Assembly: GCF_025452195.1 (NCBI RefSeq)
Contig: NZ_CP104973.1
Coordinates: forward strand, 1,178,001-1,242,000
DNA: 64,000 nt
Reading direction: 5' to 3'
Origin: Phyllobacterium zundukense
Lineage (GTDB): Bacteria; Pseudomonadota; Alphaproteobacteria; Rhizobiales; Rhizobiaceae
Made by a program: the position numbers and the translations under genes
Notes under the pieces: model-generated
Databases searched by the model: none
Seen by the model: only the letters and a program-made list of their open reading frames with translations
Told to the model about the DNA's origin: nothing
Shown here: positions 1 to 64,000 of the stretch, one piece after another
Layout: the number at the start of each line of letters is the position of its first letter
Position numbering within the stretch: position 1 is the stretch's first letter

Positions 1-51
1 ACTTTTCCCTGGGAAGTCTTCCGCTTCAAAGAATGCGTGCCCGAACAGTAA
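1..51 (+). CDS. C-terminal tail of an unidentified protein (partial)
   Basis: The first 17 codons of the window form an open frame that ends in TAA at 49-51 and reads TFPWEVFRFKECVPEQ. It stops 34 bases before lpdA and is in the same orientation, so it is probably the end of the gene upstream in the lpdA operon. The fragment is too short to assign to a family, and it could be a chance open frame. Confidence 0.4.
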   Translation, partial: TFPWEVFRFKECVPEQ

Positions 52-85
52 GTTGTTGGCACCGTCGCAAGAGAAGGAATCAATC

Positions 86-1492
86 ATGGCATATGATGTC
101 GTCGTCATCGGAACAGGTCCGGGTGGCTACGTCTGCGCGATCAAGGCCGCGCAGCTTGGCCTCAAGACCGCGGTGATCGAGAAGCGCGCTACTTTCGGCG
201 GAACCTGCCTCAATATCGGCTGCATCCCGTCAAAGGCACTGTTGCACGCCTCCGAAGTGTTCCATGAGGCGGGTCATTCCCATGCCACTTTGGGTGTCGA
301 TGTCGGCACGCCAAAGCTCAATCTTCCTGCCATGCTTGCCCATAAGGATGCAACGGTCGAAGCCAACGTCAATGGCGTGGCGTTCTTGTTCAAGAAGAAC
401 AAGATCGACACGTTCATAGGCACAGGCAAGATTTTGGCAGCCGGCAAGGTTTCCGTGACCGCCGAAGACGGCACGGTTCAGGAGATTGAAGCGAAAAACA
501 TCGTCATCGCTACCGGTTCGGATGTGGCCGGCATTCCCGGCGTCAATGTCGAATTCGATGAGAAGGTGATCATATCCTCGACTGGCGCTCTGGAACTTGA
601 AAAAGTGCCGGAACGTCTCATTGTGGTTGGTGGCGGCGTCATTGGCCTCGAGCTCGGATCGGTCTGGTCGCGTCTCGGATCGAAGGTCACAGTCGTCGAG
701 TATCTGGACAAGATCCTCGGACCAATGGACGGTGAAGTCTCGCGCCAGTTCCAGCGCATGCTGGAAAAGCAGGGCATCGACTTCAAGATGAGCGCCAAGG
801 TGACCGGCGTTGAAAAATCCGGAAAAGGCGCCAAGATCACGTTCGAGCCGGTCAAGGGTGGCGAAGCCCAAACCATCGAGGCCGACGTAGTGCTCGTCTC
901 AACCGGCCGCAAACCCTATACGGACGGTGTGGGCCTGAAGGAGGCCGGCGTTGCAGTCGATGATCGCGGACGTGTCGCCATCAATGACCATTGGCAGACG
1001 AATATCCCGGGAATCTATGCCATTGGCGATGTCGTCGATGGTGCGATGCTGGCGCACAAGGCGGAGGATGAAGGCATTGCCGTTGCCGAGATCCTCGCCG
1101 GACAGGTGGGCCACGTCAATTACGATGCAATCCCGAGCGTGGTCTATACGCAGCCCGAAGTGGCGTCTGTCGGCAAGACGGAGGAAGAGCTGAAGGCGGC
1201 AGGCATCGAATACAAAGCCGGCAAATTTCCGTTCACGGCCAATGGCCGTGCCCGTGCCATGCTGCACACGGACGGTTTTGTGAAAATCCTGGCTGACAAG
1301 GCGAGCGACCGGGTGCTCGGTGTCCATATTCTGGGTTATGGTGCTGGTGAAATGATCCACGAAGCAACTGTGCTGATGGAATTTGGCGGTTCTTCAGAGG
1401 ATTTGGCGCGCACGACACACGCTCACCCGACCATGTCGGAAGCCGTGCGCGAAGCCGCTCTGGCGACTTTCTTCAAGCCGATCCACATGTAG
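86..1492 (+). CDS. lpdA: dihydrolipoyl dehydrogenase (E3)
   Basis: FAD-dependent disulfide oxidoreductase of 468 aa that reoxidises dihydrolipoamide in 2-oxoacid dehydrogenase complexes, passing electrons to NAD+. The N-terminal FAD fold shows GTGPGG at residues 9-14. The redox pair lies in GGTCLNIGCIPSK (C41, C46). A second nucleotide-binding motif, VVGGGVIGLELG, follows near residue 190. The C-terminal catalytic dyad is in HAHPTMSE (H447, E452). An upstream in-frame ATG at 53 would add 11 residues, but the ATG at 86 follows AGAAGG at a good distance and gives the usual MAYDVVVIG start. A strong terminator follows. In this order lpdA normally closes the sucAB operon, which would lie upstream of the window. 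Confidence 0.97.
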   Translation: MAYDVVVIGTGPGGYVCAIKAAQLGLKTAVIEKRATFGGTCLNIGCIPSKALLHASEVFHEAGHSHATLGVDVGTPKLNLPAMLAHKDATVEANVNGVAFLFKKNKIDTFIGTGKILAAGKVSVTAEDGTVQEIEAKNIVIATGSDVAGIPGVNVEFDEKVIISSTGALELEKVPERLIVVGGGVIGLELGSVWSRLGSKVTVVEYLDKILGPMDGEVSRQFQRMLEKQGIDFKMSAKVTGVEKSGKGAKITFEPVKGGEAQTIEADVVLVSTGRKPYTDGVGLKEAGVAVDDRGRVAINDHWQTNIPGIYAIGDVVDGAMLAHKAEDEGIAVAEILAGQVGHVNYDAIPSVVYTQPEVASVGKTEEELKAAGIEYKAGKFPFTANGRARAMLHTDGFVKILADKASDRVLGVHILGYGAGEMIHEATVLMEFGGSSEDLARTTHAHPTMSEAVREAALATFFKPIHM

Positions 1493-1514
1493 GTTTTCTT
1501 GATAATCGTATCAA

Positions 1515-1540
1515 AAAAGGCCCGGAGATCCGGGCCTTTT
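1515..1540 (+). terminator. intrinsic terminator after lpdA
   Basis: An 11-bp stem, AAAAGGCCCGG paired with CCGGGCCTTTT around an AGAT loop, ends in a short T run 23 bases after the lpdA stop. Its symmetric A/T flanks could also let it end transcription from the converging gene at 1556. Confidence 0.85.
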
Positions 1541-1555
1541 CTGTGTCCTCGCTAA

Positions 1556-1888
1556 TTATTGAGCGGGTGCAGGAGCCGGAGCCGGCGTAGTTGGTGCCGG
1601 AGCAGGTTCTGCAGGAGCCGGAGCAGTCGGTGCAGGTGCAGTCGCTGCTGGCGGCTCGGGTGTAGCCGGTGCCGGTGTTGTGTCAGTCGCAGCAGGCGGT
1701 GTCGGAGCCGTCGGGCTCATACCGGTATCGCTACGATTGAGGAAGAAGTAGCCGCCGATCACCAACGCAGCTATGATAATCCCGGCGATCAGGAATCCGC
1801 CGCCACCACCGCTTTTAACAATGGTTGATCTCGGATTGTTCGGATCGCTTTCCATCGGCCGCTGCTGCAGGTTTGGATCGTATGTCAT
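1556..1888 (-). CDS. small single-span membrane protein with Pro/Ala-rich tail
   Basis: Unrecognised protein of 110 aa. Residues 1-30 are polar (MTYDPNLQQRPMESDPNNPR), then a glycine run leads into one membrane segment (FLIAGIIIAALVIGGYFFL). The remaining half is a low-complexity Pro/Ala/Thr tail. This suggests an N-in membrane anchor with an extended periplasmic linker. The start at 1888 follows GGAGGACACGAA; an upstream start would add 44 residues without an obvious ribosome site. Similar short proteins occur beside lpdA in related genomes, but no function can be read from the sequence. Confidence 0.7.
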   Translation of the reverse strand: MTYDPNLQQRPMESDPNNPRSTIVKSGGGGGFLIAGIIIAALVIGGYFFLNRSDTGMSPTAPTPPAATDTTPAPATPEPPAATAPAPTAPAPAEPAPAPTTPAPAPAPAQ

Positions 1889-2040
1889 TTCGTGTCCTCC
1901 ATGACTTTTCAGTACATTCCGAAGAGCACAACGATTATTGGTCAGGAAAGTTCCGGAAATCGCCGTTGCCGTCCTAACGATGCTTTTTGACGTTTTGCCC
2001 GATATAGGACGGTTCATCACATCAATACTTGGTAAGACTA

Positions 2041-3105
2041 TCAGTCTGCGGTGACTGTGTAGCCTTTGCTTCTCAGCAGTGAAACAAGACCTTGCTCGCC
2101 GGGCAGGTGCAGTGCGCCGACTGCTATGAAAGCATTGCCCTTGGCTACGATTGGCACGGCACGCTCTGCCATGGTCCGGTTGCGCGCATTGACCATCTTC
2201 TCCTCGAACTCGGCATAATTCGCGCCACTTGTGGTGTCGGGAGATACCGAACGCATCAAGGGAAAGATCATGCCGATATCGCCTTGGGTATAAAGTACGG
2301 TCATCGTTTCGAAGACATCCGGCAGTTTCGACCCGAGTGTCAGTGTCTCGATCAATCCGTCGATGTGAAACTGTGTTGGCAGCGACGCCATGGCGCCGAG
2401 TTGATCCTTGATGGTCTCAAGACCGGCAATCTGCTTGCCTTGTGCCTTGGCGTCTTCCGCCAGCTTGATATCGAGAAAAGCTGCGCCTTCCTTCTTGCGG
2501 GCGAACTCGCATGCCGGCATGGCGAGCATGCTGGTCAGCATCCAGGGCTGCATCCGATTGACCGCGGCAAGCGAGATACCCCGCTCTGACAGCGCAGTCC
2601 TGACCGTCTCAAGCTCGTCCTGGGGAATGATCTTGTCCAGCGTATTGCCGTCCATGAACATCATCAGTTCCGGCGTTTCGGCCATGACCTTCATTGGGGC
2701 CTTCGGGTCGAGGACCTCATCTGTTTCTATGACGACAGTGCCAGCACCCCGATAGGCGGCTTCAGCCGCATCGGAAAGCTTGAGTACGCGCGGATCGGTC
2801 AGATGCATCGTGCCATAGAGATAGGATGGTTGTGTTCCGGATTTCTCTATCTTCCACAGCAGACCCTTGCCGTTTACGGTCTCCGCGGCCTCCTTCCGCA
2901 AGGCATCAAGCTTTGCCGGATTGGTCCTTGCCATTTCCGCAATCAGATCATGGCCGCCGCACGAGACCTCTTCGGCCCCAGCGCGTGTCACGCTAGAGGC
3001 CACCACGAAGAGCGAAGCCAAGAGCAGCCAGCTCAGTACGAGGCAAAGCCGCAGCAAGCTATCTGCTATATGATCAAGCGAAGTGAGATTATTGGTGTCG
3101 TTCAT
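2041..3105 (-). CDS. TraB/GumN family protein
   Basis: 354-aa exported or anchored protein of the TraB/GumN (TIKI-like) family. A hydrophobic segment at about residues 20-42 (LCLVLSWLLLASLFVVASS) acts as signal or anchor. Family hallmarks follow: LWKIEKSGTQPSYLYGTMHL near residue 85, a GxxH-type motif also seen in metal-dependent TIKI proteases, then a FVAVGALHLPGEQGL-like close near the C-terminus (FIAVGALHLPGEQGLV). Bacterial members are often annotated GumN by analogy, but the biochemical role is not established. The gene stands alone between the small membrane protein and a MITE-like element. The ribosome site for the chosen start is weak. Confidence 0.85.
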   Translation of the reverse strand: MNDTNNLTSLDHIADSLLRLCLVLSWLLLASLFVVASSVTRAGAEEVSCGGHDLIAEMARTNPAKLDALRKEAAETVNGKGLLWKIEKSGTQPSYLYGTMHLTDPRVLKLSDAAEAAYRGAGTVVIETDEVLDPKAPMKVMAETPELMMFMDGNTLDKIIPQDELETVRTALSERGISLAAVNRMQPWMLTSMLAMPACEFARKKEGAAFLDIKLAEDAKAQGKQIAGLETIKDQLGAMASLPTQFHIDGLIETLTLGSKLPDVFETMTVLYTQGDIGMIFPLMRSVSPDTTSGANYAEFEEKMVNARNRTMAERAVPIVAKGNAFIAVGALHLPGEQGLVSLLRSKGYTVTAD

Positions 3106-3142
3106 GCCTGGTATCTATCCGTAAGCCTGCAGAGAAAACGTA

Positions 3143-3407
3143 GGGTCAGGACCCATTGATCTGGTCGAAATGGTAGTAGGCCATTTGTTCGGATACGAGG
3201 AGCAAAGGCGATGGCAATGTTTATCCATTGTCGAGCCTTTGCGACAAAGTAGCCGGGCAAATGGACCCTATCCTGCGGACGCCGAAACGGCTGCAAGCTG
3301 CAGTGTCGAACTGCTCGGCCGGGGGAAAGACCCCGCCCTTCACATCTCTCCTCGCACCTTCTTGCCGTTTCATGCGCCATTTCGATCATATCAATGGGTC
3401 CTAACCC
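3143..3407. mobile_element. MITE-like element with 31-bp inverted ends, flanked by TA
   Basis: The 330-bp gap between the GumN-family gene and xerC holds a 265-bp element. Its left end starts GGGTCAGGACCCATTGAT and its right end, read inwards on the other strand, starts GGGTTAGGACCCATTGAT. The two ends match at 28 of 31 positions through CGAAATGG. Each end abuts TA (3141-3142 and 3408-3409), as for elements that duplicate a TA target. There is no transposase gene inside. One frame on the minus strand stays open for about 95 codons across the element, but it resembles no family I know and is probably non-coding or a worn IS remnant. Confidence 0.75.
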
Positions 3408-3434
3408 TAATCTCCGCCGGTAAATTGTCCGTAT

Positions 3435-4391
3435 TCAGGCGCGGGGATGGGCTTTGGCGTAAATTTCCATCAATCGCTCCGTATCGACGCCGGTATAGAC
3501 CTGCGTCGTCGACAGGCTGGCGTGGCCGAGCAACTCCTGGATCGTGCGCAGATCGCCGCCGCGCCCCAGCAGATGCGTGGCAAACGAATGGCGCAAGGCG
3601 TGCGGTGTCGCCGTGTCTGGCAGGCCGAGCGCGCCGCGCATCTTCTGCATGTCACGCTGGATGATGGCCGGGTGCAGTTCGCCGCCGCGCGCGCCGCGAA
3701 ACAGCGGCCTGCCCTCTTCGAGATCGTAGGGACAGAGCGCGCGATATTCGGCAACGGCCCTGTGTACGACAGGCAGCAATGGCACCATGCGGGTCTTGCC
3801 ACCCTTGCCGGTAATCAGGATCGAGCGCGCATCCGGATCGGTCAGCGCGCCGCCATCGAGACCGAGCGCTTCGGAAATGCGCAAGCCGCAACCGTAAAGC
3901 AGGGTCAGAACCGCAGCATTGCGGGCCGCGATCCATGGTTCTTCGTTCAGCTGTTCGCCCTTCTCGACGACACGCCGCGCGTCCACCATCGTCAGCGGCT
4001 TGGGCAGGGATTTCGGCTGGCGCGGCGCCCGCATGGCGATCGAAGCAGCAGCGTTGGCCATGCCCTGCTTTTCGAGGAAGCGCAGAAATGAACGTATCCC
4101 GGCAAGCCCGCGGCCGAGCGTACGCGCACCGGCGCCGTCATTGCGCCGCCGCGCCAGAAATGAGCGCAGATCGGCGATCCGTAGTGTCGCCACGTCCTTC
4201 AGTGCTGGAGGTTCGCCGAGATGCCCGGTGAGAAACTGGAAGAACTGGCGTGTGTCGCGCTCATAGGCTTCCAATGTGTTGGCTGCCAGCCGCCGCGTGT
4301 TCTTCAGCGATTTCAGCCAGTTTTCGCGCGCATCGATCAGATCAGGTCGAGCGGAAACAAGAAACTGCTCGGTTTGTGGCTGGACGCCCAT
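3435..4391 (-). CDS. xerC: tyrosine recombinase XerC
   Basis: 318-aa site-specific recombinase of the XerC/XerD type that resolves chromosome dimers at dif, working with FtsK, which is encoded at 25.6 kb. The N-terminal SAM-like core-binding domain covers about residues 20-110 and the catalytic domain 130-310. The catalytic set is visible: R171 in CGLRISEAL, a lysine near 197 in TGKGGKTR, H264 and R267 in [14 protein letters not shown]290 in [11 protein letters not shown] and the nucleophile Y299. Length and motifs are normal. It is divergent from rimM. In related genomes xerC usually neighbours aroK-aroB rather than rimM. Confidence 0.95.
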
Positions 4392-4516
4392 GGCATCGCT
4401 CCTTAGCTAATCTGCCCGGACTATGCCACATGACTTCTTACGGAGTCGTTTCGTCCTTGGATTTGCTCCGGCTTTGCTCTAATTCGATGCTGAATGAACA
4501 ATATGGAAGAAGCCCA

Positions 4517-5098
4517 ATGGCGAAGTTGAACGATCCGGTGCAGTTGGCGGTGATCGGTGCGGCGCATGGCACGCGCGGAGAGCTCAGGGTGAAAACCTTC
4601 ACCGGCGACCCAATGGCGCTGGCGGACTACGGACCGCTTTACGACGTGACCGGCAGGCCTTTCGAGGTGCTTGATATCCGACCGGCGAAGACGGTGGTCG
4701 TCGTGCGCTTTCGCGGAGTGAACGATCGCAACATGGCCGAGGCCCTCAATGGCACGACCTTGTTCATAGATCGCTCGCAGCTGCCGCAGGATCTCGACGA
4801 GGACGAATACTACCATTCGGACCTGATCGGGCTCGAGGCGATCGACGCTGAAGGCAATAGGCATGGCAAGGTATCGGCCATGTTCGATTTCGGCGGCGGC
4901 GATTTGCTGGAACTAACCATGCCGGGCAAGCGCCCGATGCTGATCCCGTTTACGATGCTCGCGGTGCCGCATGTGGATATCAAGGCTGGCCATATCATTA
5001 TCGATCCCGCAGCCGCCGGGCTCATCGCCGACGAGAACGAAGATGAGGAACGGCGCCGGCAACTTGGCGATGAGCATGGCGGGAAGAAGCAGCCATGA
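4517..5098 (+). CDS. rimM: ribosome maturation factor RimM
   Basis: 193-aa protein that binds ribosomal protein S19 and helps maturation of the 30S head. The N-terminal RimM barrel starts with [21 protein letters not shown] (residues 8-28), and the PRC-barrel half includes [13 protein letters not shown] and [12 protein letters not shown] charged tail ([18 protein letters not shown]) extends past the fold. The ATG at 4517 follows GGAAGAAG; longer in-frame starts reach back over xerC and lack a ribosome site. It overlaps trmD by four bases (ATGA), so the two are translationally coupled. rpsP, normally just upstream, is instead at 59.3 kb. Confidence 0.95.
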
Positions 5099-5820
5099 CC
5101 ACAGTTGAGGGCGGTTTTCGCGCCACTGTGCTGACGCTTTATCCGGAAATGTTTCCGGGACCGCTTGGGGTGTCGCTTGCCGGAAAAGCGCTTGTGGACG
5201 GCGCGTGGTCACTGGAAACGGTGCAGATACGCGACTTCACCACCGACAAGCATCGCATGGTCGATGACACGCCAGCGGGCGGTGGCGCCGGCATGGTGAT
5301 GAAAGCGGATGTTCTCGCCCGTGCGGTCGATCATGTATCAGGTGGGCATGTAGCTGACGGGCGTCCGAAACTTTACATGACTCCGCGCGGCAAAACCTTG
5401 ACCCAGGCCCGTGTACGGGAACTGGCTGCGGGTCCAGGCGCGATCATGCTCTGCGGACGTTTCGAAGGTGTGGACGAACGGTTGATCGAGGCCCGGAATT
5501 TCGAAGAAATCTCGATTGGCGACTACATCCTTTCCGGCGGCGAGACAGCCGCAATCGTCATTCTCGATGCGATCGTCAGGCTTCTGCCGGGTGTGATGGG
5601 CAATATCATGTCCGGGGAAACCGAGAGTTTCGAGACCGGCCTTCTTGAACATCCGCACTATACCAAGCCGCAGGAATGGGAAGGGCGGCGCATTCCCGAT
5701 GTGCTCCTCTCTGGCAACCACGGCGCTATCGATAAATGGCGGCGTTCGGAAGCAGAACAGTTGACGAAGGAGCGCCGGCCGGATCTTTGGCAGGCGCATA
5801 GAGCGTCACTAAAGAAATAA
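5095..5820 (+). CDS. trmD: tRNA (guanine-37-N1)-methyltransferase TrmD
   Basis: 241-aa SPOUT-class enzyme that methylates G37 of tRNAs reading CNN and related codons with SAM, preventing +1 frameshifts. The trefoil-knot SAM site is seen in [18 protein letters not shown] and [14 protein letters not shown], and the N-terminal part carries [19 protein letters not shown] [16 protein letters not shown]. Length is typical. The start codon overlaps the rimM stop. It is followed after about 210 bases by rplS, the usual order. Confidence 0.97.
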
Positions 5821-6033
5821 GCAGGCAAAAAGAATCGCCAGTGTAGGTGACAAACCGGGTTTTATGGTGTATCAGCCCGCCAACTCGGGAAATACCCAAG
5901 TCCATTAACAATGGCCATTAATCAATGAATGGTGAATTCGCTCCTGCTTCGTCGGAGGCATAGAAATGTGGCCAGGTTGCTATGTTTCAAGTGTCGAGCG
6001 CTCTGACTGTTTGAAAAACAAAGGATGAAGACG

Positions 6034-6486
6034 ATGACCGTCGATATTATTCGTCAGCTCGATCTCGAGCAGAGAGCAAAAATCGAAGCCAAGCGCGTGC
6101 TCCCGGATTTCCGCCCAGGCGACACCGTTCGTGTAAACGTCCGCGTGACGGAAGGTACCCGTACCCGCGTTCAGGCCTATGAAGGCGTTTGCATCGCCCG
6201 CAACGGCGCTGGCATCAACGAGAACTTCACGGTCCGCAAGATTTCCTATGGCGAAGGCGTCGAGCGCGTATTCCCGGTCATTTCTCCGCTGGTCGAAGGC
6301 GTCGATATCGTTCGTCGCGGTAAGGTACGTCGCGCCAAGCTGTACTATCTGCGTGGCCTCACCGGTAAGGCTGCCCGTATCGTCGAGAAGAAAGACAATC
6401 GCAAGAACAAGACAACTGTTCCTGCAACCGGTGCAGCCGAGACAGTCTCGGAAGCAACCGTTGCCAAGGCACCTGCCGCTGAATAA
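6034..6486 (+). CDS. rplS: 50S ribosomal protein L19
   Basis: L19, 150 aa, sits at the 30S-50S interface. The family core is clear: [49 protein letters not shown] and [22 protein letters not shown]. The C-terminal 30 residues are a Lys/Ala-rich extension of the kind common in rhizobia. Two ATGs compete: the one at 6025 directly abuts AAGG, whereas 6034 lies eight bases after AAGGA and gives the usual MTxDIIRQL start, so 6034 was chosen. The 200-base leader before it contains no gene. A strong terminator follows. Confidence 0.95.
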
Positions 6487-6506
6487 GCGCGGTCCAAGTC
6501 AATTTG

Positions 6507-6535
6507 AAAAAGGCGGTCTTCGGACCGCCTTTTTT
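6507..6535 (+). terminator. intrinsic terminator after rplS
   Basis: A 12-bp stem, AAAAAGGCGGTC with GACCGCCTTTTT around a TTCG tetraloop, is followed by T residues 20 bases after the rplS stop. It separates the ribosomal operon from the transporter genes. Confidence 0.9.
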
Positions 6536-6658
6536 GTTTGCCGCGCAAAATATCCTCTGTCTTCACGGCGCAGAAGGAACAGACGTGCTTGCAGGGATTG
6601 ACGAGCCAGTGGCAAGGTGAAATCTGTTGCCGACGCAAACACGTGACAGGGGTTTGAG

Positions 6659-7453
6659 ATGAACTTGCGATCCGTTCTTCTGGCAGGGCTGATACTCGCC
6701 CTGACGCCGTTTTCAGCATGGGCTGCGGACTTGCCCGATCTCGGCGGGCGGAAAGTCGCGGTCGTGACGGAAAATGCCTATCCGCCGCTCCAATTCGTCG
6801 ACCCGAAGACGGGCAAGGCTGTCGGCTGGGAGTATGACGCCATGAACGAGATCGCCAAACGGCTCAATTTCAAAGTCGAATATCTCAACACCAGCTGGGA
6901 CGCGATGATCCAGGCTGTTTCCGACAATCAGTACCAGATCGGCATGACCGGCATCACCATCAATGACGAGCGCAAGCAGAAGGTGGATTTCTCAGAACCC
7001 TATATGCGTTCGGAACAGTTCATGCTGGTGCGCGGCGACGAGAGCCGCTTTACCGATCCGAAAAGCTTCGCCGACGCCAAGGATACACTCGTCGGTGCGC
7101 AGCCCGGTACCAGCAATTTCTACGTGGCCGTCTATAATGTGCTGGACGGTAATGAGCAGAACCCGCGCATCAAGCTTTTCGAGACATTCGGCGCAACCAT
7201 CCAGGCGCTGAAGACCGGCGATGTCGATCTCGTTCTTACTGACAGCACGGCCGGCAAGGGCTATGTCGATGCGTCCGGTGGTGCCTTGAAGCTGATCGGC
7301 GGGCCGCTCGGCGCCGAGGATTTCGGTTTCATCTTCCCGAAGGGTTCTGATCTCGTCGCGCCAGTCAATGCAGCTATCGCTGCGCTGAAAGCGGATGGCA
7401 CCTTCGATGCGCTCAACAAGAAATGGTTCCTCGACTACAAACTCGGGCAGTAA
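6659..7453 (+). CDS. amino-acid ABC transporter, periplasmic binding protein
   Basis: 264-aa solute-binding protein of family 3 (SBP_bac_3), polar amino-acid type. A signal peptide covers about residues 1-22 (LLAGLILALTPFSAWA). The mature part starts with the family pattern GRKVAVVTENAYPPLQFVDP and continues with WEYDAMNEIAKRLNFKVEY, MIQAVSDNQYQIGMTGITI and FSEPYMRSEQFMLV. The ligand cannot be read from the sequence. The permease gene follows after eight bases, but no ATPase gene is nearby. Confidence 0.9.
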   Translation: MNLRSVLLAGLILALTPFSAWAADLPDLGGRKVAVVTENAYPPLQFVDPKTGKAVGWEYDAMNEIAKRLNFKVEYLNTSWDAMIQAVSDNQYQIGMTGITINDERKQKVDFSEPYMRSEQFMLVRGDESRFTDPKSFADAKDTLVGAQPGTSNFYVAVYNVLDGNEQNPRIKLFETFGATIQALKTGDVDLVLTDSTAGKGYVDASGGALKLIGGPLGAEDFGFIFPKGSDLVAPVNAAIAALKADGTFDALNKKWFLDYKLGQ

Positions 7454-7461
7454 TCCCGACT

Positions 7462-8277
7462 GTGCCCGACAACACGAAGAACAGGGGACCTTCCGCGAAG
7501 AATGATTTCCCGTGGTGGCTGCTTGTTGCGGGAACCATTGCCGTTGCACTCGGCATCGCCATTCTCGTCAGTCCGATCTACGGGCAGGTCTTCACTACCG
7601 TCTCGCAAGGTATCTGGATTACGATCTGGGTTTCGCTGCTGGCCTTCTTCCTCGCGTCGGCCCTCGGTCTTCTCCTTGCGGTAATGAGCCTTTCAGATCA
7701 TATCGCAATAAGGCAGACCGCGCGGTTTTATGTCGAGATTGTTCGCGGCATCCCCTTGCTCGTGCTGCTGTTCTACATCGCCTTTGTCGGCGCGCCGGCC
7801 GCAGTCTGGCTGTGGAATTTCATGACGCAGCCGCTGCAGGCGGCAGGGCTTCTCGATCCACTGCAAGTTCGCGATTTCTCGCTGCTCTGGCGCGCGATCA
7901 TCGCGTTGATGCTGGCCTACGCCGCCTTTCTCGCAGAGATTTTCCGGGCGGGCATCCAAGCCGTCGACAAGGGGCAGATCGAAGCTGCGAAAGCGTTGGG
8001 CCTCAAGCGGTTTCAACGGTTCCGGCTGATCGTCATGCCGCAGGCGATCCGCACCATTCTGCCGCCCTACGGCAATGATTTTATCTCGATGGTGAAGGAT
8101 TCTTCGCTTGTCTCGGTTCTTGGCGTCGTCGACGTAACCCAGATGGGCAAGGTCTATGCCTCAGGTTCCTTCCGCTTCTTTGAAACCTACTCCATCGTCG
8201 CCTATATATACCTGGTTCTGACAATCAGCCTGTCACTCGGGCTGCGCTGGCTGGAACGCCGTTTGAATCGTCGTTAA
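7462..8277 (+). CDS. amino-acid ABC transporter, permease
   Basis: Permease of the His/Glu/Gln/Arg/opine family, 271 aa from a GTG at 7462. It has about five membrane segments, and the EAA loop is seen in GQIEAAKALGLKRFQRFRLIVMPQAIR. The frame stays open upstream into the binding-protein gene (alternative start 7423), but the GTG at 7462 lies just after the previous stop and gives MPDNTKNRG. The ribosome site is weak, so the start is uncertain. An ATP-binding subunit is missing from the locus and must come from elsewhere. Confidence 0.85.
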   Translation: MPDNTKNRGPSAKNDFPWWLLVAGTIAVALGIAILVSPIYGQVFTTVSQGIWITIWVSLLAFFLASALGLLLAVMSLSDHIAIRQTARFYVEIVRGIPLLVLLFYIAFVGAPAAVWLWNFMTQPLQAAGLLDPLQVRDFSLLWRAIIALMLAYAAFLAEIFRAGIQAVDKGQIEAAKALGLKRFQRFRLIVMPQAIRTILPPYGNDFISMVKDSSLVSVLGVVDVTQMGKVYASGSFRFFETYSIVAYIYLVLTISLSLGLRWLERRLNRR

Positions 8278-8396
8278 TCCAGGAAATAGCGGCGCTTTGT
8301 CGCCGGATTATTACTTTTTTCGCTTGTTTCTTGACGTAACTGGGCCTCGAGTGCATATGTCCACGAAATAATCGGAAAGTCTGAGGAAACAACGCA

Positions 8397-9806
8397 ATGT
8401 CTGCGCCACGCACACTCTATGACAAGATATGGGATGACCATCTGGTCGATAGTCAGGAGGACGGCACATGTCTTCTCTACATCGATCGCCATCTTGTCCA
8501 TGAAGTGACCAGCCCGCAGGCTTTTGAAGGTCTTCGCCTCACCGGCCGCAAGGTTCGTCATCCGGAAAAGACACTCGCCGTCGTCGATCACAACATACCG
8601 ACCTCGCCGGACCGGACCAAGCGTATCGAAAACAACGAGAGCCGTATCCAGGTCGAAGCCCTTGCCAAGAATGCGCTGGATTTCGGCGTCGAATACTATT
8701 CGGAGAAGGATATCCGTCAGGGCATCGTCCACATCATCGGACCCGAGCAGGGTTTTACCCTGCCGGGCATGACGATCGTCTGTGGTGACAGCCACACCTC
8801 CACGCATGGTGCTTTTGGTGCCTTGGCGCATGGTATCGGCACATCGGAAGTCGAACATGTTCTGGCGACCCAGACGCTGATCCAGTCGAAAGCCAAGAAC
8901 ATGCTGGTGCGTGTCGATGGCGTGCTGCCGGCTGGCGTCACCGCCAAGGACATTATCCTTGCCATCATCGGCGAGATCGGTACTGCGGGCGGCACTGGCT
9001 ATGTCATTGAATATGCCGGCGAAGCCATTCGCGCGCTGTCGATGGAAGGCCGCATGACCATCTGCAACATGTCGATCGAAGGCGGGGCCCGCGCAGGTCT
9101 GATCGCACCGGACGAAACGACTTTCGCCTACGTCAAGGACAAACCCCGCGCTCCAAAGGGCGCAGCGTTCGAACAGGCGGTCGAATACTGGAAAACCCTC
9201 CAGAGCGATGAGGGTGCGCATTTCGACAAGGTCGTCGTTCTGAATGCAGCCGATCTGCCGCCTATCGTTTCCTGGGGTTCTTCGCCGGAAGACGTGATTG
9301 CCGTCACTGGTGCCGTGCCGAACCCGGACGAGATTCCGGATGAGACCAAGCGCTCATCGAAGTGGCGCGCGCTCGACTATATGGGCCTGAAGCCCGGTAC
9401 ACCGATGACGGATATCAAGCTTGATCGTGTGTTCATCGGTTCCTGTACCAATGGCCGTATCGAAGATCTTCGTGCTGTCGCCAAGGTCGTCGAGGGCCGC
9501 ACCGTTGCTGCGACCGTCGATGCGATGATCGTGCCCGGATCCGGACTCGTCAAGCAACAGGCGGAAGCCGAGGGACTCGACAAGATTTTCAAGGCTGCGG
9601 GTTTTGACTGGCGCGAGCCTGGCTGCTCCATGTGCCTTGCGATGAACGATGATCGTCTGAAGCCCGGCGAGCGTTGCGCCTCGACGTCGAACCGCAATTT
9701 CGAAGGTCGTCAGGGCTTCAAAGGCCGTACCCATCTTGTCTCGCCTGCCATGGCTGCAGCCGCAGCGATTGCCGGACATTTTGTCGATATCAGAGAGTGG
9801 AAATAA
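8397..9806 (+). CDS. leuC: 3-isopropylmalate dehydratase, large subunit
   Basis: 469-aa aconitase-family subunit that, with LeuD, isomerises 2- to 3-isopropylmalate in leucine synthesis. The three ligands of its 4Fe-4S cluster are C350 ([14 protein letters not shown]), C410 and C413 ([11 protein letters not shown]). The N-terminal part holds [13 protein letters not shown] [12 protein letters not shown] and [27 protein letters not shown]. The start follows GAGGAAAC. leuD is not adjacent, which is usual in rhizobia. A palindromic repeat lies in the gap to the converging queF. Confidence 0.97.
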
Positions 9807-9820
9807 TCTGGATTGCATCG

Positions 9821-9953
9821 CTGCTGTGCGCGGTTCGACAAGCTCACCATGAGGGATGTGGACTGATTGCAGACGCCAAACATCAAGCTTGGCGACTGTC
9901 ACTGCAATCCACTAATCTCCCTCATGGTGAGCTTGTCGAACCACGCACAGCAG
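9821..9953. repeat. palindromic repeat copy 1
   Basis: This is a 133-nt inverted repeat filling most of the gap between the converging leuC and queF stops. Outer arms of about 37 nt run CTGCTGTGCG-C/T-GGTTCGAC on through AAGCTCACCATGAGGGA, with one mismatch between arms. A second, weaker inverted pair lies inside (GTGGACTGATTGCAG against CTGCAATCCAC). It belongs to a family with copies near 25.3, 29.4, 52.6 and 53.7 kb. Confidence 0.9.
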
Positions 9954-9975
9954 TCGTGCCATCCGTTTAAGCGAA

Positions 9976-10434
9976 TCACCGCCCCCTATAGGCAGGGACA
10001 CCCTGGTCTGGCAGCCACAGACCTTCCGGTACCGGACCGGTCTGCCAGAACACATCGATCGGGATACCGCCGCGTGGATACCAGTACCCGCCAATGCGCA
10101 GCCACAAGGGCTTGACCGCTTCGACAATACGCTTGCCGATTCCGACGGTGCAGTCTTCGTGGAAAGCGCCGTGATTGCGGAAGCTGCCGAGAAACAGCTT
10201 GAGCGATTTGGACTCGACCAGCGTCTGGTCTGGCGCATAGTCGATCACAAGGTGGCCGAAGTCCGGCTGGCCGGTGACTGGACATAGCGAGGTGAATTCC
10301 GGGCAGGCGAAACGTGCGAGGAAAAGCGTTCCCGCCTGCGGGTTTGGGACTGCATCAAGGATCGCCTCATCCGGATGCTGCGGGATTTTGACATCCTTGC
10401 CGAGCATCGTCGCCTGTTCTGCATAATGACTCAT
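9976..10434 (-). CDS. queF: NADPH-dependent 7-cyano-7-deazaguanine reductase
   Basis: 152-aa QueF of the short (YkvM-like, unimodular) type, which reduces the nitrile of preQ0 to the amine of preQ1 for queuosine synthesis. The thioimide-forming cysteine is in [14 protein letters not shown], and the NADPH-binding QueF motif is [16 protein letters not shown]. Frames further upstream overlap queD and were rejected. The start ATG overlaps the queD stop by four bases (ATGA). Last gene of the leftward queC-E-D-F operon. Confidence 0.95.
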
Positions 10435-10817
10435 GCTGCTTTCCTTTCCATCTCGAACTCGCCCTGATACTCGCAGCCTTCGCCGCAGGTGTCCCTGTAG
10501 ACGCCGACCTCGGCCAAACCGGGCAGAGACAATGCAAAGTGCCGCCACAGCCACACCGCAATGTTTTCAAGCGTTGGTGTTTCCAGCCCTTCGATCTCGT
10601 TGAGATAGCGATGATCGAGTTGCTCGTGCGCGCTGTCGAAGGCGCTTTTGACAGAGCCAAGATCGGAGATAAGGCCGGTCCTCGCATCCGGTTTTCCTTC
10701 CAGCGTTACGCGAACGCGAAAGCTGTGCCCGTGCAGACGCGTATTGATGTGTCCGTCCGGAAAGATGTGCGGCAAATGATGTGCCGCCTCAAACGTAAAT
10801 TCGTTGAAGATTCTCAT
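10431..10817 (-). CDS. queD: 6-carboxytetrahydropterin synthase
   Basis: 128-aa QueD of the 6-pyruvoyltetrahydropterin synthase family, converting dihydroneopterin triphosphate to 6-carboxytetrahydropterin. Zinc ligands lie in FEAAHHLP and RLHGHSF, the catalytic Asp-His in LDHRYLN, with [12 protein letters not shown] and a C-terminal [11 protein letters not shown]. The segment just before the second zinc motif reads [11 protein letters not shown], so Asn stands where E. coli QueD has its catalytic cysteine (GHKCGRLHGHS). The start at 10817 follows GAGG at six bases; the upstream ATG at 10835 has no such site. Confidence 0.92.
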
Positions 10818-10903
10818 GGTTGTCCTCGTTCGCATTGGCGCAATACAGGCGCCCGCAAAAGCAATTCCAGCAAATCGGAATTGCGGTAAACAAAGGGCTT
10901 ACC

Positions 10904-11557
10904 TCAAGGCAAACCCAGTATCTTGTGTGTCTGCGTGCTCAGCCGCCAAAGCGGATGGGCGAGGCAATAGGCCGCTGCAGATGCCACATGCGCGGCGGTT
11001 TGCGCCGGATCACCGATGACGTCAAGAGGCTGCAAATAGAAATGCTCGAAGGAAAGCCGCTCGAACCGTGATGGATGTGCCTCGGCTTCCTTCTGCGGAA
11101 AGACCAGTTTGAGCTCGTTGCCGCTGGTCTGGACGAGCGGTGCTGCCGCCTTGGGCGATACACAGATCCAGTCGATCTCCGCCGGCGCCGCGATGGTGCC
11201 GTTGGTCTCGATACCCACTTCGAAACCGCGCGCGTGAAAGGCATTGATCAGCGGCGTGTCGAGTTGCAGCAGAGGCTCGCCGCCAGTGCAAATGACATAG
11301 GGCTTGCCGCCAGCATTTTGCGGCCAGGCTGCTGCCACCGCGTCAGCCAGAGCGTTGGCAGTCTTGAACTTGCCGCCGCCCGGACCATTCACGCCGACGA
11401 AATCCGTATCGCAGAACTTGCAGACCGCTTCTTCACGGTCGCGCTCGAGCCCGGACCACAGGTTACAGCCGGCAAAACGCATGAAGACGGCAGCACGGCC
11501 CGTATGATTGCCTTCACCCTGCAGGGTCAGGTAGATCTCCTTGACGGCGTAGGTCAT
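10904..11557 (-). CDS. queE: 7-carboxy-7-deazaguanine synthase
   Basis: 217-aa radical-SAM enzyme that contracts the ring of 6-carboxytetrahydropterin to 7-carboxy-7-deazaguanine. The cluster cysteines are C31, C46 and C49, spaced CX14CX2C ([11 protein letters not shown]...VCKFCDTDF) instead of the classical CX3CX2C; this longer spacing is known in some proteobacterial Que[13 protein letters not shown] is the GGE SAM motif and IETNGTI follows. The ATG at 11557 overlaps the queC stop (ATGA). A start nine codons upstream inside queC was rejected. Confidence 0.94.
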
Positions 11558-12264
11558 GCGGCTTCTGCCTTGAACTTCTGCCACCCTTTCGAACGCAGTT
11601 CGCAGGCCGGACAGCTGTTACAGCCATAGCCCCACTCATGCCGCTGCGAACGATCGCCGAGATAGCACGTATGGGTGTGCTCGACGACCAGATCCAGCAA
11701 AGCTTCGCCGCCAAGATCTTGCGCAAGCGCAAAGGTCTCGGCCTTGTCGAGCCACATCAACGGCGTTTCGATCGTTATCCGGCGATCCAGCCCCAGCGAC
11801 AGCGCTACTTGCTGGGCCTTCAATGTGTCGTCGCGGCAATCGGGGTATCCGGAGTAGTCGGTCTCGCACATGCCGCCAACGATCACACGCAGGCCACGGC
11901 GGTAGGCCAGCGCAGCGGCAAGTGTGAAAAACAGCAGATTGCGGCCGGGCACAAACGTATTCGGCAAGCCGTTTTCCGCCATCTCGATCGCGATATCCTG
12001 GGTCATGGCTGTCGATCCAAGCTGGCCGATGATGCTTGCGTCAAGCATATGGTCGCCGCCAAGCTGCGCTGCCCATTGCGGAAATTTCCCGGCAAGGGCG
12101 CTACGGAATTGCCCGCGCACCTCGAGCTCGATCCGGTGCCGCTGGCCATAGTCGAAACCAACCGTTTCAACGCGGTCGAAGCGTGATAGTGCCCAGGCGA
12201 GACAAGTCGCCGAATCCTGCCCGCCAGAAAACAGGACGAGTGCGCCGTCAGAATTGCGAGCCAT
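11554..12264 (-). CDS. queC: 7-cyano-7-deazaguanine synthase
   Basis: 236-aa PP-loop ATPase that converts 7-carboxy-7-deazaguanine to preQ0 with ammonia. The P-loop is [13 protein letters not shown] (residues 10-22). Zinc cysteines lie at the C-terminus (CYLGDRSQ... then [15 protein letters not shown]). The start at 12264 follows GAGGTAG; 19 extra residues upstream lack a ribosome site. First gene of the leftward queCEDF operon, covering every step from dihydroneopterin triphosphate to preQ1. folE, tgt, queA and queG are not in the window. Confidence 0.95.
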
Positions 12265-12345
12265 TATTACTACCTCTTCGATGAAGCGGCCCCCAATACA
12301 GGGCGCAGCTAACAGAGGCAAATCAAATCTTGACGCGAGGAGGCG

Positions 12346-12750
12346 CTATTCGCAGCCCGGATTGCCAAGAACCGGCGTTTCGTTGCGGTCGACACCATAC
12401 ATGTAACCGCGTCCTTGAATGACAAACGCGCTGTTGCAACCGCCGGTATTTGGCGCTGGGACGACACCTGCGACGAGCGGGTCGCTGACTGGCGAGATTA
12501 CCGAGGGGCCTTTACCGCGTTTGTAGACTGGCACCTGCCGCCGAATGTCCCGGCCCAGTTTGTCGGATTTCGCAGCAGCGGCACCCACAAAGATGATCTT
12601 CAGGCCTCCCGCCTCATGCAGGATCACATTGCCATATTCGTCGCCATAGCTATTGCCGGGATTGAAATCCTCTGCCGCCGCAATCTGCGAACTGATCGCG
12701 AGCGCCAGCGATAACAGCACTGAGCAGGCAAGATTCTTGTTCTGGAACAT
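12346..12750 (-). CDS. secreted protein of unknown function
   Basis: 134-aa protein with a clear signal peptide (LACSVLLSLALAISSQIAAA, cleavage near residue 27). The mature part has no family I recognise: it contains ILHEAGGLKIIFVGAAAA, VPVYKRGKG and two cysteines (GGCNSAFV and the C-terminal NPGCE) that could pair in the periplasm. The start at 12750 was preferred to one 10 codons upstream because GAGGTCGG precedes it. A CtrA-like box lies about 40 bases upstream. It is downstream-adjacent to queC's promoter region but in its own unit. Confidence 0.75.
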   Translation of the reverse strand: MFQNKNLACSVLLSLALAISSQIAAAEDFNPGNSYGDEYGNVILHEAGGLKIIFVGAAAAKSDKLGRDIRRQVPVYKRGKGPSVISPVSDPLVAGVVPAPNTGGCNSAFVIQGRGYMYGVDRNETPVLGNPGCE

Positions 12751-12787
12751 GGCCGACCTCGGATGCTCGAATTTCGTCAACCGAAGA

Positions 12788-12803
12788 TTAACCTTTTATT
12801 AAC
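12788..12803 (+). promoter_or_regulatory. candidate CtrA binding site
   Basis: TTAACCTTTTATTAAC matches the full CtrA consensus TTAA-N7-TTAAC. It lies 37 bases upstream of the secreted-protein start on the minus strand and 135 bases upstream of the rightward GNAT gene. Such sites arise by chance in AT-rich gaps, so this is only a candidate. Confidence 0.45.
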
Positions 12804-12937
12804 AATTGTCATCCGCTCAAAACCTAATCAAATCGATTTTCATCCCCGGTGCAGGTTGACGTGCTGACCGCAATCAACCAATCCTCCGATGTATAAGAAC
12901 ACCCTGCCGAGGCAGCCAAAAAGGGACGGATGTGACC

Positions 12938-13411
12938 ATGACCAAGAAAAGCGCGGACGAGCACGCCATCGACATTTCCTTGCTGCATCTCAGCCATGCC
13001 CACGAGTTCGCGCCTCTCCTCGCCAGTTATGCCCAGGCGTTGAAGCGCGGCGCACCGCGCCGTCCGGACGATTACTACGCGGAGAACCTGTTGCGGGATC
13101 GCACGGCGGAAATCGCGGGCGCCAGGCTCGATGGCGTTCTTGTTGGCTTCGTCATTTTCTACGATCTGCCCGAGCCGGTGTCCGGCATGCGGGCCGGTCA
13201 GGTCGATCATATCTATGTGCACCACGATCATCGCGGCAAAGGTATCGCCAAGGCTCTGATCGACGTGCTCGCCGACAAGGCGGAAGAACGTGGCTGGACC
13301 AAGCTTTCGCTGAATGCGCCGCGCGTGCCGGAAGATGGCCGCAAGCTATATGAACAGGTCGCGGCGCCGGCCGACTGGACCAGTTTCATCATCCGCTTCG
13401 GCAATCAGTAA
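12938..13411 (+). CDS. GNAT-family N-acetyltransferase
   Basis: 157-aa acetyltransferase. The acetyl-CoA motif A is VDHIYVHHDHRGKGIAKALID (beta-4 and the HRGKGIA pyrophosphate loop near residue 100), preceded by GVLVGFVIFYDL and followed by LSLNAPRVPEDGRKLYEQV, the usual GNAT end with the late aromatic. The substrate is unknown. GTG at 12932 and ATG at 12938 are both possible; the ATG has the better distance from AAGGGACGG. It is divergent from the secreted protein. Confidence 0.85.
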   Translation: MTKKSADEHAIDISLLHLSHAHEFAPLLASYAQALKRGAPRRPDDYYAENLLRDRTAEIAGARLDGVLVGFVIFYDLPEPVSGMRAGQVDHIYVHHDHRGKGIAKALIDVLADKAEERGWTKLSLNAPRVPEDGRKLYEQVAAPADWTSFIIRFGNQ

Positions 13412-13772
13412 CCCCGGGGGCAACTGCGGATTGTTACGGCACGATGAATATCCTGCAAACGACCCGTCCCGTCGCGTTCGACTATCGTATAAATGCCCGC
13501 CTTAACGTCGCTATTCGAGACTCACGCGATTTATTTTTGCAGGGCACGCGTGCCAGATTCGACCTCTGAAACAGGCGTTTTTACTGCTTTAAACGATTGA
13601 ATTCTAAGCAGAAACCTTATTGGCTTGCTATTCAAGCCAATTCGCCGCATGAGGGTGCGGAATGGGGCTTTGACGCAGTGCAAAAACCGGATTAAAACCC
13701 CTCTAAATTGCCTTTATCCAGCCTTTCGGCCCTGCCCGTCTAACCAGATGTGGCGCTACCCTCGGGGACGCT
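13412..13772 (+). promoter_or_regulatory. long leader region of the sdh operon
   Basis: These 361 bases without a gene precede sdhC. Two perfect inverted repeats stand out: the 12-bp palindrome GGCACGCGTGCC at 13543-13554, and at 13619-13641 a hairpin of nine pairs, ATTGGCTTG against CAAGCCAAT, around CTATT. There is no obvious run of T after either. The length suggests a long 5' untranslated region or an operator. No known riboswitch was recognised. Confidence 0.5.
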
Positions 13773-14171
13773 ATGAGCAAGACAAATCTACATGCAAACC
13801 GGCCGCTGTCGCCGCATTTGCAAATCTACAAACCAATTCCAACCATGGTCATGTCGATCGTCCACCGCATCACCGGCTCGGCGCTCTATGTCGGCACGCT
13901 GCTGGTCGCCTGGTGGCTGATCGCAACGGCGACAAGCGAGCGGCAGTTCGACATTGTCAACATGGTCTATGGTTCGTGGATCGGCCTTCTGGTTCTGCTC
14001 GGTTACACCTGGGCGCTTATTCATCACATGATCGGCGGCATACGCCATCTGATCTGGGATACCGGTCGCGGCCTCGAGAAGGACACGACCACGAAGATGG
14101 CCTGGGGTTCGCTCGTTCTTTCCGTCGCATTGACGATCCTGGTCTGGATCGTCGCATTCACCATAGCTTGA
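13773..14171 (+). CDS. sdhC: succinate dehydrogenase cytochrome b556 subunit
   Basis: 132-aa membrane anchor of complex II, carrying heme b and part of the quinone site with Sdh[13 protein letters not shown] (residues 10-21) is the family signature, followed by [12 protein letters not shown] with H31. There are three membrane helices. The heme-ligand region is [16 protein letters not shown] (H84/H85, H92). First gene of sdhCDAB; the spacing to sdhD is 10 bases. Confidence 0.95.
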
Positions 14172-14181
14172 GGAGGCGGAT

Positions 14182-14565
14182 ATGAGCGATATGCGCACGC
14201 CGCTTAAGAAAGTTCGCGGACTTGGTTCTGCGAAAGAAGGCACGGAACATTTCTGGCGTCAGCGCCTGACCGCGATGTCAAATATTCCGCTGATCCTGTT
14301 TTTTATCGGGTTGGTTCTGTCCCTGCATGGTGCAGGCTATGTCGAGACAAAGGCCGCCCTGTCCCACCCGCTGACCGCCATTGTGCTGTTGATGGTGCTC
14401 GTCTCCGGTCTCTATCACATGCGCCTCGGCATGCAGGTCATCATTGAAGATTATGTACACGGTGAAGGCGCGAAGGTCGTGCTTTTGATGCTCAATACGT
14501 TCTTCGCCCTTGGCGTCGGTATTGTCTGCATCTTTGCGATCCTCAAGCTGAGCTTTGGAGTTTAA
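14182..14565 (+). CDS. sdhD: succinate dehydrogenase hydrophobic anchor subunit
   Basis: 127-aa second membrane anchor of complex II. The N-terminus is polar ([20 protein letters not shown], the alphaproteobacterial SdhD pattern), then three helices. Helix two carries [18 protein letters not shown], with the histidine expected to ligate heme b and the following RxGxQxIIEDY motif. The start follows AGGAGGCG. sdhA starts eight bases after the stop. Confidence 0.95.
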
Positions 14566-14573
14566 ACTCTACT

Positions 14574-16394
14574 ATGGCACCAACAGATAAAGCCTATAAA
14601 TTCGTCGACCATAAATTCGATGTGGTCGTCGTCGGTGCGGGTGGCGCCGGCCTGCGCGCCACGCTCGGCATGGCGGAGCAAGGCCTGAAGACAGCCTGCA
14701 TCACCAAGGTTTTCCCGACCCGTTCGCACACGGTTGCGGCGCAGGGCGGCATTGCTGCCTCGCTCAGCAATATGGGTGCCGATTCCTGGCAGTGGCATAT
14801 GTATGACACCGTCAAGGGTTCGGACTGGCTCGGCGATACGGACGCCATGGAATATCTGGTGCGGGAAGCGCCGGCCGCCGTCTACGAGCTCGAACATTAC
14901 GGCGTGCCTTTCTCGCGTACCGAAGAGGGCAAGATCTACCAGCGCCCCTTCGGCGGTCACATGATGAATTATGGCGATGGGCCACCCGTGCAGCGCACCT
15001 GCGCGGCGGCCGACCGTACCGGCCACGCCATCTTGCACACGCTCTATGGCCAGAGCCTGCGCCACAATGCGCAGTTCTTCATCGAATATTTCGCGCTCGA
15101 TCTCATTCAGGATGAAGAGGGTACGATCACAGGCGTTGTCGCCTGGAACCTCGACGACGGCACGATCCACCGCTTTGCCGCCAAGATGGTGGTTATGGCA
15201 ACGGGAGGCTATGGCCGCTCCTATTTCTCCGCAACGTCGGCGCATACCTGCACCGGCGATGGCGGCGGCATGGTCGCGCGCACGGGCTTGCCCCTGCAGG
15301 ATATGGAATTCGTCCAGTTTCACCCGACTGGCATCTATGGTGCTGGCTGTCTGATCACGGAAGGTGCGCGCGGCGAGGGCGGTTACCTCGTCAATGCCGA
15401 AGGCGAGCGCTTCATGGAGCGCTATGCACCCTCCGCCAAGGATCTGGCATCGCGCGACGTGGTTTCACGCTGCATGACGCTGGAGATCCGCGAAGGGCGC
15501 GGCGTCGGCAAGAACAAGGATCACATCTTCCTGCATCTGGATCACCTCGATCCGGCCGTCCTGCACGAGCGCCTGCCAGGCATCTCGGAATCGGCGAAGA
15601 TTTTTGCCGGCGTCGATCTCACCAAGGAGCCGATTCCGGTTATTCCGACGGTTCACTACAACATGGGCGGCATTCCGACCAATTATTGGGGTGAAGCGCT
15701 CAATCCGACTGCAGAAGATCCGGACCGCATCCAGCCCGGTCTGATGGCGGTGGGCGAGGCGGGTTGCGCCTCGGTGCATGGTGCCAATCGTCTCGGCTCC
15801 AATTCGCTGATCGACCTTGTGGTGTTCGGTCGCGCGGCTGCGATCCGCGCTGGCCAGGTGATCGATCGCAACGCCAAGATCCCGGACATCAATGAGGCTT
15901 CTGTCACGAAGATCATGGACCGCTTCGACCGCCTGCGTCATGCCAATGGCGGCATTCCGACTGCTGCGTTGCGCGAAAAGATGCAAAAGACCATGCAGGA
16001 AGATGCGGCGGTGTTCCGCACTTCGGAATCGCTGAAGTCGGGCGTGAACCGTATGGCACAGATCTGGAACGAGCTGCCGGATGTAAAGGTCACCGATCGC
16101 TCGATGATCTGGAATTCCGATCTGGTGGAAACGCTTGAGCTCGAAAACCTTATGGCCAATGCCATCACCACGGTCGTTGCAGCCGAAGCGCGCAAGGAAA
16201 GCCGCGGCGCGCATGCGCACGAGGATTTCCCCAACCGCGACGATGTCAACTGGCGCAAGCACAGTCTTGCCTGGCTGGCGCCGGATGGCAAGGTCACGCT
16301 GGGCTATCGTCCTGTTCACCTCGAGCCGTTGCTCAAGGAGGAGGATGGCGGCATCAGCCTCGCCAAGATCGCGCCGAAAGCGCGTGTGTACTAA
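14574..16394 (+). CDS. sdhA: succinate dehydrogenase flavoprotein subunit
   Basis: 606-aa catalytic subunit oxidising succinate to fumarate. The FAD fold starts with [19 protein letters not shown] (residues 17-35). The histidine that binds FAD covalently is H52 in [13 protein letters not shown]. Substrate-site residues lie in the [13 protein letters not shown] and [13 protein letters not shown] regions, and [19 protein letters not shown] contains the conserved arginine and serine. Length is typical. A 75-base gap, longer than the others in the operon, separates it from sdhB. Confidence 0.98.
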
Positions 16395-16469
16395 AAGCAG
16401 TCCCAGGAAAAGTGGGTACCGGTTTTCCGTCTAGGATTGCGAAAGAACAAATAGAGAGACCAGAATATT

Positions 16470-17249
16470 ATGGTTGAACTTGCACTTCCCAAGAACTCGC
16501 AGATGCGGCCCGGCAAGACCTGGGATCGTCCGCAGGGAGCAAACAATCTGCGCGAGTACCGGATCTACCGCTGGTCGCCGGACGACGGCGAGAACCCGCG
16601 TATCGATACCTATTATGTCGATCTCGACGATTGCGGGCCCATGGTTCTCGACGGTCTGTTGTGGATCAAGAACCAGATCGATCCGACACTGACATTGCGC
16701 CGGTCGTGCCGCGAGGGCATTTGCGGCTCCTGCGCCATGAACATCGATGGCACCAATACGCTCGCCTGCACCAAGGGCATGGATGAGATCAAGGGCGCTG
16801 TGAAGGTCTACCCGCTGCCGCATCTGCCGGTCGTCAAGGATCTGGTGCCGGATCTGTCCAATTTCTATGCCCAGCATCGTTCGATCGAGCCGTGGCTGAA
16901 GACGGTTTCGCCCGAGCCAGCCAAGGAATGGCTGCAGAGCCACGACGATCGTGCCAAGCTCGATGGCCTTTACGAGTGCATCCTGTGTGCCTGCTGCTCG
17001 ACCTCATGCCCAAGCTACTGGTGGAATGGCGATCGCTATCTCGGCCCGGCAGTTCTCCTGCAGGCCTATCGCTGGCTGATTGACAGCCGCGACGAAGCAA
17101 CGGGCGAGCGTCTGGACAATCTGGAAGATCCGTTCCGGCTCTATCGCTGCCATACGATCATGAACTGCGCGCAGGCTTGCCCGAAGGGTCTTAACCCCGC
17201 CAAGGCAATCGCCGAAATCAAGAAGATGATGGTGGAGCGGCGGGTCTGA
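16470..17249 (+). CDS. sdhB: succinate dehydrogenase iron-sulfur subunit
   Basis: 259-aa electron-transfer subunit linking FAD to quinone. The 2Fe-2S cluster uses CREGICGSC and the later LAC. The 4Fe-4S and 3Fe-4S clusters use [16 protein letters not shown] and [17 protein letters not shown]. The protein is of normal length and ends in the usual [14 protein letters not shown]. Last gene of sdhCDAB; no clear terminator follows before the converging YkvA-like gene. Confidence 0.98.
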
Positions 17250-17270
17250 TGCCGTCCCGGCCGAAGGAAG

Positions 17271-17645
17271 CTAGGCGGAATTCGGCCAGAAAACCCACAG
17301 CAACGCAATAGCCGCCAGCGTCCAGACCAGCACTACAAAGATCAGCCCCTCCTTGCTCACCGGTCTGGCGCGGCGCGTGGCTTCGTTCCGGAATTGGTGC
17401 ATGAGAGCGTCAGGCACAAGTTTGACCGCCAGCATGATGCCAAGCGGTACTATGATGAGATCGTCCAGATAGCCGATGATCGGAATGAAGTCCGGTATAA
17501 GGTCGATAGGGCTTAGAGCATAGGCGGCAACGCCCCCGGCGACTGCTTTCGCATACCACGGAACACGCGGATCACGCGCGGCGAGCCAGAGCGCAACGAC
17601 ATCGCGTTTGATGGTTCGCGCCCACTGTTTGAGCGATGCAATCAT
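17271..17645 (-). CDS. YkvA family (DUF1232) membrane protein
   Basis: 124-aa protein with the DUF1232 core AYALSPIDLIPDFIPIIGYLDDLIIVP (residues about 41-67), a motif of two short hydrophobic stretches, and a C-terminal membrane helix (IFVVLVWTLAAIALLWVFW). Function is unknown across the family. It converges with sdhB and lies downstream of osmC in the same direction, separated by a hairpin. Confidence 0.85.
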   Translation of the reverse strand: MIASLKQWARTIKRDVVALWLAARDPRVPWYAKAVAGGVAAYALSPIDLIPDFIPIIGYLDDLIIVPLGIMLAVKLVPDALMHQFRNEATRRARPVSKEGLIFVVLVWTLAAIALLWVFWPNSA

Positions 17646-17681
17646 AAGTTAAGTGATCCGGCCTATCGCCATACACAATAA

Positions 17682-17699
17682 CGGGCGCAAGAGCGCCCG
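17682..17699 (-). terminator. probable terminator after osmC
   Basis: CGGGCGC and GCGCCCG pair around AAGA. Read leftwards the hairpin is followed by TTATTGTGT, a poor T run. It lies 27 bases past the osmC stop, which supports a terminator role. Confidence 0.55.
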
Positions 17700-17726
17700 C
17701 AACTCATTCGGCAGGTTGGCTGACAA

Positions 17727-18155
17727 TCAAGCCAACTTTGCATCCAGAGTAAGTTCGATCGCGCCGAGCGCCTTTGACACCGGGCAGTTGGCCTTGGCTT
17801 TGTTGGCAAGCTCGCTGAAAGTCGCTGCATCGATACCCGGAACACTGCCGACCAAGATCAGCGCACTCTTGGTGATCGCGCCTTTGGCCGGATCAAGCGT
17901 CACGACCGCCTTGGCTTCGAGCTTTTCAGCCGGGGTGCCGTTTTCCGCCAGGAAGTGTGAAAGCTGCATGGCGAAGCAACCCGCATGGGCCGCACCGAGC
18001 AGTTCCTCGGGATTGGTACCGGAAGTGCCGCTTGCGTCCTCGAAACGCGCCTTGAAATTGTAAGGGAGACCCTTTAACGCGCCGCTTTGGGTGTCGAGCG
18101 TGCCTTGACCATCTTTCAGCGCGCCTTTCCAGATTGCTGTTGCTTGTCTGTCCAT
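17727..18155 (-). CDS. osmC: OsmC family peroxiredoxin
   Basis: 142-aa thiol peroxidase that reduces organic hydroperoxides. The two redox cysteines are in GAAHAGCFAMQLSHFL (near residue 60) and KANCPVSKALGAIELTLDA (near 125). The N-terminal beta part (AIWKGALKDGQGTL...TSGTNPEELLG) fits the OsmC rather than the Ohr branch. The start at 18155 follows GGGAGACGAC; an apparent extension of 52 residues upstream was rejected as non-coding. Confidence 0.9.
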   Translation of the reverse strand: MDRQATAIWKGALKDGQGTLDTQSGALKGLPYNFKARFEDASGTSGTNPEELLGAAHAGCFAMQLSHFLAENGTPAEKLEAKAVVTLDPAKGAITKSALILVGSVPGIDAATFSELANKAKANCPVSKALGAIELTLDAKLA

Positions 18156-18400
18156 TTGTCGTCTCCCTCGTGGTTGAAGTATCGAGCCGGCTGGTCTTCG
18201 ATAAAAGCATAACGCGCCGAGCATAGTGCAGTTCCGAGACAGATGCATGTCGGGAATTCGCTCAACCTTTGGCAGCAAGAAGAGAATCCCATATTGATGA
18301 AATGCTGTCATCAGGCTAAAAAAACAATTCCCTTATGGAACGGTCTCACACGCTTCCGTTCAGACTATTCAATTCTCATCGCCAGAACTGGAATCATCCC

Positions 18401-19441
18401 GTGAAACTGAAGAAACTCGGCAGGACCGATATCGACGTCACTGAAATTTGCCTCGGCACCATGACCTGGGGCGCACAGAACACCGAAGCCGATGCACACA
18501 GCCAGATCGACTATGCGTTGGATGCGGGTATCAATTTCATGGATACGGCGGAAGTCTATGCAATTCCGTCGAGCGCGGACACCTACGGCAAAACCGAAAG
18601 TTATATCGGCACGTGGTTCAAGAAGACCGGGAAGCGCGACAAATTCGTGCTGGCGTCGAAGATTTCCGGCGGCGGCAATAGCTGGATCCGCAATGGAACC
18701 CCGCCTGATCGCCAGAGCGTGCGTGAAGCGGTTGAAGGCAGTCTGCAGCGTCTACAGACCGACTATATCGATCTTTATCAGGTCCACTATGCCGCCCGCG
18801 GTCATTATCATTTCGGTACCGCATGGCAGTATGCACCGCAGAACCAGGACAAGTCGCAGGTCGTCGCGCAGATCGAAGAGACCCTGCAGGGGCTTGGCGA
18901 TATGGTCAAGGAAGGCAAGATCCGCCACGTCGGCCTGTCCAACGAAACGGCCTGGGGGATCGGTCAATGGCTCAAGCTTTCCGAGCGTCACGATCTGCCC
19001 CGCATTGCTTCTGTGCAGAACGAGTACAGCCTTATCCAGCGCGTCTTCGATCTCGATCTTGCCGAACTCAGCCATCACGAGGATGTCGGCCTTCTCGCCT
19101 ATTCGACGCTGGCTTCCGGCGTGCTGACCGGCAAATATCTCGATGGGAAAACGCCGGCGGGCACGCGCGGCTCGATTCAGCCGGGCGGTCTATGGCGCAA
19201 CAATGAATACTCCGCGCCTGCGGTTCGCGCTTATATTGAACTCGCCCGCAAGCACAATCTCGATGTGGCGCAGATGGCGATCGCCTTTGCGCTGTCGCGG
19301 CCGTTCATGACCTCGGTTATTATCGGGGCAACATCGATGGAGCAATTGAAGACCGATATCTGGGCAAGCCAGATCACGCTGCCACCGGAACTCCTCAGGG
19401 AGATAAACGCGATCTACCGCAGATATCCGCGACCGCTCTAG
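18401..19441 (+). CDS. aldo/keto reductase, Tas type
   Basis: 346-aa NADP(H)-dependent reductase with a TIM-barrel fold, the same length as E. coli Tas. Catalytic residues fit D-Y-K-H: MDTAEVYAIP (Asp, Tyr), VLASKISGGG (Lys) and YQVHYAARGHYHFG (His). The NADP-binding end is AIAFALSRPFMTSVIIGATS. The start is a GTG at 18401 giving MKLKKLGRTDIDVTEICLG, the usual family beginning; an ATG 22 codons upstream has no ribosome site. The substrate is unknown. Confidence 0.88.
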   Translation: MKLKKLGRTDIDVTEICLGTMTWGAQNTEADAHSQIDYALDAGINFMDTAEVYAIPSSADTYGKTESYIGTWFKKTGKRDKFVLASKISGGGNSWIRNGTPPDRQSVREAVEGSLQRLQTDYIDLYQVHYAARGHYHFGTAWQYAPQNQDKSQVVAQIEETLQGLGDMVKEGKIRHVGLSNETAWGIGQWLKLSERHDLPRIASVQNEYSLIQRVFDLDLAELSHHEDVGLLAYSTLASGVLTGKYLDGKTPAGTRGSIQPGGLWRNNEYSAPAVRAYIELARKHNLDVAQMAIAFALSRPFMTSVIIGATSMEQLKTDIWASQITLPPELLREINAIYRRYPRPL

Positions 19442-19448
19442 AGCAAGT

Positions 19449-20678
19449 CTAGATCGGCTGGCCCTGCAGCAGTTTCGGCGCTGTCGTCGATAGTCCCGCG
19501 GCCTGGCGGATGAAGAATCCCTTGAGCCGCGGCATCCGTTCGACAAGGCCGAGACCAAAATCGCGCAGCGCCCGGACCGGCACGTTGTCGTTGGAAAACA
19601 GCCGGTTCAAAACGTCCGTGGTGACGCCCATCTGCACCGTGTCGAAGCGCCGCCAGGTCTGGTAGCGTTCGAGCACCGCTACCGAACCGATGTCGAGCCC
19701 GAGCCGATCGGCATCGACGATGGTTTCCGCCAGCGCTGCCGCATCCTTGAAGCCGAGATTGAGACCTTGCCCGGCGATCGGGTGGATACCATGCGCTGCG
19801 TCGCCCACCAGCGCGAAGCGCGGCTTGACGAAATCCCGGGCAAGGGTAAGACCGAGCGGAAAAGCTTTACGCGCGCCTTCCACATGTACCTCGCCGAGTT
19901 TCAGGCCAAAACGCTGTTCGAGCTCGGCTTCGAAAACGAAATCATCCTCGTTGATCAGGCGTTCTGCATCGGCGGTCCGTTCAGTCCAGACCAGCGAAGA
20001 GCGGTTGCCTTTGAGCGGCAGCACCGCAAAGGGTCCGGCGGGAAGGAAATGTTCCTCGGCCCGGCCATGGTGCGGGCGCTCATGCGCGACGGTGCAGACG
20101 ATACCTGACTGGCCATATTCCCAGTTCACGACCTTGATGCCGGCCATCTCGCGCAGGCGGGATTTGACGCCGTCGGCCGCAATCAGCAGCCGGGTTCGCA
20201 AGCTCTTGTCGTCAGAATAACGGACCGTCAGATCTGCCTCGCCATGTTCGAAACCGTTTACCGGCGCGCCCTCGACGAAGGTGACGCCAAGCTCTTCCGC
20301 CTTCTTGCGCAACGATGCGTTGAGGATGCGGTTCTCCACCATATGCGCGAATGGCTCGCCCGGCTCGACTTCGCCGTTGAAGGTCAGGAACACGGGTCGT
20401 ACAGGATCGGACGTGCGCGAATCGGTGACAATCATCTCGGTAATGGGTTGCGCTTCGGGAAGGATCGCCTCCCAGCATCCAAGGCGGTCCAGCATGCGGC
20501 TTGCGGCGGCAGCGATAGCGGAGGCGCGCGTATCGTTACGCCATACGCCGGCGGGCGCCGCGTCGACAATCGTAACGGCAAGGTGCGGCGCCGATGATTT
20601 CAGCGCAACTGCTGTCGCGAGGCCAACATAGCCTGCGCCGGCGATGGTGATGTCTTGCGGGGAGCTTCGTTCAACCAT
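19449..20678 (-). CDS. ubiH: UbiH/UbiF/Coq6-type FAD monooxygenase
   Basis: 409-aa flavoprotein hydroxylase, probably acting on a ring carbon in ubiquinone synthesis. The FAD fold starts ITIAGAGYVGLATAVAL (residues 10-26). The middle motif is LLIAADGVKSRLREMAG, and the second FAD motif is FALVGDAAHGIHPIAGQGLN, all typical of the UbiH/VisC family. The start at 20678 follows GGAGGCAAACC. The frame is open far upstream across tesB, but that extension is antisense to tesB and was discarded. Which ring position it hydroxylates cannot be told. Confidence 0.88.
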   Translation of the reverse strand: MVERSSPQDITIAGAGYVGLATAVALKSSAPHLAVTIVDAAPAGVWRNDTRASAIAAAASRMLDRLGCWEAILPEAQPITEMIVTDSRTSDPVRPVFLTFNGEVEPGEPFAHMVENRILNASLRKKAEELGVTFVEGAPVNGFEHGEADLTVRYSDDKSLRTRLLIAADGVKSRLREMAGIKVVNWEYGQSGIVCTVAHERPHHGRAEEHFLPAGPFAVLPLKGNRSSLVWTERTADAERLINEDDFVFEAELEQRFGLKLGEVHVEGARKAFPLGLTLARDFVKPRFALVGDAAHGIHPIAGQGLNLGFKDAAALAETIVDADRLGLDIGSVAVLERYQTWRRFDTVQMGVTTDVLNRLFSNDNVPVRALRDFGLGLVERMPRLKGFFIRQAAGLSTTAPKLLQGQPI

Positions 20679-20768
20679 GGTTTGCCTCCGGGTTGCAGTT
20701 ATGCGGCGCTTGACTTGTGCTCTTGTTCCTGTTGCAAGCGTTGGACGCGCGAACGGGAGACTTCGATC

Positions 20769-21638
20769 ATGTCTGACGCCATGAATGAGCTTTTGTCCAT
20801 ACTCGACCTTGAGATGCTTGAACACAACCTGTTTCGAGGTCGCAGCCCGCAATCCGGCTGGCAACGTGTTTTCGGCGGCCAGGTGATCGGCCAGGCATTG
20901 GTCGCAGCACAGCGCACCGTCGATCCTCTGCGTCATGTGCATTCGCTGCACGGTTATTTCATGCGTGCCGGCGATCCGAAAGTGCCGATTATCTATGAGG
21001 TCGATCGTATTCGCGACGGTTCGAGCTTCACCACGCGGCGGGTCGTCGGTATCCAGCACGGCCACGCGATCTTTTCGCTGGAAGCTTCCTTCCAGATCGA
21101 GGAGGAGGGACTCGAACATCAAAAGCCCAAACCGCTCGACGTCACCGAACCGGAAAATCTCATCAGCGACCGCGACCTGAAAGAGCAATATCTGCAGAAT
21201 GCGCCTGCCGCTATCCGCAAGTACTGGGAGCAAGACCGGCCCATCGAGATGAAGCCATTGTCGCTCGCGCACTATTTTTCGCGCGAGAAGCTGCCGCCCG
21301 AGCAGAATGTCTGGATCAAGACCACAGGTCCCGTGCCGGATGATCGCGCCGTGCAGGCGGCGGTGCTGGCTTATCTGTCGGACATGACGCTGCTCGATAC
21401 CTCGCTCTATGCGCATGGGAGATCGATTTTCGATCGCGACCTGCAGGTCGCCAGTCTCGACCACGCCATGTGGTTTCATCGGCCCTGCCGTTTCGACGAT
21501 TGGCTGCTTTATACGGCAGACAGCCCCAGTACATCCGGAGCGCGTGGCTTTAATCGTGGTGCAATCTATAGCCGTGACGGCATATTGATTGCCTCGACAG
21601 CACAGGAAGGCCTAATTCGTGTGCATTCCGAAGCGTGA
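20769..21638 (+). CDS. tesB: acyl-CoA thioesterase II
   Basis: 289-aa double hot-dog thioesterase that hydrolyses medium- and long-chain acyl-CoA. The N-terminal domain reads LFRGRSPQSGWQRVFGGQVIGQAL and the C-terminal domain SLDHAMWFHRPCRFDDWLLY. The catalytic Asp-Thr/Ser-Gln set fits LDH, the SPSTSGARG segment and TAQEGLIR. The start is preceded by GGGAGA. It is divergent from ubiH over 90 bases and lies upstream of glnK-amtB, a common neighbourhood in rhizobia. Confidence 0.94.
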   Translation: MSDAMNELLSILDLEMLEHNLFRGRSPQSGWQRVFGGQVIGQALVAAQRTVDPLRHVHSLHGYFMRAGDPKVPIIYEVDRIRDGSSFTTRRVVGIQHGHAIFSLEASFQIEEEGLEHQKPKPLDVTEPENLISDRDLKEQYLQNAPAAIRKYWEQDRPIEMKPLSLAHYFSREKLPPEQNVWIKTTGPVPDDRAVQAAVLAYLSDMTLLDTSLYAHGRSIFDRDLQVASLDHAMWFHRPCRFDDWLLYTADSPSTSGARGFNRGAIYSRDGILIASTAQEGLIRVHSEA

Positions 21639-21760
21639 CGTTTTTAAAGCCCGCCGAGTTTGCCTAAATTTTAGGCATGTTGCATCGTATTGCGTAATCA
21701 TGCCGTCAATTGTTAAAAATATACATTTGTAATCAATGGCTTGGCGTTATATTTCGAGTC

Positions 21761-21776
21761 TGGCACAGAACTTGAA
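21761..21776 (+). promoter_or_regulatory. sigma-54-like promoter of glnK-amtB
   Basis: TGGCACAGAACTTGAA closely fits the -24/-12 pattern TGGCAC-N5-TTGCA; the one deviation is A for C in the -12 element. It lies 120 bases before glnK in a 257-base gap. glnK-amtB operons of rhizobia are known to depend on NtrC and RpoN, which supports the call. No clear NtrC enhancer site was found by eye. Confidence 0.6.
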
Positions 21777-21853
21777 TACTCCTTAGCAGTCACCGACTGC
21801 CGCAAGCGGCTTTAGGCGATGGGTTCAACGCGGATGTGAAGCCTTTCGAGTAA

Positions 21854-22234
<381 letters not shown>

Positions 22235-22260
22235 TTTATTTGGGGTTCAAGGAGACAATA

Positions 22261-23685
22261 ATGAAAATTCCAACCAGTCTGACATCTGCGGCGCGCAGCA
22301 CCCTTCTCGGGTCGCTGGCACTGGTCGCTATCGGTACGCTGGCCGCATTCGCTCAGGAGGCCGCGCCAGCAGCTCCCGCCGCCGCAGCGCCAGCCTTCAC
22401 AGTCGACAAGGGCGACACCACCTGGATGATGATCTCGACAGTGCTTGTGCTGTTGATGACCATCCCTGGCCTCGCGCTTTTCTATGGCGGTCTTGTCCGC
22501 TCGAAGAACATGCTCTCGGTTCTCATGCAGGTCTTCACCATCACCGCTGTGGTGATGCTGATCTGGGTGTTCTACGGCTATAGCCTGGCCTTCACACCCG
22601 GCAATTCGTTTGTCGGTGGCCTGTCGAAGGCATTCTTGCAAGGCGTCGACGTGACGACGATGTCCGAAACCTTCACGAAGGGCGTTGCCATCCCCGAGCT
22701 GGTCTATGTCGTCTTCCAGATGACCTTCGCCTGCATTACGCCGGCGCTTATCGTCGGTGCGTTCGCTGAACGCGTGAAGTTCTCAGCGGTCATCCTGTTC
22801 GTCATTCTCTGGGTTACCTTCGTCTACTTCCCGATCGCTCACATGGTCTGGTTCTGGGGTGGTCCAAGCGCCTATTCCGATCCGTCCGGCCTGATCTTCG
22901 GCTTCGGCGCAATCGACTTTGCCGGTGGTACCGTCGTTCATATCAATGCGGGTATTGCAGGTCTCGTCGGCGCTCTGATGATCGGTAAGCGTACCGGCTA
23001 CAAGAAAGACATCATGGCACCGCACTCCATGACGATGACCATGATCGGTGCGTCATTGCTGTGGGTTGGCTGGTTCGGCTTCAATGCCGGTTCCAACCTC
23101 GAAGCCAATGCCTATGCGGGCCTTGCCATGATCAACACCTTTGTCGCAACGGCTGCTGCTGCGGTGATGTGGATCATCCTCGAATCCTTCCTGCGTGGTA
23201 AAGCCTCGATGCTCGGTGCCGTATCGGGTGCAGTTGCCGGTCTGGTTGCCGTTACCCCGGCTGCCGGTTTCGTCGGTCCGATGGGTGCCATCGTGCTCGG
23301 TGGGGTCGTCACCGTCGTCTGCTACTTCTTCGTCGCGGTGGTGAAGAACACGTTCGACTATGATGACAGCCTCGATGTCTTCGGCATCCATTGCGTCGGC
23401 GGCATCATCGGTGCTCTCGGCACCGGCATCCTCGTCAATCCGGCACTGGGTGGCGCCGGCATCGTCGATTATTCGACTGCCGATTTCGCCGCCAGCTATG
23501 CAGGTACGGCGACTCAGCTGTGGGCGCAGTTCAAGGGTGTCGCCGTGACACTGCTCTGGTCCGGTATCGGCAGCGCGATCCTTTACAAGATCGTCGATCT
23601 CATCGTCGGCCTGCGCGCATCGCCCGAATCAGAGCGTGAAGGCCTCGACCTCACCTCGCACGGTGAAGCTGCCTACCACAGCTGA
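22261..23685 (+). CDS. amtB: ammonium transporter AmtB
   Basis: 474-aa ammonium channel with a cleavable signal peptide (LLGSLALVAIGTLAAFA) followed by an Ala/Pro-rich linker and 11 membrane segments. Family signatures are FYGGLVRSKNML (near 75), AGGTVVHINAGIAGLVGAL with the first pore histidine region, and DDSLDVFGIHCVGGIIGALGTG with the second. The ATG at 22261 follows AAGGAGACAATA. It is co-transcribed with glnK. The last codons encode AAYHS, repeated in a second, diverged copy at 25205. Confidence 0.97.
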   Translation: MKIPTSLTSAARSTLLGSLALVAIGTLAAFAQEAAPAAPAAAAPAFTVDKGDTTWMMISTVLVLLMTIPGLALFYGGLVRSKNMLSVLMQVFTITAVVMLIWVFYGYSLAFTPGNSFVGGLSKAFLQGVDVTTMSETFTKGVAIPELVYVVFQMTFACITPALIVGAFAERVKFSAVILFVILWVTFVYFPIAHMVWFWGGPSAYSDPSGLIFGFGAIDFAGGTVVHINAGIAGLVGALMIGKRTGYKKDIMAPHSMTMTMIGASLLWVGWFGFNAGSNLEANAYAGLAMINTFVATAAAAVMWIILESFLRGKASMLGAVSGAVAGLVAVTPAAGFVGPMGAIVLGGVVTVVCYFFVAVVKNTFDYDDSLDVFGIHCVGGIIGALGTGILVNPALGGAGIVDYSTADFAASYAGTATQLWAQFKGVAVTLLWSGIGSAILYKIVDLIVGLRASPESEREGLDLTSHGEAAYHS

Positions 23686-23743
23686 TAGAAATACCTTGAA
23701 AAGAACCAGAAGGGCCCGGTTTCCGGGCCCTTTTCTTTTTGAG
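23668..23743 (+). repeat. direct repeat copy A: amtB 3' end plus terminator
   Basis: This 76-nt stretch holds the last five amtB codons, the stop, and the intrinsic terminator. It matches 25205-25283 at roughly four of five positions by eye, including an identical CACAGCTGATAGAA and TTGAAAAG. The two copies bracket the SDR/tetR pair. Confidence 0.85.
23710..23739 (+). terminator. intrinsic terminator after amtB
   Basis: AAGGGCCCGG pairs with CCGGGCCCTT over a short T loop, followed by TTCTTTTT, 25 bases after the amtB stop. Confidence 0.9.
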
Positions 23744-23757
23744 CATGGCGTCCCGGC

Positions 23758-24558
23758 TTAACTTGCGAGCGCTTTTTCAGGCTGATAACGATCGGCAGCG
23801 TGGACCTGCGCGTAATTCGGAATCATCAGCTGTCGAGCCATGTCGAAAGCCTTCCATTGATCGGCATCCGGAAGCGGCGGAATAGTCACGGACTCGCGAC
23901 GATCGAAGCCCACGAGCGCTGCGTCAACGAGTTCCTCTACTTCCATCACAGCCGGAAGTGCATTCACATCCCTGCCAGACCGCTCCCAGATTTCTGTTCG
24001 CGTTGCCGCCGGCAGCACCACCTGGACATACACGCCCTTTGGGCCAAGTTCGAGCTGGAGCCCCTGGCTGAGGAACAGCACGAATGCTTTTGTCGCTCCG
24101 TAGACGGTTAGACCAAACTCAGGAGCCAATCCAACAACCGAGGCGATATTGATGATCGACCCTGCCCCGGCTTCGATGAAACGTGGCGTAACAGCACTGA
24201 TCAGCCGGGTCAGCGCAGTCGTGTTGAGGCTTATGAGCTTGGCCACGTCGTCCGGCGTTTGATCGGCGAACCCGCCAGCTGCGCTGGCGCCGGCGTTGTT
24301 GATCAGTATGCCAATGCGCGCATCCTCACGTACGCGCGACTCCACCCTGGCCAGCTCAACCTCATCGGTGAGATCAGCTTGAAGGATATCGACATTGGCT
24401 CCGGTTTCACGGCGTAGGCGCTCGCTCAGCGTTTCCAATCGAGCCAGGTCTCGAGCAACCAATACCAGATCGTGCCCCCGTTTTGCGAAACGGTCGGCAT
24501 AAACAGCACCGATGCCCGTGGAGGCTCCGGTAATAAGGACGGTGGGTTTGGCTTTCAT
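23758..24558 (-). CDS. short-chain dehydrogenase/reductase
   Basis: 266-aa classical SDR. The NAD(P) motif is VLITGASTGIGAVYADRFA (residues 7-25), NNAG appears in ILINNAGASAAGG, and the catalytic set is S in INIASVVG, then YGATK (Y-x-x-x-K). Arginine residues after the first strand (VLVARDLARL) suggest NADPH preference. The substrate is unknown. It is divergent from the tetR gene at 24661 with tandem operators in the gap, so it is likely the regulator's target. The pair interrupts the usual amtB-ftsK neighbourhood. Confidence 0.9.
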   Translation of the reverse strand: MKAKPTVLITGASTGIGAVYADRFAKRGHDLVLVARDLARLETLSERLRRETGANVDILQADLTDEVELARVESRVREDARIGILINNAGASAAGGFADQTPDDVAKLISLNTTALTRLISAVTPRFIEAGAGSIINIASVVGLAPEFGLTVYGATKAFVLFLSQGLQLELGPKGVYVQVVLPAATRTEIWERSGRDVNALPAVMEVEELVDAALVGFDRRESVTIPPLPDADQWKAFDMARQLMIPNYAQVHAADRYQPEKALAS

Positions 24559-24586
24559 TGCTTTTTCCTTGAGTTTGGATTATTAA

Positions 24587-24631
24587 TCATGATCGTCATC
24601 ATGTTTAGTGTATTCATGATCGCTATCATGA
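24587..24631. promoter_or_regulatory. tandem palindromic operators in the SDR/tetR gap
   Basis: Two 18-bp palindromes lie 27 bp apart, centre to centre: TCATGATCGTCATCATGT at 24587-24604 and TCATGATCGCTATCATGA at 24614-24631. The half-site is TCATGAT. They lie in the 102-base gap between divergent starts, the standard position for autorepression by a TetR protein. Binding is inferred. Confidence 0.75.
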
Positions 24632-24660
24632 TTAAAGTCAAGTGAAAAATCGAGGACGTA

Positions 24661-25203
24661 ATGAAAGTCAGTCGTGAGCGAGTGGCGGAAAACCGGCAAA
24701 AGATCCTGGAGGCGGCTGGCAGGCTTTTCAGGGCCCACGGATTCGAGGCGGTGACGGTGGCGGATGTGATGAAGGCGGCGTCTCTCACCCATGGCGCTTT
24801 TTATGGGCACTTCAATTCGAAAGATGACCTGATCGTTCAAACCCTGGCCCACATCGTTTCAGCCGGGATACCGGAGGACCTCGATCTGACGCGGTACGCG
24901 GCGACCTACCTTTCGGAAAGTCACCGAGATGATATCGCAGGCGGATGTCCAACGGCGGGGCTGGCCGGCCAAACCATCCATCAATCGCCAGAGGCCCGTG
25001 CAGCGATGACGGCAGGCTTGCGAGAGCACATCGAGCGCCTGAGTCGCTCGGCTCCTGGGGCAACTGCGGAAAACAAACGTCGGGCTGCCATTGGGAGCTG
25101 GGCGGCGATGGTGGGAGCAGTCATCTTGGCCCGGATGAGCGATGACCCGAATTTGTCTGATGAACTGCTGTCGCAGACGCGTGAGTGGATTAGCCCGAAG
25201 TGA
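24661..25203 (+). CDS. TetR family regulator
   Basis: 180-aa repressor. The N-terminal helix-turn-helix domain is RQKILEAAGRLFRAHGFEAV followed by TVADVMKAASLTHGAFYGHF (residues 12-52), typical of TetR proteins controlling an adjacent oxidoreductase. The C-terminal ligand domain begins near residue 75 and has the GCPTAGLAGQ segment common in this branch. The start follows GAGGACG. It probably controls the divergent SDR gene and itself. One base after its stop begins the second amtB 3'-end copy. Confidence 0.9.
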   Translation: MKVSRERVAENRQKILEAAGRLFRAHGFEAVTVADVMKAASLTHGAFYGHFNSKDDLIVQTLAHIVSAGIPEDLDLTRYAATYLSESHRDDIAGGCPTAGLAGQTIHQSPEARAAMTAGLREHIERLSRSAPGATAENKRRAAIGSWAAMVGAVILARMSDDPNLSDELLSQTREWISPK

Positions 25204-25204
25204 C

Positions 25205-25283
25205 GCCGCGTATCACAGCTGATAGAACAATCTTGAAAAGGAGCAGCAGGGCCGGGTTTTCCGGGGCTCTTTTTTGTTTTGAG
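25205..25283 (+). repeat. direct repeat copy B: remnant of a second amtB 3' end
   Basis: The frame GCC GCG TAT CAC AGC TGA encodes AAYHS-stop, the same end as AmtB (GCT GCC TAC CAC AGC TGA) with third-base changes only. It is followed by a terminator-like AGGGCCGGGTTTTCCGGGGC and a T run. It begins one base after the tetR stop, so it may now serve as tetR's terminator. It marks the right border of an inserted segment. Confidence 0.85.
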
Positions 25284-25315
25284 AGCCACCTCTCTTGCCG
25301 GGGGAAAGAAATTCC

Positions 25316-25450
25316 CTGCGTGGTTCGACAAGCTCACCATGAGGGAGGTTGTTGTGCTGCAACTGGCGATGATCATCGCCTACACTCCAGAACTTGACTC
25401 TCTGCAATCCACACAACTCCCTCATGGTGAGCTTGTCGAACCACGCACAG
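25316..25450. repeat. palindromic repeat copy 2
   Basis: About 135 nt between the tetR end and ftsK. Left arm CTGCGTGGTTCGAC then AAGCTCACCATGAGGGAG; the right arm is its reverse complement ending ACCACGCACAG. The loop carries TCTGCAATCCAC, also seen in copy 1. It belongs to the same family as copies at 9.8, 29.4, 52.6 and 53.7 kb. Confidence 0.9.
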
Positions 25451-25498
25451 CGCCTTTACCGCTGATCCTGCTAATTTCGTCCCACTCATTCCCCATGG

Positions 25499-25514
25499 TT
25501 AATGGCCCCTTAAC
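25499..25514 (+). promoter_or_regulatory. candidate CtrA binding site upstream of ftsK
   Basis: TTAATGGCCCCTTAAC matches TTAA-N7-TTAAC exactly, and it is centred about 93 bases before the ftsK start. CtrA control of division genes is established in Caulobacter and Sinorhizobium, so the position makes sense, but binding is inferred from the motif alone. Confidence 0.55.
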
Positions 25515-25599
25515 CATCCGCACCGTAACGTCAGAATCAACTCTATGATTTGCGGCTGCTCGCAGCCGTTCTGTATGCGTTCACGCGGGGCCGGATTTC

Positions 25600-28224
25600 A
25601 TGCGTCAAGGATACCTTTCCTCCTATGCCATTGAAGATCAGCGAACCGGGTTATCCAGCCTGTTTCGCAGGCAGATTCATATCCTGTGGGGGCTGGGACT
25701 TATCGGCTTCGTGGCCTTTGCCATCGGCAGCCTCGCCACCTGGAACGTGCTCGATCCAAGCTTCAGTCACGCCACGTCGAATCCGACCCGCAATGCCCTC
25801 GGTTATCCCGGTGCGGTCTTCGCCGATCTCGGCATGCAGTTCTTCGGTCTTTCCATGGTTGTGGCACTGATGCCGGCGCTTTTCTGGGGCGGGCTCTTTC
25901 TCACAGGGCGTGGTGTCGACCGTATGCCGCGCCGGGCCGTCGCCTGGCTTTGCGCGTCGCTTCTGGCTGCGGCGATCGCCGGCTGCTTCGCCATACCGGA
26001 AAGCTGGCCAATGCCTATTGGTCTTGGCGGTGTCTTTGGTGATATGGTCCTCAAGATACCCGGCATCTTTATCGGCACGTTCCCCCGTGGTGGTCTGGCC
26101 ATGATCATGGTTGCCATTCTTGCCATCCCGACCCTTTGGATCTTTGGCTTTGCCAGTGGCATCACCTACCGTGACAGCGAACCGGTGGTCACCAAGAAGT
26201 CCACGCGCCACGTCGCCGAAGATGATGACTACGACGACGAGGATGATGATGACGATCGCGGAGGCGGTGGCCTGCTCGCTCTCGGCGCCTTGACCCATTG
26301 GTTCCTGAGCACGAAAGCCCTGTTCCGCCGGTTTTCCGGTCGTAGCGCCGGGCTCTATAGCAGCGCACGCAGTATCGGCTCGCGGCATGACGGTGATTTC
26401 CCTGACGTTGCGGTTTCGCGTCAGAAAAGCGCCCAGACCGATGGCCGGCGCGAGCCCGGCTTCTACGACGAAGCACCACAAATCGAGGCGCCTTCAATCG
26501 ATATCGGCAGGGATGAATTCGACGGCCGCTTCGATCCGGTCGCCTTCAGCGATGAAGAGGATGTCGACGATTGGGCGCTGCAGTCAGCCCCGGCAAGACC
26601 GACGGCGATTCCGAACAGGCCAGTTGCCGCACGCATTGATACACCGGCACCTGCGCCGCGGGCCGGCGCGCGCGTTCAGCGCGAGGCGCAGGCGTCGTTG
26701 ATTGCATCCGACGAATACGAGATGCCTTCGTTGCATTTCCTGAGCGAACCGAAGAACGTTGTGCGCAATCCGGGCCTTTCCAAAGAGGCTTTGGAACAGA
26801 ACGCGCGGCTGCTGGAAGGTGTGCTTGAGGATTTCGGCGTGCGCGGCGAAATCATCCATGTACGTCCGGGTCCAGTGGTAACGCTCTATGAACTGGAACC
26901 GGCGCCGGGGATCAAATCGTCGCGGGTCATCACCCTCGCCGACGATATCGCCCGCTCCATGAGCGCGATTGCCGCGCGTGTCGCCGTTGTGCCCGGTCGC
27001 AATGCCATCGGTATCGAGCTCCCGAACCAGACGCGCGAAATGGTCTATCTGCGTGAACTTCTGGCAAGCCGCGATTTTGAGCAGACAAAGACCAAATTGG
27101 CGCTTGCCCTTGGAAAGACCATCAATGGCGAGGCGGTTATCGCGGACCTTGCGAAAATGCCGCATTTGCTGGTCGCCGGCACCACGGGTTCGGGCAAGTC
27201 CGTTGCGATCAATACGATGATCCTTTCGCTGCTTTACCGGATGACGCCGGAGCAGTGCCGCCTGATCATGATCGACCCGAAAATGCTCGAACTGTCGATC
27301 TACGATGGCATTCCGCATCTGTTGACGCCTGTCGTCACCGATCCGAAAAAGGCCGTCGTCGCGCTGAAGTGGACGGTCAAGGAGATGGAAGACCGCTACC
27401 GCAAGATGTCGAAAGTCGGCGTGCGCAATATTGACGGCTTCAATCAGCGGGTCGAGCAGGCCCACAAAAAGGGTGAGCGTATTGCCCGGACGGTACAGAC
27501 CGGCTTTGATCGTGCAACGGGCGAAGCCGTCTACGAGACCGAAGAGCTCGACCTGAAGCCGATGCCCTATATCGTCGTCATAATCGATGAAATGGCCGAC
27601 CTGATGATGGTCGCCGGCAAGGATATTGAAGGCGCGGTACAGCGGTTGGCTCAGATGGCGCGCGCCGCCGGTATCCACGTGATCATGGCGACGCAGCGTC
27701 CATCGGTCGATGTCATTACCGGCACGATCAAAGCCAATTTTCCGACTCGTATTTCGTTCCAGGTTACATCGAAGATCGATTCGCGAACGATCCTTGGCGA
27801 GCAGGGCGGCGAGCAGCTGCTCGGCATGGGCGATATGCTCTATATGGCCGGCGGCGGCCGCATCCAGCGCGTGCACGGACCATTTGTCGGGGACGATGAA
27901 GTAGAGAAGATCGTCCAGCACCTGAAACTGCAGGGCGTTCCGGAATATCTCGATTCCATTACAGAGGAAGACGACGAAGACGAAGGTGGCGGACCAGCGG
28001 GAACATCCAATCTCGAAGATTCGGACGATCCCTATGACCAGGCTGTCGCGGTCGTTCTACGCGACAAGAAGGCGTCAACGAGTTATATCCAGCGCCGGCT
28101 CGGCATTGGTTACAACCGCGCCGCTTCGATCATCGAGCGTATGGAACAGGAAGGACTAGTTGGCCCCGCCAACCATGCGGGTAAACGCGAGATTCTCGTG
28201 CCGACACAGGATGACGAGTTCTAG
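25600..28224 (+). CDS. ftsK: DNA translocase FtsK
   Basis: 874-aa septal DNA pump that clears chromosome ends and activates XerCD at dif. Four membrane segments lie in residues 25-190. A low-complexity linker with an acidic run ([12 protein letters not shown]) spans roughly 200-370. The motor follows, with Walker [16 protein letters not shown] near residue 527 and Walker [15 protein letters not shown] near 650. The C-terminal gamma winged helix, [20 protein letters not shown], reads KOPS sites. Length is normal. The partner recombinase XerC is at 3.4 kb. Confidence 0.97.
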
Positions 28225-28410
28225 GCGTAACGTAACGTTTATGCGGTTCGTTATGGAACAATAGGCAGCGGCGCATTACATAACGATTCAAGCTCAGGTT
28301 ACGTAACGGCGCAAGGGAACAAGAAACGATATCCTGCCGTTTAGCAGAGTGAATTGAGGAAATATTGGATCGTTCTGCCGGAGGGAATTTGGTTCAAGGT
28401 CGAGGGGTTT
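28225..28410 (+). other. ftsK downstream gap with repeated GTTACGTAAC-type motifs
   Basis: No gene is seen in this stretch. It holds GTAACGTAACG at 28227-28238 and GTTACGTAACG near 28299, plus an inverted pair CGTTATG / CATAACG. These could be operators or remnants; there is no T-rich terminator. Confidence 0.35.
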
Positions 28411-28550
28411 GGCGAGGCCGGTGTTTATCCATCGGACGACGCCGAAACCCGAAGGATTTAAAGCAAATTCACCCGGCCCTTCGGGTTTCCGGCTGGCGGA
28501 CACCCACTTTGTCAGGCGGCATCGGACGATGGAAACCCATCGGCCTCGCC
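28411..28550. repeat. 140-nt compound hairpin between ftsK and lolA
   Basis: Two nested inverted repeats share a centre. The outer arms are 28411-28444 and 28516-28550 (GGCGAGGCCGGTG... against ...CATCGGCCTCGCC, imperfect). The inner arms are AAACCCGAAGG (28445-28455) and CCTTCGGGTTT (28478-28488), perfect. The result is one long folded structure without a long reading frame. It could be a MITE-like repeat, a structured RNA or an mRNA 3' element; the family is not recognised. Confidence 0.6.
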
Positions 28551-28673
28551 ACCTTCCGCGTGGATTGTCTCGCCATCCGAGAAACAGAACTGATGCAATA
28601 TTCCCTTAATTCACTCTCGCCATAGTGCAGCCCAACTGGCTTCGTACAGAAAGAGACGACAGGAGATATGATC

Positions 28674-29348
28674 ATGATACTGACAAATGCACCGTTTCGC
28701 GCCCTTGGCTCAGTGGCGAAGAGCTCTGCGGTTGCTTCCATTGTCGGCATGGGTCTCCTGTTTGGCGCTGCGAATATCGCGCTGCCGACCCCTGCCCTGG
28801 CACAAGCCGGTCCCGCCGGCATCAATGCGGCGCAGGACATAGCCAACAAGTTTTCCAGCGTTAAAACGCTGACGGGCAGTTTTGTCCAGTTCGGCCCGCG
28901 TGGAGATCAGACCGGCGGCACGTTCTATATCGAACGCCCCGGCAAAATCCGCTTCAACTATAACAAGCCATCGCCCATTCGCGTTATCTCCGATGGCAAA
29001 TCCGTGGTGATCAACAATCGCAAGCTCGACACCTGGGATCTCTATCCGCTGTCGAAAACCCCGCTGAAGCTGCTCCTCAGCGATCAGATCGATCTGTCCG
29101 CCAGGTCGGTCAAATCGGTGAAGCAGGAGCCGGACATGACGACGATAGTGCTCGGCGACAAGTCGATCTTCGGCAACTCGACCATTTCCATGATGTTCGA
29201 TCCGAAAACCTCCGACCTGCGCCAGTGGACCATCACCGATGCCCAAGGCCTTGATACAACGGTGATGATCACCGATGTGCGGACCGGCGTGCGCTTTGCC
29301 GATGATATGTTCAAGATCGATTACACCCGCATCGCGATGAAGCGGTAG
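28674..29348 (+). CDS. lolA: LolA-like outer-membrane lipoprotein carrier
   Basis: 224-aa periplasmic protein. A signal peptide covers about residues 1-44 (VGMGLLFGAANIALPTPALA). The LolA beta fold is seen in IANKFSSVKTLTGSFVQFGP, GGTFYIERPGKIRFNY and DTWDLYPLSKTPLKLLL. It carries lipoproteins from the inner to the outer membrane in the family's best-known members. ATGs at 28668 and 28674 both exist; the second is eight bases from AGGAG and was chosen. ftsK-lolA-xthA is a conserved rhizobial order. Confidence 0.9.
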   Translation: MILTNAPFRALGSVAKSSAVASIVGMGLLFGAANIALPTPALAQAGPAGINAAQDIANKFSSVKTLTGSFVQFGPRGDQTGGTFYIERPGKIRFNYNKPSPIRVISDGKSVVINNRKLDTWDLYPLSKTPLKLLLSDQIDLSARSVKSVKQEPDMTTIVLGDKSIFGNSTISMMFDPKTSDLRQWTITDAQGLDTTVMITDVRTGVRFADDMFKIDYTRIAMKR

Positions 29349-29383
29349 CCTTGCGATTTGCGGAATCTTTTGGCATGACCGGA

Positions 29384-29501
29384 GTGCGTGGTTCGACAAG
29401 CTCACCATGAATGGTGGTCATCTGGCATCAACAGTTGCAAAAGTTGGCGCTCTTATTCTTCAGCTCGACATCCCTCATGGTGAGCTTGTCGAACCACGCA
29501 C
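29384..29501. repeat. palindromic repeat copy 3
   Basis: 118 nt between lolA and xthA. The arms are GTGCGTGGTTCGAC...CTCACCATGA on the left and TCCCTCATGGTGAGCTTG then TCGAACCACGCAC on the right. The left arm breaks off earlier (CATGAATGG instead of CATGAGGG), so this copy is partly worn. Confidence 0.88.
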
Positions 29502-29537
29502 TGCTTATAGTGCCGTCCATTCATCTTGCGAGTCTTC

Positions 29538-30344
29538 ATGCCCTTTTCCGTTGCCACCTGGAACATCAATTCGGTGCGCCTGCGCTTGCCGCTGGTCCTG
29601 CAATTCCTGCGCGATTATCAGCCTGATGTGCTGTGCCTGCAGGAAACCAAGTGCCCGGATGATCTTTTCCCGCGCGAGGCATTTCATATGGCCGGGTATG
29701 AGCATATCGAGATCAGCGGCCAGAAAGGCTATCATGGGGTTGCCACCCTATCGCGCCGCCCCCTCACCGAACCGGCACGCGTCGGGTTTTGCGATATCGC
29801 CGATTGCCGGCATTTGAGCACGGTCGTCAATGCTGGAACGAAGCGGCTGCGTATCCACAATTTCTACGTTCCGGCTGGAGGCGATGAGCCCGATCCGGAA
29901 ATCAATGCGAAGTTCAGGCACAAGCTCGGGTTCCTTGACGAGATGAAGGCGATGAATGCCGTCTACGGTGATGGCCATGCGTCTCTGCTGGTCGGCGATC
30001 TCAACATTGCTCCGCTCGAAACCGACGTCTGGTCGCACAAGCAACTTTTGAAGGTCGTCAGCCATACCCCGATTGAAACCGAAGGTCTGGAAAAGCTGCG
30101 GAAGGATGGCGGGTGGAGCGATCTGATGCGCCACCACATCCCGCCGAGCGAGAAGATCTATACGTGGTGGAGCTATCGCGCCGCCGATTGGGCTGCGGCC
30201 GATCGCGGGCGGCGACTGGATCATATATGGGGTTCGCCGGACCTTGAAACCGATCTGACCGACATCACGATCCTTCGTGAGGCACGCGGATGGGAGCGCC
30301 CGTCGGACCATGTTCCGGTCATCGCTCGTTTTAATCTGGATTGA
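29538..30344 (+). CDS. xthA: exodeoxyribonuclease III
   Basis: 268-aa AP endonuclease/3'-exonuclease of base-excision repair. Metal and catalytic motifs: FSVATWNINSVRLRL, VLCLQETKCPDD (Glu), LLVGDLNIAPLETDVW (Asp-x-Asn), RRLDHIWGS (the Asp) and the C-terminal RPSDHVPVIARF (Asp-His). The ATG at 29538 gives MPFSVATWNINS; a TTG four codons earlier is less likely. It converges with the cyclic-nucleotide-binding gene. Confidence 0.95.
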   Translation: MPFSVATWNINSVRLRLPLVLQFLRDYQPDVLCLQETKCPDDLFPREAFHMAGYEHIEISGQKGYHGVATLSRRPLTEPARVGFCDIADCRHLSTVVNAGTKRLRIHNFYVPAGGDEPDPEINAKFRHKLGFLDEMKAMNAVYGDGHASLLVGDLNIAPLETDVWSHKQLLKVVSHTPIETEGLEKLRKDGGWSDLMRHHIPPSEKIYTWWSYRAADWAAADRGRRLDHIWGSPDLETDLTDITILREARGWERPSDHVPVIARFNLD

Positions 30345-30409
30345 GCTGGATCTGGAACAAGAATTGCACAAAATAGTCGAATCCCGCACAAACTTCCTCG
30401 AATCCTATG

Positions 30410-30428
30410 CCGGAATCCTCGATTCCGG
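30410..30428. terminator. hairpin in the xthA downstream gap
   Basis: CCGGAATC and GATTCCGG pair perfectly around CTC, 65 bases past the xthA stop and 47 bases past the opposing gene's stop. Its place between converging genes suggests a terminator, but neither strand has a T run. Confidence 0.35.
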
Positions 30429-30475
30429 TGCAAGAATTTCAATCGCCGCGGGCAATTTGGTTGCGGCCGGTTTAG

Positions 30476-30934
30476 TCACTGCTCATTGAACAGGTGTTCG
30501 TACCGGGTAATGGCCTCGATCATTTCGCTGAGGTCGGCCGATATCTGGTCATGCAAAGCGGCGGCGATTTCGGGATATTCTTCGAGAATCCGCCGGAAAA
30601 GCGAACGATTGAGCCGGATGACCTCGGTTTCGGATTCGGCCATGGCACTGGTCAGGCGCTTGGTCTGGGCGATGATCGCCATCTCGCCGAGGACGGCACC
30701 AGGACCCACCGTTTTCAGGATTATACGACCTGACGGCCCTTCGCGGAACAGGGAAATATCACCGCGATCAATAACATAGGCACAATCTGCCGCCTGGCCT
30801 TCACGGTAGAGTTCGCGGCCTTCGCGCAAAACAAGACGTTCGGTGCCGAAGGCGAGCAGGCGCAACTGGTCGCGCGTAAACGTCTCGAACAGCCCCACCG
30901 TCTCCAGAATGCGAATATCATCTTCAATTGCCAT
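30476..30934 (-). CDS. stand-alone cyclic-nucleotide-binding protein
   Basis: 152-aa protein formed by a single CRP-type effector domain. The phosphate-binding cassette is GPGAVLGEMAIIAQTKRLTS, with the Gly-Glu pair and an Arg two residues before Thr-Ser-Ala; AYVIDRGDISLFREG is the preceding strand pair. There is no DNA-binding helix-turn-helix, so it cannot act as a classical CRP. It lies downstream of cenR in the same direction with a 130-base gap. The ligand (cAMP, cGMP or none) and partner are unknown. Confidence 0.88.
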   Translation of the reverse strand: MAIEDDIRILETVGLFETFTRDQLRLLAFGTERLVLREGRELYREGQAADCAYVIDRGDISLFREGPSGRIILKTVGPGAVLGEMAIIAQTKRLTSAMAESETEVIRLNRSLFRRILEEYPEIAAALHDQISADLSEMIEAITRYEHLFNEQ

Positions 30935-31064
30935 GCAATAACAGACATATACCTAGATTGGCGTCGCGCATAACCCCAAAAAATCATCTTCAGGATTACG
31001 CGCAAATCATTCGTGTGCTGCGTCCTTTATGCCTCAAAAAAGAGGTAGGGCGTAGCAATCGGCA

Positions 31065-31748
31065 TCAAGGAATGAGCTTGTATCCCCCGCTTTCCGTGAC
31101 AAGTATGGTTGAATTGGATGGATCATGCTCTATTTTCTGCCGCAAGCGGTACACATGCGTCTCCAGCGTGTGTGTCGTCACCCCAGAGTTGTATCCCCAC
31201 ACCTCTTCAAGCAAGATATCCCTTGTGATGACCTTGCCGCCCGCGCGGTAAAGATATTTGATTATGGCGACTTCCTTCTCGGTCAGCCGAATCTTGCTGC
31301 CTTTGGCGTCGATCAGCATCTTTTGCCCCGGCTTGAATGTATAGGGCCCGACAATGAAAGTCGCGTCCTCGCTTTGCTCATGCTGGCGAAGTTGTGCCCG
31401 AATGCGCGCCAATAGGACAGCGAAGCGAAACGGCTTGGTCACATAGTCGTTTGCGCCCGATTCGAGGCCGAGAATGGTGTCCGAATCGGTGTCGTGCCCC
31501 GTCAGCATGATGACCGGGGCCTTGAAGCCGCCCTTGCGCAAAAGCTTGATTGCCTCGCGCCCATCCATGTCCGGCAGCCCGACATCCATGATCAGGAGAT
31601 CGACGACGCCGTTTCTCGCGGTCTGAACGGCTTTGGTTGCATTATCTTCCTCGATGATCTGGAATTCTTCATAGAGGCTCAGTTGTTCAACCAGGATGGC
31701 TCGCAAGTCTGCATCGTCGTCGACGATAAGAATGGTACGCGCTGTCAT
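31065..31748 (-). CDS. cenR: OmpR-type response regulator, CenR-like
   Basis: 227-aa regulator. The receiver domain (residues 4-118) shows the acidic pair in ILIVDDDADLR, phospho-acceptor Asp in LLIMDVGLPDMDG, Thr in MLTGHDTDS and Lys in YVTKPFRFAVLLARI. The C-terminal winged helix (about 130-225) ends VYRLRQKIEHDPSN...GGYKLIP. Overall it closely fits CenR/OtpR of Caulobacter and Brucella, which controls envelope integrity and growth; the name is from memory of that family. No sensor kinase is next to it. Confidence 0.82.
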   Translation of the reverse strand: MTARTILIVDDDADLRAILVEQLSLYEEFQIIEEDNATKAVQTARNGVVDLLIMDVGLPDMDGREAIKLLRKGGFKAPVIMLTGHDTDSDTILGLESGANDYVTKPFRFAVLLARIRAQLRQHEQSEDATFIVGPYTFKPGQKMLIDAKGSKIRLTEKEVAIIKYLYRAGGKVITRDILLEEVWGYNSGVTTHTLETHVYRLRQKIEHDPSNSTILVTESGGYKLIP

Positions 31749-31877
31749 CGGATCTCCCGCAGATGGAAAGAAGTCATTGGAATTTAAGTCGAATAGGACA
31801 GGAAAGAAAGGGGATCGACTTGATATTGGTTATGCGGCGCATCAGTCTGACAAAAAAATGCTTTTTATGAGGCAAGC

Positions 31878-32411
31878 ATGAGTCGCAGGTCCTTGAAATT
31901 GATTGATGTCCGTCCAAGACCTGGCCACACGAGCCAAGGGCAGCTGATTGCTGGCAATATAATCCTGCGCTGTGCGCTGGGCAAAGGCGGAATCACTGCT
32001 TTCAAGCGCGAAGGTGATGGTGGAACGCCGCTCACGCGCATGCGGTTGCTCTACGGCTTCAAGCGTCCCGACAAGAAAGTGAAGAGTACGCAGGCCTTGC
32101 TGTTACAGCCACTTCGCCGCGATGATGGCTGGTGTGAAGTCAGCAACGATCGCAATTACAACCGGAAGGTGCGCATTCCCTATGGCGCCAGCCACGAAAC
32201 CATGTGGCGCAAGGATGATCTGTACGATATCTGCATCGTCATGGATTGGAACGTCAGACCGCGACGTCGTGCCAAGGGCAGTGCAATCTTCTTTCATTTG
32301 GCAAGACCGGGCTATACACCGACGGAAGGTTGCATTGCCTTGAGTCGAGTCGATATGAACCGGCTTTTGCCCTATCTCTCAGACCAGACGGTCATTCGCG
32401 TGCTGCGTTAG
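31878..32411 (+). CDS. L,D-transpeptidase family (YkuD) protein
   Basis: 177-aa YkuD-fold protein. The active site is H140 in AIFFHLARPG and C152 in YTPTEGCIALSRVDM, matching the HX11-13(S/T)xGC pattern. These enzymes crosslink peptidoglycan stems or attach outer-membrane proteins to them. No signal peptide is visible at this start (MSRRSLKLIDVRPRPGH), which is common in this short branch; its location is therefore uncertain. It converges with the methyltransferase, overlapping by four bases. Lies divergently from cenR, whose family governs the envelope. Confidence 0.85.
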   Translation: MSRRSLKLIDVRPRPGHTSQGQLIAGNIILRCALGKGGITAFKREGDGGTPLTRMRLLYGFKRPDKKVKSTQALLLQPLRRDDGWCEVSNDRNYNRKVRIPYGASHETMWRKDDLYDICIVMDWNVRPRRRAKGSAIFFHLARPGYTPTEGCIALSRVDMNRLLPYLSDQTVIRVLR

Positions 32412-33079
32412 CGCTTGAAGCGCCAAACCGTCGTTTGCTTTACTTCGGCGTCTTCGAGAATTCTTGTCACCGGTACCGAATAAACTGCCAATGAATCCAG
32501 CAGGTTGTTGGGAAAATAGGAGCGGCCAGGATCGCCAACGATGATGTCCGCACCGCGGGCAGCCAGTGAGGTGAACCAAGGTACGAGTCTGTCGGCCAAT
32601 GGCTTGTCATAAAAAACGTCACCGGCCAGAACGACATCCCAACCGTCGTCGCTGCCAATCAGATCGTCGATCCGAATCTCGACTGTTGCACAATTTGCAT
32701 CGGCGTTAAGAGCGATGGCGGGGCGTGCAAACGGGTCGATATCGCAGCAGATGACATGCTTTGCCCCCGCCTGAGCAGCAGCAATACCGACCAGACCGGA
32801 ACCCGAGGCGAAATCGAGGACAACTGCGTTTGCAACCGTTGCGGGATGGTCGAGCACGTAGCGCGCCACCCCTTGTCCGCCCGCCCAGGCAAACGCCCAG
32901 AAAGGCGGTGGCAGTCCGATTGTTGTCAGTTCTTCTTCTGTACGGTGCCAGAGGTCATGCGCTTCATCGGCAAGATAGAGCCTGATCTCCGGCACGTGCG
33001 GGGGCGGTTGGAGAATGGTATTCGCCAGAACGAACCGGCGATAGCGATCGCTTTCAGGATCGAGAGCAGCCTCAACCAC
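32408..33079 (-). CDS. class I methyltransferase, ETF-beta lysine type
   Basis: 223-aa SAM-dependent methyltransferase. Before the SAM fold it has PPPFWAFAWAGGQGVARYVLD, and then VVLDFASGSGLVGIAAAQAG (motif I), CCDIDPFARPAIALNADAN and VVLAGDVFYDKPLADRLVPW. This arrangement matches the METTL20/ETFBKMT group, which trimethylates lysines of electron-transfer flavoprotein beta in mitochondria and in Agrobacterium. The substrate is therefore proposed, not shown. It is the last gene of the tsaD-gpsA-YciI-EVE run. Confidence 0.82.
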   Translation of the reverse strand: MVEAALDPESDRYRRFVLANTILQPPPHVPEIRLYLADEAHDLWHRTEEELTTIGLPPPFWAFAWAGGQGVARYVLDHPATVANAVVLDFASGSGLVGIAAAQAGAKHVICCDIDPFARPAIALNADANCATVEIRIDDLIGSDDGWDVVLAGDVFYDKPLADRLVPWFTSLAARGADIIVGDPGRSYFPNNLLDSLAVYSVPVTRILEDAEVKQTTVWRFKR

Positions 33080-33088
33080 GGGATGAAA

Positions 33089-33517
33089 TCATTCCGGTGC
33101 TGGAACCAGTCCGCCCATACGGCAAACCTCTTTCCATTCATCCGGTTGCACTGGCTGCACCGATAGCCGCATGGACGTAACCAATGCCATTTTTTCCAGT
33201 TTCGGATTGGCCTTGACGTCCTTTAATGTCACCGGATTAGGCACATCCTTGACCGCGCGGATATCCACGCATTCCCAGCGCTGATCTTCGGTGCTCGAAT
33301 CATGATGAGCGAGGGCACAAACCTCGACGATGCCGACGACGTCCAGCCCTTCATTGGAATGGTAGAAGAAGCCTTTATCACCGATCTTCATGGCACGCAT
33401 ATTGTTGCGTGCCTGATAGTTGCGCACGCCGGTCCACTCCGTACCTTTGGCCCCGGCGGCTTTCTGGTTGTCCCACGACCATGAATCAGGTTCTGATTTG
33501 AATAGCCAAAATGCCAT
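33089..33517 (-). CDS. EVE domain-containing protein
   Basis: 142-aa protein made up of one EVE (PUA-like) domain. Hallmarks are MAFWLFKSEPDSWSWD at the start, TEWTGVRNYQARNNMRAMK, GFFYHSNEGLDVVGIVEV and the ending ALVTSMRLSVQPV. EVE domains recognise modified bases in nucleic acids in known cases; for this stand-alone bacterial form the role is not settled. It lies eight bases after the YciI gene in the same operon. Confidence 0.92.
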   Translation of the reverse strand: MAFWLFKSEPDSWSWDNQKAAGAKGTEWTGVRNYQARNNMRAMKIGDKGFFYHSNEGLDVVGIVEVCALAHHDSSTEDQRWECVDIRAVKDVPNPVTLKDVKANPKLEKMALVTSMRLSVQPVQPDEWKEVCRMGGLVPAPE

Positions 33518-33525
33518 GATAGCAC

Positions 33526-33816
33526 CTATTTGTTGTCAGGATTCTTGATTGCCCAGTTCCAGGGGCGGATATCGACAGCCGCGAAAAGTCCAGCTCTAGC
33601 ATAGGGATCATGCGCTGCAATCTCCTTTGCTGCGTCAAGGTCAGGCGCCTCGACGACCACCAGGCTGCCGTTCGGCTTGGCGTCATCGCCAAGAAACGGC
33701 CCGGCAAATTTCAGGCGATCACCCAGGCTGTTCAAATAATCGAGATGAACAGCACGTGTGTCGAGGCGTAATTGCAGATGATCAGGCTTGTCGTTGCACA
33801 GAAGGGCATAGAGCAT
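33526..33816 (-). CDS. YciI family protein
   Basis: 96-aa ferredoxin-fold protein. The start (MLYALLCNDKPDHLQLRLDTR) and the central GSLVVVEAPDLDAAKEIAAHDPYARAGLF-type segment (His-Asp near residue 70) are typical. Some members have enzyme activity on dienelactone-like substrates, but the role of this one is unknown. Between gpsA and the EVE gene. Confidence 0.9.
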   Translation of the reverse strand: MLYALLCNDKPDHLQLRLDTRAVHLDYLNSLGDRLKFAGPFLGDDAKPNGSLVVVEAPDLDAAKEIAAHDPYARAGLFAAVDIRPWNWAIKNPDNK

Positions 33817-33831
33817 TCATCGTCTCCAGGT

Positions 33832-34815
33832 TTAACTCTCGTTCTTTAGCGGCCGCGCCAGTAGCGCCTCCATGGCCTCGTCGATGGTGATGTGGCGGTC
33901 GAGTATTTGCGCGACAGTCGCAATGATCGGCGCTTCGATATTGTTGCGGACGGCAAGTTCCGCGGCAATCGCAGCCGTGGCCACGCCTTCGGCCAACGGT
34001 CGGCCAGTCAAATCTTCCCCGCGCCCGAGCGCAAGACCGTATGAATAATTACGCGATTGTGGTGTAGAGCAAGTAAGCATGAGATCGCCAAGCCCCGAAA
34101 GACCCATGATCGTCTCCGGCCTTGCGCCCATAGCCTCGCCGATCCGCCGCAATTCGACAAACCCGCGGGTGACCAGCGCCGCTTGGGCACTGGCACCAAA
34201 ACCGCGGCCTATCGCTGCCCCGGCGGCAATGGCGAGCACATTCTTGAGTGCACCGCCGATTTCCACACCGATCAAATCATCGGTGGAATAACAGCGGAAA
34301 GTCGGACCGGACAGGATCAGGGCAATGCGGTCGGCAAGCGCCTGACTACGAGCGGCGACTGTTACCGCGGTCGGCAATCCCCTCGCCACATCGGTTGCAA
34401 AACTTGGCCCCGAAAGAGCGCCAAGGGTCTGATCGGGCATAATCCTGGCGACCAGTTCGGACATCAGCTGGCCACTGTGGCGCTCTATGCCTTTGGCGCA
34501 AATCACTAGCGGTGCGGCGACCGGAATGAGGTTTTTCAGTTCCTGTAGGGCGTCGGCAAGCGCTTGCGCCGGAATGACGCAAAGGATCACGTCAATTCCG
34601 GCCAGAACTTCCCGAGCGTCGATACTTGCCGTGAGTGCCGGATGCAGGTCTATTCCGGGCAGATAAGTCTCGTTACGATGGTATTTGTTGATGGAATCGA
34701 CGGTTGTGGCGCTGCGTGCATACAGCCGGACGGCATTGCCGTTGCGGGCGGCCATTGTGCCAAGCGCCGTACCCCAGGCACCTCCGCCAATTACGGCAAT
34801 CGAAGGCTCGCTCAT
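33832..34815 (-). CDS. gpsA: glycerol-3-phosphate dehydrogenase (NAD(P)+)
   Basis: 327-aa enzyme reducing dihydroxyacetone phosphate for phospholipid synthesis. The nucleotide motif is [18 protein letters not shown] (residues 6-23). The catalytic lysine lies in [13 protein letters not shown] and the signature [21 protein letters not shown] follows. The ATG at 34815 overlaps the tsaD stop (ATGA); a 66-residue upstream extension is out of place inside tsaD. Operon with tsaD, YciI, EVE and the methyltransferase. Confidence 0.96.
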
Positions 34816-35891
34816 GCCTTGGCTCCGCGCCGGCCAGCGCCGATCAAAGGCGTTGAATGCATGTCCAGTGGCCAGCGCGAGCGTGGCGCGATGTCGAGCG
34901 AATCGCCAAGTGTGAGACCAGCTCTTTCGGCACCTGCCCAGGCAATCATCGCGGCATTGTCGGTGCAAAGTGCCATGGGTGGTGCGATGAAGCGGAAGCC
35001 ATTGTCCGAGCACAGACGCTGCAGGCCGTCGCGCAGAACCTTGTTTGCGGCAACTCCACCGGCAACAACCAATGCCGGCTCCTCGACGTCAGGGAAACTC
35101 GCGCGAAACCGTTGCAGCGAGCGTGAAACCCGGTCGTCAAGTGTGTCGGCGACGGCGGTTTGAAAGGCGGCGCAAATGTCGTTGACGTCGTCCTGTGACA
35201 AGGGTTCCAACGTGGTTGCCAGTTGCCGCACCGCTGTTTTCAAACCAGAAAAGGAGAAATCCAGTCGTTCCTCGCCCTTCAGCGGGCGTGGTAGTGTGAA
35301 TCGGCTGGGATCGCCCGCCAGGGCCGCTTTTTCCACTTCAGGCCCTCCCGGATAGGGCAGGCCGAGTAGTTTGGCGGTCTTGTCGAATGCTTCACCGAGA
35401 GCATCGTCGATAGTCGTGCCTAGCCGCTCATAATCGCCGAGACCTTTGACCAGAACCATCTGCGTGTGGCCGCCGGAGACCAGCAGCAACAAATAAGGAA
35501 AATCGATGCGATCGGTCAAACGTGGGGTCAGAGCATGACCCTCGAGGTGATTAATGGCGTAGAAAGGCTTCTGACCGGCCATCGCGATCGCCTTTCCGGT
35601 CATCAAACCGACGATCAATCCGCCGATCAAGCCCGGACCTGCGGTGGCAGCCACGGCATCGACATCGCCCAGAGTTATCTGCGCCTCGTGCAGTGCCTGG
35701 CCAATCAATCGATCAAGCACCTCGACATGGGCGCGCGCAGCGATTTCCGGCACCACGCCGCCATAGGGCGCGTGTTCGTCGATCTGGCTCAGGACGACGT
35801 TCGAGAGGATGCGCCCATGGCCTTGGTCGTCGCGCTCGACTACCGCTGCCGCCGTTTCGTCACAGCTTGTTTCAATGCCTAGTACCCGCAT
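34812..35891 (-). CDS. tsaD: tRNA N6-threonylcarbamoyladenosine transferase TsaD
   Basis: 359-aa ASKHA-fold protein that transfers the threonylcarbamoyl group to A37 of ANN-reading tRNAs, with TsaB/E. The start [18 protein letters not shown] is the family signature. Iron-binding histidines lie in [12 protein letters not shown], and [16 protein letters not shown] is the late phosphate loop. The ATG at 35891 was preferred over one nine codons upstream because it gives the standard N-terminus. Divergent from hemC over 94 bases. Confidence 0.96.
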
Positions 35892-35985
35892 CGGTAAACC
35901 TGATATCCTTCGCCGCATTGTCGACCTGCGAAAAGGTCGTTAGTAGAACGCTCAACTCGAATTCGCGTAACACGGACAGCCGCCA

Positions 35986-36915
35986 ATGCAAACAAAAACG
36001 CTCAAGATTGGTACACGTGGGAGTGCACTGGCGCTCGCACAAGCCCATGAGACGCGTGACCTTCTGGTAAAGGCCCACGGACTTCGCGAAGAAGACATCG
36101 AAATCGTGGCCATTTCCACCAGCGGTGACCGGATACAGGATCGATCCCTGTCTGAAGTTGGCGGAAAAGGCTTGTTCACGCTCGAAATCGAAGAACAGCT
36201 TGCCGACGGGCGCCTCGATCTTGCCGTGCATTCATCAAAGGATATGCCAACCGTTCTGCCGCAAGGGTTGCACCTGTCTGTCTTCCTCGAACGCGAAGAT
36301 CCCCGTGACGCATTCATTGGCCGCGAGGTAAAGACCTTCATGAATCTGCCGAAAGGCGCCGTGGTCGGTTCCGCCTCTCTGCGACGGCAGGCGCTGATCC
36401 ATCGTGCACGCCCGGATCTGAAGGTGATCAATTTTCGTGGGAATGTCGAGACGCGGCTGCGCAAACTCGCGGACGGCGAGGTGGATGCAACATTCCTCGC
36501 TTATGCTGGTTTGAAACGTCTCGGCCTCGGTCACGTTGCAACCGAGCTTATGGATGCAAAAGCTTTTCCGCCAGCCCCTGGACAAGGTGCAATCACGGTA
36601 GAGAGCCGCATTGGTGATAATCGCATCGATGCGCTATTGGCGCCGCTCAACCACCTGCCGACCTCCACTGCACTGGCATGCGAACGCGCATTCCTCGGTT
36701 CGCTCGATGGTTCCTGCCGTACGCCAATCGCCGGTCTGGCGACCGTATCGGGAGGGAGGCTTCAATTCCATGGCATGATACTCTTGCCCGATGGCAGCGA
36801 GGTGCATGAGGTCACAGGTGACGGTGTACTCTCCGACGCTGTCGGCATCGGCCAGGACGCGGCGCTGCGGGTGCGCAAACTCGCAGGGCCACACTTCTTT
36901 TCGGATTGGTTCTGA
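35986..36915 (+). CDS. hemC: porphobilinogen deaminase
   Basis: 309-aa hydroxymethylbilane synthase of heme synthesis. The start [19 protein letters not shown] and [10 protein letters not shown] are hallmarks. C244 in [14 protein letters not shown] carries the dipyrromethane cofactor. Substrate-binding arginines are in [17 protein letters not shown] and [13 protein letters not shown]. The hemD start lies two bases after its stop. Confidence 0.97.
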
Positions 36916-36917
36916 CG

Positions 36918-37652
36918 ATGAAAACAGTTTTGGTCACACGGCCTCAGCCGGGCGCGATCAAAACTGCCGAACGTTTGCTTGGCGATGGCTTCCTGCCTCT
37001 GGTTTTGCCCCTGACCAAGATTGTTCCGCTTCCGGTAAAAACGCCCAGAGGAAAATTTGACGCGGTTGCGGTGACAAGTGCGAATGCATTGCGGCAGGCC
37101 CCGGACAAGATGTTGCGACCGTTCCTTGGGCTTCCCTGCTTTGTTGTCGGAGAAGCGACCGCAGCCGCGGCGCGCGCCCGCGGGTTCGAAACGGTGACAA
37201 CGGGGGACAGAGATGGCGTCTCGCTTGCTCAAACCATAGGTGAGGAGTTATGTGCCGGCGCCCGCGTTCTTTATGTGACAGGGCGCGTTCGCGCGCCGGA
37301 TTTTGAGCATGCTCTCCGTACATCAGGGATGCAATTTAAGCCCGTAATGGCCTACGATACTGTTTTAGTCAGTTATACGACTGAGTTTCTCTTAGAATTT
37401 TTCAGCAAGGGCGAGATAGATCACTGCCTCCTGTATTCTCGCTGGGGCGCTGAAGAGTTCTTGCGTCTGAGAGGCCGGGGAAATATTGCCCATCATTTTG
37501 ATAACACATCGATTTTCTGCCTATCCCCTCGTGTGGCAAATGCGCTGACTGAAGTGGATCAAGCTTTAATCCATGTGGCAAACAGCCCCGATGAAGACGC
37601 TCTCTTCGAGCTTCTGCAGCAGGCGCAGGACGCTTCCTGCTCGTCGCAATGA
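36918..37652 (+). CDS. hemD: uroporphyrinogen-III synthase
   Basis: 244-aa HemD, which cyclises hydroxymethylbilane with inversion of ring D. The family is poorly conserved; here VLVTRPQPGAIKTAERLLG, VAVTSANALRQ, VGEATAAAARARGF and VLYVTGRVRAPDF support it, together with position after hemC. The ATG at 36918 is two bases past hemC; a start four codons earlier would overlap hemC. Confidence 0.93.
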   Translation: MKTVLVTRPQPGAIKTAERLLGDGFLPLVLPLTKIVPLPVKTPRGKFDAVAVTSANALRQAPDKMLRPFLGLPCFVVGEATAAAARARGFETVTTGDRDGVSLAQTIGEELCAGARVLYVTGRVRAPDFEHALRTSGMQFKPVMAYDTVLVSYTTEFLLEFFSKGEIDHCLLYSRWGAEEFLRLRGRGNIAHHFDNTSIFCLSPRVANALTEVDQALIHVANSPDEDALFELLQQAQDASCSSQ

Positions 37653-37731
37653 ATGTGTGTAGTTTCGCTGCCGGAACTTCCTTGCTAACTTCGGGTTTAC
37701 GAGAAGTCTTACGTTCAGGAAAAGTCTGTCC

Positions 37732-39027
37732 ATGGCCAAATCATCTGTTCCGCGTCATTCGAAGTCTGCCCGCAAACCCGTGACAATCGAACTGGCGCCA
37801 TTGGCGGTCGACAAAGCTGCATCCAAGGCCGACGTACCGCAGCCCGAACCGGTCGGCTTCGACCCAAGCGCTGACGCGAAGGCAGATGTAGCAGAGAAGT
37901 CAAAGGAAAAGCAGCGCGAAGAGGCCCCAAAGATTTCGCATTCTTCGGAGTCCGGGCAGTCATTTGGGCGAACCAATTCCTCCGCTCAATCGACTGCTTC
38001 GCGACCAACGGTGTCGTCCTCCGGATCAAAGCCAAATGACCCATTGGGCCGCTTTGTAGCAGGAATCATTGGCGGCATTGTAGCTCTTGTCGGCGCTGCG
38101 GCGCTGCAATGGGCGGGCGTCCTGCCATCGCCAAAGGCGGATACTTCAGCGCTCGAGCAACAGATAGCTGAATTGCGAGATGCGCGACCAGCGGCTCAGA
38201 CGCTGGATGAGGGTGCGCAGGTGGCGCTTAACGGCGCCGTGGAGAACGCCAAACAAGCCGCAAGCCAGGTTTCTGGGCTTTCCGCGGAGCTTGTCGCACT
38301 CAAGCAAAGTATTGCGGATATTCAGACAAGCGCCGGCTCCGGCGCAGTCGTAGATACGAGTGGTATTGACGGGCGCCTCGCTGCCCTGGAGACCCAACTG
38401 AACAGCAGCCAGCAACAGGCGGAGCAGGCCGGTGGCGTCGCTGCGGGCGCCACGGAGCGGTTGAATGCCCTGGAGGCGAAAGTCAACGATCCCTCGGCGC
38501 AGGCCAATATGGCGCTTGCCATGGCGGCAACGGGCATGAAGGCCGCTATCGATCGTGGCGAGCCGTTCGCGGCCGAACTGGATACGTACGTGGCCGTTGC
38601 GCCACAAGGCGGAGAGGTCGAGAGCCTCCGTGGGTTTGCTGCGAAGGGCATTCCGACGCTCAATACGCTGGTCAGCCAGTTCGCGGACGTCGCTCCCAAA
38701 ATCATTGCAAGCGCCCACACAGTGGATCCCAATGCCGGGGTGGTCGATCGCTTGTGGGCAAGCGCGAGCAGCTTGGTGCAGGCGCGTCCGGTCGGTATGG
38801 TTGAGGGCGAGGGCGTCGATGCAATCACGGCACGGATCGAGGCGCATTTGAATGCAGGCGACCTTAGGCTCGCCATTGCCGAATGGGAGAAACTGCCGGA
38901 GAATGCCAAGGCCGTTTCAATGGATTTCGCCAACGCGATGAAAGCCCGGCAAAGGGCTGGGGACGTCGTGTCGAAGGCCTTGTCCGATGCCTTGACCGGC
39001 ATCAAGTCCCCAGCAGCGGCCAATTAG
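37732..39027 (+). CDS. alphaproteobacterial Mic60 (mitofilin-like) protein
   Basis: 431-aa inner-membrane protein. Residues 1-100 are a polar cytoplasmic region. One membrane span (VAGIIGGIVALVGAAALQWA, about 108-128) precedes a long Ala/Gln-rich coiled coil (about 135-260) and a C-terminal mitofilin-like helical domain including AHTVDPNAGVVDRLW and AEWEKLPENAKAVSMDF. Mitochondrial Mic60 shapes crista junctions; its bacterial homologue is known to lie in the heme operon of Alphaproteobacteria and to bend membranes. The assignment rests on position plus architecture. Confidence 0.85.
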   Translation: MAKSSVPRHSKSARKPVTIELAPLAVDKAASKADVPQPEPVGFDPSADAKADVAEKSKEKQREEAPKISHSSESGQSFGRTNSSAQSTASRPTVSSSGSKPNDPLGRFVAGIIGGIVALVGAAALQWAGVLPSPKADTSALEQQIAELRDARPAAQTLDEGAQVALNGAVENAKQAASQVSGLSAELVALKQSIADIQTSAGSGAVVDTSGIDGRLAALETQLNSSQQQAEQAGGVAAGATERLNALEAKVNDPSAQANMALAMAATGMKAAIDRGEPFAAELDTYVAVAPQGGEVESLRGFAAKGIPTLNTLVSQFADVAPKIIASAHTVDPNAGVVDRLWASASSLVQARPVGMVEGEGVDAITARIEAHLNAGDLRLAIAEWEKLPENAKAVSMDFANAMKARQRAGDVVSKALSDALTGIKSPAAAN

Positions 39028-39037
39028 GAGCAAGATC

Positions 39038-40717
39038 ATGATTCGTATCCTGTTCTTCCTCCTTGTCGTTCTCCTCCTCGGTGTCGGTTTCGCTTGGCTT
39101 GCAGATCGGCCTGGCGATCTGGTCGTTACCCTTGGCGGCATGCAGTACAAGGTCACCCTGATGGTGGCGGCTTCTGCGATCGTGGCGATTGTCGCCGCGG
39201 TCATGTTGACCTGGTGGATTGTCAAAAGCCTCATCACATCGCCTTACGCGCTGCGCCGCCATTTCCGTGCGCGCAAACGCGATCGGGGCTACCAGTCGCT
39301 GTCGACTGGACTGATCGCGGCAGGTGCCGGTGATAGCGAGACTGCACGCAGAATGATCAAACAGGCGGAAAAACTGCTGAACGTCGATCAGGAGCCGCTG
39401 ATCAAACTGCTTGATGCCCAGTCCGCCATGCTTGAAGGGCGCGCCGATGACGCGCGGGACAAATTCGAAGCCATGCTCGAAGATCCGGAAACGAAGCTTC
39501 TCGGGTTACGGGGCCTTTACCTCGAAGCTCAGCGCCTTGGCGCACGGGATGCTTCCAGGCATTACGCTGAGGAAGCCGCTTTGCTGGCTCCGAATGTCGA
39601 ATGGGCAGCTTCGGCGGCTCTTGGCCAAAAAACCACCCATGGTGATTGGGATGGAGCGCTCTTGCTGCTCGAAAAGCAGAGAGCGGCCAAACAGCTCGAC
39701 AAGGAGAAGGCCAAGCGCGAGCGCGCGGTGCTCTTGACGGCCAAGGCAATCGAAACCTTCGAAACTGATCCGGCTAGCGCCAAATCGACTGCCATCGAGG
39801 CGAATAAAATGGCTCCCGATCTCATACCGGCTGCGGTCATTGCCGCGAAAACATTGTTTAGCCAAGGCGACTTGCGCAAAGGATCGAAAGTCTTGGAATA
39901 TAGCTGGAAGAAGCAACCTCATCCGGAAGTTGCCGAAACCTATGTACACGCGCGGCTTGGCGATTCGGTGTTGGATCGCCTCAAGCGCGCCCGTCATCTG
40001 GCGTCGCTCTATCCACATCACCCTGAGTCGAGCCTGGCCATCGCCCAGGCCGCGCTGGCTGCAGGCGAATTAAAGGAAGCGAGAGAGGCAGCGGAAGCGG
40101 TGCTCCGCAGTGCACCGCGCGAGAGCGCATATCTTCTACTGGCCGATATCGAAGAAGCGCAAACGGGCGATCAGGGCCGCGTCCGGCAGTGGCTGTCGCG
40201 TGCCGTCAAGGCGCCACGCGATCCCGCCTGGACGGCCGATGGCTACGTTTCGGAACGCTGGGCACCAGCATCTCCGGTGACGGGCAGGCTCGACGCCTTC
40301 GAATGGAAGGTTCCCGTTGAACAGCTCGGTCCGGTGATCGATTCCGGCGACGATTTCGACAATGCGTTGGCAAAGGAACCAGCGCGGCCTCGCGACGAAG
40401 TGAAGCCGCTCATATCGGCCAAGCCAGTCGTTCTGGAAGCGGAGAGGCCAGTTTCCAAGGAAGATCGCGGCCAAACGGATGTCGTCGATGCTGAAATCGT
40501 ACAACTTGAGCCACCGGTAGACTCTAGGGAAAGGCCGGCCTCGAAGCCCACAGAAACGGTCAATCCGGAGAGAATAGCTTCCGTTCTGCCTGCATTTCCG
40601 GAGAAACCAATGCAATCCAAGGAAAAAGATGAGGAATTTGTCTTTCCTGTCCCGGATGACCCGGGCGTGCGGCCTAAAGATGGCGCAGAACGAACCAAGA
40701 AGTTCCGGCTATTCTGA
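39038..40717 (+). CDS. hemY: HemY-type TPR membrane protein
   Basis: 559-aa protein with two N-terminal membrane spans (ILFFLLVVLLLGVGFAWLA and VAASAIVAIVAAVMLTWWIV), the HemY_N pattern DRPGDLVVTLGGMQY between them, and tetratricopeptide repeats in residues 100-400. The C-terminal 150 residues are acidic and Pro-rich with little structure. Despite its name, this HemY is not protoporphyrinogen oxidase; its role in heme synthesis is unclear. It follows Mic60 by 10 bases. Confidence 0.9.
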   Translation: MIRILFFLLVVLLLGVGFAWLADRPGDLVVTLGGMQYKVTLMVAASAIVAIVAAVMLTWWIVKSLITSPYALRRHFRARKRDRGYQSLSTGLIAAGAGDSETARRMIKQAEKLLNVDQEPLIKLLDAQSAMLEGRADDARDKFEAMLEDPETKLLGLRGLYLEAQRLGARDASRHYAEEAALLAPNVEWAASAALGQKTTHGDWDGALLLLEKQRAAKQLDKEKAKRERAVLLTAKAIETFETDPASAKSTAIEANKMAPDLIPAAVIAAKTLFSQGDLRKGSKVLEYSWKKQPHPEVAETYVHARLGDSVLDRLKRARHLASLYPHHPESSLAIAQAALAAGELKEAREAAEAVLRSAPRESAYLLLADIEEAQTGDQGRVRQWLSRAVKAPRDPAWTADGYVSERWAPASPVTGRLDAFEWKVPVEQLGPVIDSGDDFDNALAKEPARPRDEVKPLISAKPVVLEAERPVSKEDRGQTDVVDAEIVQLEPPVDSRERPASKPTETVNPERIASVLPAFPEKPMQSKEKDEEFVFPVPDDPGVRPKDGAERTKKFRLF

Positions 40718-40832
40718 TCATCCAAACGTGATGATCGCCGCCGTCTTTGCGGCAAGATGTACAGTGGTTTAGGCATATAAACAGCTATATGGGTGGTTCA
40801 GCCCTCCAGATAGACGCGAAAGATTTCCCTTT

Positions 40833-41306
40833 ATGCTCGATAGTCTCGTGACGTTTTTCAAATCCTTGCCGTCGGGTGACAGCAAGGAGCATTTTTCAAG
40901 GAAAGATCCGCGCCTTGCGGCAGCAGCCTTGCTGTTCCATGTGATGGATGCAGACGGTAACCGCGGCAAGGCGGAGCGCAAACGCGTCTCACAGCTGATT
41001 TCCGAGGCCTATGGCCTGAAGGGCGAGGCGCTGAAGCGCTTGCTTGACGAGGGCGAACAAGCGGACCAGGAGGCAGTCGACCTTTACAGTTTCACCAGCA
41101 TCATCAAGCGCAATCTTGACGAAGAGGCGCGCATCAGATTCATTGAGCTGATGTGGGATGTCGTCTTTGCTGATGGTAGCGCGCATGAGCTGGAGGATAA
41201 TGTCGTCTGGCGTGTCGCGGAACTGATCGGCGTATCGACACGCGATCGGGTGACTATGAAACGACAGGCAGCGGTTCGCGCAAAACAGACGGTGCAAGAG
41301 GAATAG
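40833..41306 (+). CDS. TerB family protein
   Basis: 157-aa all-helical protein of the tellurite-resistance TerB family. Acidic metal-site residues recur in the two halves: FHVMDADGNRGKAERKRVSQ and LMWDVVFADGSAHELEDNVVW. Stand-alone TerB proteins have no agreed function. It lies 115 bases after hemY and 10 bases before the amidotransferase, so the two are probably co-transcribed. Confidence 0.85.
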   Translation: MLDSLVTFFKSLPSGDSKEHFSRKDPRLAAAALLFHVMDADGNRGKAERKRVSQLISEAYGLKGEALKRLLDEGEQADQEAVDLYSFTSIIKRNLDEEARIRFIELMWDVVFADGSAHELEDNVVWRVAELIGVSTRDRVTMKRQAAVRAKQTVQEE

Positions 41307-41316
41307 GCTTAAGCGA

Positions 41317-42051
41317 ATGTACCAAACTGGATGGATGGAAAGCGGACAGTCGCATCGTCCCAAGATCCTGACGGTGCTGCACCAGGAGCGTTCCAGTCCC
41401 GGCCGCGTCGGCCATTTGCTGATCGAGGCCGGTTTTGCTCTCGACATTCGCCGCCCGCCTCTTGGAGATACCTTACCCGTAACACTGGAAGACCATGCAG
41501 GCGCCGTTATTTTTGGCGGCCCGATGAGTGCCAATGATTCGGAAGAATTTGTACGCGCAGAAACCGATTGGCTGTCCGTACCTCTCGCTGAAGACAAGCC
41601 CTTTCTCGGCATTTGCCTGGGCGCACAGATGCTTGCCAACCACCTCGGCGGTCGTGTTGGCCCTCATCCGGATGGCCTTGTCGAAATAGGCTGGTATCCG
41701 CTCGAACCGACAGAAGCCGGTCGCGCACTAATGGACTGGCCGTCGATGGTTTATCATTTCCATCGCGAAGGTTTTGAATTGCCGCAGACAGCAACCTTGC
41801 TGGCGACGGGCAGCTCCTACCCTAATCAGGCGTTCCGGTATGGCAACAATGCCTGGGGCGTCCAGTTCCATGCGGAACTGACGCGGGCCATGATGCATCG
41901 TTGGGTTGTGCGTGGCGCGGAACGCTTTACCCTGTGCGGTGCGCAGCAGGGCCGCGACCATCTGGATGGCCGCATGATTTACGACGCCGTTCTCAGGGCC
42001 TGGCTGCACCGCTTCCTTGCGACGATTTTCGGCATTCCCGTAAAAGTCTAG
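41317..42051 (+). CDS. class I glutamine amidotransferase-like protein
   Basis: 244-aa single GATase1 domain without a synthetase partner. The triad is C100 in FLGICLGAQML, H185 and E187 in WGVQFHAELTR; the oxyanion part is VIFGGPMSAND. Similar stand-alone proteins are labelled GMP-synthase-like. The donor reaction's acceptor is unknown. The start is ambiguous: ATG 41317 lacks a ribosome site and ATG 41338 would give a protein seven residues shorter. Its 3' end overlaps that of the MFS gene by four bases. Confidence 0.85.
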   Translation: MYQTGWMESGQSHRPKILTVLHQERSSPGRVGHLLIEAGFALDIRRPPLGDTLPVTLEDHAGAVIFGGPMSANDSEEFVRAETDWLSVPLAEDKPFLGICLGAQMLANHLGGRVGPHPDGLVEIGWYPLEPTEAGRALMDWPSMVYHFHREGFELPQTATLLATGSSYPNQAFRYGNNAWGVQFHAELTRAMMHRWVVRGAERFTLCGAQQGRDHLDGRMIYDAVLRAWLHRFLATIFGIPVKV

Positions 42052-43289
42052 GTCCTGCCCTGCAAATTCCGTGCCTTGCGCAATTGCGGGAACCAATAGG
42101 CCCAAAGGCCGGCAACGGCCACCGTTCCGATGCCACCGAAGACAACAGCAGGCACCGTACCGATCAGGGATGCCATAACACCAGCGCGGAATTCGCCTAG
42201 TTCGTTGGATGCGCCGACAAAAACCATGTTAACGGCATTGACCCTCCCTCGCACATGGTCCGGTGTCCACAATTGCAACAGTGTCTCGCGGATATAGACG
42301 CTGATCATGTCGGCTGCACCCATCAAAGCAAGTACCACGATCGATAACCAAGCAATATCGGAAATGCCGAACATGACCGTGAGCAAACCGAAGAGCGCCA
42401 CGAAGGCAAACATGATCATTCCAGCATGGTCGCGAATGGGATGCCCGGTCAACCAGACCGCCGTTGCAATGGCGCCAATGCCGGGCGCAGCTCTCAGCAT
42501 GCCTAAGCCCCACGGGCCGAGCTGCAAGATATCACGCGCGTAAACTGGCAGAAGTGCCACGGCCCCACCGAGCAGTACAGCAAACAGATCAAGCGAAATC
42601 GCGCCAAGAACAATCTTTTCCTTCCATATGTAGTGGAAGCCGGCCAGCAGAGTCTGAAACGATCTTGTTTCGTGCAGCGTATGCTGGGCGGGTTTGGCAA
42701 TGGAAAACGTGCTCAGGGTCGCGATGACAAGCATTGCACTGGCGACGCCGTAGGCTGCGACAGGAGAGACACCGTAGAGCAGTCCCCCGGCGACCGGTCC
42801 GACGATCGTTGCAATTTGCCAGGCCGACGAGTTCCAGGACACGGCGTTGGAAAATGCCTCCGCTGGTACAAGATTAACGACTAACGACGAGGAGGCTGGT
42901 CCAAGGAACGCTCTGCCGACACCAAATCCCGCGAGAATGATGAAAACCAACGATGGCGTAAACAGGTGGGTTATCGTCAACAAGAGCAGCAGAGCGGCGC
43001 AAATCACCTCGACACACAAGGAAAGCCCCATGATCAATCGCCGCCCGAAGCGGTCGGAAGCTGCGCCGGTAATGAGCACGAGCAGCAGCGATGGTGCGAA
43101 TTGTACCAGCCCAACGATGCCCAGATAAAAGGGATCGCGCGTCAGATCATAGATCTGCCAGCCGACGGAGACGCTGATGATCTGGATGGCAAATGAGCCA
43201 AAGAAGCGTGCTAGCCAATAGCGGGTAAAGGACGAATGGCGAAACGCGGCATAACGATCATGCGCAGCATTCGTTTCGGAGATGGTCAT
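42048..43289 (-). CDS. MFS transporter, EntS-like
   Basis: 413-aa major facilitator with 12 predicted spans. The loop 2-3 motif is GAASDRFGRRLIMGLSL (near residue 80) and the loop 8-9 repeat is weak. The N-terminus FRHSSFTRYWLARFFGSFA and the late LWTPDHVRGRVNAVN are features of the enterobactin-exporter-like (MFS_3) branch. The exported compound is unknown; no siderophore genes are close. It is transcribed leftwards on its own. Confidence 0.87.
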   Translation of the reverse strand: MTISETNAAHDRYAAFRHSSFTRYWLARFFGSFAIQIISVSVGWQIYDLTRDPFYLGIVGLVQFAPSLLLVLITGAASDRFGRRLIMGLSLCVEVICAALLLLLTITHLFTPSLVFIILAGFGVGRAFLGPASSSLVVNLVPAEAFSNAVSWNSSAWQIATIVGPVAGGLLYGVSPVAAYGVASAMLVIATLSTFSIAKPAQHTLHETRSFQTLLAGFHYIWKEKIVLGAISLDLFAVLLGGAVALLPVYARDILQLGPWGLGMLRAAPGIGAIATAVWLTGHPIRDHAGMIMFAFVALFGLLTVMFGISDIAWLSIVVLALMGAADMISVYIRETLLQLWTPDHVRGRVNAVNMVFVGASNELGEFRAGVMASLIGTVPAVVFGGIGTVAVAGLWAYWFPQLRKARNLQGRT

Positions 43290-43386
43290 TTCGTTGAAAG
43301 GCTCCGGAATCGGGAGCTTTCTTCTAGACCAGTTTAGGGAGAATGGGGATAAGGAGAATCAGAAATATTATGAGAGAGGAAAAGCA

Positions 43387-43412
43387 AATGGGCCGGCCCG
43401 AACCGGCCCATT
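43387..43412 (-). terminator. intrinsic terminator after aqpZ
   Basis: AATGGGCCGG pairs with CCGGCCCATT over six bases, ending five bases from the aqpZ stop. Leftwards it runs into TTTGCTTTTCC. It isolates aqpZ from the MFS gene. Confidence 0.8.
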
Positions 43413-43417
43413 TTCGT

Positions 43418-44140
43418 TCAAGCCGCGTTTACAGCTGCAGTAACAGAAGCGTCTGAATCTTTGCTGAGCAAGGATTTCCAGATGATTGCGCCGAGTACCG
43501 CGCCGATGAGCGGGGCGAACCAGAACAGCCAGAGCTGGCCAAGCGCGGCGGTTTCCGCGAAAAGGGCGACGCCGGTGGAACGTGCCGGATTGACGGAGGT
43601 ATTTGTCACCGGAATCGAAACCAGATGTATCAGCGTCAGGCCGAGACCAATCGGGATCGGTGCAAACCCAGTCGGAACGGAAGCCGAGGTCGCACCGAGA
43701 ATGATCATGATGAAGAACGCAGTGAAGACGATTTCTGTGACAAGTGCGGCGACCAAGCCATACTTGCCGGGCGAAAGGTCACCGTAACCGTTGGAAGCGA
43801 ATCCACCGGCAGTAAAGTCCGCCTTGCCGGATGCAATCAGGTAAAGGACGGCAGCCGCGACGATGGCACCGACAACCTGTGCGATCCAATAGGGAATGAG
43901 ATCCTTGAAGTCGAAGCGTCCCGCAACGGCAAGGCCGAGCGAAACAGCGGGATTGAAATGGCCGCCGGAAATTCCGCCGACCGCATAGGCCATGGTTAGA
44001 ACCGTAAGACCAAACGCAAAGGCAACACCAAGCAAACCAATACCGACATCAGGAAATGCAGCGGCAATAACGGCACTGCCGCAACCGCCGAGGACAAGCC
44101 AGAATGTGCCGAAGAACTCGGCCGACAGTTTATTGAGCAT
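43418..44140 (-). CDS. aqpZ: aquaporin Z
   Basis: 240-aa water channel with six spans and the two half-helices bearing [15 protein letters not shown] (near residue 63) and [14 protein letters not shown] (near 185), where the arginine of the selectivity filter follows the second [21 protein letters not shown] is the family start. The ATG at 44140 follows AAGGGGG; a start 15 codons upstream lacks one. Confidence 0.95.
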
Positions 44141-44396
44141 GGAAACCCCCTTGGATGAAAAGCGGGCCGGGATAGCCCGAATCACGACGCAAATTTATTC
44201 CGGTTTTTTAAATTCAACAATATCGGTAAAGATCAACAGGTCGTAATACCTTAGGCGCAGTCGATGTCGTGAATAGTCTGGCACGAATACTGTCACAATA
44301 ATATCTGGACTGAGCCGTCTGCGTCTAGGTCCATCGCCGCCTCTTGCTCGCGAGCCAGCCAGTCGCTACATGTCGTGGAAATCTTAGGAGACCTGT

Positions 44397-44687
44397 ATGC
44401 TCGCCCTCATCCGCACCATCGATCTGGCTCTCGACATTTACACCTGGATTCTCATTGCCAGTGCGATCTTCTCATGGCTCTATGCCTTCAACGTCATCAA
44501 TTCCAGCAACCGGTTCGTTGCCTCGATAGGAGATTTTCTCTATCGCATCACCGAACCTGCATTGCGACCCATTCGCCGCTTTCTTCCTGACCTCGGCGGT
44601 ATCGATATTTCCCCGATCGTCCTTTTGTTGATCATCTTCTTCATTCGCCAGTTTCTCTGGACGACGATCGCACCGATTCTGGTTTGA
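44397..44687 (+). CDS. YggT family membrane protein
   Basis: 96-aa protein with two hydrophobic halves. The conserved [23 protein letters not shown] loop lies between them and is the YGGT signature (residues about 52-75). Homologues affect cell shape, division or osmotic stress, but no mechanism is agreed. The stop overlaps the start of the next gene. Confidence 0.92.
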
Positions 44688-45013
44688 TCAAAAAACCACA
44701 GCATTTCCGCAAGGAGCGTGACGGGATCACTCTCTTTGTGCGGCTGACGCCGAAATCGGCTAAGGATGCGATTGAAGGTGTGGAAGAGACAGATGATGGG
44801 CGCTCCCATCTCAAAGCACGGGTGCGGGCGGTTCCTGAAGACGGAAGGGCCAATGCAGCACTGGTAAAGCTACTGGCGAAGCAACTGGATCTTTCGGCGC
44901 GAGATGTAACGATTGCTGCAGGAGCAACTTCGCGACTGAAGCAGGTGAGAATTTCGGGCGATCCTGACGAACTGGCTTTGAAGCTTGCCGTTCTTGAACC
45001 GCCCGAATATTGA
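44684..45013 (+). CDS. DUF167 (YggU) family protein
   Basis: 109-aa alpha/beta protein: [43 protein letters not shown] and [19 protein letters not shown] are the family core. Function is unknown. The start appears to be a TTG at 44684 whose last bases overlap the yggT stop (TTGA), implying coupling. Stops four bases before the converging ppa stop. Confidence 0.9.
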
Positions 45014-45017
45014 GCGA

Positions 45018-45554
45018 TCAGGCCTTCTTGGCGTTGTGGCGTTCGATTGCTTCGGTGATGAGCTGGCGGGCGGCATCTTCATCGCCCCAATCCCCAATCT
45101 TCACCCATTTGCCGGGTTCCAGATCCTTGTAGTGCTCGAAGAAATGCTGGATCTGTTTGAGCGTGATGTCGGGAAGATCGGTGTAGTTGTGCACCTTCTC
45201 GTACCGTAGCGTCAGGTGAGGTGAAGGAACAGCAATGATCTTTTCGTCCTGTCCCTTATTGTCTTCCATGACGAGGACACCGATCGGGCGGACATTGATC
45301 ACACTCGTAGGCATCAGAGCGCGTGTATTGCAGATCAACACATCTATGGGGTCGCCATCATCCGACAACGTATGCGGCACGAAACCGTAATTGCCCGGAT
45401 AGGTCATGGGCGTGTGCAGGAAGCGATCGACGAACAACGCGCCCGAATCCTTATCGAGCTCGTACTTGATCGGTTGACCGCCAACCGGGACCTCGATGAT
45501 AACGTTTACATCTTCAGGGGGATTGTTGCCGACAGCAATGGCATCGATGCGCAT
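45018..45554 (-). CDS. ppa: inorganic pyrophosphatase
   Basis: 178-aa family I pyrophosphatase. Metal ligands lie in [12 protein letters not shown] (the D-x-D-x-x-D motif, near residue 67) and [34 protein letters not shown] and [19 protein letters not shown] are typical N-terminal segments. It hydrolyses pyrophosphate from biosynthesis to drive those reactions. Single leftward gene. Confidence 0.97.
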
Positions 45555-45721
45555 ATTTTCAGAGTCCTTATGAAGTATGGAAGTCCTGTACTGATTTTTA
45601 TACCGCGGCGCAACAATGCCGTCGATCCTATGTAAGGAAAACGATTGATAGGCTCATTAAGAGCGAATGGCAAAACACAACTCGGGATTTGAGTGCGAGA
45701 AGAATCTGGCCTAAACCAGCA

Positions 45722-46228
45722 TCAATTCCAGACAAAAGCGACCTTCTTGAGCGTCTTGCCATCGAAACACTCGACACCCTCGGCGACATCGCGGCCACCG
45801 GCGCTCTGGTAGAATGAAATCGCAAGGTCGTTGTCCTCGAGCGCCCAGATCACCATACCCTTCAGGCCTTGATCGCCGAGACTGCGGCGAGCGGCGCCCA
45901 GGAGGCGGGTGCCCAGACCAAAGCCTTGGTATTCCGGCCTGACATAGAGTTCGTAAATTTCACCCTGTTGCTGCAACTGGCGGGCGCGGTTTGGCCCAAG
46001 CGTCGCGTAGCCGGCAACGATGCCGCCAACATCGGCTACAAGGATCTGTGTCGAGCGCTGGATCGCCTTTGCCCACCAATTGGCGCCGCGCCGCTCCAAC
46101 ATGTTGTTGAGCGCGCGGTGGGGTATGATACCTGCATATGCGCCTTTCCAGGCAGCCAGATGGATGGCTGAAATCGCCACTGCATCGGCCATATGCGCCC
46201 GTCTTATCTCGATCACATGGGTGTTCAT
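45722..46228 (-). CDS. GNAT-family N-acetyltransferase
   Basis: 168-aa acetyltransferase. Motif A is YELYVRPEYQGFGLGTRLLG (QGFGLG pyrophosphate loop near residue 100), with WALEDNDLAISFYQSAGGRD as the end motif. The N-terminus (IRRAHMADAVAISAIHLAAW) is the usual first strand and helix. Substrate unknown. Monocistronic, downstream of typA's terminator in the other sense of the map. Confidence 0.87.
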   Translation of the reverse strand: MNTHVIEIRRAHMADAVAISAIHLAAWKGAYAGIIPHRALNNMLERRGANWWAKAIQRSTQILVADVGGIVAGYATLGPNRARQLQQQGEIYELYVRPEYQGFGLGTRLLGAARRSLGDQGLKGMVIWALEDNDLAISFYQSAGGRDVAEGVECFDGKTLKKVAFVWN

Positions 46229-46300
46229 GGTCCCTTAATCATAGACCCGCAACGCGCGAGTTCGCAACATCCAAAAAAGCGTTTTGGGCATGTACGAAAA

Positions 46301-46328
46301 CAAAAAAAACGGCGAAGATCGCCGCTTT
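46301..46328 (-). terminator. intrinsic terminator after typA
   Basis: CGGCGA pairs with TCGCCG around AGA, followed leftwards by a long T run (A8 on the plus strand), 24 bases from the typA stop. Confidence 0.88.
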
Positions 46329-46351
46329 TGTCTCACGCAGAACATCGATGG

Positions 46352-48181
46352 TTAGGCAGCGCCTGCAGTCTTGCTGCTCTTTTCGAAACGCTTGCGCTCG
46401 TTCGGATCGAGGTAAAGCTTGCGCAGACGAATTGATTTCGGAGTTACTTCCATCAGCTCGTCGTCCTGAATCCAGGCAAGCGCACGTTCCAGAGTCATGC
46501 GGATCGGTGGAGTCAACTTGACAGCTTCATCCTTGCCTGCAGCACGAATGTTGGTCAGCTTTTTGCCTTTGAGGATGTTCACTTCAAGATCGTTGTCGCG
46601 CGAATGGATGCCGATGATCATGCCGGCATAGACCTTTATGCCAGCCTCGATAATCATTGCGCCGCGATCTTCAAGGTTCCACATGGCGAAAGCTACGGAC
46701 TCTCCCTGATCGTTGGAGATCAGAACGCCATTGGTTCGGCCGGCGATTTCACCCTTGAAAGGCTCGTAGGCACGGAAAAGGCGATTCATGATCGCGGTGC
46801 CACGCGTATCGGTCAAAAGCTCCGACTGGTAGCCGATGAGCCCGCGCGTCGGCGCATAGAATACCATGCGAACGCGATTACCACCGGATGGACGCAGCTC
46901 GACCATTTCAGCCTTACGTTCGGACATCTTCTGGACAACGGTGCCGGAATATTCCTCGTCGACGTCAATCAGCACTTCTTCGATGGGCTCGAGCAAAGTG
47001 CCGGAGTCATCTCTTTTCAAAACGACGCGAGGGCGCGATATACTTAGTTCAAAACCCTCACGGCGCATGTTTTCAATGAGAACCGCGAGCTGCAATTCGC
47101 CGCGACCCGAGACGAAGAAGGAATCCTTGTCGTCGGATTCCTCGACCTTCAGCGCGACATTGCCTTCAGCTTCCTTCATCAGGCGGTCGCGAATGACACG
47201 GCTCGTAACCTTGTCGCCTTCGGTGCCGGCAAGCGGACTGTCGTTGACGATAAAGGACATGGTAACTGTTGGCGGATCGATCGGCTGTGCATGCAGGGCT
47301 TCGGTCACTTCGAGTGCGCAGAACGTGTCCGCGACGGTGCCTTTCTGCAGGCCTGCGATAGCGACGATGTCACCGGCATGGGCTTCTTCGATCGGCTGGC
47401 GTTCAAGACCGCGGAACGCCAGGATCTTCGAGATACGGCCAGTTTCGAGCTGAGTGCCATCGCCATGCAAAACTTTGACCTGCTGGTTCGACTTGACGGT
47501 ACCAGAATGAATGCGGCCGGTGATGATGCGGCCAAGGAATGGATCGGCTTCAAGGATGGTGCCGATCATCTTGAATGGACCTTCACCGACAGTGGGCGCA
47601 GGGACGTGATCGAGAACCATGTCAAACAGCGCTGCCAGACCCTGATCTTTCGGACCTTCCGGGCTCGTCGCCATCCAGCCGTTACGGCCGGAGCCGTAAA
47701 GAATTGGAAAATCGAGCTGTTCGTCCGTAGCATCAAGAGCGGCGAAGAGGTCGAAAACTTCGTTCACGACTTCTTCGTGGCGGGCGTCGGGACGATCGAT
47801 CTTGTTGATCGCTACGATTGGACGAAGACCAACTTTCAAAGCCTTGCCAACGACGAACTTCGTCTGCGGCATGGGGCCTTCTGCAGCATCGACCAGAACG
47901 ATAGCGCCGTCCACCATGCTGAGGATACGTTCGACTTCGCCGCCAAAATCGGCGTGGCCGGGGGTGTCGACGATATTGATGCGTGTATCTTTCCAGATGA
48001 CGGAGGTCGCCTTGGCGAGGATTGTGATCCCGCGCTCGCGCTCTATGTCATTGGAATCCATCATCCTTTCGCCAACCCGCTGGTTTTCGCGGAAGTTGCC
48101 AGACTGTTTCAATAGTTCGTCAACGAGCGTGGTTTTGCCATGGTCAACGTGTGCGATGATCGCGATGTTGCGCAGTTTCAT
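46352..48181 (-). CDS. typA: translational GTPase TypA/BipA
   Basis: 609-aa ribosome-associated GTPase of the EF-G family, needed at low temperature or under stress for 50S assembly. G1 is IAHVDHGKTTLVDELL (residues 8-23), G3 is VDTPGHADFGGEVER and G4 is AINKIDRPDARHEEV. The C-terminal BipA-specific part includes FYAPTRGLIGYQSELLTDTRG and the end MTLERALAWIQDDELMEVTPK. The ATG at 48181 follows AGAGAACC; a start 22 codons upstream is not supported. Confidence 0.97.
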   Translation of the reverse strand: MKLRNIAIIAHVDHGKTTLVDELLKQSGNFRENQRVGERMMDSNDIERERGITILAKATSVIWKDTRINIVDTPGHADFGGEVERILSMVDGAIVLVDAAEGPMPQTKFVVGKALKVGLRPIVAINKIDRPDARHEEVVNEVFDLFAALDATDEQLDFPILYGSGRNGWMATSPEGPKDQGLAALFDMVLDHVPAPTVGEGPFKMIGTILEADPFLGRIITGRIHSGTVKSNQQVKVLHGDGTQLETGRISKILAFRGLERQPIEEAHAGDIVAIAGLQKGTVADTFCALEVTEALHAQPIDPPTVTMSFIVNDSPLAGTEGDKVTSRVIRDRLMKEAEGNVALKVEESDDKDSFFVSGRGELQLAVLIENMRREGFELSISRPRVVLKRDDSGTLLEPIEEVLIDVDEEYSGTVVQKMSERKAEMVELRPSGGNRVRMVFYAPTRGLIGYQSELLTDTRGTAIMNRLFRAYEPFKGEIAGRTNGVLISNDQGESVAFAMWNLEDRGAMIIEAGIKVYAGMIIGIHSRDNDLEVNILKGKKLTNIRAAGKDEAVKLTPPIRMTLERALAWIQDDELMEVTPKSIRLRKLYLDPNERKRFEKSSKTAGAA

Positions 48182-48319
48182 AAGGTTCTCTTTTGGAGGA
48201 TTGTGGACGCCATCTGAGCTGCGCCGCTTTACATTTGCGCGCTCCATACATGTTTTTTCGCAAACGCGAAAGGGGGCAAAGCGTTTTGGCCCGCATGACA
48301 GCCATGCAGACCAAAAGGT

Positions 48320-49705
48320 TTAAAGCAATGTTCCCGACAGGATTATCAAGGCGATACTGAAGTAAATCACCAATCCGGTTACATCAACGAGCGTTGCCAC
48401 GAACGGCGCCGAGGCGCTCGCAGGATCGAAGCCGAGCTTTTGCATGGCGAATGGCAGCATGGACCCGGCCAGCGAGCCGAATGTCACGATCCCGACCAGC
48501 GCCGTGCCGACGGTTGCAGCGACGAGCGGCCAGTGCTGGCCATAATCATAGAGACCCAACATTTGCCACGTCGCAATCCGGACCACGCCGATCAGCCCGA
48601 GGAACGAGCCGAGCACGAGGCCTGTCGGGATTTCGCGCAATGCGACCCGCCACCAATCCTTCAACCGCAATTCCTGCAACGCCAGGGCGCGGATGAGCAA
48701 AGACGTGGCTTGAGAGCCGGAATTGCCGCCGGAACTCATGATAAGCGGAATAAAAAGAGTCAAAACGACTGCTTTCTCCAATTCCCCTTCAAAATGCTGC
48801 ATGGCGCTGGCGGTCAGCATTTCGCTCAAGAACAACACGCCAAGCCAACCGGCGCGTTTGCGCAGCATCTGCACGAAGCCGATTTGCATGTAGGGCTTGT
48901 TCAAAGCCTCCATGCCGCCGAACTTCAGCGTATCCTCGGTCATCTCCTGGGTCATGGCGTCGATCACGTCATCCACGGTGACGATACCGATGATCTGGTC
49001 GCTGTCATTTACCACCGGGACGGCGAGCAGATCATGCTTGCGAAAAAGCCGTGCCACGTCTTCCTGGTCAGTCAGCGGGGCAACGGTCACGGGGGCGACG
49101 TCGCGGCCAATACTCATGATCGAAGCGTCCGGTTCGCTGGTGATCAAGCGGCGCAGGGTTACGACCCGCAACAGATTTTTCGTTGCAGGATCAGTAACAT
49201 AGATGGCATAGATGGTCTCCCTCGACCGCTCCACTTCGCGAATGTGCTGCAGCGTTTGCGTGGCGGTCCAGTTGGACGGCACGCTGACGAATTCGGTCGT
49301 CATCAGGCTGCCCGCCGTATGCGGCGGATAGCGCAGGAGCTTGCGCAATGCGGCCGTCGTTTCTGGCCCGAGACCGACAACAAGCCGGGCCCGGGTCTTG
49401 GTATCGAACTCGTGAAAGATGTCGGTGACACGGTCGATCGACATTGCGTCAAGGAGTTGCCGCGCGGTCTCGGCCGGCAATCCCTTTATGATACCGGCAG
49501 CATCATGCAACTCCGGCTGATCAAGGATCAGGACGGCGTGCTCGTGCGGCATGTCGGCAAGAATCTCAATGGATTCAGATAGTTCGAGCTCATTGAGAAG
49601 TTCGATCGCATCTGCAGCATGCATGGTTGCAAGCTGTTCTGCGAGGGTCAGCACGGATGCCAGCTCGGCATTGTCCGCACCTGTGGGAAAGCGAAGATCG
49701 TTCAT
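48320..49705 (-). CDS. mgtE: magnesium transporter MgtE
   Basis: 461-aa magnesium channel. The N domain covers about residues 20-130, followed by two CBS domains (MTTEFVSVPSNWTATQ... and LAVPVVNDSDQIIGIVTVDDVIDAM) that gate it by cytosolic Mg2+. Five membrane spans occupy 285-461 with the pore motif MSSGGNSGSQATSLLIRALAL. Length normal. No Mg2+ riboswitch was recognised in the 395-base upstream gap. Confidence 0.95.
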   Translation of the reverse strand: MNDLRFPTGADNAELASVLTLAEQLATMHAADAIELLNELELSESIEILADMPHEHAVLILDQPELHDAAGIIKGLPAETARQLLDAMSIDRVTDIFHEFDTKTRARLVVGLGPETTAALRKLLRYPPHTAGSLMTTEFVSVPSNWTATQTLQHIREVERSRETIYAIYVTDPATKNLLRVVTLRRLITSEPDASIMSIGRDVAPVTVAPLTDQEDVARLFRKHDLLAVPVVNDSDQIIGIVTVDDVIDAMTQEMTEDTLKFGGMEALNKPYMQIGFVQMLRKRAGWLGVLFLSEMLTASAMQHFEGELEKAVVLTLFIPLIMSSGGNSGSQATSLLIRALALQELRLKDWWRVALREIPTGLVLGSFLGLIGVVRIATWQMLGLYDYGQHWPLVAATVGTALVGIVTFGSLAGSMLPFAMQKLGFDPASASAPFVATLVDVTGLVIYFSIALIILSGTLL

Positions 49706-50100
49706 TTTAGCTCGCCTTTCTGTCGATCCGCCGTCACAGGGGATCGAGGCGAGCTGATCTCAGATCAGGCCACGATCGCCGTTGACGGCGCAAACAATCG
49801 ACTACTACTGTCGTCGCTGGGCATGAGAGATTTAACTCCGGTTGAAGATATACAGACTTGTGGACACAGGTCCGCACGATGTGCATTTGGTCCTGTCGAA
49901 CGTCAAAGTCAAGCCTTTTGATTTGCTGCAAAAAACACAACTTTGTGCAACTAAACTTCGCGCTCCGATTGATAAACATGGGCCGGAATCGACGATTGTT
50001 GTGGGGGTCTTATCGATTCCTGTGCAAGATTCGACTCATCCTGCGCCAAAAGCGCGGGCGACCGGAAGCTTTTCATTGAGGAACACAAATCCCGGAAGGC
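49706..50100. other. 395-base gap without a recognised feature
   Basis: This is the space between mgtE, which starts leftwards, and the end of the flavoprotein gene. Frames here are short and unlike known proteins. It should contain the mgtE promoter and leader. No strong hairpin, known riboswitch or repeat copy was seen. Confidence 0.5.
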
Positions 50101-52542
50101 TCAGTCCCTCACCCGCGCATTTTCCGGATCATATAATGGCTCCAGATGGACTTCAGCAGCGTAACGTTCATTGGCGACGATGAGCTCATATTTGCCCTCG
50201 GTGAGGAAAGCGTCACTGATGCCATCGGCCTTGCGCACATAGCCCATGCCAATCGGACGATCGACCGTGTAGCTGTAGCCGCCGCTGGTGAGATAGCCGA
50301 CCGGCTCGCCATTGCGCAGGATGGTCTCGCGGCCGAGCAGTACGACGTCCTTGTCCGTGACTGTGAACGTTGCGAGTCTTTTTTTGAGCGAAGCGGCATG
50401 GATGGCCTCGCTCGCCTGCCGTCCGACGAATTCGGTGTCCTTGCGCAGTTTCACCGCCCAGCCGAGTCCAGCCTCGAATGGTGAGTCATTCGGGGTGATG
50501 TCGGAACCCCAGGCGCGGTATCCCTTCTCCAGACGCAGGGATTCCAGTGCCCGATAGCCGACCGGCCTGATGCCGAATTCTTTTCCGGCCAGCATCAGCG
50601 CATCAAAGACCTCGCCGGTTGCAGCAATTGGCACATGCAACTCCCAGCCGAGTTCGCCGACATAGGTGATGCGCAGCGCCCGAACCGTTTCGCCGGCGAT
50701 CTTGATCTCGCGAACATGACCGAAAGGAAATGCAGCGTTGCTGACATCGGCGTTGGTGACCCCGACCAAGACGTCGCGCGCCTTGGGGCCCATTAGCGAA
50801 AGGGTACCGAAGTCCTCGGTTACGTCGGTGAGTTTCGCATCGAGGTCTTTGCCGATGTGATCCCGGATCCAGGCGAAGTCATGGGTGCGAAAGCCGGTGC
50901 CGGTGACGATGTAGAACCTGTCGTCGGAGAGCCGTGCAACGGTCAGGTCGCACTCGATGCCGCCGCGCGTATTCAGGAGTTGGGTATAGGTCAGGCGGCC
51001 CGAAGGTTTCGACACATCATTGGCGCAGATGGTGTCGAGCGCCTTTGCGGAGTCCCTGCCGGTCAATTCGAACTTGGCGAAGGAAGACTGGTCGAAAATG
51101 CCGACCTTGTCGCGCACGTGCCGATGTTCTTCGCCGACGGCATCGAACCAGTTCTGGCGGCCCATGGAATAGACGTCTTCGGCAGCTACGCCTTCTGGCG
51201 CGAACCAGTTGGGCCGCTCCCAGCCGAGCTTGGAGCCGAAGACGGCGCGATGCTGCTTCAGACGCTCATAGAGCGGAGAGACGATAGCAGGGCGCCCGGA
51301 CACATATTCCTCGTGCGGAAAGCCGACAGTGTAGTGTTTGCCGTAGGCCTCAAGAGTCCTGTCGCGCACCCAGTCGCGATTGCGGTGGAGATTGGAGAAG
51401 CGCCTGATATCGACGGTCCAGAGGTCGAGCGGCGCTTCGCCATCGATGGCCCATTGTGCCAGCACCCAGCCCGCGCCGCCACCGGAGGCGATGCCGAACG
51501 CGTTGAAGCCAGCTCCGACGAACATGTTGGAACATTCCGGCGCGACGCCGAGGATGAAATTGCCGTCGGGCGTAAAGCTCTCCGGGCCGTTGATCATCTG
51601 CTTGACGCCAACGGTTTCAAGCGCGGGGATACGTTCGATCGCAGCGAGCATATGCTGCTCGAAATGATCAAAATCATCATCGAACAGGCGGAACTGCCAG
51701 TCGTTCGGCACATCGCCGGTCATCCAGCTCTGCGGATTGGGCTCATAACCGCCCATGACCAGGCCGCCGACTTCTTCCTTAAAGTAAGTGCGGCGGTCCG
51801 GATCCCGGATCGTCGGCGCATTGGATGAAAGCCCGTCGATTTTTTCGGTGATGATGTATTGATGTTTGACCGGCTGCAGCGGCACATTGATGCCGGCCAA
51901 CTCACCGACCTGCCGTGCCCATTGGCCGGCGCAATTGACGACCTTTTCGCAGGCAATGTCGCCCTGGTCGGTCTTGACCTTGACGATCCGGTCGCCATTC
52001 ATCTCGAAGCCGGTGACGCGGATGTTCTCGATGAGTTTCGCGCCATGCATGCGAGCGCCGCGCGCCAGTGATTGGGTAATATCGGAAGGGCTGGCCTGCC
52101 CGTCGGTTGGCAGCCAGCTCGCGCCAACGAGATCATCGACACGCATCAGCGGGAACATGGCCTTGGCCTCCTGCGGGGAGAGGAGGTGCATTTCCATGCC
52201 GAAACTTCCCGCAGTGGTTGCGAGGCGGCGGAACTCGGTCCAGCGGTCCTGATTGGTGGCGAGGCGCAAGCAGCCGGTCATTTTCCAGCCGGTCGCAAGG
52301 CCGGTTTCCTCATCGAGACGTTTGTAGAGATCGACCGAATATTTGAGGACGCGGGTAATCGACGCGGAGGAACGCAATTGCCCGACCAGCCCCGCCGCGT
52401 GCCATGTCGAGCCAGAGGTCAGTTGCCCCATCTCCAGCAATACCACGTCGGCCTTGTGATCCTTGGCAAGATGATAGGCCGTCGAGCAGCCGATAATCCC
52501 GCCGCCAATGACGACGATCTGGGCATGGGAGGGGAGGGTCAT
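50101..52542 (-). CDS. dimethylglycine/sarcosine dehydrogenase-like flavoprotein
   Basis: 813-aa demethylase of the DMGDH/SARDH family. An N-terminal DAO-type FAD domain (VVIGGGIIGCSTAYHLA, residues 10-26) carries H48 in TSGSTWHAAGLV, the covalent flavin histidine of the family. A FAO_M middle segment follows near 370-425, then a folate-binding GcvT domain (about 430-690) and GcvT_C. Such enzymes remove N-methyl groups from choline-derived glycines and pass the carbon to tetrahydrofolate. The exact substrate is not readable. The gene follows a choline-kinase-like gene, with repeat copy 4 between them. Confidence 0.88.
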   Translation of the reverse strand: MTLPSHAQIVVIGGGIIGCSTAYHLAKDHKADVVLLEMGQLTSGSTWHAAGLVGQLRSSASITRVLKYSVDLYKRLDEETGLATGWKMTGCLRLATNQDRWTEFRRLATTAGSFGMEMHLLSPQEAKAMFPLMRVDDLVGASWLPTDGQASPSDITQSLARGARMHGAKLIENIRVTGFEMNGDRIVKVKTDQGDIACEKVVNCAGQWARQVGELAGINVPLQPVKHQYIITEKIDGLSSNAPTIRDPDRRTYFKEEVGGLVMGGYEPNPQSWMTGDVPNDWQFRLFDDDFDHFEQHMLAAIERIPALETVGVKQMINGPESFTPDGNFILGVAPECSNMFVGAGFNAFGIASGGGAGWVLAQWAIDGEAPLDLWTVDIRRFSNLHRNRDWVRDRTLEAYGKHYTVGFPHEEYVSGRPAIVSPLYERLKQHRAVFGSKLGWERPNWFAPEGVAAEDVYSMGRQNWFDAVGEEHRHVRDKVGIFDQSSFAKFELTGRDSAKALDTICANDVSKPSGRLTYTQLLNTRGGIECDLTVARLSDDRFYIVTGTGFRTHDFAWIRDHIGKDLDAKLTDVTEDFGTLSLMGPKARDVLVGVTNADVSNAAFPFGHVREIKIAGETVRALRITYVGELGWELHVPIAATGEVFDALMLAGKEFGIRPVGYRALESLRLEKGYRAWGSDITPNDSPFEAGLGWAVKLRKDTEFVGRQASEAIHAASLKKRLATFTVTDKDVVLLGRETILRNGEPVGYLTSGGYSYTVDRPIGMGYVRKADGISDAFLTEGKYELIVANERYAAEVHLEPLYDPENARVRD

Positions 52543-52583
52543 AATGATGTACCGCTTTTGAAGATCACAGTTGCATATCCATT

Positions 52584-52742
52584 GTGCGTGGTTCGCCCTT
52601 CGACAGGCTCAGGAGGCTCACCATGAGGGAGGTTGGGTTGATTGCAGTGAGCCAAGCAATGCGCTCTTGGCGACCGTTGTTGCAAGGCACTAATCTCCCT
52701 CATGGTGAGCCTCCTGAGCCTGTCGAAGGGCGAACCACGCAC
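52584..52742. repeat. palindromic repeat copy 4, perfect 48-bp arms
   Basis: Arms at 52584-52631 and 52695-52742 are perfect reverse complements over 48 bases, around a 63-base loop. Both arms hold the family ends (GTGCGTGGTTCG, GGCTCACCATGAGGGAG) but with an extra CCCTTCGACAGGCTCAGG-type block in the middle, present symmetrically. It lies between the choline-kinase-like gene and the flavoprotein gene. Confidence 0.95.
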
Positions 52743-52787
52743 ATTTGGATTTGCCAACCAAACGACACAGATAGCTGCAGGTTAGAA

Positions 52788-53678
52788 TCATTTTCCATAC
52801 TCGGTCCGGTACCGATCAAGAGCTTGGTCGAGCCGCTGCAGGTTCTCGGTGGTATAGGCAACGTAGTCGACGCCGGGTGCGTCGAGGTAAAGCTCGGAAA
52901 CCATGCTCCACATGGCCTCGCGCAACAACGAAGCGCATTGCATGGCTGCATGGGCGCGCCTGAGTTCGCGGTCGGGCGCGGCTTGAAAATAGGCGGCAAG
53001 CAAGGCCTCGGACTCGTCTTCGCTCAATCCCGCATTGGAAGCAAGGCCCGCAAGATCGAACATGGAGGTCGAAAAACCGGCATACTCGAAATCAATCAGC
53101 CAGAGGCGATTGCCATCATCGAGTATGTTGGCAGGCAAGAGATCGTTGTGGCTGAAGATGATCGGCAGTGGCCGTTGCACGGCTTCCATTTCCGCGGCGA
53201 CGGCAAGATAGGTGGCAAGGTGCGGCACCATGCGGCTGTTGCCCGCCTGCAGCGTGCGGGCATAATCACGGATGACATGGAAGACCCAGAACATGAAACC
53301 CGGCCCGAGGATATGTTCGGGCATTGTCGTGTGGAATTGCCGGATCAGTTCGGCTATGCGCGGTATATTGGCCCGCACATCGTCCGCATTGTAGGTGCGT
53401 GCGCCGAGGAACGCGGTTACCATGACGCCGTCGCCCGCATGGAACAGTTCCGGGGCAAAACCGGCGCGATGCGCCGCCTTGGCCGTCATCGCCTCGCGGT
53501 CGCGGAACACATGGTGAAACGGATAGTCGGTTCCGAAGCGCACGACATATTTGCGGTTATCGTCTTCGACGACATAACTCTCGTTGCTAATCCCGCCCTT
53601 CAAAAGAGCAATATGAATATCGCCCTGCCAGAGCGGCAGAGCGGCAATACGTCGTCTGATTTCTGAAAATGCCGTCAT
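52788..53678 (-). CDS. choline/ethanolamine kinase-like phosphotransferase
   Basis: 296-aa protein of the APH/choline-kinase fold. GGISNESYVVEDDNRKYVVRF is the nucleotide loop with the ATP lysine. The catalytic segment is FSHNDLLPANILD (H177, D179, N184), and LIDFEYAGFS (D196) is the Mg-binding motif; the FEY after it is typical of choline/ethanolamine kinases. The start at 53678 was chosen over a frame extending into repeat copy 5. Its place before a dimethylglycine-type demethylase suggests choline-related catabolism. Confidence 0.85.
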   Translation of the reverse strand: MTAFSEIRRRIAALPLWQGDIHIALLKGGISNESYVVEDDNRKYVVRFGTDYPFHHVFRDREAMTAKAAHRAGFAPELFHAGDGVMVTAFLGARTYNADDVRANIPRIAELIRQFHTTMPEHILGPGFMFWVFHVIRDYARTLQAGNSRMVPHLATYLAVAAEMEAVQRPLPIIFSHNDLLPANILDDGNRLWLIDFEYAGFSTSMFDLAGLASNAGLSEDESEALLAAYFQAAPDRELRRAHAAMQCASLLREAMWSMVSELYLDAPGVDYVAYTTENLQRLDQALDRYRTEYGK

Positions 53679-53689
53679 CTGCTGACAAA

Positions 53690-53861
53690 TGCGTGGTTCG
53701 ACAGACTCACCATGACGGCGTTGATCTGCAGAAGGAGGGTTGTGGGCTCTCCAAGAACAGGAATCCGTCTGTGGCAAAGACTTCTGTTTCGCATCCCAAT
53801 AACTGCTTTTTGATTATTTGCAGGGATACTCCCCCTCATGATGAGCCTGTCGAACCACGTA
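53690..53861. repeat. palindromic repeat copy 5 (worn)
   Basis: 172 nt in the gap between the divergent kinase-like and DeoR genes. The left arm TGCGTGGTTCGACAGACTCA and the right arm end (GAGCCTGTCGAACCACGTA) pair with several mismatches, and the loop is longer than in the other copies. It starts only 11 bases upstream of the kinase-like start codon and so occupies its expected promoter region. Confidence 0.8.
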
Positions 53862-54000
53862 TTTATCTAATAATGTGACTTTCCGCCTTTATATCACCTA
53901 TGTCAACACGTTTTTGTGGTGATTTGTGGCTTTAATGACAAATTTGTGGGAATCGTGTGATAATGTTGCGGATAATTTACACTTGGCTGGGGTTTCAGGC

Positions 54001-54768
54001 ATGAATTCCAAACGACACGGCGAAATAAAACGGCTGCTGCAGGACGAAGGGACTATATCCATCGCCGATCTGGCGCAAAAACTTGGTGTGTCCCTCGAAA
54101 CCATCCGGCGCGACGTAAAGCCGATGACAGATGAGGGCACAATCGTCAAAATCCATGGTGCCATCGGTCTGCCGCAGCATCTGGGCGAAGCGCCATTCGA
54201 GATACGCATGCGCGAAAACGCGCCGGCCAAGCGCATGATTGCGCAATGGGTCGCGCGGACGATCCAGGACGGCGACTCCATCATGCTGGACACTGGTACA
54301 ACCACGAGTTTTCTCGCCCGCGAGTTGCTACAGCACCGGAACCTGACGGTCATAACCAATTCATCCGATATTGCCCGCACGTTGGCGACCGTGAATGGCA
54401 ACCGGGTTTTCATGGCGGGTGGCGAGTTGCGCCGGGATAGCGGAGCGGCCTTCGGGGTCTCGGCAATCGAGTATGTCAACCGTTTCAGTGTTGACCATTC
54501 CGTCATTTCGGTGGGGGCGATGGATGCGGTGGGCGGACTTACCGACTACGATCTGGAGGAGGCGGAATTTGCCCGCACGGTGTTGTCGCGCGGTACACGC
54601 TCGATCGCGATCACGGACGCGGCGAAATTCGGCAAGCGTGGCCTTGTCCAGGTCTGTGGGTTCGGCGGGTTCGGTGAACTGGTGACTGACCAGGAACCGC
54701 CGGACGACATCATGCAGGCGCTGCATGTAGCGGGCACGGTTGTTACTATTGCCGGCAGGAACGCATGA
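54001..54768 (+). CDS. DeoR/GlpR family regulator
   Basis: 255-aa repressor. The winged helix-turn-helix is HGEIKRLLQDEGTISIADLA followed by QKLGVSLETIRRDVKPM (residues 6-42), the DeoR signature. The C-terminal DeoRC sugar-isomerase-like domain has MLDTGTTTSFLARELL, ITNSSDIARTL and GVSAIEYVNRFSVDHSVISV. Ligands of this family are usually phosphorylated compounds, which would fit a product of the divergent kinase. The ATG at 54001 begins MNSKRHGEIKRLL; upstream starts add a poorly conserved 25 residues. Confidence 0.88.
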   Translation: MNSKRHGEIKRLLQDEGTISIADLAQKLGVSLETIRRDVKPMTDEGTIVKIHGAIGLPQHLGEAPFEIRMRENAPAKRMIAQWVARTIQDGDSIMLDTGTTTSFLARELLQHRNLTVITNSSDIARTLATVNGNRVFMAGGELRRDSGAAFGVSAIEYVNRFSVDHSVISVGAMDAVGGLTDYDLEEAEFARTVLSRGTRSIAITDAAKFGKRGLVQVCGFGGFGELVTDQEPPDDIMQALHVAGTVVTIAGRNA

Positions 54769-54826
54769 ATCGGGTGGGCATCGCACGCTGAGGTGCTAGA
54801 ATCGCGCGTGAATCGGAGATCACGTG

Positions 54827-55393
54827 ATGAAGATTTTGCTGCGGAAGTCCATCCAGACGCCGCTTGGACCGATGATTGCGATGGCGGGCGATGAAGGATT
54901 GTCATTGCTGGAGTTTGACGACCGGCCAGCCTTGCCGGCGGAGGTCGAGGAACTCGAAAAACGCTACGGCTACACTATTGAACCGGGCAAAAATGCCGTG
55001 CTTGAGCAGATCGAGGCGGAGCTGGTTGATTATTTTGCCGGCAAGCTCACCTTGTTCGAAACGCCGCTTGTGCTGCCGGGCATGGCATTTCAGCGGCAGA
55101 TTTGGTCGACACTGCAGGCAATTCCCTATGGGGAAACACGCACATATGGCGGCATAGCCAGAGATCTGGGCAAGCCGGGTTCAAGCCGTGCCGTGGGTGC
55201 GGCCAATGGACAAAACAGGGTTGCAATCGTTGTCCCGTGCCACCGGGTCATTGGCGCCGATGGTTCCCTGACCGGTTATGGCGGCGGGCAGCGGCGCAAG
55301 CGCTTGCTGCTCGATCTCGAACACCGCATATTCGCCAGCATGGCCAGGCGGCCAGTGTTCCATCCGATTACGGCACAGGGAAGCCTGTTGTGA
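54827..55393 (+). CDS. ogt: methylated-DNA-protein cysteine methyltransferase
   Basis: 188-aa suicide repair protein that takes the methyl group from O6-methylguanine. The acceptor C138 is in IVVPCHRVIGADGSLTGYGGG, and the helix-turn-helix before it is IPYGETRTYGGIARDLGKPG. There is no Ada N-terminal domain, so Ogt type. The ATG at 54827 is eight bases after GGAG; a GTG one codon earlier is also possible. Confidence 0.95.
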   Translation: MKILLRKSIQTPLGPMIAMAGDEGLSLLEFDDRPALPAEVEELEKRYGYTIEPGKNAVLEQIEAELVDYFAGKLTLFETPLVLPGMAFQRQIWSTLQAIPYGETRTYGGIARDLGKPGSSRAVGAANGQNRVAIVVPCHRVIGADGSLTGYGGGQRRKRLLLDLEHRIFASMARRPVFHPITAQGSLL

Positions 55394-55488
55394 ACAGGGG
55401 CCTGTGCTAAACTGCCACCTGCATTTGTGTGCCCACCCTGCTTATATTCAACTTGGTCGCTCGCTGTGACCGGAAAGGCAGAAGTCCC

Positions 55489-55878
55489 GTGTCACATGTT
55501 CACTACCATCCCACTGAAAACCCGATGAAAACCGGGATTCTCGGGCGCTGCCCGCGATGCCAGCAGGGGCATCTGTTCAGTGGTTTCCTTCAACTGGCGC
55601 CGTCCTGTGAGGTTTGCGAGCTTGACTATTCCTTTGCCGACCCGGCGGACGGCCCGGCGTTTTTTGCCATGACCATCGTTGCCGTGCCCGCCCTGGTATT
55701 TGCACTGTGGCTGCAGACGACCTACGAAGTGCCCATCTGGGTGCATCTGATCACGACACTGCCGTTGACGCTGCTTGGCAGCCTCATCCTTTTGCGGCCG
55801 CTGAAGGGCTGGCTTGTCTGCTCGCAATATTTCCACAAGGCCGAAGAAGGCAAGCTCGTGCGCAAGGGCGATGTCTGA
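55489..55878 (+). CDS. DUF983 membrane protein
   Basis: 129-aa protein from a GTG at 55489. A zinc-ribbon-like part, GRCPRCQQGHLFSGFL and SCEVCELDYSFADPADGPA, precedes two membrane helices (FFAMTIVAVPALVFALWLQ and LITTLPLTLLGSLILLRPL). This is the DUF983 layout. Function is unknown. Starts further upstream, from 55429, overlap the ogt downstream gap without support. Confidence 0.85.
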   Translation: MSHVHYHPTENPMKTGILGRCPRCQQGHLFSGFLQLAPSCEVCELDYSFADPADGPAFFAMTIVAVPALVFALWLQTTYEVPIWVHLITTLPLTLLGSLILLRPLKGWLVCSQYFHKAEEGKLVRKGDV

Positions 55879-55902
55879 CGGATTGCCCTTGCGCAGTATA
55901 GA

Positions 55903-56643
55903 TCAGGCGTTGGCGCCGCCATCGATGGTGAGCGATGCGCCCGTGATAAAGCGGCCATCGTCACCCGCCAGGAACGCTACAAGACCGGCGATATCGCTCG
56001 CCTCTCCAAATTTTGGAATCGCCATACGGGCACGCTGGCCATCAGCGTGATCACCATTGGCGGGATTCATGTCCGTATCGGTCGAGCCGGGATGGACGAT
56101 GTTGGCTGTGATTTCCCTCGGGCCAAGATCACGTGCCAGCGCCTTGGTCAGACCTATGAGGGCGGCCTTGCTGGTTGAATAGGCGATGAGACCGGGGAAA
56201 GGCACGATCTCGGCGAGATTGCTGCCGATGTTGATGATACGCCCGCCCGCGCCCATCAGCGCCGCTGCCGCCTTCGCGGCGACGAAGCTCGCGCGGACGT
56301 GGATGGACATGACGCGGTCGAACTCCTCGAGCGTCAGCGCATCGACGGTATCCATCGAGTAGACGCCGGCATTATTGACGAGAATATCCAGCCTGCCAAA
56401 TTTGGCGTGCGTCTCGTTGACTGCGGCCTCGATGGCGGCTGCATCAAGATTATCCGCCTTAATGGCGATGGCGCGACGGCCCAGCTTCTCGATTGTCTTG
56501 ACGGTCTCTTCTGCCTTGGCAGCGGCGCTCGTATAGGTAATGGCGATATCTGCACCATCCTCTGCCAATTTCAGTGCAATCGCGGCACCCATGCCGCGGC
56601 TTCCGCCCGTGATGAAGGCAATCTTATTTTCAAGACGTGACAT
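55903..56643 (-). CDS. short-chain dehydrogenase/reductase (second)
   Basis: 246-aa classical SDR of the FabG-like branch. Cofactor motif IAFITGGSRGMGAAIALKLA (residues 8-27), NNAG in ILVNNAGVYSMD, catalytic serine in INIGSNLAE and YSTSK (Tyr-Lys). LTIDGGANA is the usual end. ADNLDAAAIE suggests NADP(H) use. It is divergent from a TetR gene, the second such pair in the window. Substrate unknown. Confidence 0.9.
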   Translation of the reverse strand: MSRLENKIAFITGGSRGMGAAIALKLAEDGADIAITYTSAAAKAEETVKTIEKLGRRAIAIKADNLDAAAIEAAVNETHAKFGRLDILVNNAGVYSMDTVDALTLEEFDRVMSIHVRASFVAAKAAAALMGAGGRIINIGSNLAEIVPFPGLIAYSTSKAALIGLTKALARDLGPREITANIVHPGSTDTDMNPANGDHADGQRARMAIPKFGEASDIAGLVAFLAGDDGRFITGASLTIDGGANA

Positions 56644-56744
56644 CGTGTTTCCTTTTTGTAATGATCGATACGTATTGCAATGTCACTATTGCGTAGCGGC
56701 GTCAAGTGATTTATGTATTAGTCGTTACAGAAAGGAAATTCGTG

Positions 56745-57350
56745 ATGTCTCCGAAGGGTCGTCCGCGTGCATTCGACCGCGATGCAGCGCTTGACTGCGC
56801 CATGCGGGTTTTCTGGCAGAAGGGCTATGACAGTGCGTCCCTGGCGGATCTGACGCAAGCGATGCACATCAATGCGCCCAGTCTCTACGCTGCGTTTGGC
56901 AGCAAGGCGGAGTTGTTCCAGGAGGCTGTCGAGCTCTATACGAACAAGATCGGCCAGCGCATCAAACATTCATTGCCGACGGCGGCGACTGCAAAGGAGG
57001 GGGTCGCCGATTTTCTCATGCAGACAGCGATCTCTCATACCGACCCAGGCCAGCCGCATGGCTGCATGGTGGTGATGGGCGCGTTGCACGGCGATGAGGG
57101 TCCGGGTACGCCGTCATCGCTGCTGAAAGAGCGCCGCCTCGGCAACGTGACCCAGTTGCGCCAACGGCTGGAGCGCGCCGTGCGCGAAGGCGAACTCTCC
57201 AAGACTGTCGATATCCAGCAGGTGGCGGAGTTCTACGCGACCGTGCAACATGGCATGTCGATCACCGCGCGTGACGGCGCCACATTTGAGCAATTGAAGA
57301 AGACCGCGGATGCTGCCATGGCGGCCTGGGGCGGGTTGACTTCACCCTGA
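56745..57350 (+). CDS. TetR family regulator (second)
   Basis: 201-aa repressor. The DNA-binding domain is [20 protein letters not shown] followed by [34 protein letters not shown] helices (residues 4-52), with the TetR_C_16/AcrR-like end [18 protein letters not shown]. The ATG at 56745 follows AAAGGAAATTC. It is likely to regulate the divergent SDR gene. Unlike the first pair, the 101-base gap shows no obvious tandem palindrome. Confidence 0.9.
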
Positions 57351-57469
57351 TGGGCATCTGATGCAATTTTCTGCGCTTCCGGTGCTCATGGACCAAATGT
57401 CCACTGCGCTCCGGGTCTCGAAACTCACACCAGCTGCCTCATCAGGCTGAAGTCAGATGCAAACTGGCA

Positions 57470-59047
57470 TCAGATCGAACGAACAGGATCGAGCGTCACC
57501 TTGTAGAGTTCGGCATCGTCGCGGTCCATCAGCCTCACCGTCATCTGTTCGCTTGCCGCATCGATATCGACGAGACCGAAGAATTGCAGCCCGGCCGAGG
57601 GCGGCAGGTTCTGTCCCTGCTCGGGCGTTGGCGCCTTGATGAACTTCAATTCCGGCCCGAAGGTCTGATCGAGATCGTTGGGACCGAAAGTGCCGGCATG
57701 AATGGGGCCCGAGACGAACTCCCAGAACGGCTCGAAGTCCTGGAACTGCGCCTTGTCCGGATTGTAATAATGCGCTGCCGTGTAGTGCACATCTGCCGTG
57801 AACCAGACGGTATTGCGGATACCGGCAGATTTGATGAAGCGCAGCAGATCGGCAATCTCGAGCTCCCGGCCCTTCGCCGGGCCGTTGTCGCCATTGGCGA
57901 CGGCCTCCGCCCCCTTCTTCTCCTTGGCATTATCCCACACCACCAGACCCAGCGGCATGTCCGCAGCGATGACCTTCCATGTGGCCTTGGAATTGAGCAA
58001 TTCACGCTTCAGCCAGCGCACCTGGTTCGCGCCAAGAATGGACGATTCCGGCGTGATCGTGTCTTCCACATCCGGACCATTCGGACCGCGATAGGAGCGC
58101 AGGTCGAGAAAGAAAACATCGAGGAGCGGACCATATGCAATCTTGCGGTAAACGCGTCCGGGTTCAGCAGGCGTGTAGCGGATGGGGGTCATTTCGTGAA
58201 AGGCACGCCCGGCACGGGCCGACAGGAGCGCGATGGATTTTTCGGTGTAGCGATCGTCGGCGGTCAGATCCTTGGAGGAAGACCAGTTGTTGAGCACTTC
58301 GTGGTCGTCCCACTGGAGGAAAGTCGGGCAGATCGCATTCAGGGCACGGACGTGATCGTCGAGCATGTTGTATTTCCACTGGCCGCGATATTCGTCCAGC
58401 GTTTCGGCTACCTTGCGCTTCTCATCGGTGATGATGCGGTTCTTCCAAATGGTGCCGTCCTTCAGCTTGGTTTCCTCGACGAGAGGGCCGTCTGCATAGA
58501 TCGTATCGCCCGAGTGCAGGAAGAAATCGGGGGTGTGGCTGGCAATCGTCGCATAGGTTTTCATGCCAATCTCGTCGATACCCCAGCCTTGGCCCACCGT
58601 ATCGCCCGACCAGGCAAAACGGACATTGCGCTTTGCCGTCGGGGCAGTTTTGAAATGGCCTATAATCGGTTCCGAGACAGCATTGAGGTCGCTGAGATCA
58701 ACTGCAGTCAGGCGATAGAAAATATCCTGATCCGAGACGAGATCGGTGAGCAATTGCTTGACCGCAAGGTCACTGTCCGGGAAGGCATCGAGCGGCGGCA
58801 ACGAATAGGCGTTGGCAAAGCTCTCCGTCGTGGAAACTTCGATATTGACCCGCGCTGGCCTGTCGGTTCGCGTCCAGATCATGCCCGTTGTCGTGTCGAC
58901 GTCACCCGACTGCACGCCATGGGTAAAAACGGGTCGCGCATTGGCGCGTGAATAGGAGGGGAGGGCAAGACCTGACGCTGCGGTCAGTGCAACGGCTCCC
59001 GATGAAGCGAGGAAGTTGCGGCGCGTGAACGAAGCCGATCTGCTCAT
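57470..59047 (-). CDS. phoD: alkaline phosphatase PhoD
   Basis: 525-aa exported phosphodiesterase/phosphatase. The N-terminus carries a Tat signal (FTRRNFLASSGAVALTAASG). Metal-site motifs are WSGDTVGQGW, HSGDTIYADGPL, WDDHEVLNNW and FTADVHYTAAHYY. PhoD enzymes use Ca2+/Fe3+ and release phosphate from many esters in the periplasm. The ATG at 59047 follows GGAGAGAACACC. No convincing Pho box was found upstream. Confidence 0.93.
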   Translation of the reverse strand: MSRSASFTRRNFLASSGAVALTAASGLALPSYSRANARPVFTHGVQSGDVDTTTGMIWTRTDRPARVNIEVSTTESFANAYSLPPLDAFPDSDLAVKQLLTDLVSDQDIFYRLTAVDLSDLNAVSEPIIGHFKTAPTAKRNVRFAWSGDTVGQGWGIDEIGMKTYATIASHTPDFFLHSGDTIYADGPLVEETKLKDGTIWKNRIITDEKRKVAETLDEYRGQWKYNMLDDHVRALNAICPTFLQWDDHEVLNNWSSSKDLTADDRYTEKSIALLSARAGRAFHEMTPIRYTPAEPGRVYRKIAYGPLLDVFFLDLRSYRGPNGPDVEDTITPESSILGANQVRWLKRELLNSKATWKVIAADMPLGLVVWDNAKEKKGAEAVANGDNGPAKGRELEIADLLRFIKSAGIRNTVWFTADVHYTAAHYYNPDKAQFQDFEPFWEFVSGPIHAGTFGPNDLDQTFGPELKFIKAPTPEQGQNLPPSAGLQFFGLVDIDAASEQMTVRLMDRDDAELYKVTLDPVRSI

Positions 59048-59196
59048 GGTGTTCTCTCCGGGCTGGCTGACGCATGACCCCAAAACCGCAAAAGGGCCTT
59101 GGGGGAGGATTATGCGCCGATTCAATTGGCTGGCTGAGTCTTCTTTGCGCGGAGAACGTTTCAGTTTTTTTGCAGTTCTGTGAAGTTTGTTCAAAA

Positions 59197-59228
59197 CAAA
59201 AAAACGGGCGGCAAAAACCACCCGTTTT
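59197..59228 (-). terminator. intrinsic terminator after rpsP
   Basis: AACGGGCGG pairs with CCACCCGTT (one G-U on the transcript) around CAAAAA. Leftwards it is followed by seven T. It lies 28 bases past the rpsP stop. Confidence 0.85.
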
Positions 59229-59253
59229 CGTCGTCAACAGCAGAAGCTGATGA

Positions 59254-59715
59254 TCAGCTTGCAGTTTCTTCAGCCGGAGCTTCTTCGGCAGGGGCAGCAG
59301 CTGCTTCTGCAGCGGCAGCCTTTTCAGCCTCAGCGGCGGCGGCAGCAGCTTCCGCATCAGCAATGACCTTGGCCTTTGCATCTTCTTCAGCCTGCTTGGC
59401 CATGGCAACGCGTTCCTGTGCCTTCTTGCCCGGCAATGCCTTTTCAGGATTGCTGCGGGTGTCGCGCTTGGCGATACCGGCCTGATCGAGGAAGCGCAGA
59501 ACGCGGTCCGTTGGCTGTGCGCCGTGACCGATCCAGTAATTGATGCGGTCGGCATCGAGCTTGACGCGGTCGCCATCCTTGGGAAGCATCGGATTCCATG
59601 AACCGACGTTTTCGATGAAACGGCCATCGCGCGGCGAACGCACGTCAGCAATGACGACGTGGTAGTAAGGGCGCTTCTTCGACCCTGCGCGGGCCAGACG
59701 GATTTTCAGTGACAT
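59254..59715 (-). CDS. rpsP: 30S ribosomal protein S16
   Basis: 153-aa S16 of the 30S body. The conserved first 80 residues read [36 protein letters not shown] and [20 protein letters not shown]. The C-terminal 55 residues are an Ala/Glu-rich low-complexity helix, much longer than in E. coli S16 (82 aa) though such tails are common in this order. rimM should follow but is 55 kb away in the opposite orientation. Confidence 0.96.
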
Positions 59716-59738
59716 TGGTATTCTCCTTGGTAGTTGGG

Positions 59739-60044
59739 TTAAGCGCCATTTTCCTTGGCGGCTGTTGTTTCGTGATGCCTGATCACTTCCTTGACGATGA
59801 AGTTCAGGAACTTCTCGGCAAAATCGGGGTCCAGATCTGAATCCAGCGCCAAAGAGCGCAGACGTTCGACCTGTAGTTTTTCACGCCCCGGGTCAGCGGG
59901 TGCGAGGCCATTCTTCGCCTTCAAAACGCCCACTGCCTTGGTGCAGCGGAAACGTTCGGCGAGCATGTGGATCAACGCTGCATCGATATTGTCGATGGAA
60001 GCGCGCAGCTGGAGCAGTTCTTTGGGGAGAGAGGAGGACGACAT
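59739..60044 (-). CDS. chorismate mutase, AroQ type
   Basis: 101-aa all-helical chorismate mutase. The family pattern is [42 protein letters not shown]: [33 protein letters not shown] and [16 protein letters not shown], with the N-terminal Arg, the KxxxGLAPxDPGRE and the late Glu. It makes prephenate for Phe/Tyr synthesis. The ATG at 60044 follows AAAGGGTGA, three bases after the ffh stop. The ffh-mutase-rpsP order is standard here. Confidence 0.92.
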
Positions 60045-60046
60045 AT

Positions 60047-61627
60047 TCACCCTTTCTTTTTCGGCAGCCCTGGAAGACCACCACCAAGGCCGGGCAGGCG
60101 CGGCATGCCGCCGCCCAGGCCACCGAACCCGCCCGGAAGACCACCGAGCCCGCCAGGCAAGCCGCCGCCCTTGCCAAAACCAGCGGCTTCCGCCTGCTTC
60201 TGCAAGGCTTCAAGCTGCTTCGGGTCCATCTTGGACAGGTCGGGCATGCCGCCCATGCCGCCAAGGCCTCCAAGACCCATTTTCGCGCCGAGGCCGCCCA
60301 TCATCTGTTTCATCATGCCGCCTTTGCCCTTGCCGCCCATCGCCTTCATCATGTCCGCCATCTGGCGATGCATCTTGAGAAGCTTGTTGATCTCGGCGGC
60401 ATTGGTGCCGGAACCCTTGGCGATACGCTGCTTGCGCGAATGCTTGAGCAGATCGGGATTGCCACGCTCGGCCTTGGTCATCGAAGAGATAATAGCGAGC
60501 TGGCGCTTGAAGATCGAATCGTCGAGACCGGCCGCAGCCATCTGATCCTTCATCTTGCCCATGCCGGGCATCATGCCCATGATGCCGCCCATGCCGCCCA
60601 TCTTCTGCATCTGTCCGATCTGGTCAGCCAGATCGTTAAGATCGAACTTGCCGGACTGCATCTTCTTGGCCATCGCCGCGGCTTTTTCCGCATCAATGTT
60701 TTCGGCTGCCTTTTCGACCAGCGAAACAATGTCGCCCATGCCGAGAATGCGATCGGCGATGCGCCGCGGGTAGAACTCTTCCAGCGCATCCATCTTTTCG
60801 CCGGTGGCGATCAGCTTGATCGGCTTGCCTGTGACGGCGCGCATGGAAAGGGCTGCACCGCCGCGGCCGTCGCCATCCATACGGGTAAGAACGAGACCGG
60901 TGATGCCGACGCGCTCATCGAAGGATCGCGCAAGATTGACGGCGTCCTGCCCGGTCAGCGCATCGGCGACCAGCAGGATTTCATGCGGGTTGGCCTTTTT
61001 CTTGATGTCGGCCATTTCGATCATCAATGGCTCATCGATATGGGTGCGGCCCGCCGTATCGAGAATGACGACATCATGGCCGCCGAGCTTGGCCGCCTGA
61101 ACGGCACGCGCTGCGATCTCGACGGGTGTCTGGCCGGCAATGATTGGCAGCGTGTCGACGCCGGTCTGCACACCGAGCTGGCGCAACTGTTCCTGTGCGG
61201 CCGGGCGGCGCGTATCGAGAGAGGCGAGCAGCACCTTCTTCCTCGACCGCTCGGTCAGGCGCTTGCCGATCTTGCCGGTGGTGGTGGTTTTACCGGAACC
61301 CTGCAGACCAACCATCATGATGACGACCGGCGCCGGCGCATTCAGATCTATGGTGACGCCCTCGGCGCCGAGCATGTCGACCAGCTCGTCATGGACGATC
61401 TTGACGACCATCTGGCCGGGCTTGATGCTCTTGACGATATCAGCGCCAACGGCCTTGGCACGAACCTTGTCGGTAAACGAACGGACGACATCGAGCGCGA
61501 CGTCAGCTTCGATCAGCGCCCGGCGCACTTCGCGCAAGGCCGCCGCGACATCGGCATCCGACAGCGCGCCACGGCCTGTGAGGCCGTTCAAAATCGAACC
61601 AAGTCGTTCCTGTAAGCTCTCGAACAT
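60047..61627 (-). CDS. ffh: signal recognition particle protein Ffh
   Basis: 526-aa SRP GTPase. N domain residues 1-95; G1 loop VGLQGSGKTTTTGKIGKRL (106-124); DTAGR in VVILDTAGRTHID; TKxDG-type LTRMDGDGRGGAALS. The methionine-rich M domain covers about 300-440 (GGMGGIMGMMPGMGKM and SRKQRIAKGSG RNA-binding loop). The C-terminal 50 residues are Gly/Pro-rich with a lysine end. The ATG at 61627 follows AAGGAAAACTGG. Confidence 0.97.
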   Translation of the reverse strand: MFESLQERLGSILNGLTGRGALSDADVAAALREVRRALIEADVALDVVRSFTDKVRAKAVGADIVKSIKPGQMVVKIVHDELVDMLGAEGVTIDLNAPAPVVIMMVGLQGSGKTTTTGKIGKRLTERSRKKVLLASLDTRRPAAQEQLRQLGVQTGVDTLPIIAGQTPVEIAARAVQAAKLGGHDVVILDTAGRTHIDEPLMIEMADIKKKANPHEILLVADALTGQDAVNLARSFDERVGITGLVLTRMDGDGRGGAALSMRAVTGKPIKLIATGEKMDALEEFYPRRIADRILGMGDIVSLVEKAAENIDAEKAAAMAKKMQSGKFDLNDLADQIGQMQKMGGMGGIMGMMPGMGKMKDQMAAAGLDDSIFKRQLAIISSMTKAERGNPDLLKHSRKQRIAKGSGTNAAEINKLLKMHRQMADMMKAMGGKGKGGMMKQMMGGLGAKMGLGGLGGMGGMPDLSKMDPKQLEALQKQAEAAGFGKGGGLPGGLGGLPGGFGGLGGGMPRLPGLGGGLPGLPKKKG

Positions 61628-61711
61628 CCAGTTTTCCTTTATCCTTTCAGGGACCCGTTCCCCAAAAGATAAGTACCAACCACGCCAGGGCAAAGAGCTC
61701 AAAGCAAAATG

Positions 61712-61742
61712 ACACCCGAGGGCGCATCGCGCTGTCGGGTGT
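61712..61742 (-). terminator. hairpin upstream of ffh
   Basis: ACACCCGA and TCGGGTGT pair perfectly across 15 bases. Leftwards the stem is followed by CATTTTGCTTT. It lies 85 bases before the ffh start, so it could end transcription from upstream or be part of the ffh leader. The rest of the 280-base gap holds nothing recognised. Confidence 0.45.
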
Positions 61743-61908
61743 TGACCTCCGGGATCGTCTAGACCCTTGTGGGGCCCCGGTCGGCTGCTCGGAGTTTCAA
61801 AACTCGTCGCGGATTGATATGCGGCTTAAACAGGAAATGCCGCGTGGAGTCAAGACGCGCGGGGTCAGGCGCGCTTTTTCCGGCTTGTCGCAGCGTCCGG
61901 CGCCTCAT

Positions 61909-62025
61909 TTAGAGTTGTATGGACTTGCGCAATGCCTCGTCGATGCGGCCCTGCCAGCCACGGCCGCTTGAGCGATAATGATCGAGCACATCCGGGCTGA
62001 GACGAATGGAAACCGGATTTTTGGC
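61909..62025 (-). pseudogene. C-terminal fragment of a BrnA-type antitoxin
   Basis: The frame reads KNPVSIRLSPDVLDHYRSSG and RGWQGRIDEALRKSIQL, then stops. This is the ribbon-helix-helix end of BrnA antitoxins (VSIRL..DVL.......GW..RI...LR). The N-terminal half is missing: similarity stops near 62025, exactly where repC-like sequence begins on the other strand. No in-frame ATG exists before the motif, and no brnT toxin gene is near. Judged a dead remnant. Confidence 0.7.
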
Positions 62026-62461
62026 GCATCGGCTTGTCCGGAAATTACGGACTATGCGGCAAGCGGGATTAACAATTGGCGGGATCTGACGACCACAACG
62101 GCGCAGGTGAGGGGCTATCTCGGTATTTCCCCCTCGGCCTATGAGGATGCGCTCGATGTTTTTGGTCAGGAGAACACTGCCGTCATCATCGCCTGCATCC
62201 TGCAGCGAGCCCAACACATCAATTCCGCGGGCGGTTACCTGCGGGCTTTGACCGAAAAGACGCGGGCAGGGGGAGTTTTCCGTCGGGCCTATGCTGATGG
62301 CGGCGCTGAACGCAAAATGGTGCGCATCCGCAGTTGGTGGGTCCAGTGGGCTGGTTATCCGCCAGGTCCTGGCTGCTGCAGCGGAGTGGTGGGAGCCAGA
62401 CTGGGAGGCGCCTCTTCGGTCGAACAAAAAGCAAGTGCAGCCAACAGCGCAAATCCCATGA
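62026..62461 (+). pseudogene. repC: C-terminal fragment of plasmid replication protein RepC, frameshifted
   Basis: The first frame reads ACPEITDYAASGINNWRDL, then LGISPSAYEDALDVFGQENT, VIIACILQRAQHINSAGGYL and RALTEKTRAGG, matching the conserved end of RepC from repABC replicons. At a five-G run (62269-62273) the frame slips; in the next frame it continues EFSVGPMLMAALNAK, the expected RepC sequence, to a stop at 62459-62461. The 5' three quarters, repA, repB and the antisense RNA are absent. It is therefore a relic. Confidence 0.8.
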
Positions 62462-62495
62462 CAAGCGCGAGGAAGAAGAGGTGTTGTGTGTTCAT
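62355..62495 (-). CDS. possible 46-aa membrane peptide
   Basis: A short frame starts MNTQHLFFLALVMGFALLAA and ends in a Pro-rich tail (PPSLAPTTPLQQPGPGG). One hydrophobic segment looks like a signal or anchor. The ribosome site (GGAAACAG) is weak, and it lies antisense to the repC remnant's end. It may be chance. Confidence 0.25.
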   Translation of the reverse strand: MNTQHLFFLALVMGFALLAALAFCSTEEAPPSLAPTTPLQQPGPGG

Positions 62496-62622
62496 CTGTT
62501 TCCACCGTTTGAGCACAGTTCGATGCGCATCCTTCCATCCTCTACCCACTAACGGAACATAACCTCAATGGATCGAAGAGCGCCAATATGTCAAATCGCC
62601 CGGTCCTGGGTTGACAGCTTTT

Positions 62623-62862
62623 TTAGCGGTATCCGGCTTTGACTCCACCATCGCAACCCGGTGTTTCGAGATCGCGCTCGTATATCTTCTGTATCTGGTT
62701 TGCGGCCCGTTGCTTCGATGCCTGGTCACCACTCATTGTACCTTGGCGGAATTGCGAATGGCCAAGCAGAAAAACCCAGCGCCAGTGGCCTTTGAGCGGG
62801 CCTCCATCGATGCGATAAATCCGGCCGACATCGATGGGATGCGCGCGGTGTGCGCTCGTGCA
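62623..62862 (-). other. open frame of unknown nature in the relic zone
   Basis: This minus-strand frame reads DVGRIYRIDGGPLKGHWRWV then FLLGHSQFRQGTMSGDQASK and ends ERDLETPGCDGGVKAGYR. Its composition looks protein-like (GGP-K/GHWRW, a repeated feature of small rhizobial plasmid proteins as far as I recall), but no start with a ribosome site is clear and it overlaps the recombinase-like frame. Confidence 0.3.
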
Positions 62863-63085
62863 TCGCCTCAAGCTGGCTTGCAATATCACGGAACGTCAGG
62901 TCCGGTTTGGCGTTGGCAATTCCGGTGATCAGCGACATCAATCGATCTTGCGGCATGCGCCGAGGCGCGGGGACAATCAATCCTGGATTAGCGAGTCCCT
63001 CGCGCACCAGCCGTTTGACCGACCTACGCAGGCGATCGACCGACCATTTCTGCCCTATCTCGCGATTGATCTTGAAACACAGTTA
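62726..63085 (-). pseudogene. recombinase-like gene fragment
   Basis: From a stop near 63085 the frame reads INREIGQKWSVDRLRRSVKR, LVREGLANPGLIVPAPRRMP and QDRLMSLITGIANAKPDLTF, then RDIASQLEAMHERTPR before it loses character. The pattern resembles the C-terminal part of large serine recombinases of rhizobial plasmids, with missing N-terminal catalytic domain and a broken end. The family call is tentative. Confidence 0.35.
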
Positions 63086-63188
63086 AGCATACAGAGTTGA
63101 TTGCATAAGTTTTCTATGGCATTGGGTGACACGGTCGGGAAGCCGATTCTCGGATCGAAATTCAGACATCGATGGGCAGCGTTTGCGT

Positions 63189-64000
63189 TCACGCCGCCGC
63201 GTCCCATCCATTGCGAATATGGCGGTGGCCCTCGCGGTAGACCGCTTCCGGCGTCTCGGAAAAGTCGCGCCAGACCTTCGTCGCCGCGGCAAGGTCCTTG
63301 AGCGCACGGCCGAAGGCCTCGATCGTCAGCCAACCGTCGTAGCCACTCGCGCGCAGTGCCCGGAACGTCTCCGCCCAGGGAATGTTGCCGCGCCCCGGTA
63401 CGCCGCGATCGTTCTCCGAAATGTGGACGTGGACGATGCGGCCGCTGTTTCGCATGAAGGCGTCGATCGGATCGGCCTCCTCGATATTGCTGTGGAAGGT
63501 GTCGTACATAGCGCGGATGTTCGGATGCCCGACCGCGTCGACATGGGCCGCAAGGGCGTCCATCGTGTTGAAGAGGTAACATTCAAAGCGGTTCAATGCC
63601 TCGAGCCCGATCGTGACGCCGCGCTTTGCTGCGTGATCGCCGATCGCTAGTTGCGAGGAGATCGAGCGCTTGAGTTCCGCCGCTGTCGGCCCGCTTCCGG
63701 AAAATTGGCCGAGCGTTGAATGCAACGGCCCGCTCAGCATTGGGGCGCCGAGCGCATCGCTGCAGTCGATTGCCCATTTCATGTAGTCGATGCCGCGTTT
63801 ACGGGTGGCGGAGTCGGGGGCAATCAGGTTCATCGAGGGGTCGCCCATGGCGGAAACGGCAGTTCGTTCCAAGCCAATCCGCTCCAGCAGATCCCCCAGC
63901 CGGCGGTAGTTGTCTGGCGTGCCCGAAAAGACCGGGATCTCGACGCCGTCAAACCCCGTGTCCTTGATGTCGCGCAAAAGCCCTTCATGCTTCCGGCCGA
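63189..64000 (-). CDS. TIM-barrel sugar isomerase/epimerase (partial)
   Basis: C-terminal 270 residues of an AP-endonuclease-2-fold protein of the sugar phosphate isomerase/epimerase (tagatose/psicose 3-epimerase-like) group; the start lies beyond the window. Metal-site glutamate and histidines are expected in GVTIGLEALNRFECYLFNT, IRAMYDTFHSNIEEAD, GRIVHVHISENDRGVPG and WLTIEAFG. The substrate cannot be told. It closes the relic zone and may begin another catabolic locus. Confidence 0.85.
   Translation of the reverse strand, partial: GRKHEGLLRDIKDTGFDGVEIPVFSGTPDNYRRLGDLLERIGLERTAVSAMGDPSMNLIAPDSATRKRGIDYMKWAIDCSDALGAPMLSGPLHSTLGQFSGSGPTAAELKRSISSQLAIGDHAAKRGVTIGLEALNRFECYLFNTMDALAAHVDAVGHPNIRAMYDTFHSNIEEADPIDAFMRNSGRIVHVHISENDRGVPGRGNIPWAETFRALRASGYDGWLTIEAFGRALKDLAAATKVWRDFSETPEAVYREGHRHIRNGWDAAA

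Follow-up and report, generated by a model that had tools for sequence, protein, structure and literature searches.

An SDR–TetR gene pair enclosed by two copies of the amtB 3′ end in a Phyllobacterium species complex

Integrative elements that target the 3′ ends of tRNA genes or of other genes duplicate the tail of their target and leave the target gene intact. The locus described here, located between amtB and ftsK in a 64,000-nt stretch of Phyllobacterium DNA (the window), shares with such elements the duplicated target tail around the insert and the intact target gene. However, it has no recombinase gene nearby, does not recur at the site and its two ends are not identical. A second kind of displacement, for which homology-facilitated illegitimate recombination has been proposed, is described for the T6SS immunity arrays of Vibrio cholerae and for the “orphaned” 3′ regions of Rhs genes (PMC5361080). 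There, as here, a new module follows the conserved part of a gene and the old 3′ part is found moved downstream. In contrast to those cases, the anchor here would be a housekeeping transporter gene, amtB has kept its length, and an oxidoreductase and its repressor take the place of an effector–immunity pair as cargo. Finally, divergent SDR/TetR pairs with the same gene order, related protein sequences and a twin operator of the ATCATGAT type are common in Alphaproteobacteria and Burkholderiales; the pair examined here differs from these in its location between amtB and ftsK and in the amtB-derived end of its tetR. The locus adds a small, if neat, example to an already known kind of gene gain. 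It represents a well-preserved fossil of such a gain in which no integrase or transposase is recognisable, and a single genus provides the filled site, empty sites and a site with an alternative insert.

The features of the locus are listed in Table 1. The last codons of amtB and the terminator following them occur twice, as a direct, ungapped repeat of 76 nt with an identity of 78% in the repeat search and 80% in the genome search. When the whole 6.4 Mb genome was searched with the amtB tail, the tail itself (e-value of 9.2e-58) and the second copy, END2 (e-value of 7.6e-13), were recovered, whereas the best of 13 further matches had an e-value of 2.35. This corroborates the duplication reported in the first-pass annotation, and END2 is nearer to an amtB 3′ end than to random terminators. 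The placement of the second copy has to be corrected, however: it had been said to start one base after the tetR stop codon, but the alignment begins at 25200, and the TGA of tetR (25201–25203) falls within the repeat. END2 has kept a coding remnant, which reads D-A-A-Y-H-S-stop in the window and E-A-A-Y-H-S-stop in relatives. Both copies are also present in three relatives, P. trifolii, P. bourgognense and Ca. P. onerii, which together with the window species are referred to as the complex. An origin of END2 from an amtB paralogue was rejected, as the whole-genome search gave no third copy. An extension of the repeat past the terminator was rejected as well, since the local similarity found there (CATGGC) was no better than in shuffled sequences (434 to 1283 of 2000); these shuffles, as well as those for the second END and for the flanks mentioned below, preserve base composition only.

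Table 1. Features of the amtB–ftsK region, in window positions.
Feature	Position	Strand	Basis
amtB, intact, ends G-E-A-A-Y-H-S-stop	22261..23685	+	ORF 22231-23685, ATG start at 22261
END1, amtB 3′ end and intrinsic terminator, copy 1	23663..23738	+	repeat search, genome search, folding
Short linker, END1 terminator to SDR stop	23739..23757		sequence reading
SDR oxidoreductase, 266 aa	23758..24558	-	ORF, PF00106
Common promoter/operator region, twin palindromes, arms 24583-24603 and 24615-24635	24559..24660		repeat search, motif
TetR-family repressor, 180 aa, stop codon within END2	24661..25203	+	ORF, PF00440
END2, second amtB 3′ end and terminator, fused to tetR 3′ end	25200..25275	+	repeat search, genome search, folding
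amtB–ftsK intergenic DNA like that of P. sp. 2063	25276..25599		repeat search, shuffle-tested alignment
ftsK	25600..28224	+	ORF

The terminator of END1 in the window folds with −28.9 kcal/mol (z −5.5), that of END2 with −14.7 kcal/mol (z −0.25). In the three relatives, the END2 terminator reaches z-values of −2.7, −3.7 and −4.3; it is decayed in the window genome and well formed in the others. The END1 stem is terminator-like on the minus strand too, where it faces the SDR gene, whose stop codon lies 17–24 nt beyond END1 (78-nt version) in the carriers of the pair. The two copies were probably near-identical when formed, because in Ca. P. onerii they are still 94% identical and share an exact run of 40 nt. 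Their identity is 87% in P. trifolii and P. bourgognense and 77% in the window, and the longest exact run common to the copies of the window is at most 14 nt. Further, the spacer between stop codon and terminator of END2 is of the type found in END1 of the complex and unlike the spacer in the seven further Phyllobacterium genomes that were aligned in addition to G004, a close relative lacking the pair. This likeness suggests that the copies probably came from within the complex, and a distant donor for END2 was rejected on the same grounds. The identity to the single END of G004 is 82–90% for END1 and 82–89% for END2, so that neither copy stands out as the newcomer.

The two sides of the insert have different structures. 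On the left, amtB continues in frame into END1 in all four carriers. The right joint is non-homologous: tetR is fused to amtB codons, and the repeat supplies its stop codon. Residue 177 of TetR is the last position identical in all six sequences aligned; three residues follow, and then the TGA belonging to the amtB-derived repeat, which is the out-of-frame TGA of the Gly-Glu codons (GGTGAA) of amtB. For gene finding, this accounts for the amtB codons at the end of tetR. The four carriers have the same sequence at the joint between tetR and END2. The nearest relatives of tetR continue for nine (P. brassicacearum) or four (P. sp. 2063) further residues and end in unrelated DNA without an amtB end. 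A truncation of tetR at the joint is likely but not proven, because the protein measures anything between 179 and 202 aa in the 80 loci compared. The motif GCACGG is common to the tetR relatives and amtB; the joint itself reads otherwise, and there is no clean crossover at that motif.

Downstream of END2, the DNA of the window resembles the amtB–ftsK gap of P. sp. 2063, with an alignment score reached by none of 2000 shuffles; against seven other relatives, the scores were reached by 109 (G005, a borderline value) and by 496 to 1770 (the remaining six, no match) of 2000 shuffles. Given the match to P. sp. 2063, both amtB with END1 and END2 with the gap and ftsK look like native neighbours in the window. 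The gap also contains, at window positions 25317–25447, a palindromic element whose perfectly matching inverted arms of 31 nt enclose 69 nt. This element is dispersed, has many matches across genus genomes and is present in the amtB–ftsK gap of P. sp. 2063 as well. In P. trifolii, where an extra ORF is situated behind END2, the DNA immediately following this END matches none of four relatives (scores reached by 173 to 1670 of 2000 shuffles). This ORF of approx. 127 aa is found between END2 and ftsK in the three other carriers (L188/G001, L189/G010, L190 and L191/G018) and has no Pfam or NCBIfam match. It occurs in three of 19 genus genomes, at this site only, and was matched in two pieces in P. 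trifolii.

Loci related to this one come from Phyllobacterium. The SDR/tetR pair together with both ENDs was found between amtB and ftsK in four of 20 genus genomes, namely the window genome, P. trifolii CECT 7015 (G018), P. bourgognense 31-25a (G001) and Ca. P. onerii IY22 (G010). A second END was detected in the gap of each of these four (score reached by 0/300 shuffles in each) and was absent from the gap of the remaining 16 (score reached by at least 18/300 shuffles). The gap measures 1914–2286 nt in the carriers, 1385 nt in G004, 347–772 nt in five genomes and 179–268 nt in ten; these last ten, with one END each, present a short empty site. Accordingly, the insertion between amtB and ftsK which kept a second amtB end, as the first-pass annotation had suggested, is borne out by relatives without the cassette, and pair and duplication are by no means general in the genus. 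The other gap inserts, including that of G004, lack a second END.

For the family, the 30 loci with the best FtsK matches of 121 genomes searched were fetched. In 21 of these, the flank includes amtB, which precedes ftsK in the same orientation (one of the other nine is the window itself, and L159, among the 21, is G013 again). Their gaps comprise 14 of 160–311 nt, one of 444 nt and six of 760–1260 nt, and a second END was absent from all 21 (score reached by at least 14/300 shuffles). Thus, in genus and family, amtB and ftsK are often neighbours and the gap accepts inserts, but the duplicated END was seen only in this complex. A search of 297 family genomes with an exact pattern of the amtB tail matched G000 (both ENDs) and G013 only; the pattern is too strict, having missed three other genus genomes sampled, and G001, G010 and G018 were outside that sample. 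In L151 (G014), the ftsK frame stops after approx. 426 codons in the assembly, pointing to a frameshift or a sequencing error. A search of the available literature found no paper naming Phyllobacterium, amtB and ftsK together.

As the best explanation, to which we give about an even chance, we propose one-sided (homology-facilitated illegitimate) recombination, by which the SDR–TetR pair would have entered the amtB–ftsK gap once within the complex, with its left anchor in amtB and an illegitimate right joint. The DNA received from a relative, consisting of an amtB end followed by the autoregulated pair, would have paired with the resident amtB on the left, whereas on the right a position near the 3′ end of tetR would have been joined illegitimately to a position approx. 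23 nt before the resident amtB stop codon. The resident amtB end and its terminator would thereby have been displaced behind tetR, providing it with a stop codon and a terminator, and amtB would have stayed intact. Such an event would explain why the left side is seamless and the right side abrupt, why amtB is intact, why END2 is of local origin and why gap-like DNA follows it in the window. We infer that recombination took place at the seamless amtB–END1 side; the linear donor, the order of the joints and the anchor in amtB are likewise parts of the mechanism which we infer. Among the loci searched, no donor was found with a tetR next to amtB that extends beyond the joint, and it counts against one-sided recombination that the DNA following END2 clearly matches the gap of one relative only, that the joint shows no clean microhomology and that the length of tetR varies. 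Most likely, this was a single event in one species complex and not the use of a recurrent att site, because a second END was not found in the 16 other genus genomes or the 21 family loci. The tetR joint common to the four carriers also suggests that one event was inherited and that the site was not targeted repeatedly. Should the mechanism hold, such events could be counted genome-wide by simple searches for gene tails duplicated next to accessory genes.

Alternatively, a tandem duplication of the amtB 3′ part would have come first, the pair having landed in the duplicate and a deletion having left only its tail. In agreement with this course, END2 is of the same local type as END1 and is followed by gap-like DNA in the window. 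A 7-nt sequence at the tetR joint, GCCCGAA, recurs (by eye) slightly upstream within amtB, as a shortened longer duplicate could leave it. However, this course requires at least two events, and in the 16 pair-less genus genomes the gap holds no second amtB tail; we regard it as unlikely.

The direct-repeat topology and the exact run of 40 nt in Ca. P. onerii would be consistent with a circle carrying one amtB end and the pair, which would have integrated by a RecA-dependent single crossover at the END (Campbell type) and could leave by the same route. In Ca. P. onerii, moreover, the segment that begins at the amtB end and covers most of SDR has diverged more than the DNA around it, with 83–92% identity to the other carriers in 150-nt windows as against 94–98% for tetR. 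This difference suggests that the locus recombines and that the cassette has probably recombined since its arrival. On the other hand, a repeat of 76 nt is short for homologous integration, END2 alone had no match in 72,556 plasmid records, no plasmid match to the pair reaches either END among the matches listed (overlapping sets of 20 and 60), and the phage search gave one partial match only. A circular donor appears quite doubtful.

That a site-specific integrative element targeted the amtB 3′ end, its integrase having been lost or acting in trans, appears very improbable, even though a duplicated tail leaving the target gene intact is what tRNA- and gene-3′-end elements produce. The nearest match to the tyrosine-recombinase family PF00589 lies about 20 kb away, none of the seven matches to the serine-recombinase family PF00239 is on this contig, and between the ENDs, where the two main ORFs are SDR and tetR, no integrase or recombinase was found. 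Other inserts in the gap are without a second END (0/16 other genus genomes, 0/21 family loci), and exact runs common to both ENDs of the window do not exceed 14 nt. Taken together with the one common tetR joint, this speaks against the element targeting a gene 3′ end that the first-pass annotation had in mind, and site-specific integration was rejected as the best reading. The distant PF00589 match itself (window 3477–3932, minus strand) belongs to a Phage_integrase-domain protein with an open frame of 323 aa, which we take to be the size of a XerC/XerD recombinase. We see just as slim a chance that the pair is an integrase-free mobile cassette, which host recombination between END1 and END2 would excise precisely and which would reinsert at any amtB end of the complex. 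The tail of a housekeeping gene would then act as a do-it-yourself attachment site, and in G004 the lone END beside a different cassette would be the scar of such a loss. Transposition was rejected, as there is neither a transposase gene between the ENDs (no third main ORF) nor a terminal repeat (none of the three inverted-repeat pairs found brackets the cassette), and 76 nt is far longer than the usual transposon target-site duplications.

The gap of G004 is occupied by a different pair, the mobile mystery proteins B (Fic) and A (helix-turn-helix), both above the NCBIfam cut-off (L007:438-1480), with the single END beside it; an SDR/tetR pair elsewhere in G004 is not among the matches listed. 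Its amtB is 96–98% identical to that of the four carriers. In the rpoB tree (without support values), G004 stands beside the four carriers. In the ftsK tree, it is placed within the complex, with a support of 97 for the split leaving the window genome outside the other four, and in the amtB tree it falls within the carriers (support 61–82). Except for the value of 97 in the ftsK tree, support for the species order of the five close genomes is mostly low (16–82). With the pair-less G004 inside the complex, as in the ftsK tree, a single entry of the pair additionally requires that G004 subsequently lost or replaced it. However, as the rpoB and ftsK trees disagree, a loss in G004 and an original absence cannot be told apart.

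Judged by its relatives, the pair is an old divergent SDR–TetR module, ordinary in itself. A profile search assigned the two proteins to their families (see Table 1), and the SDR protein resembles the solved enzymes 4bmv (e-value of 9.1e-112) and 6zdz (e-value of 5.2e-107). A relative of TetR was present at 123 genome loci, the best 80 of which (L039–L118) were compared: a divergent SDR gene lies beside the TetR relative in 76 of these 80, two of them weak (L055, L079), and only the Phyllobacterium loci L039–L041 have amtB and ftsK nearby. P. brassicacearum and P. sp. 2063 carry the pair elsewhere in the genome, with a DNA identity of 83% and 78%, respectively. Plasmid relatives were found in 126 of the 72,556 records, 115 of them at 60–80% identity. 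By analogy with such pairs, TetR likely keeps both genes repressed and would be released by a small ligand, which may be a substrate of SDR. The putative operator for this is the intergenic twin palindrome of the ATCATGAT type, which was found at 74 of the 80 loci (mean of 0.0 in shuffles, 0/80 in the coding control). Kept across SDR–TetR loci of Alphaproteobacteria and Burkholderiales, it offers a ready regulon marker.
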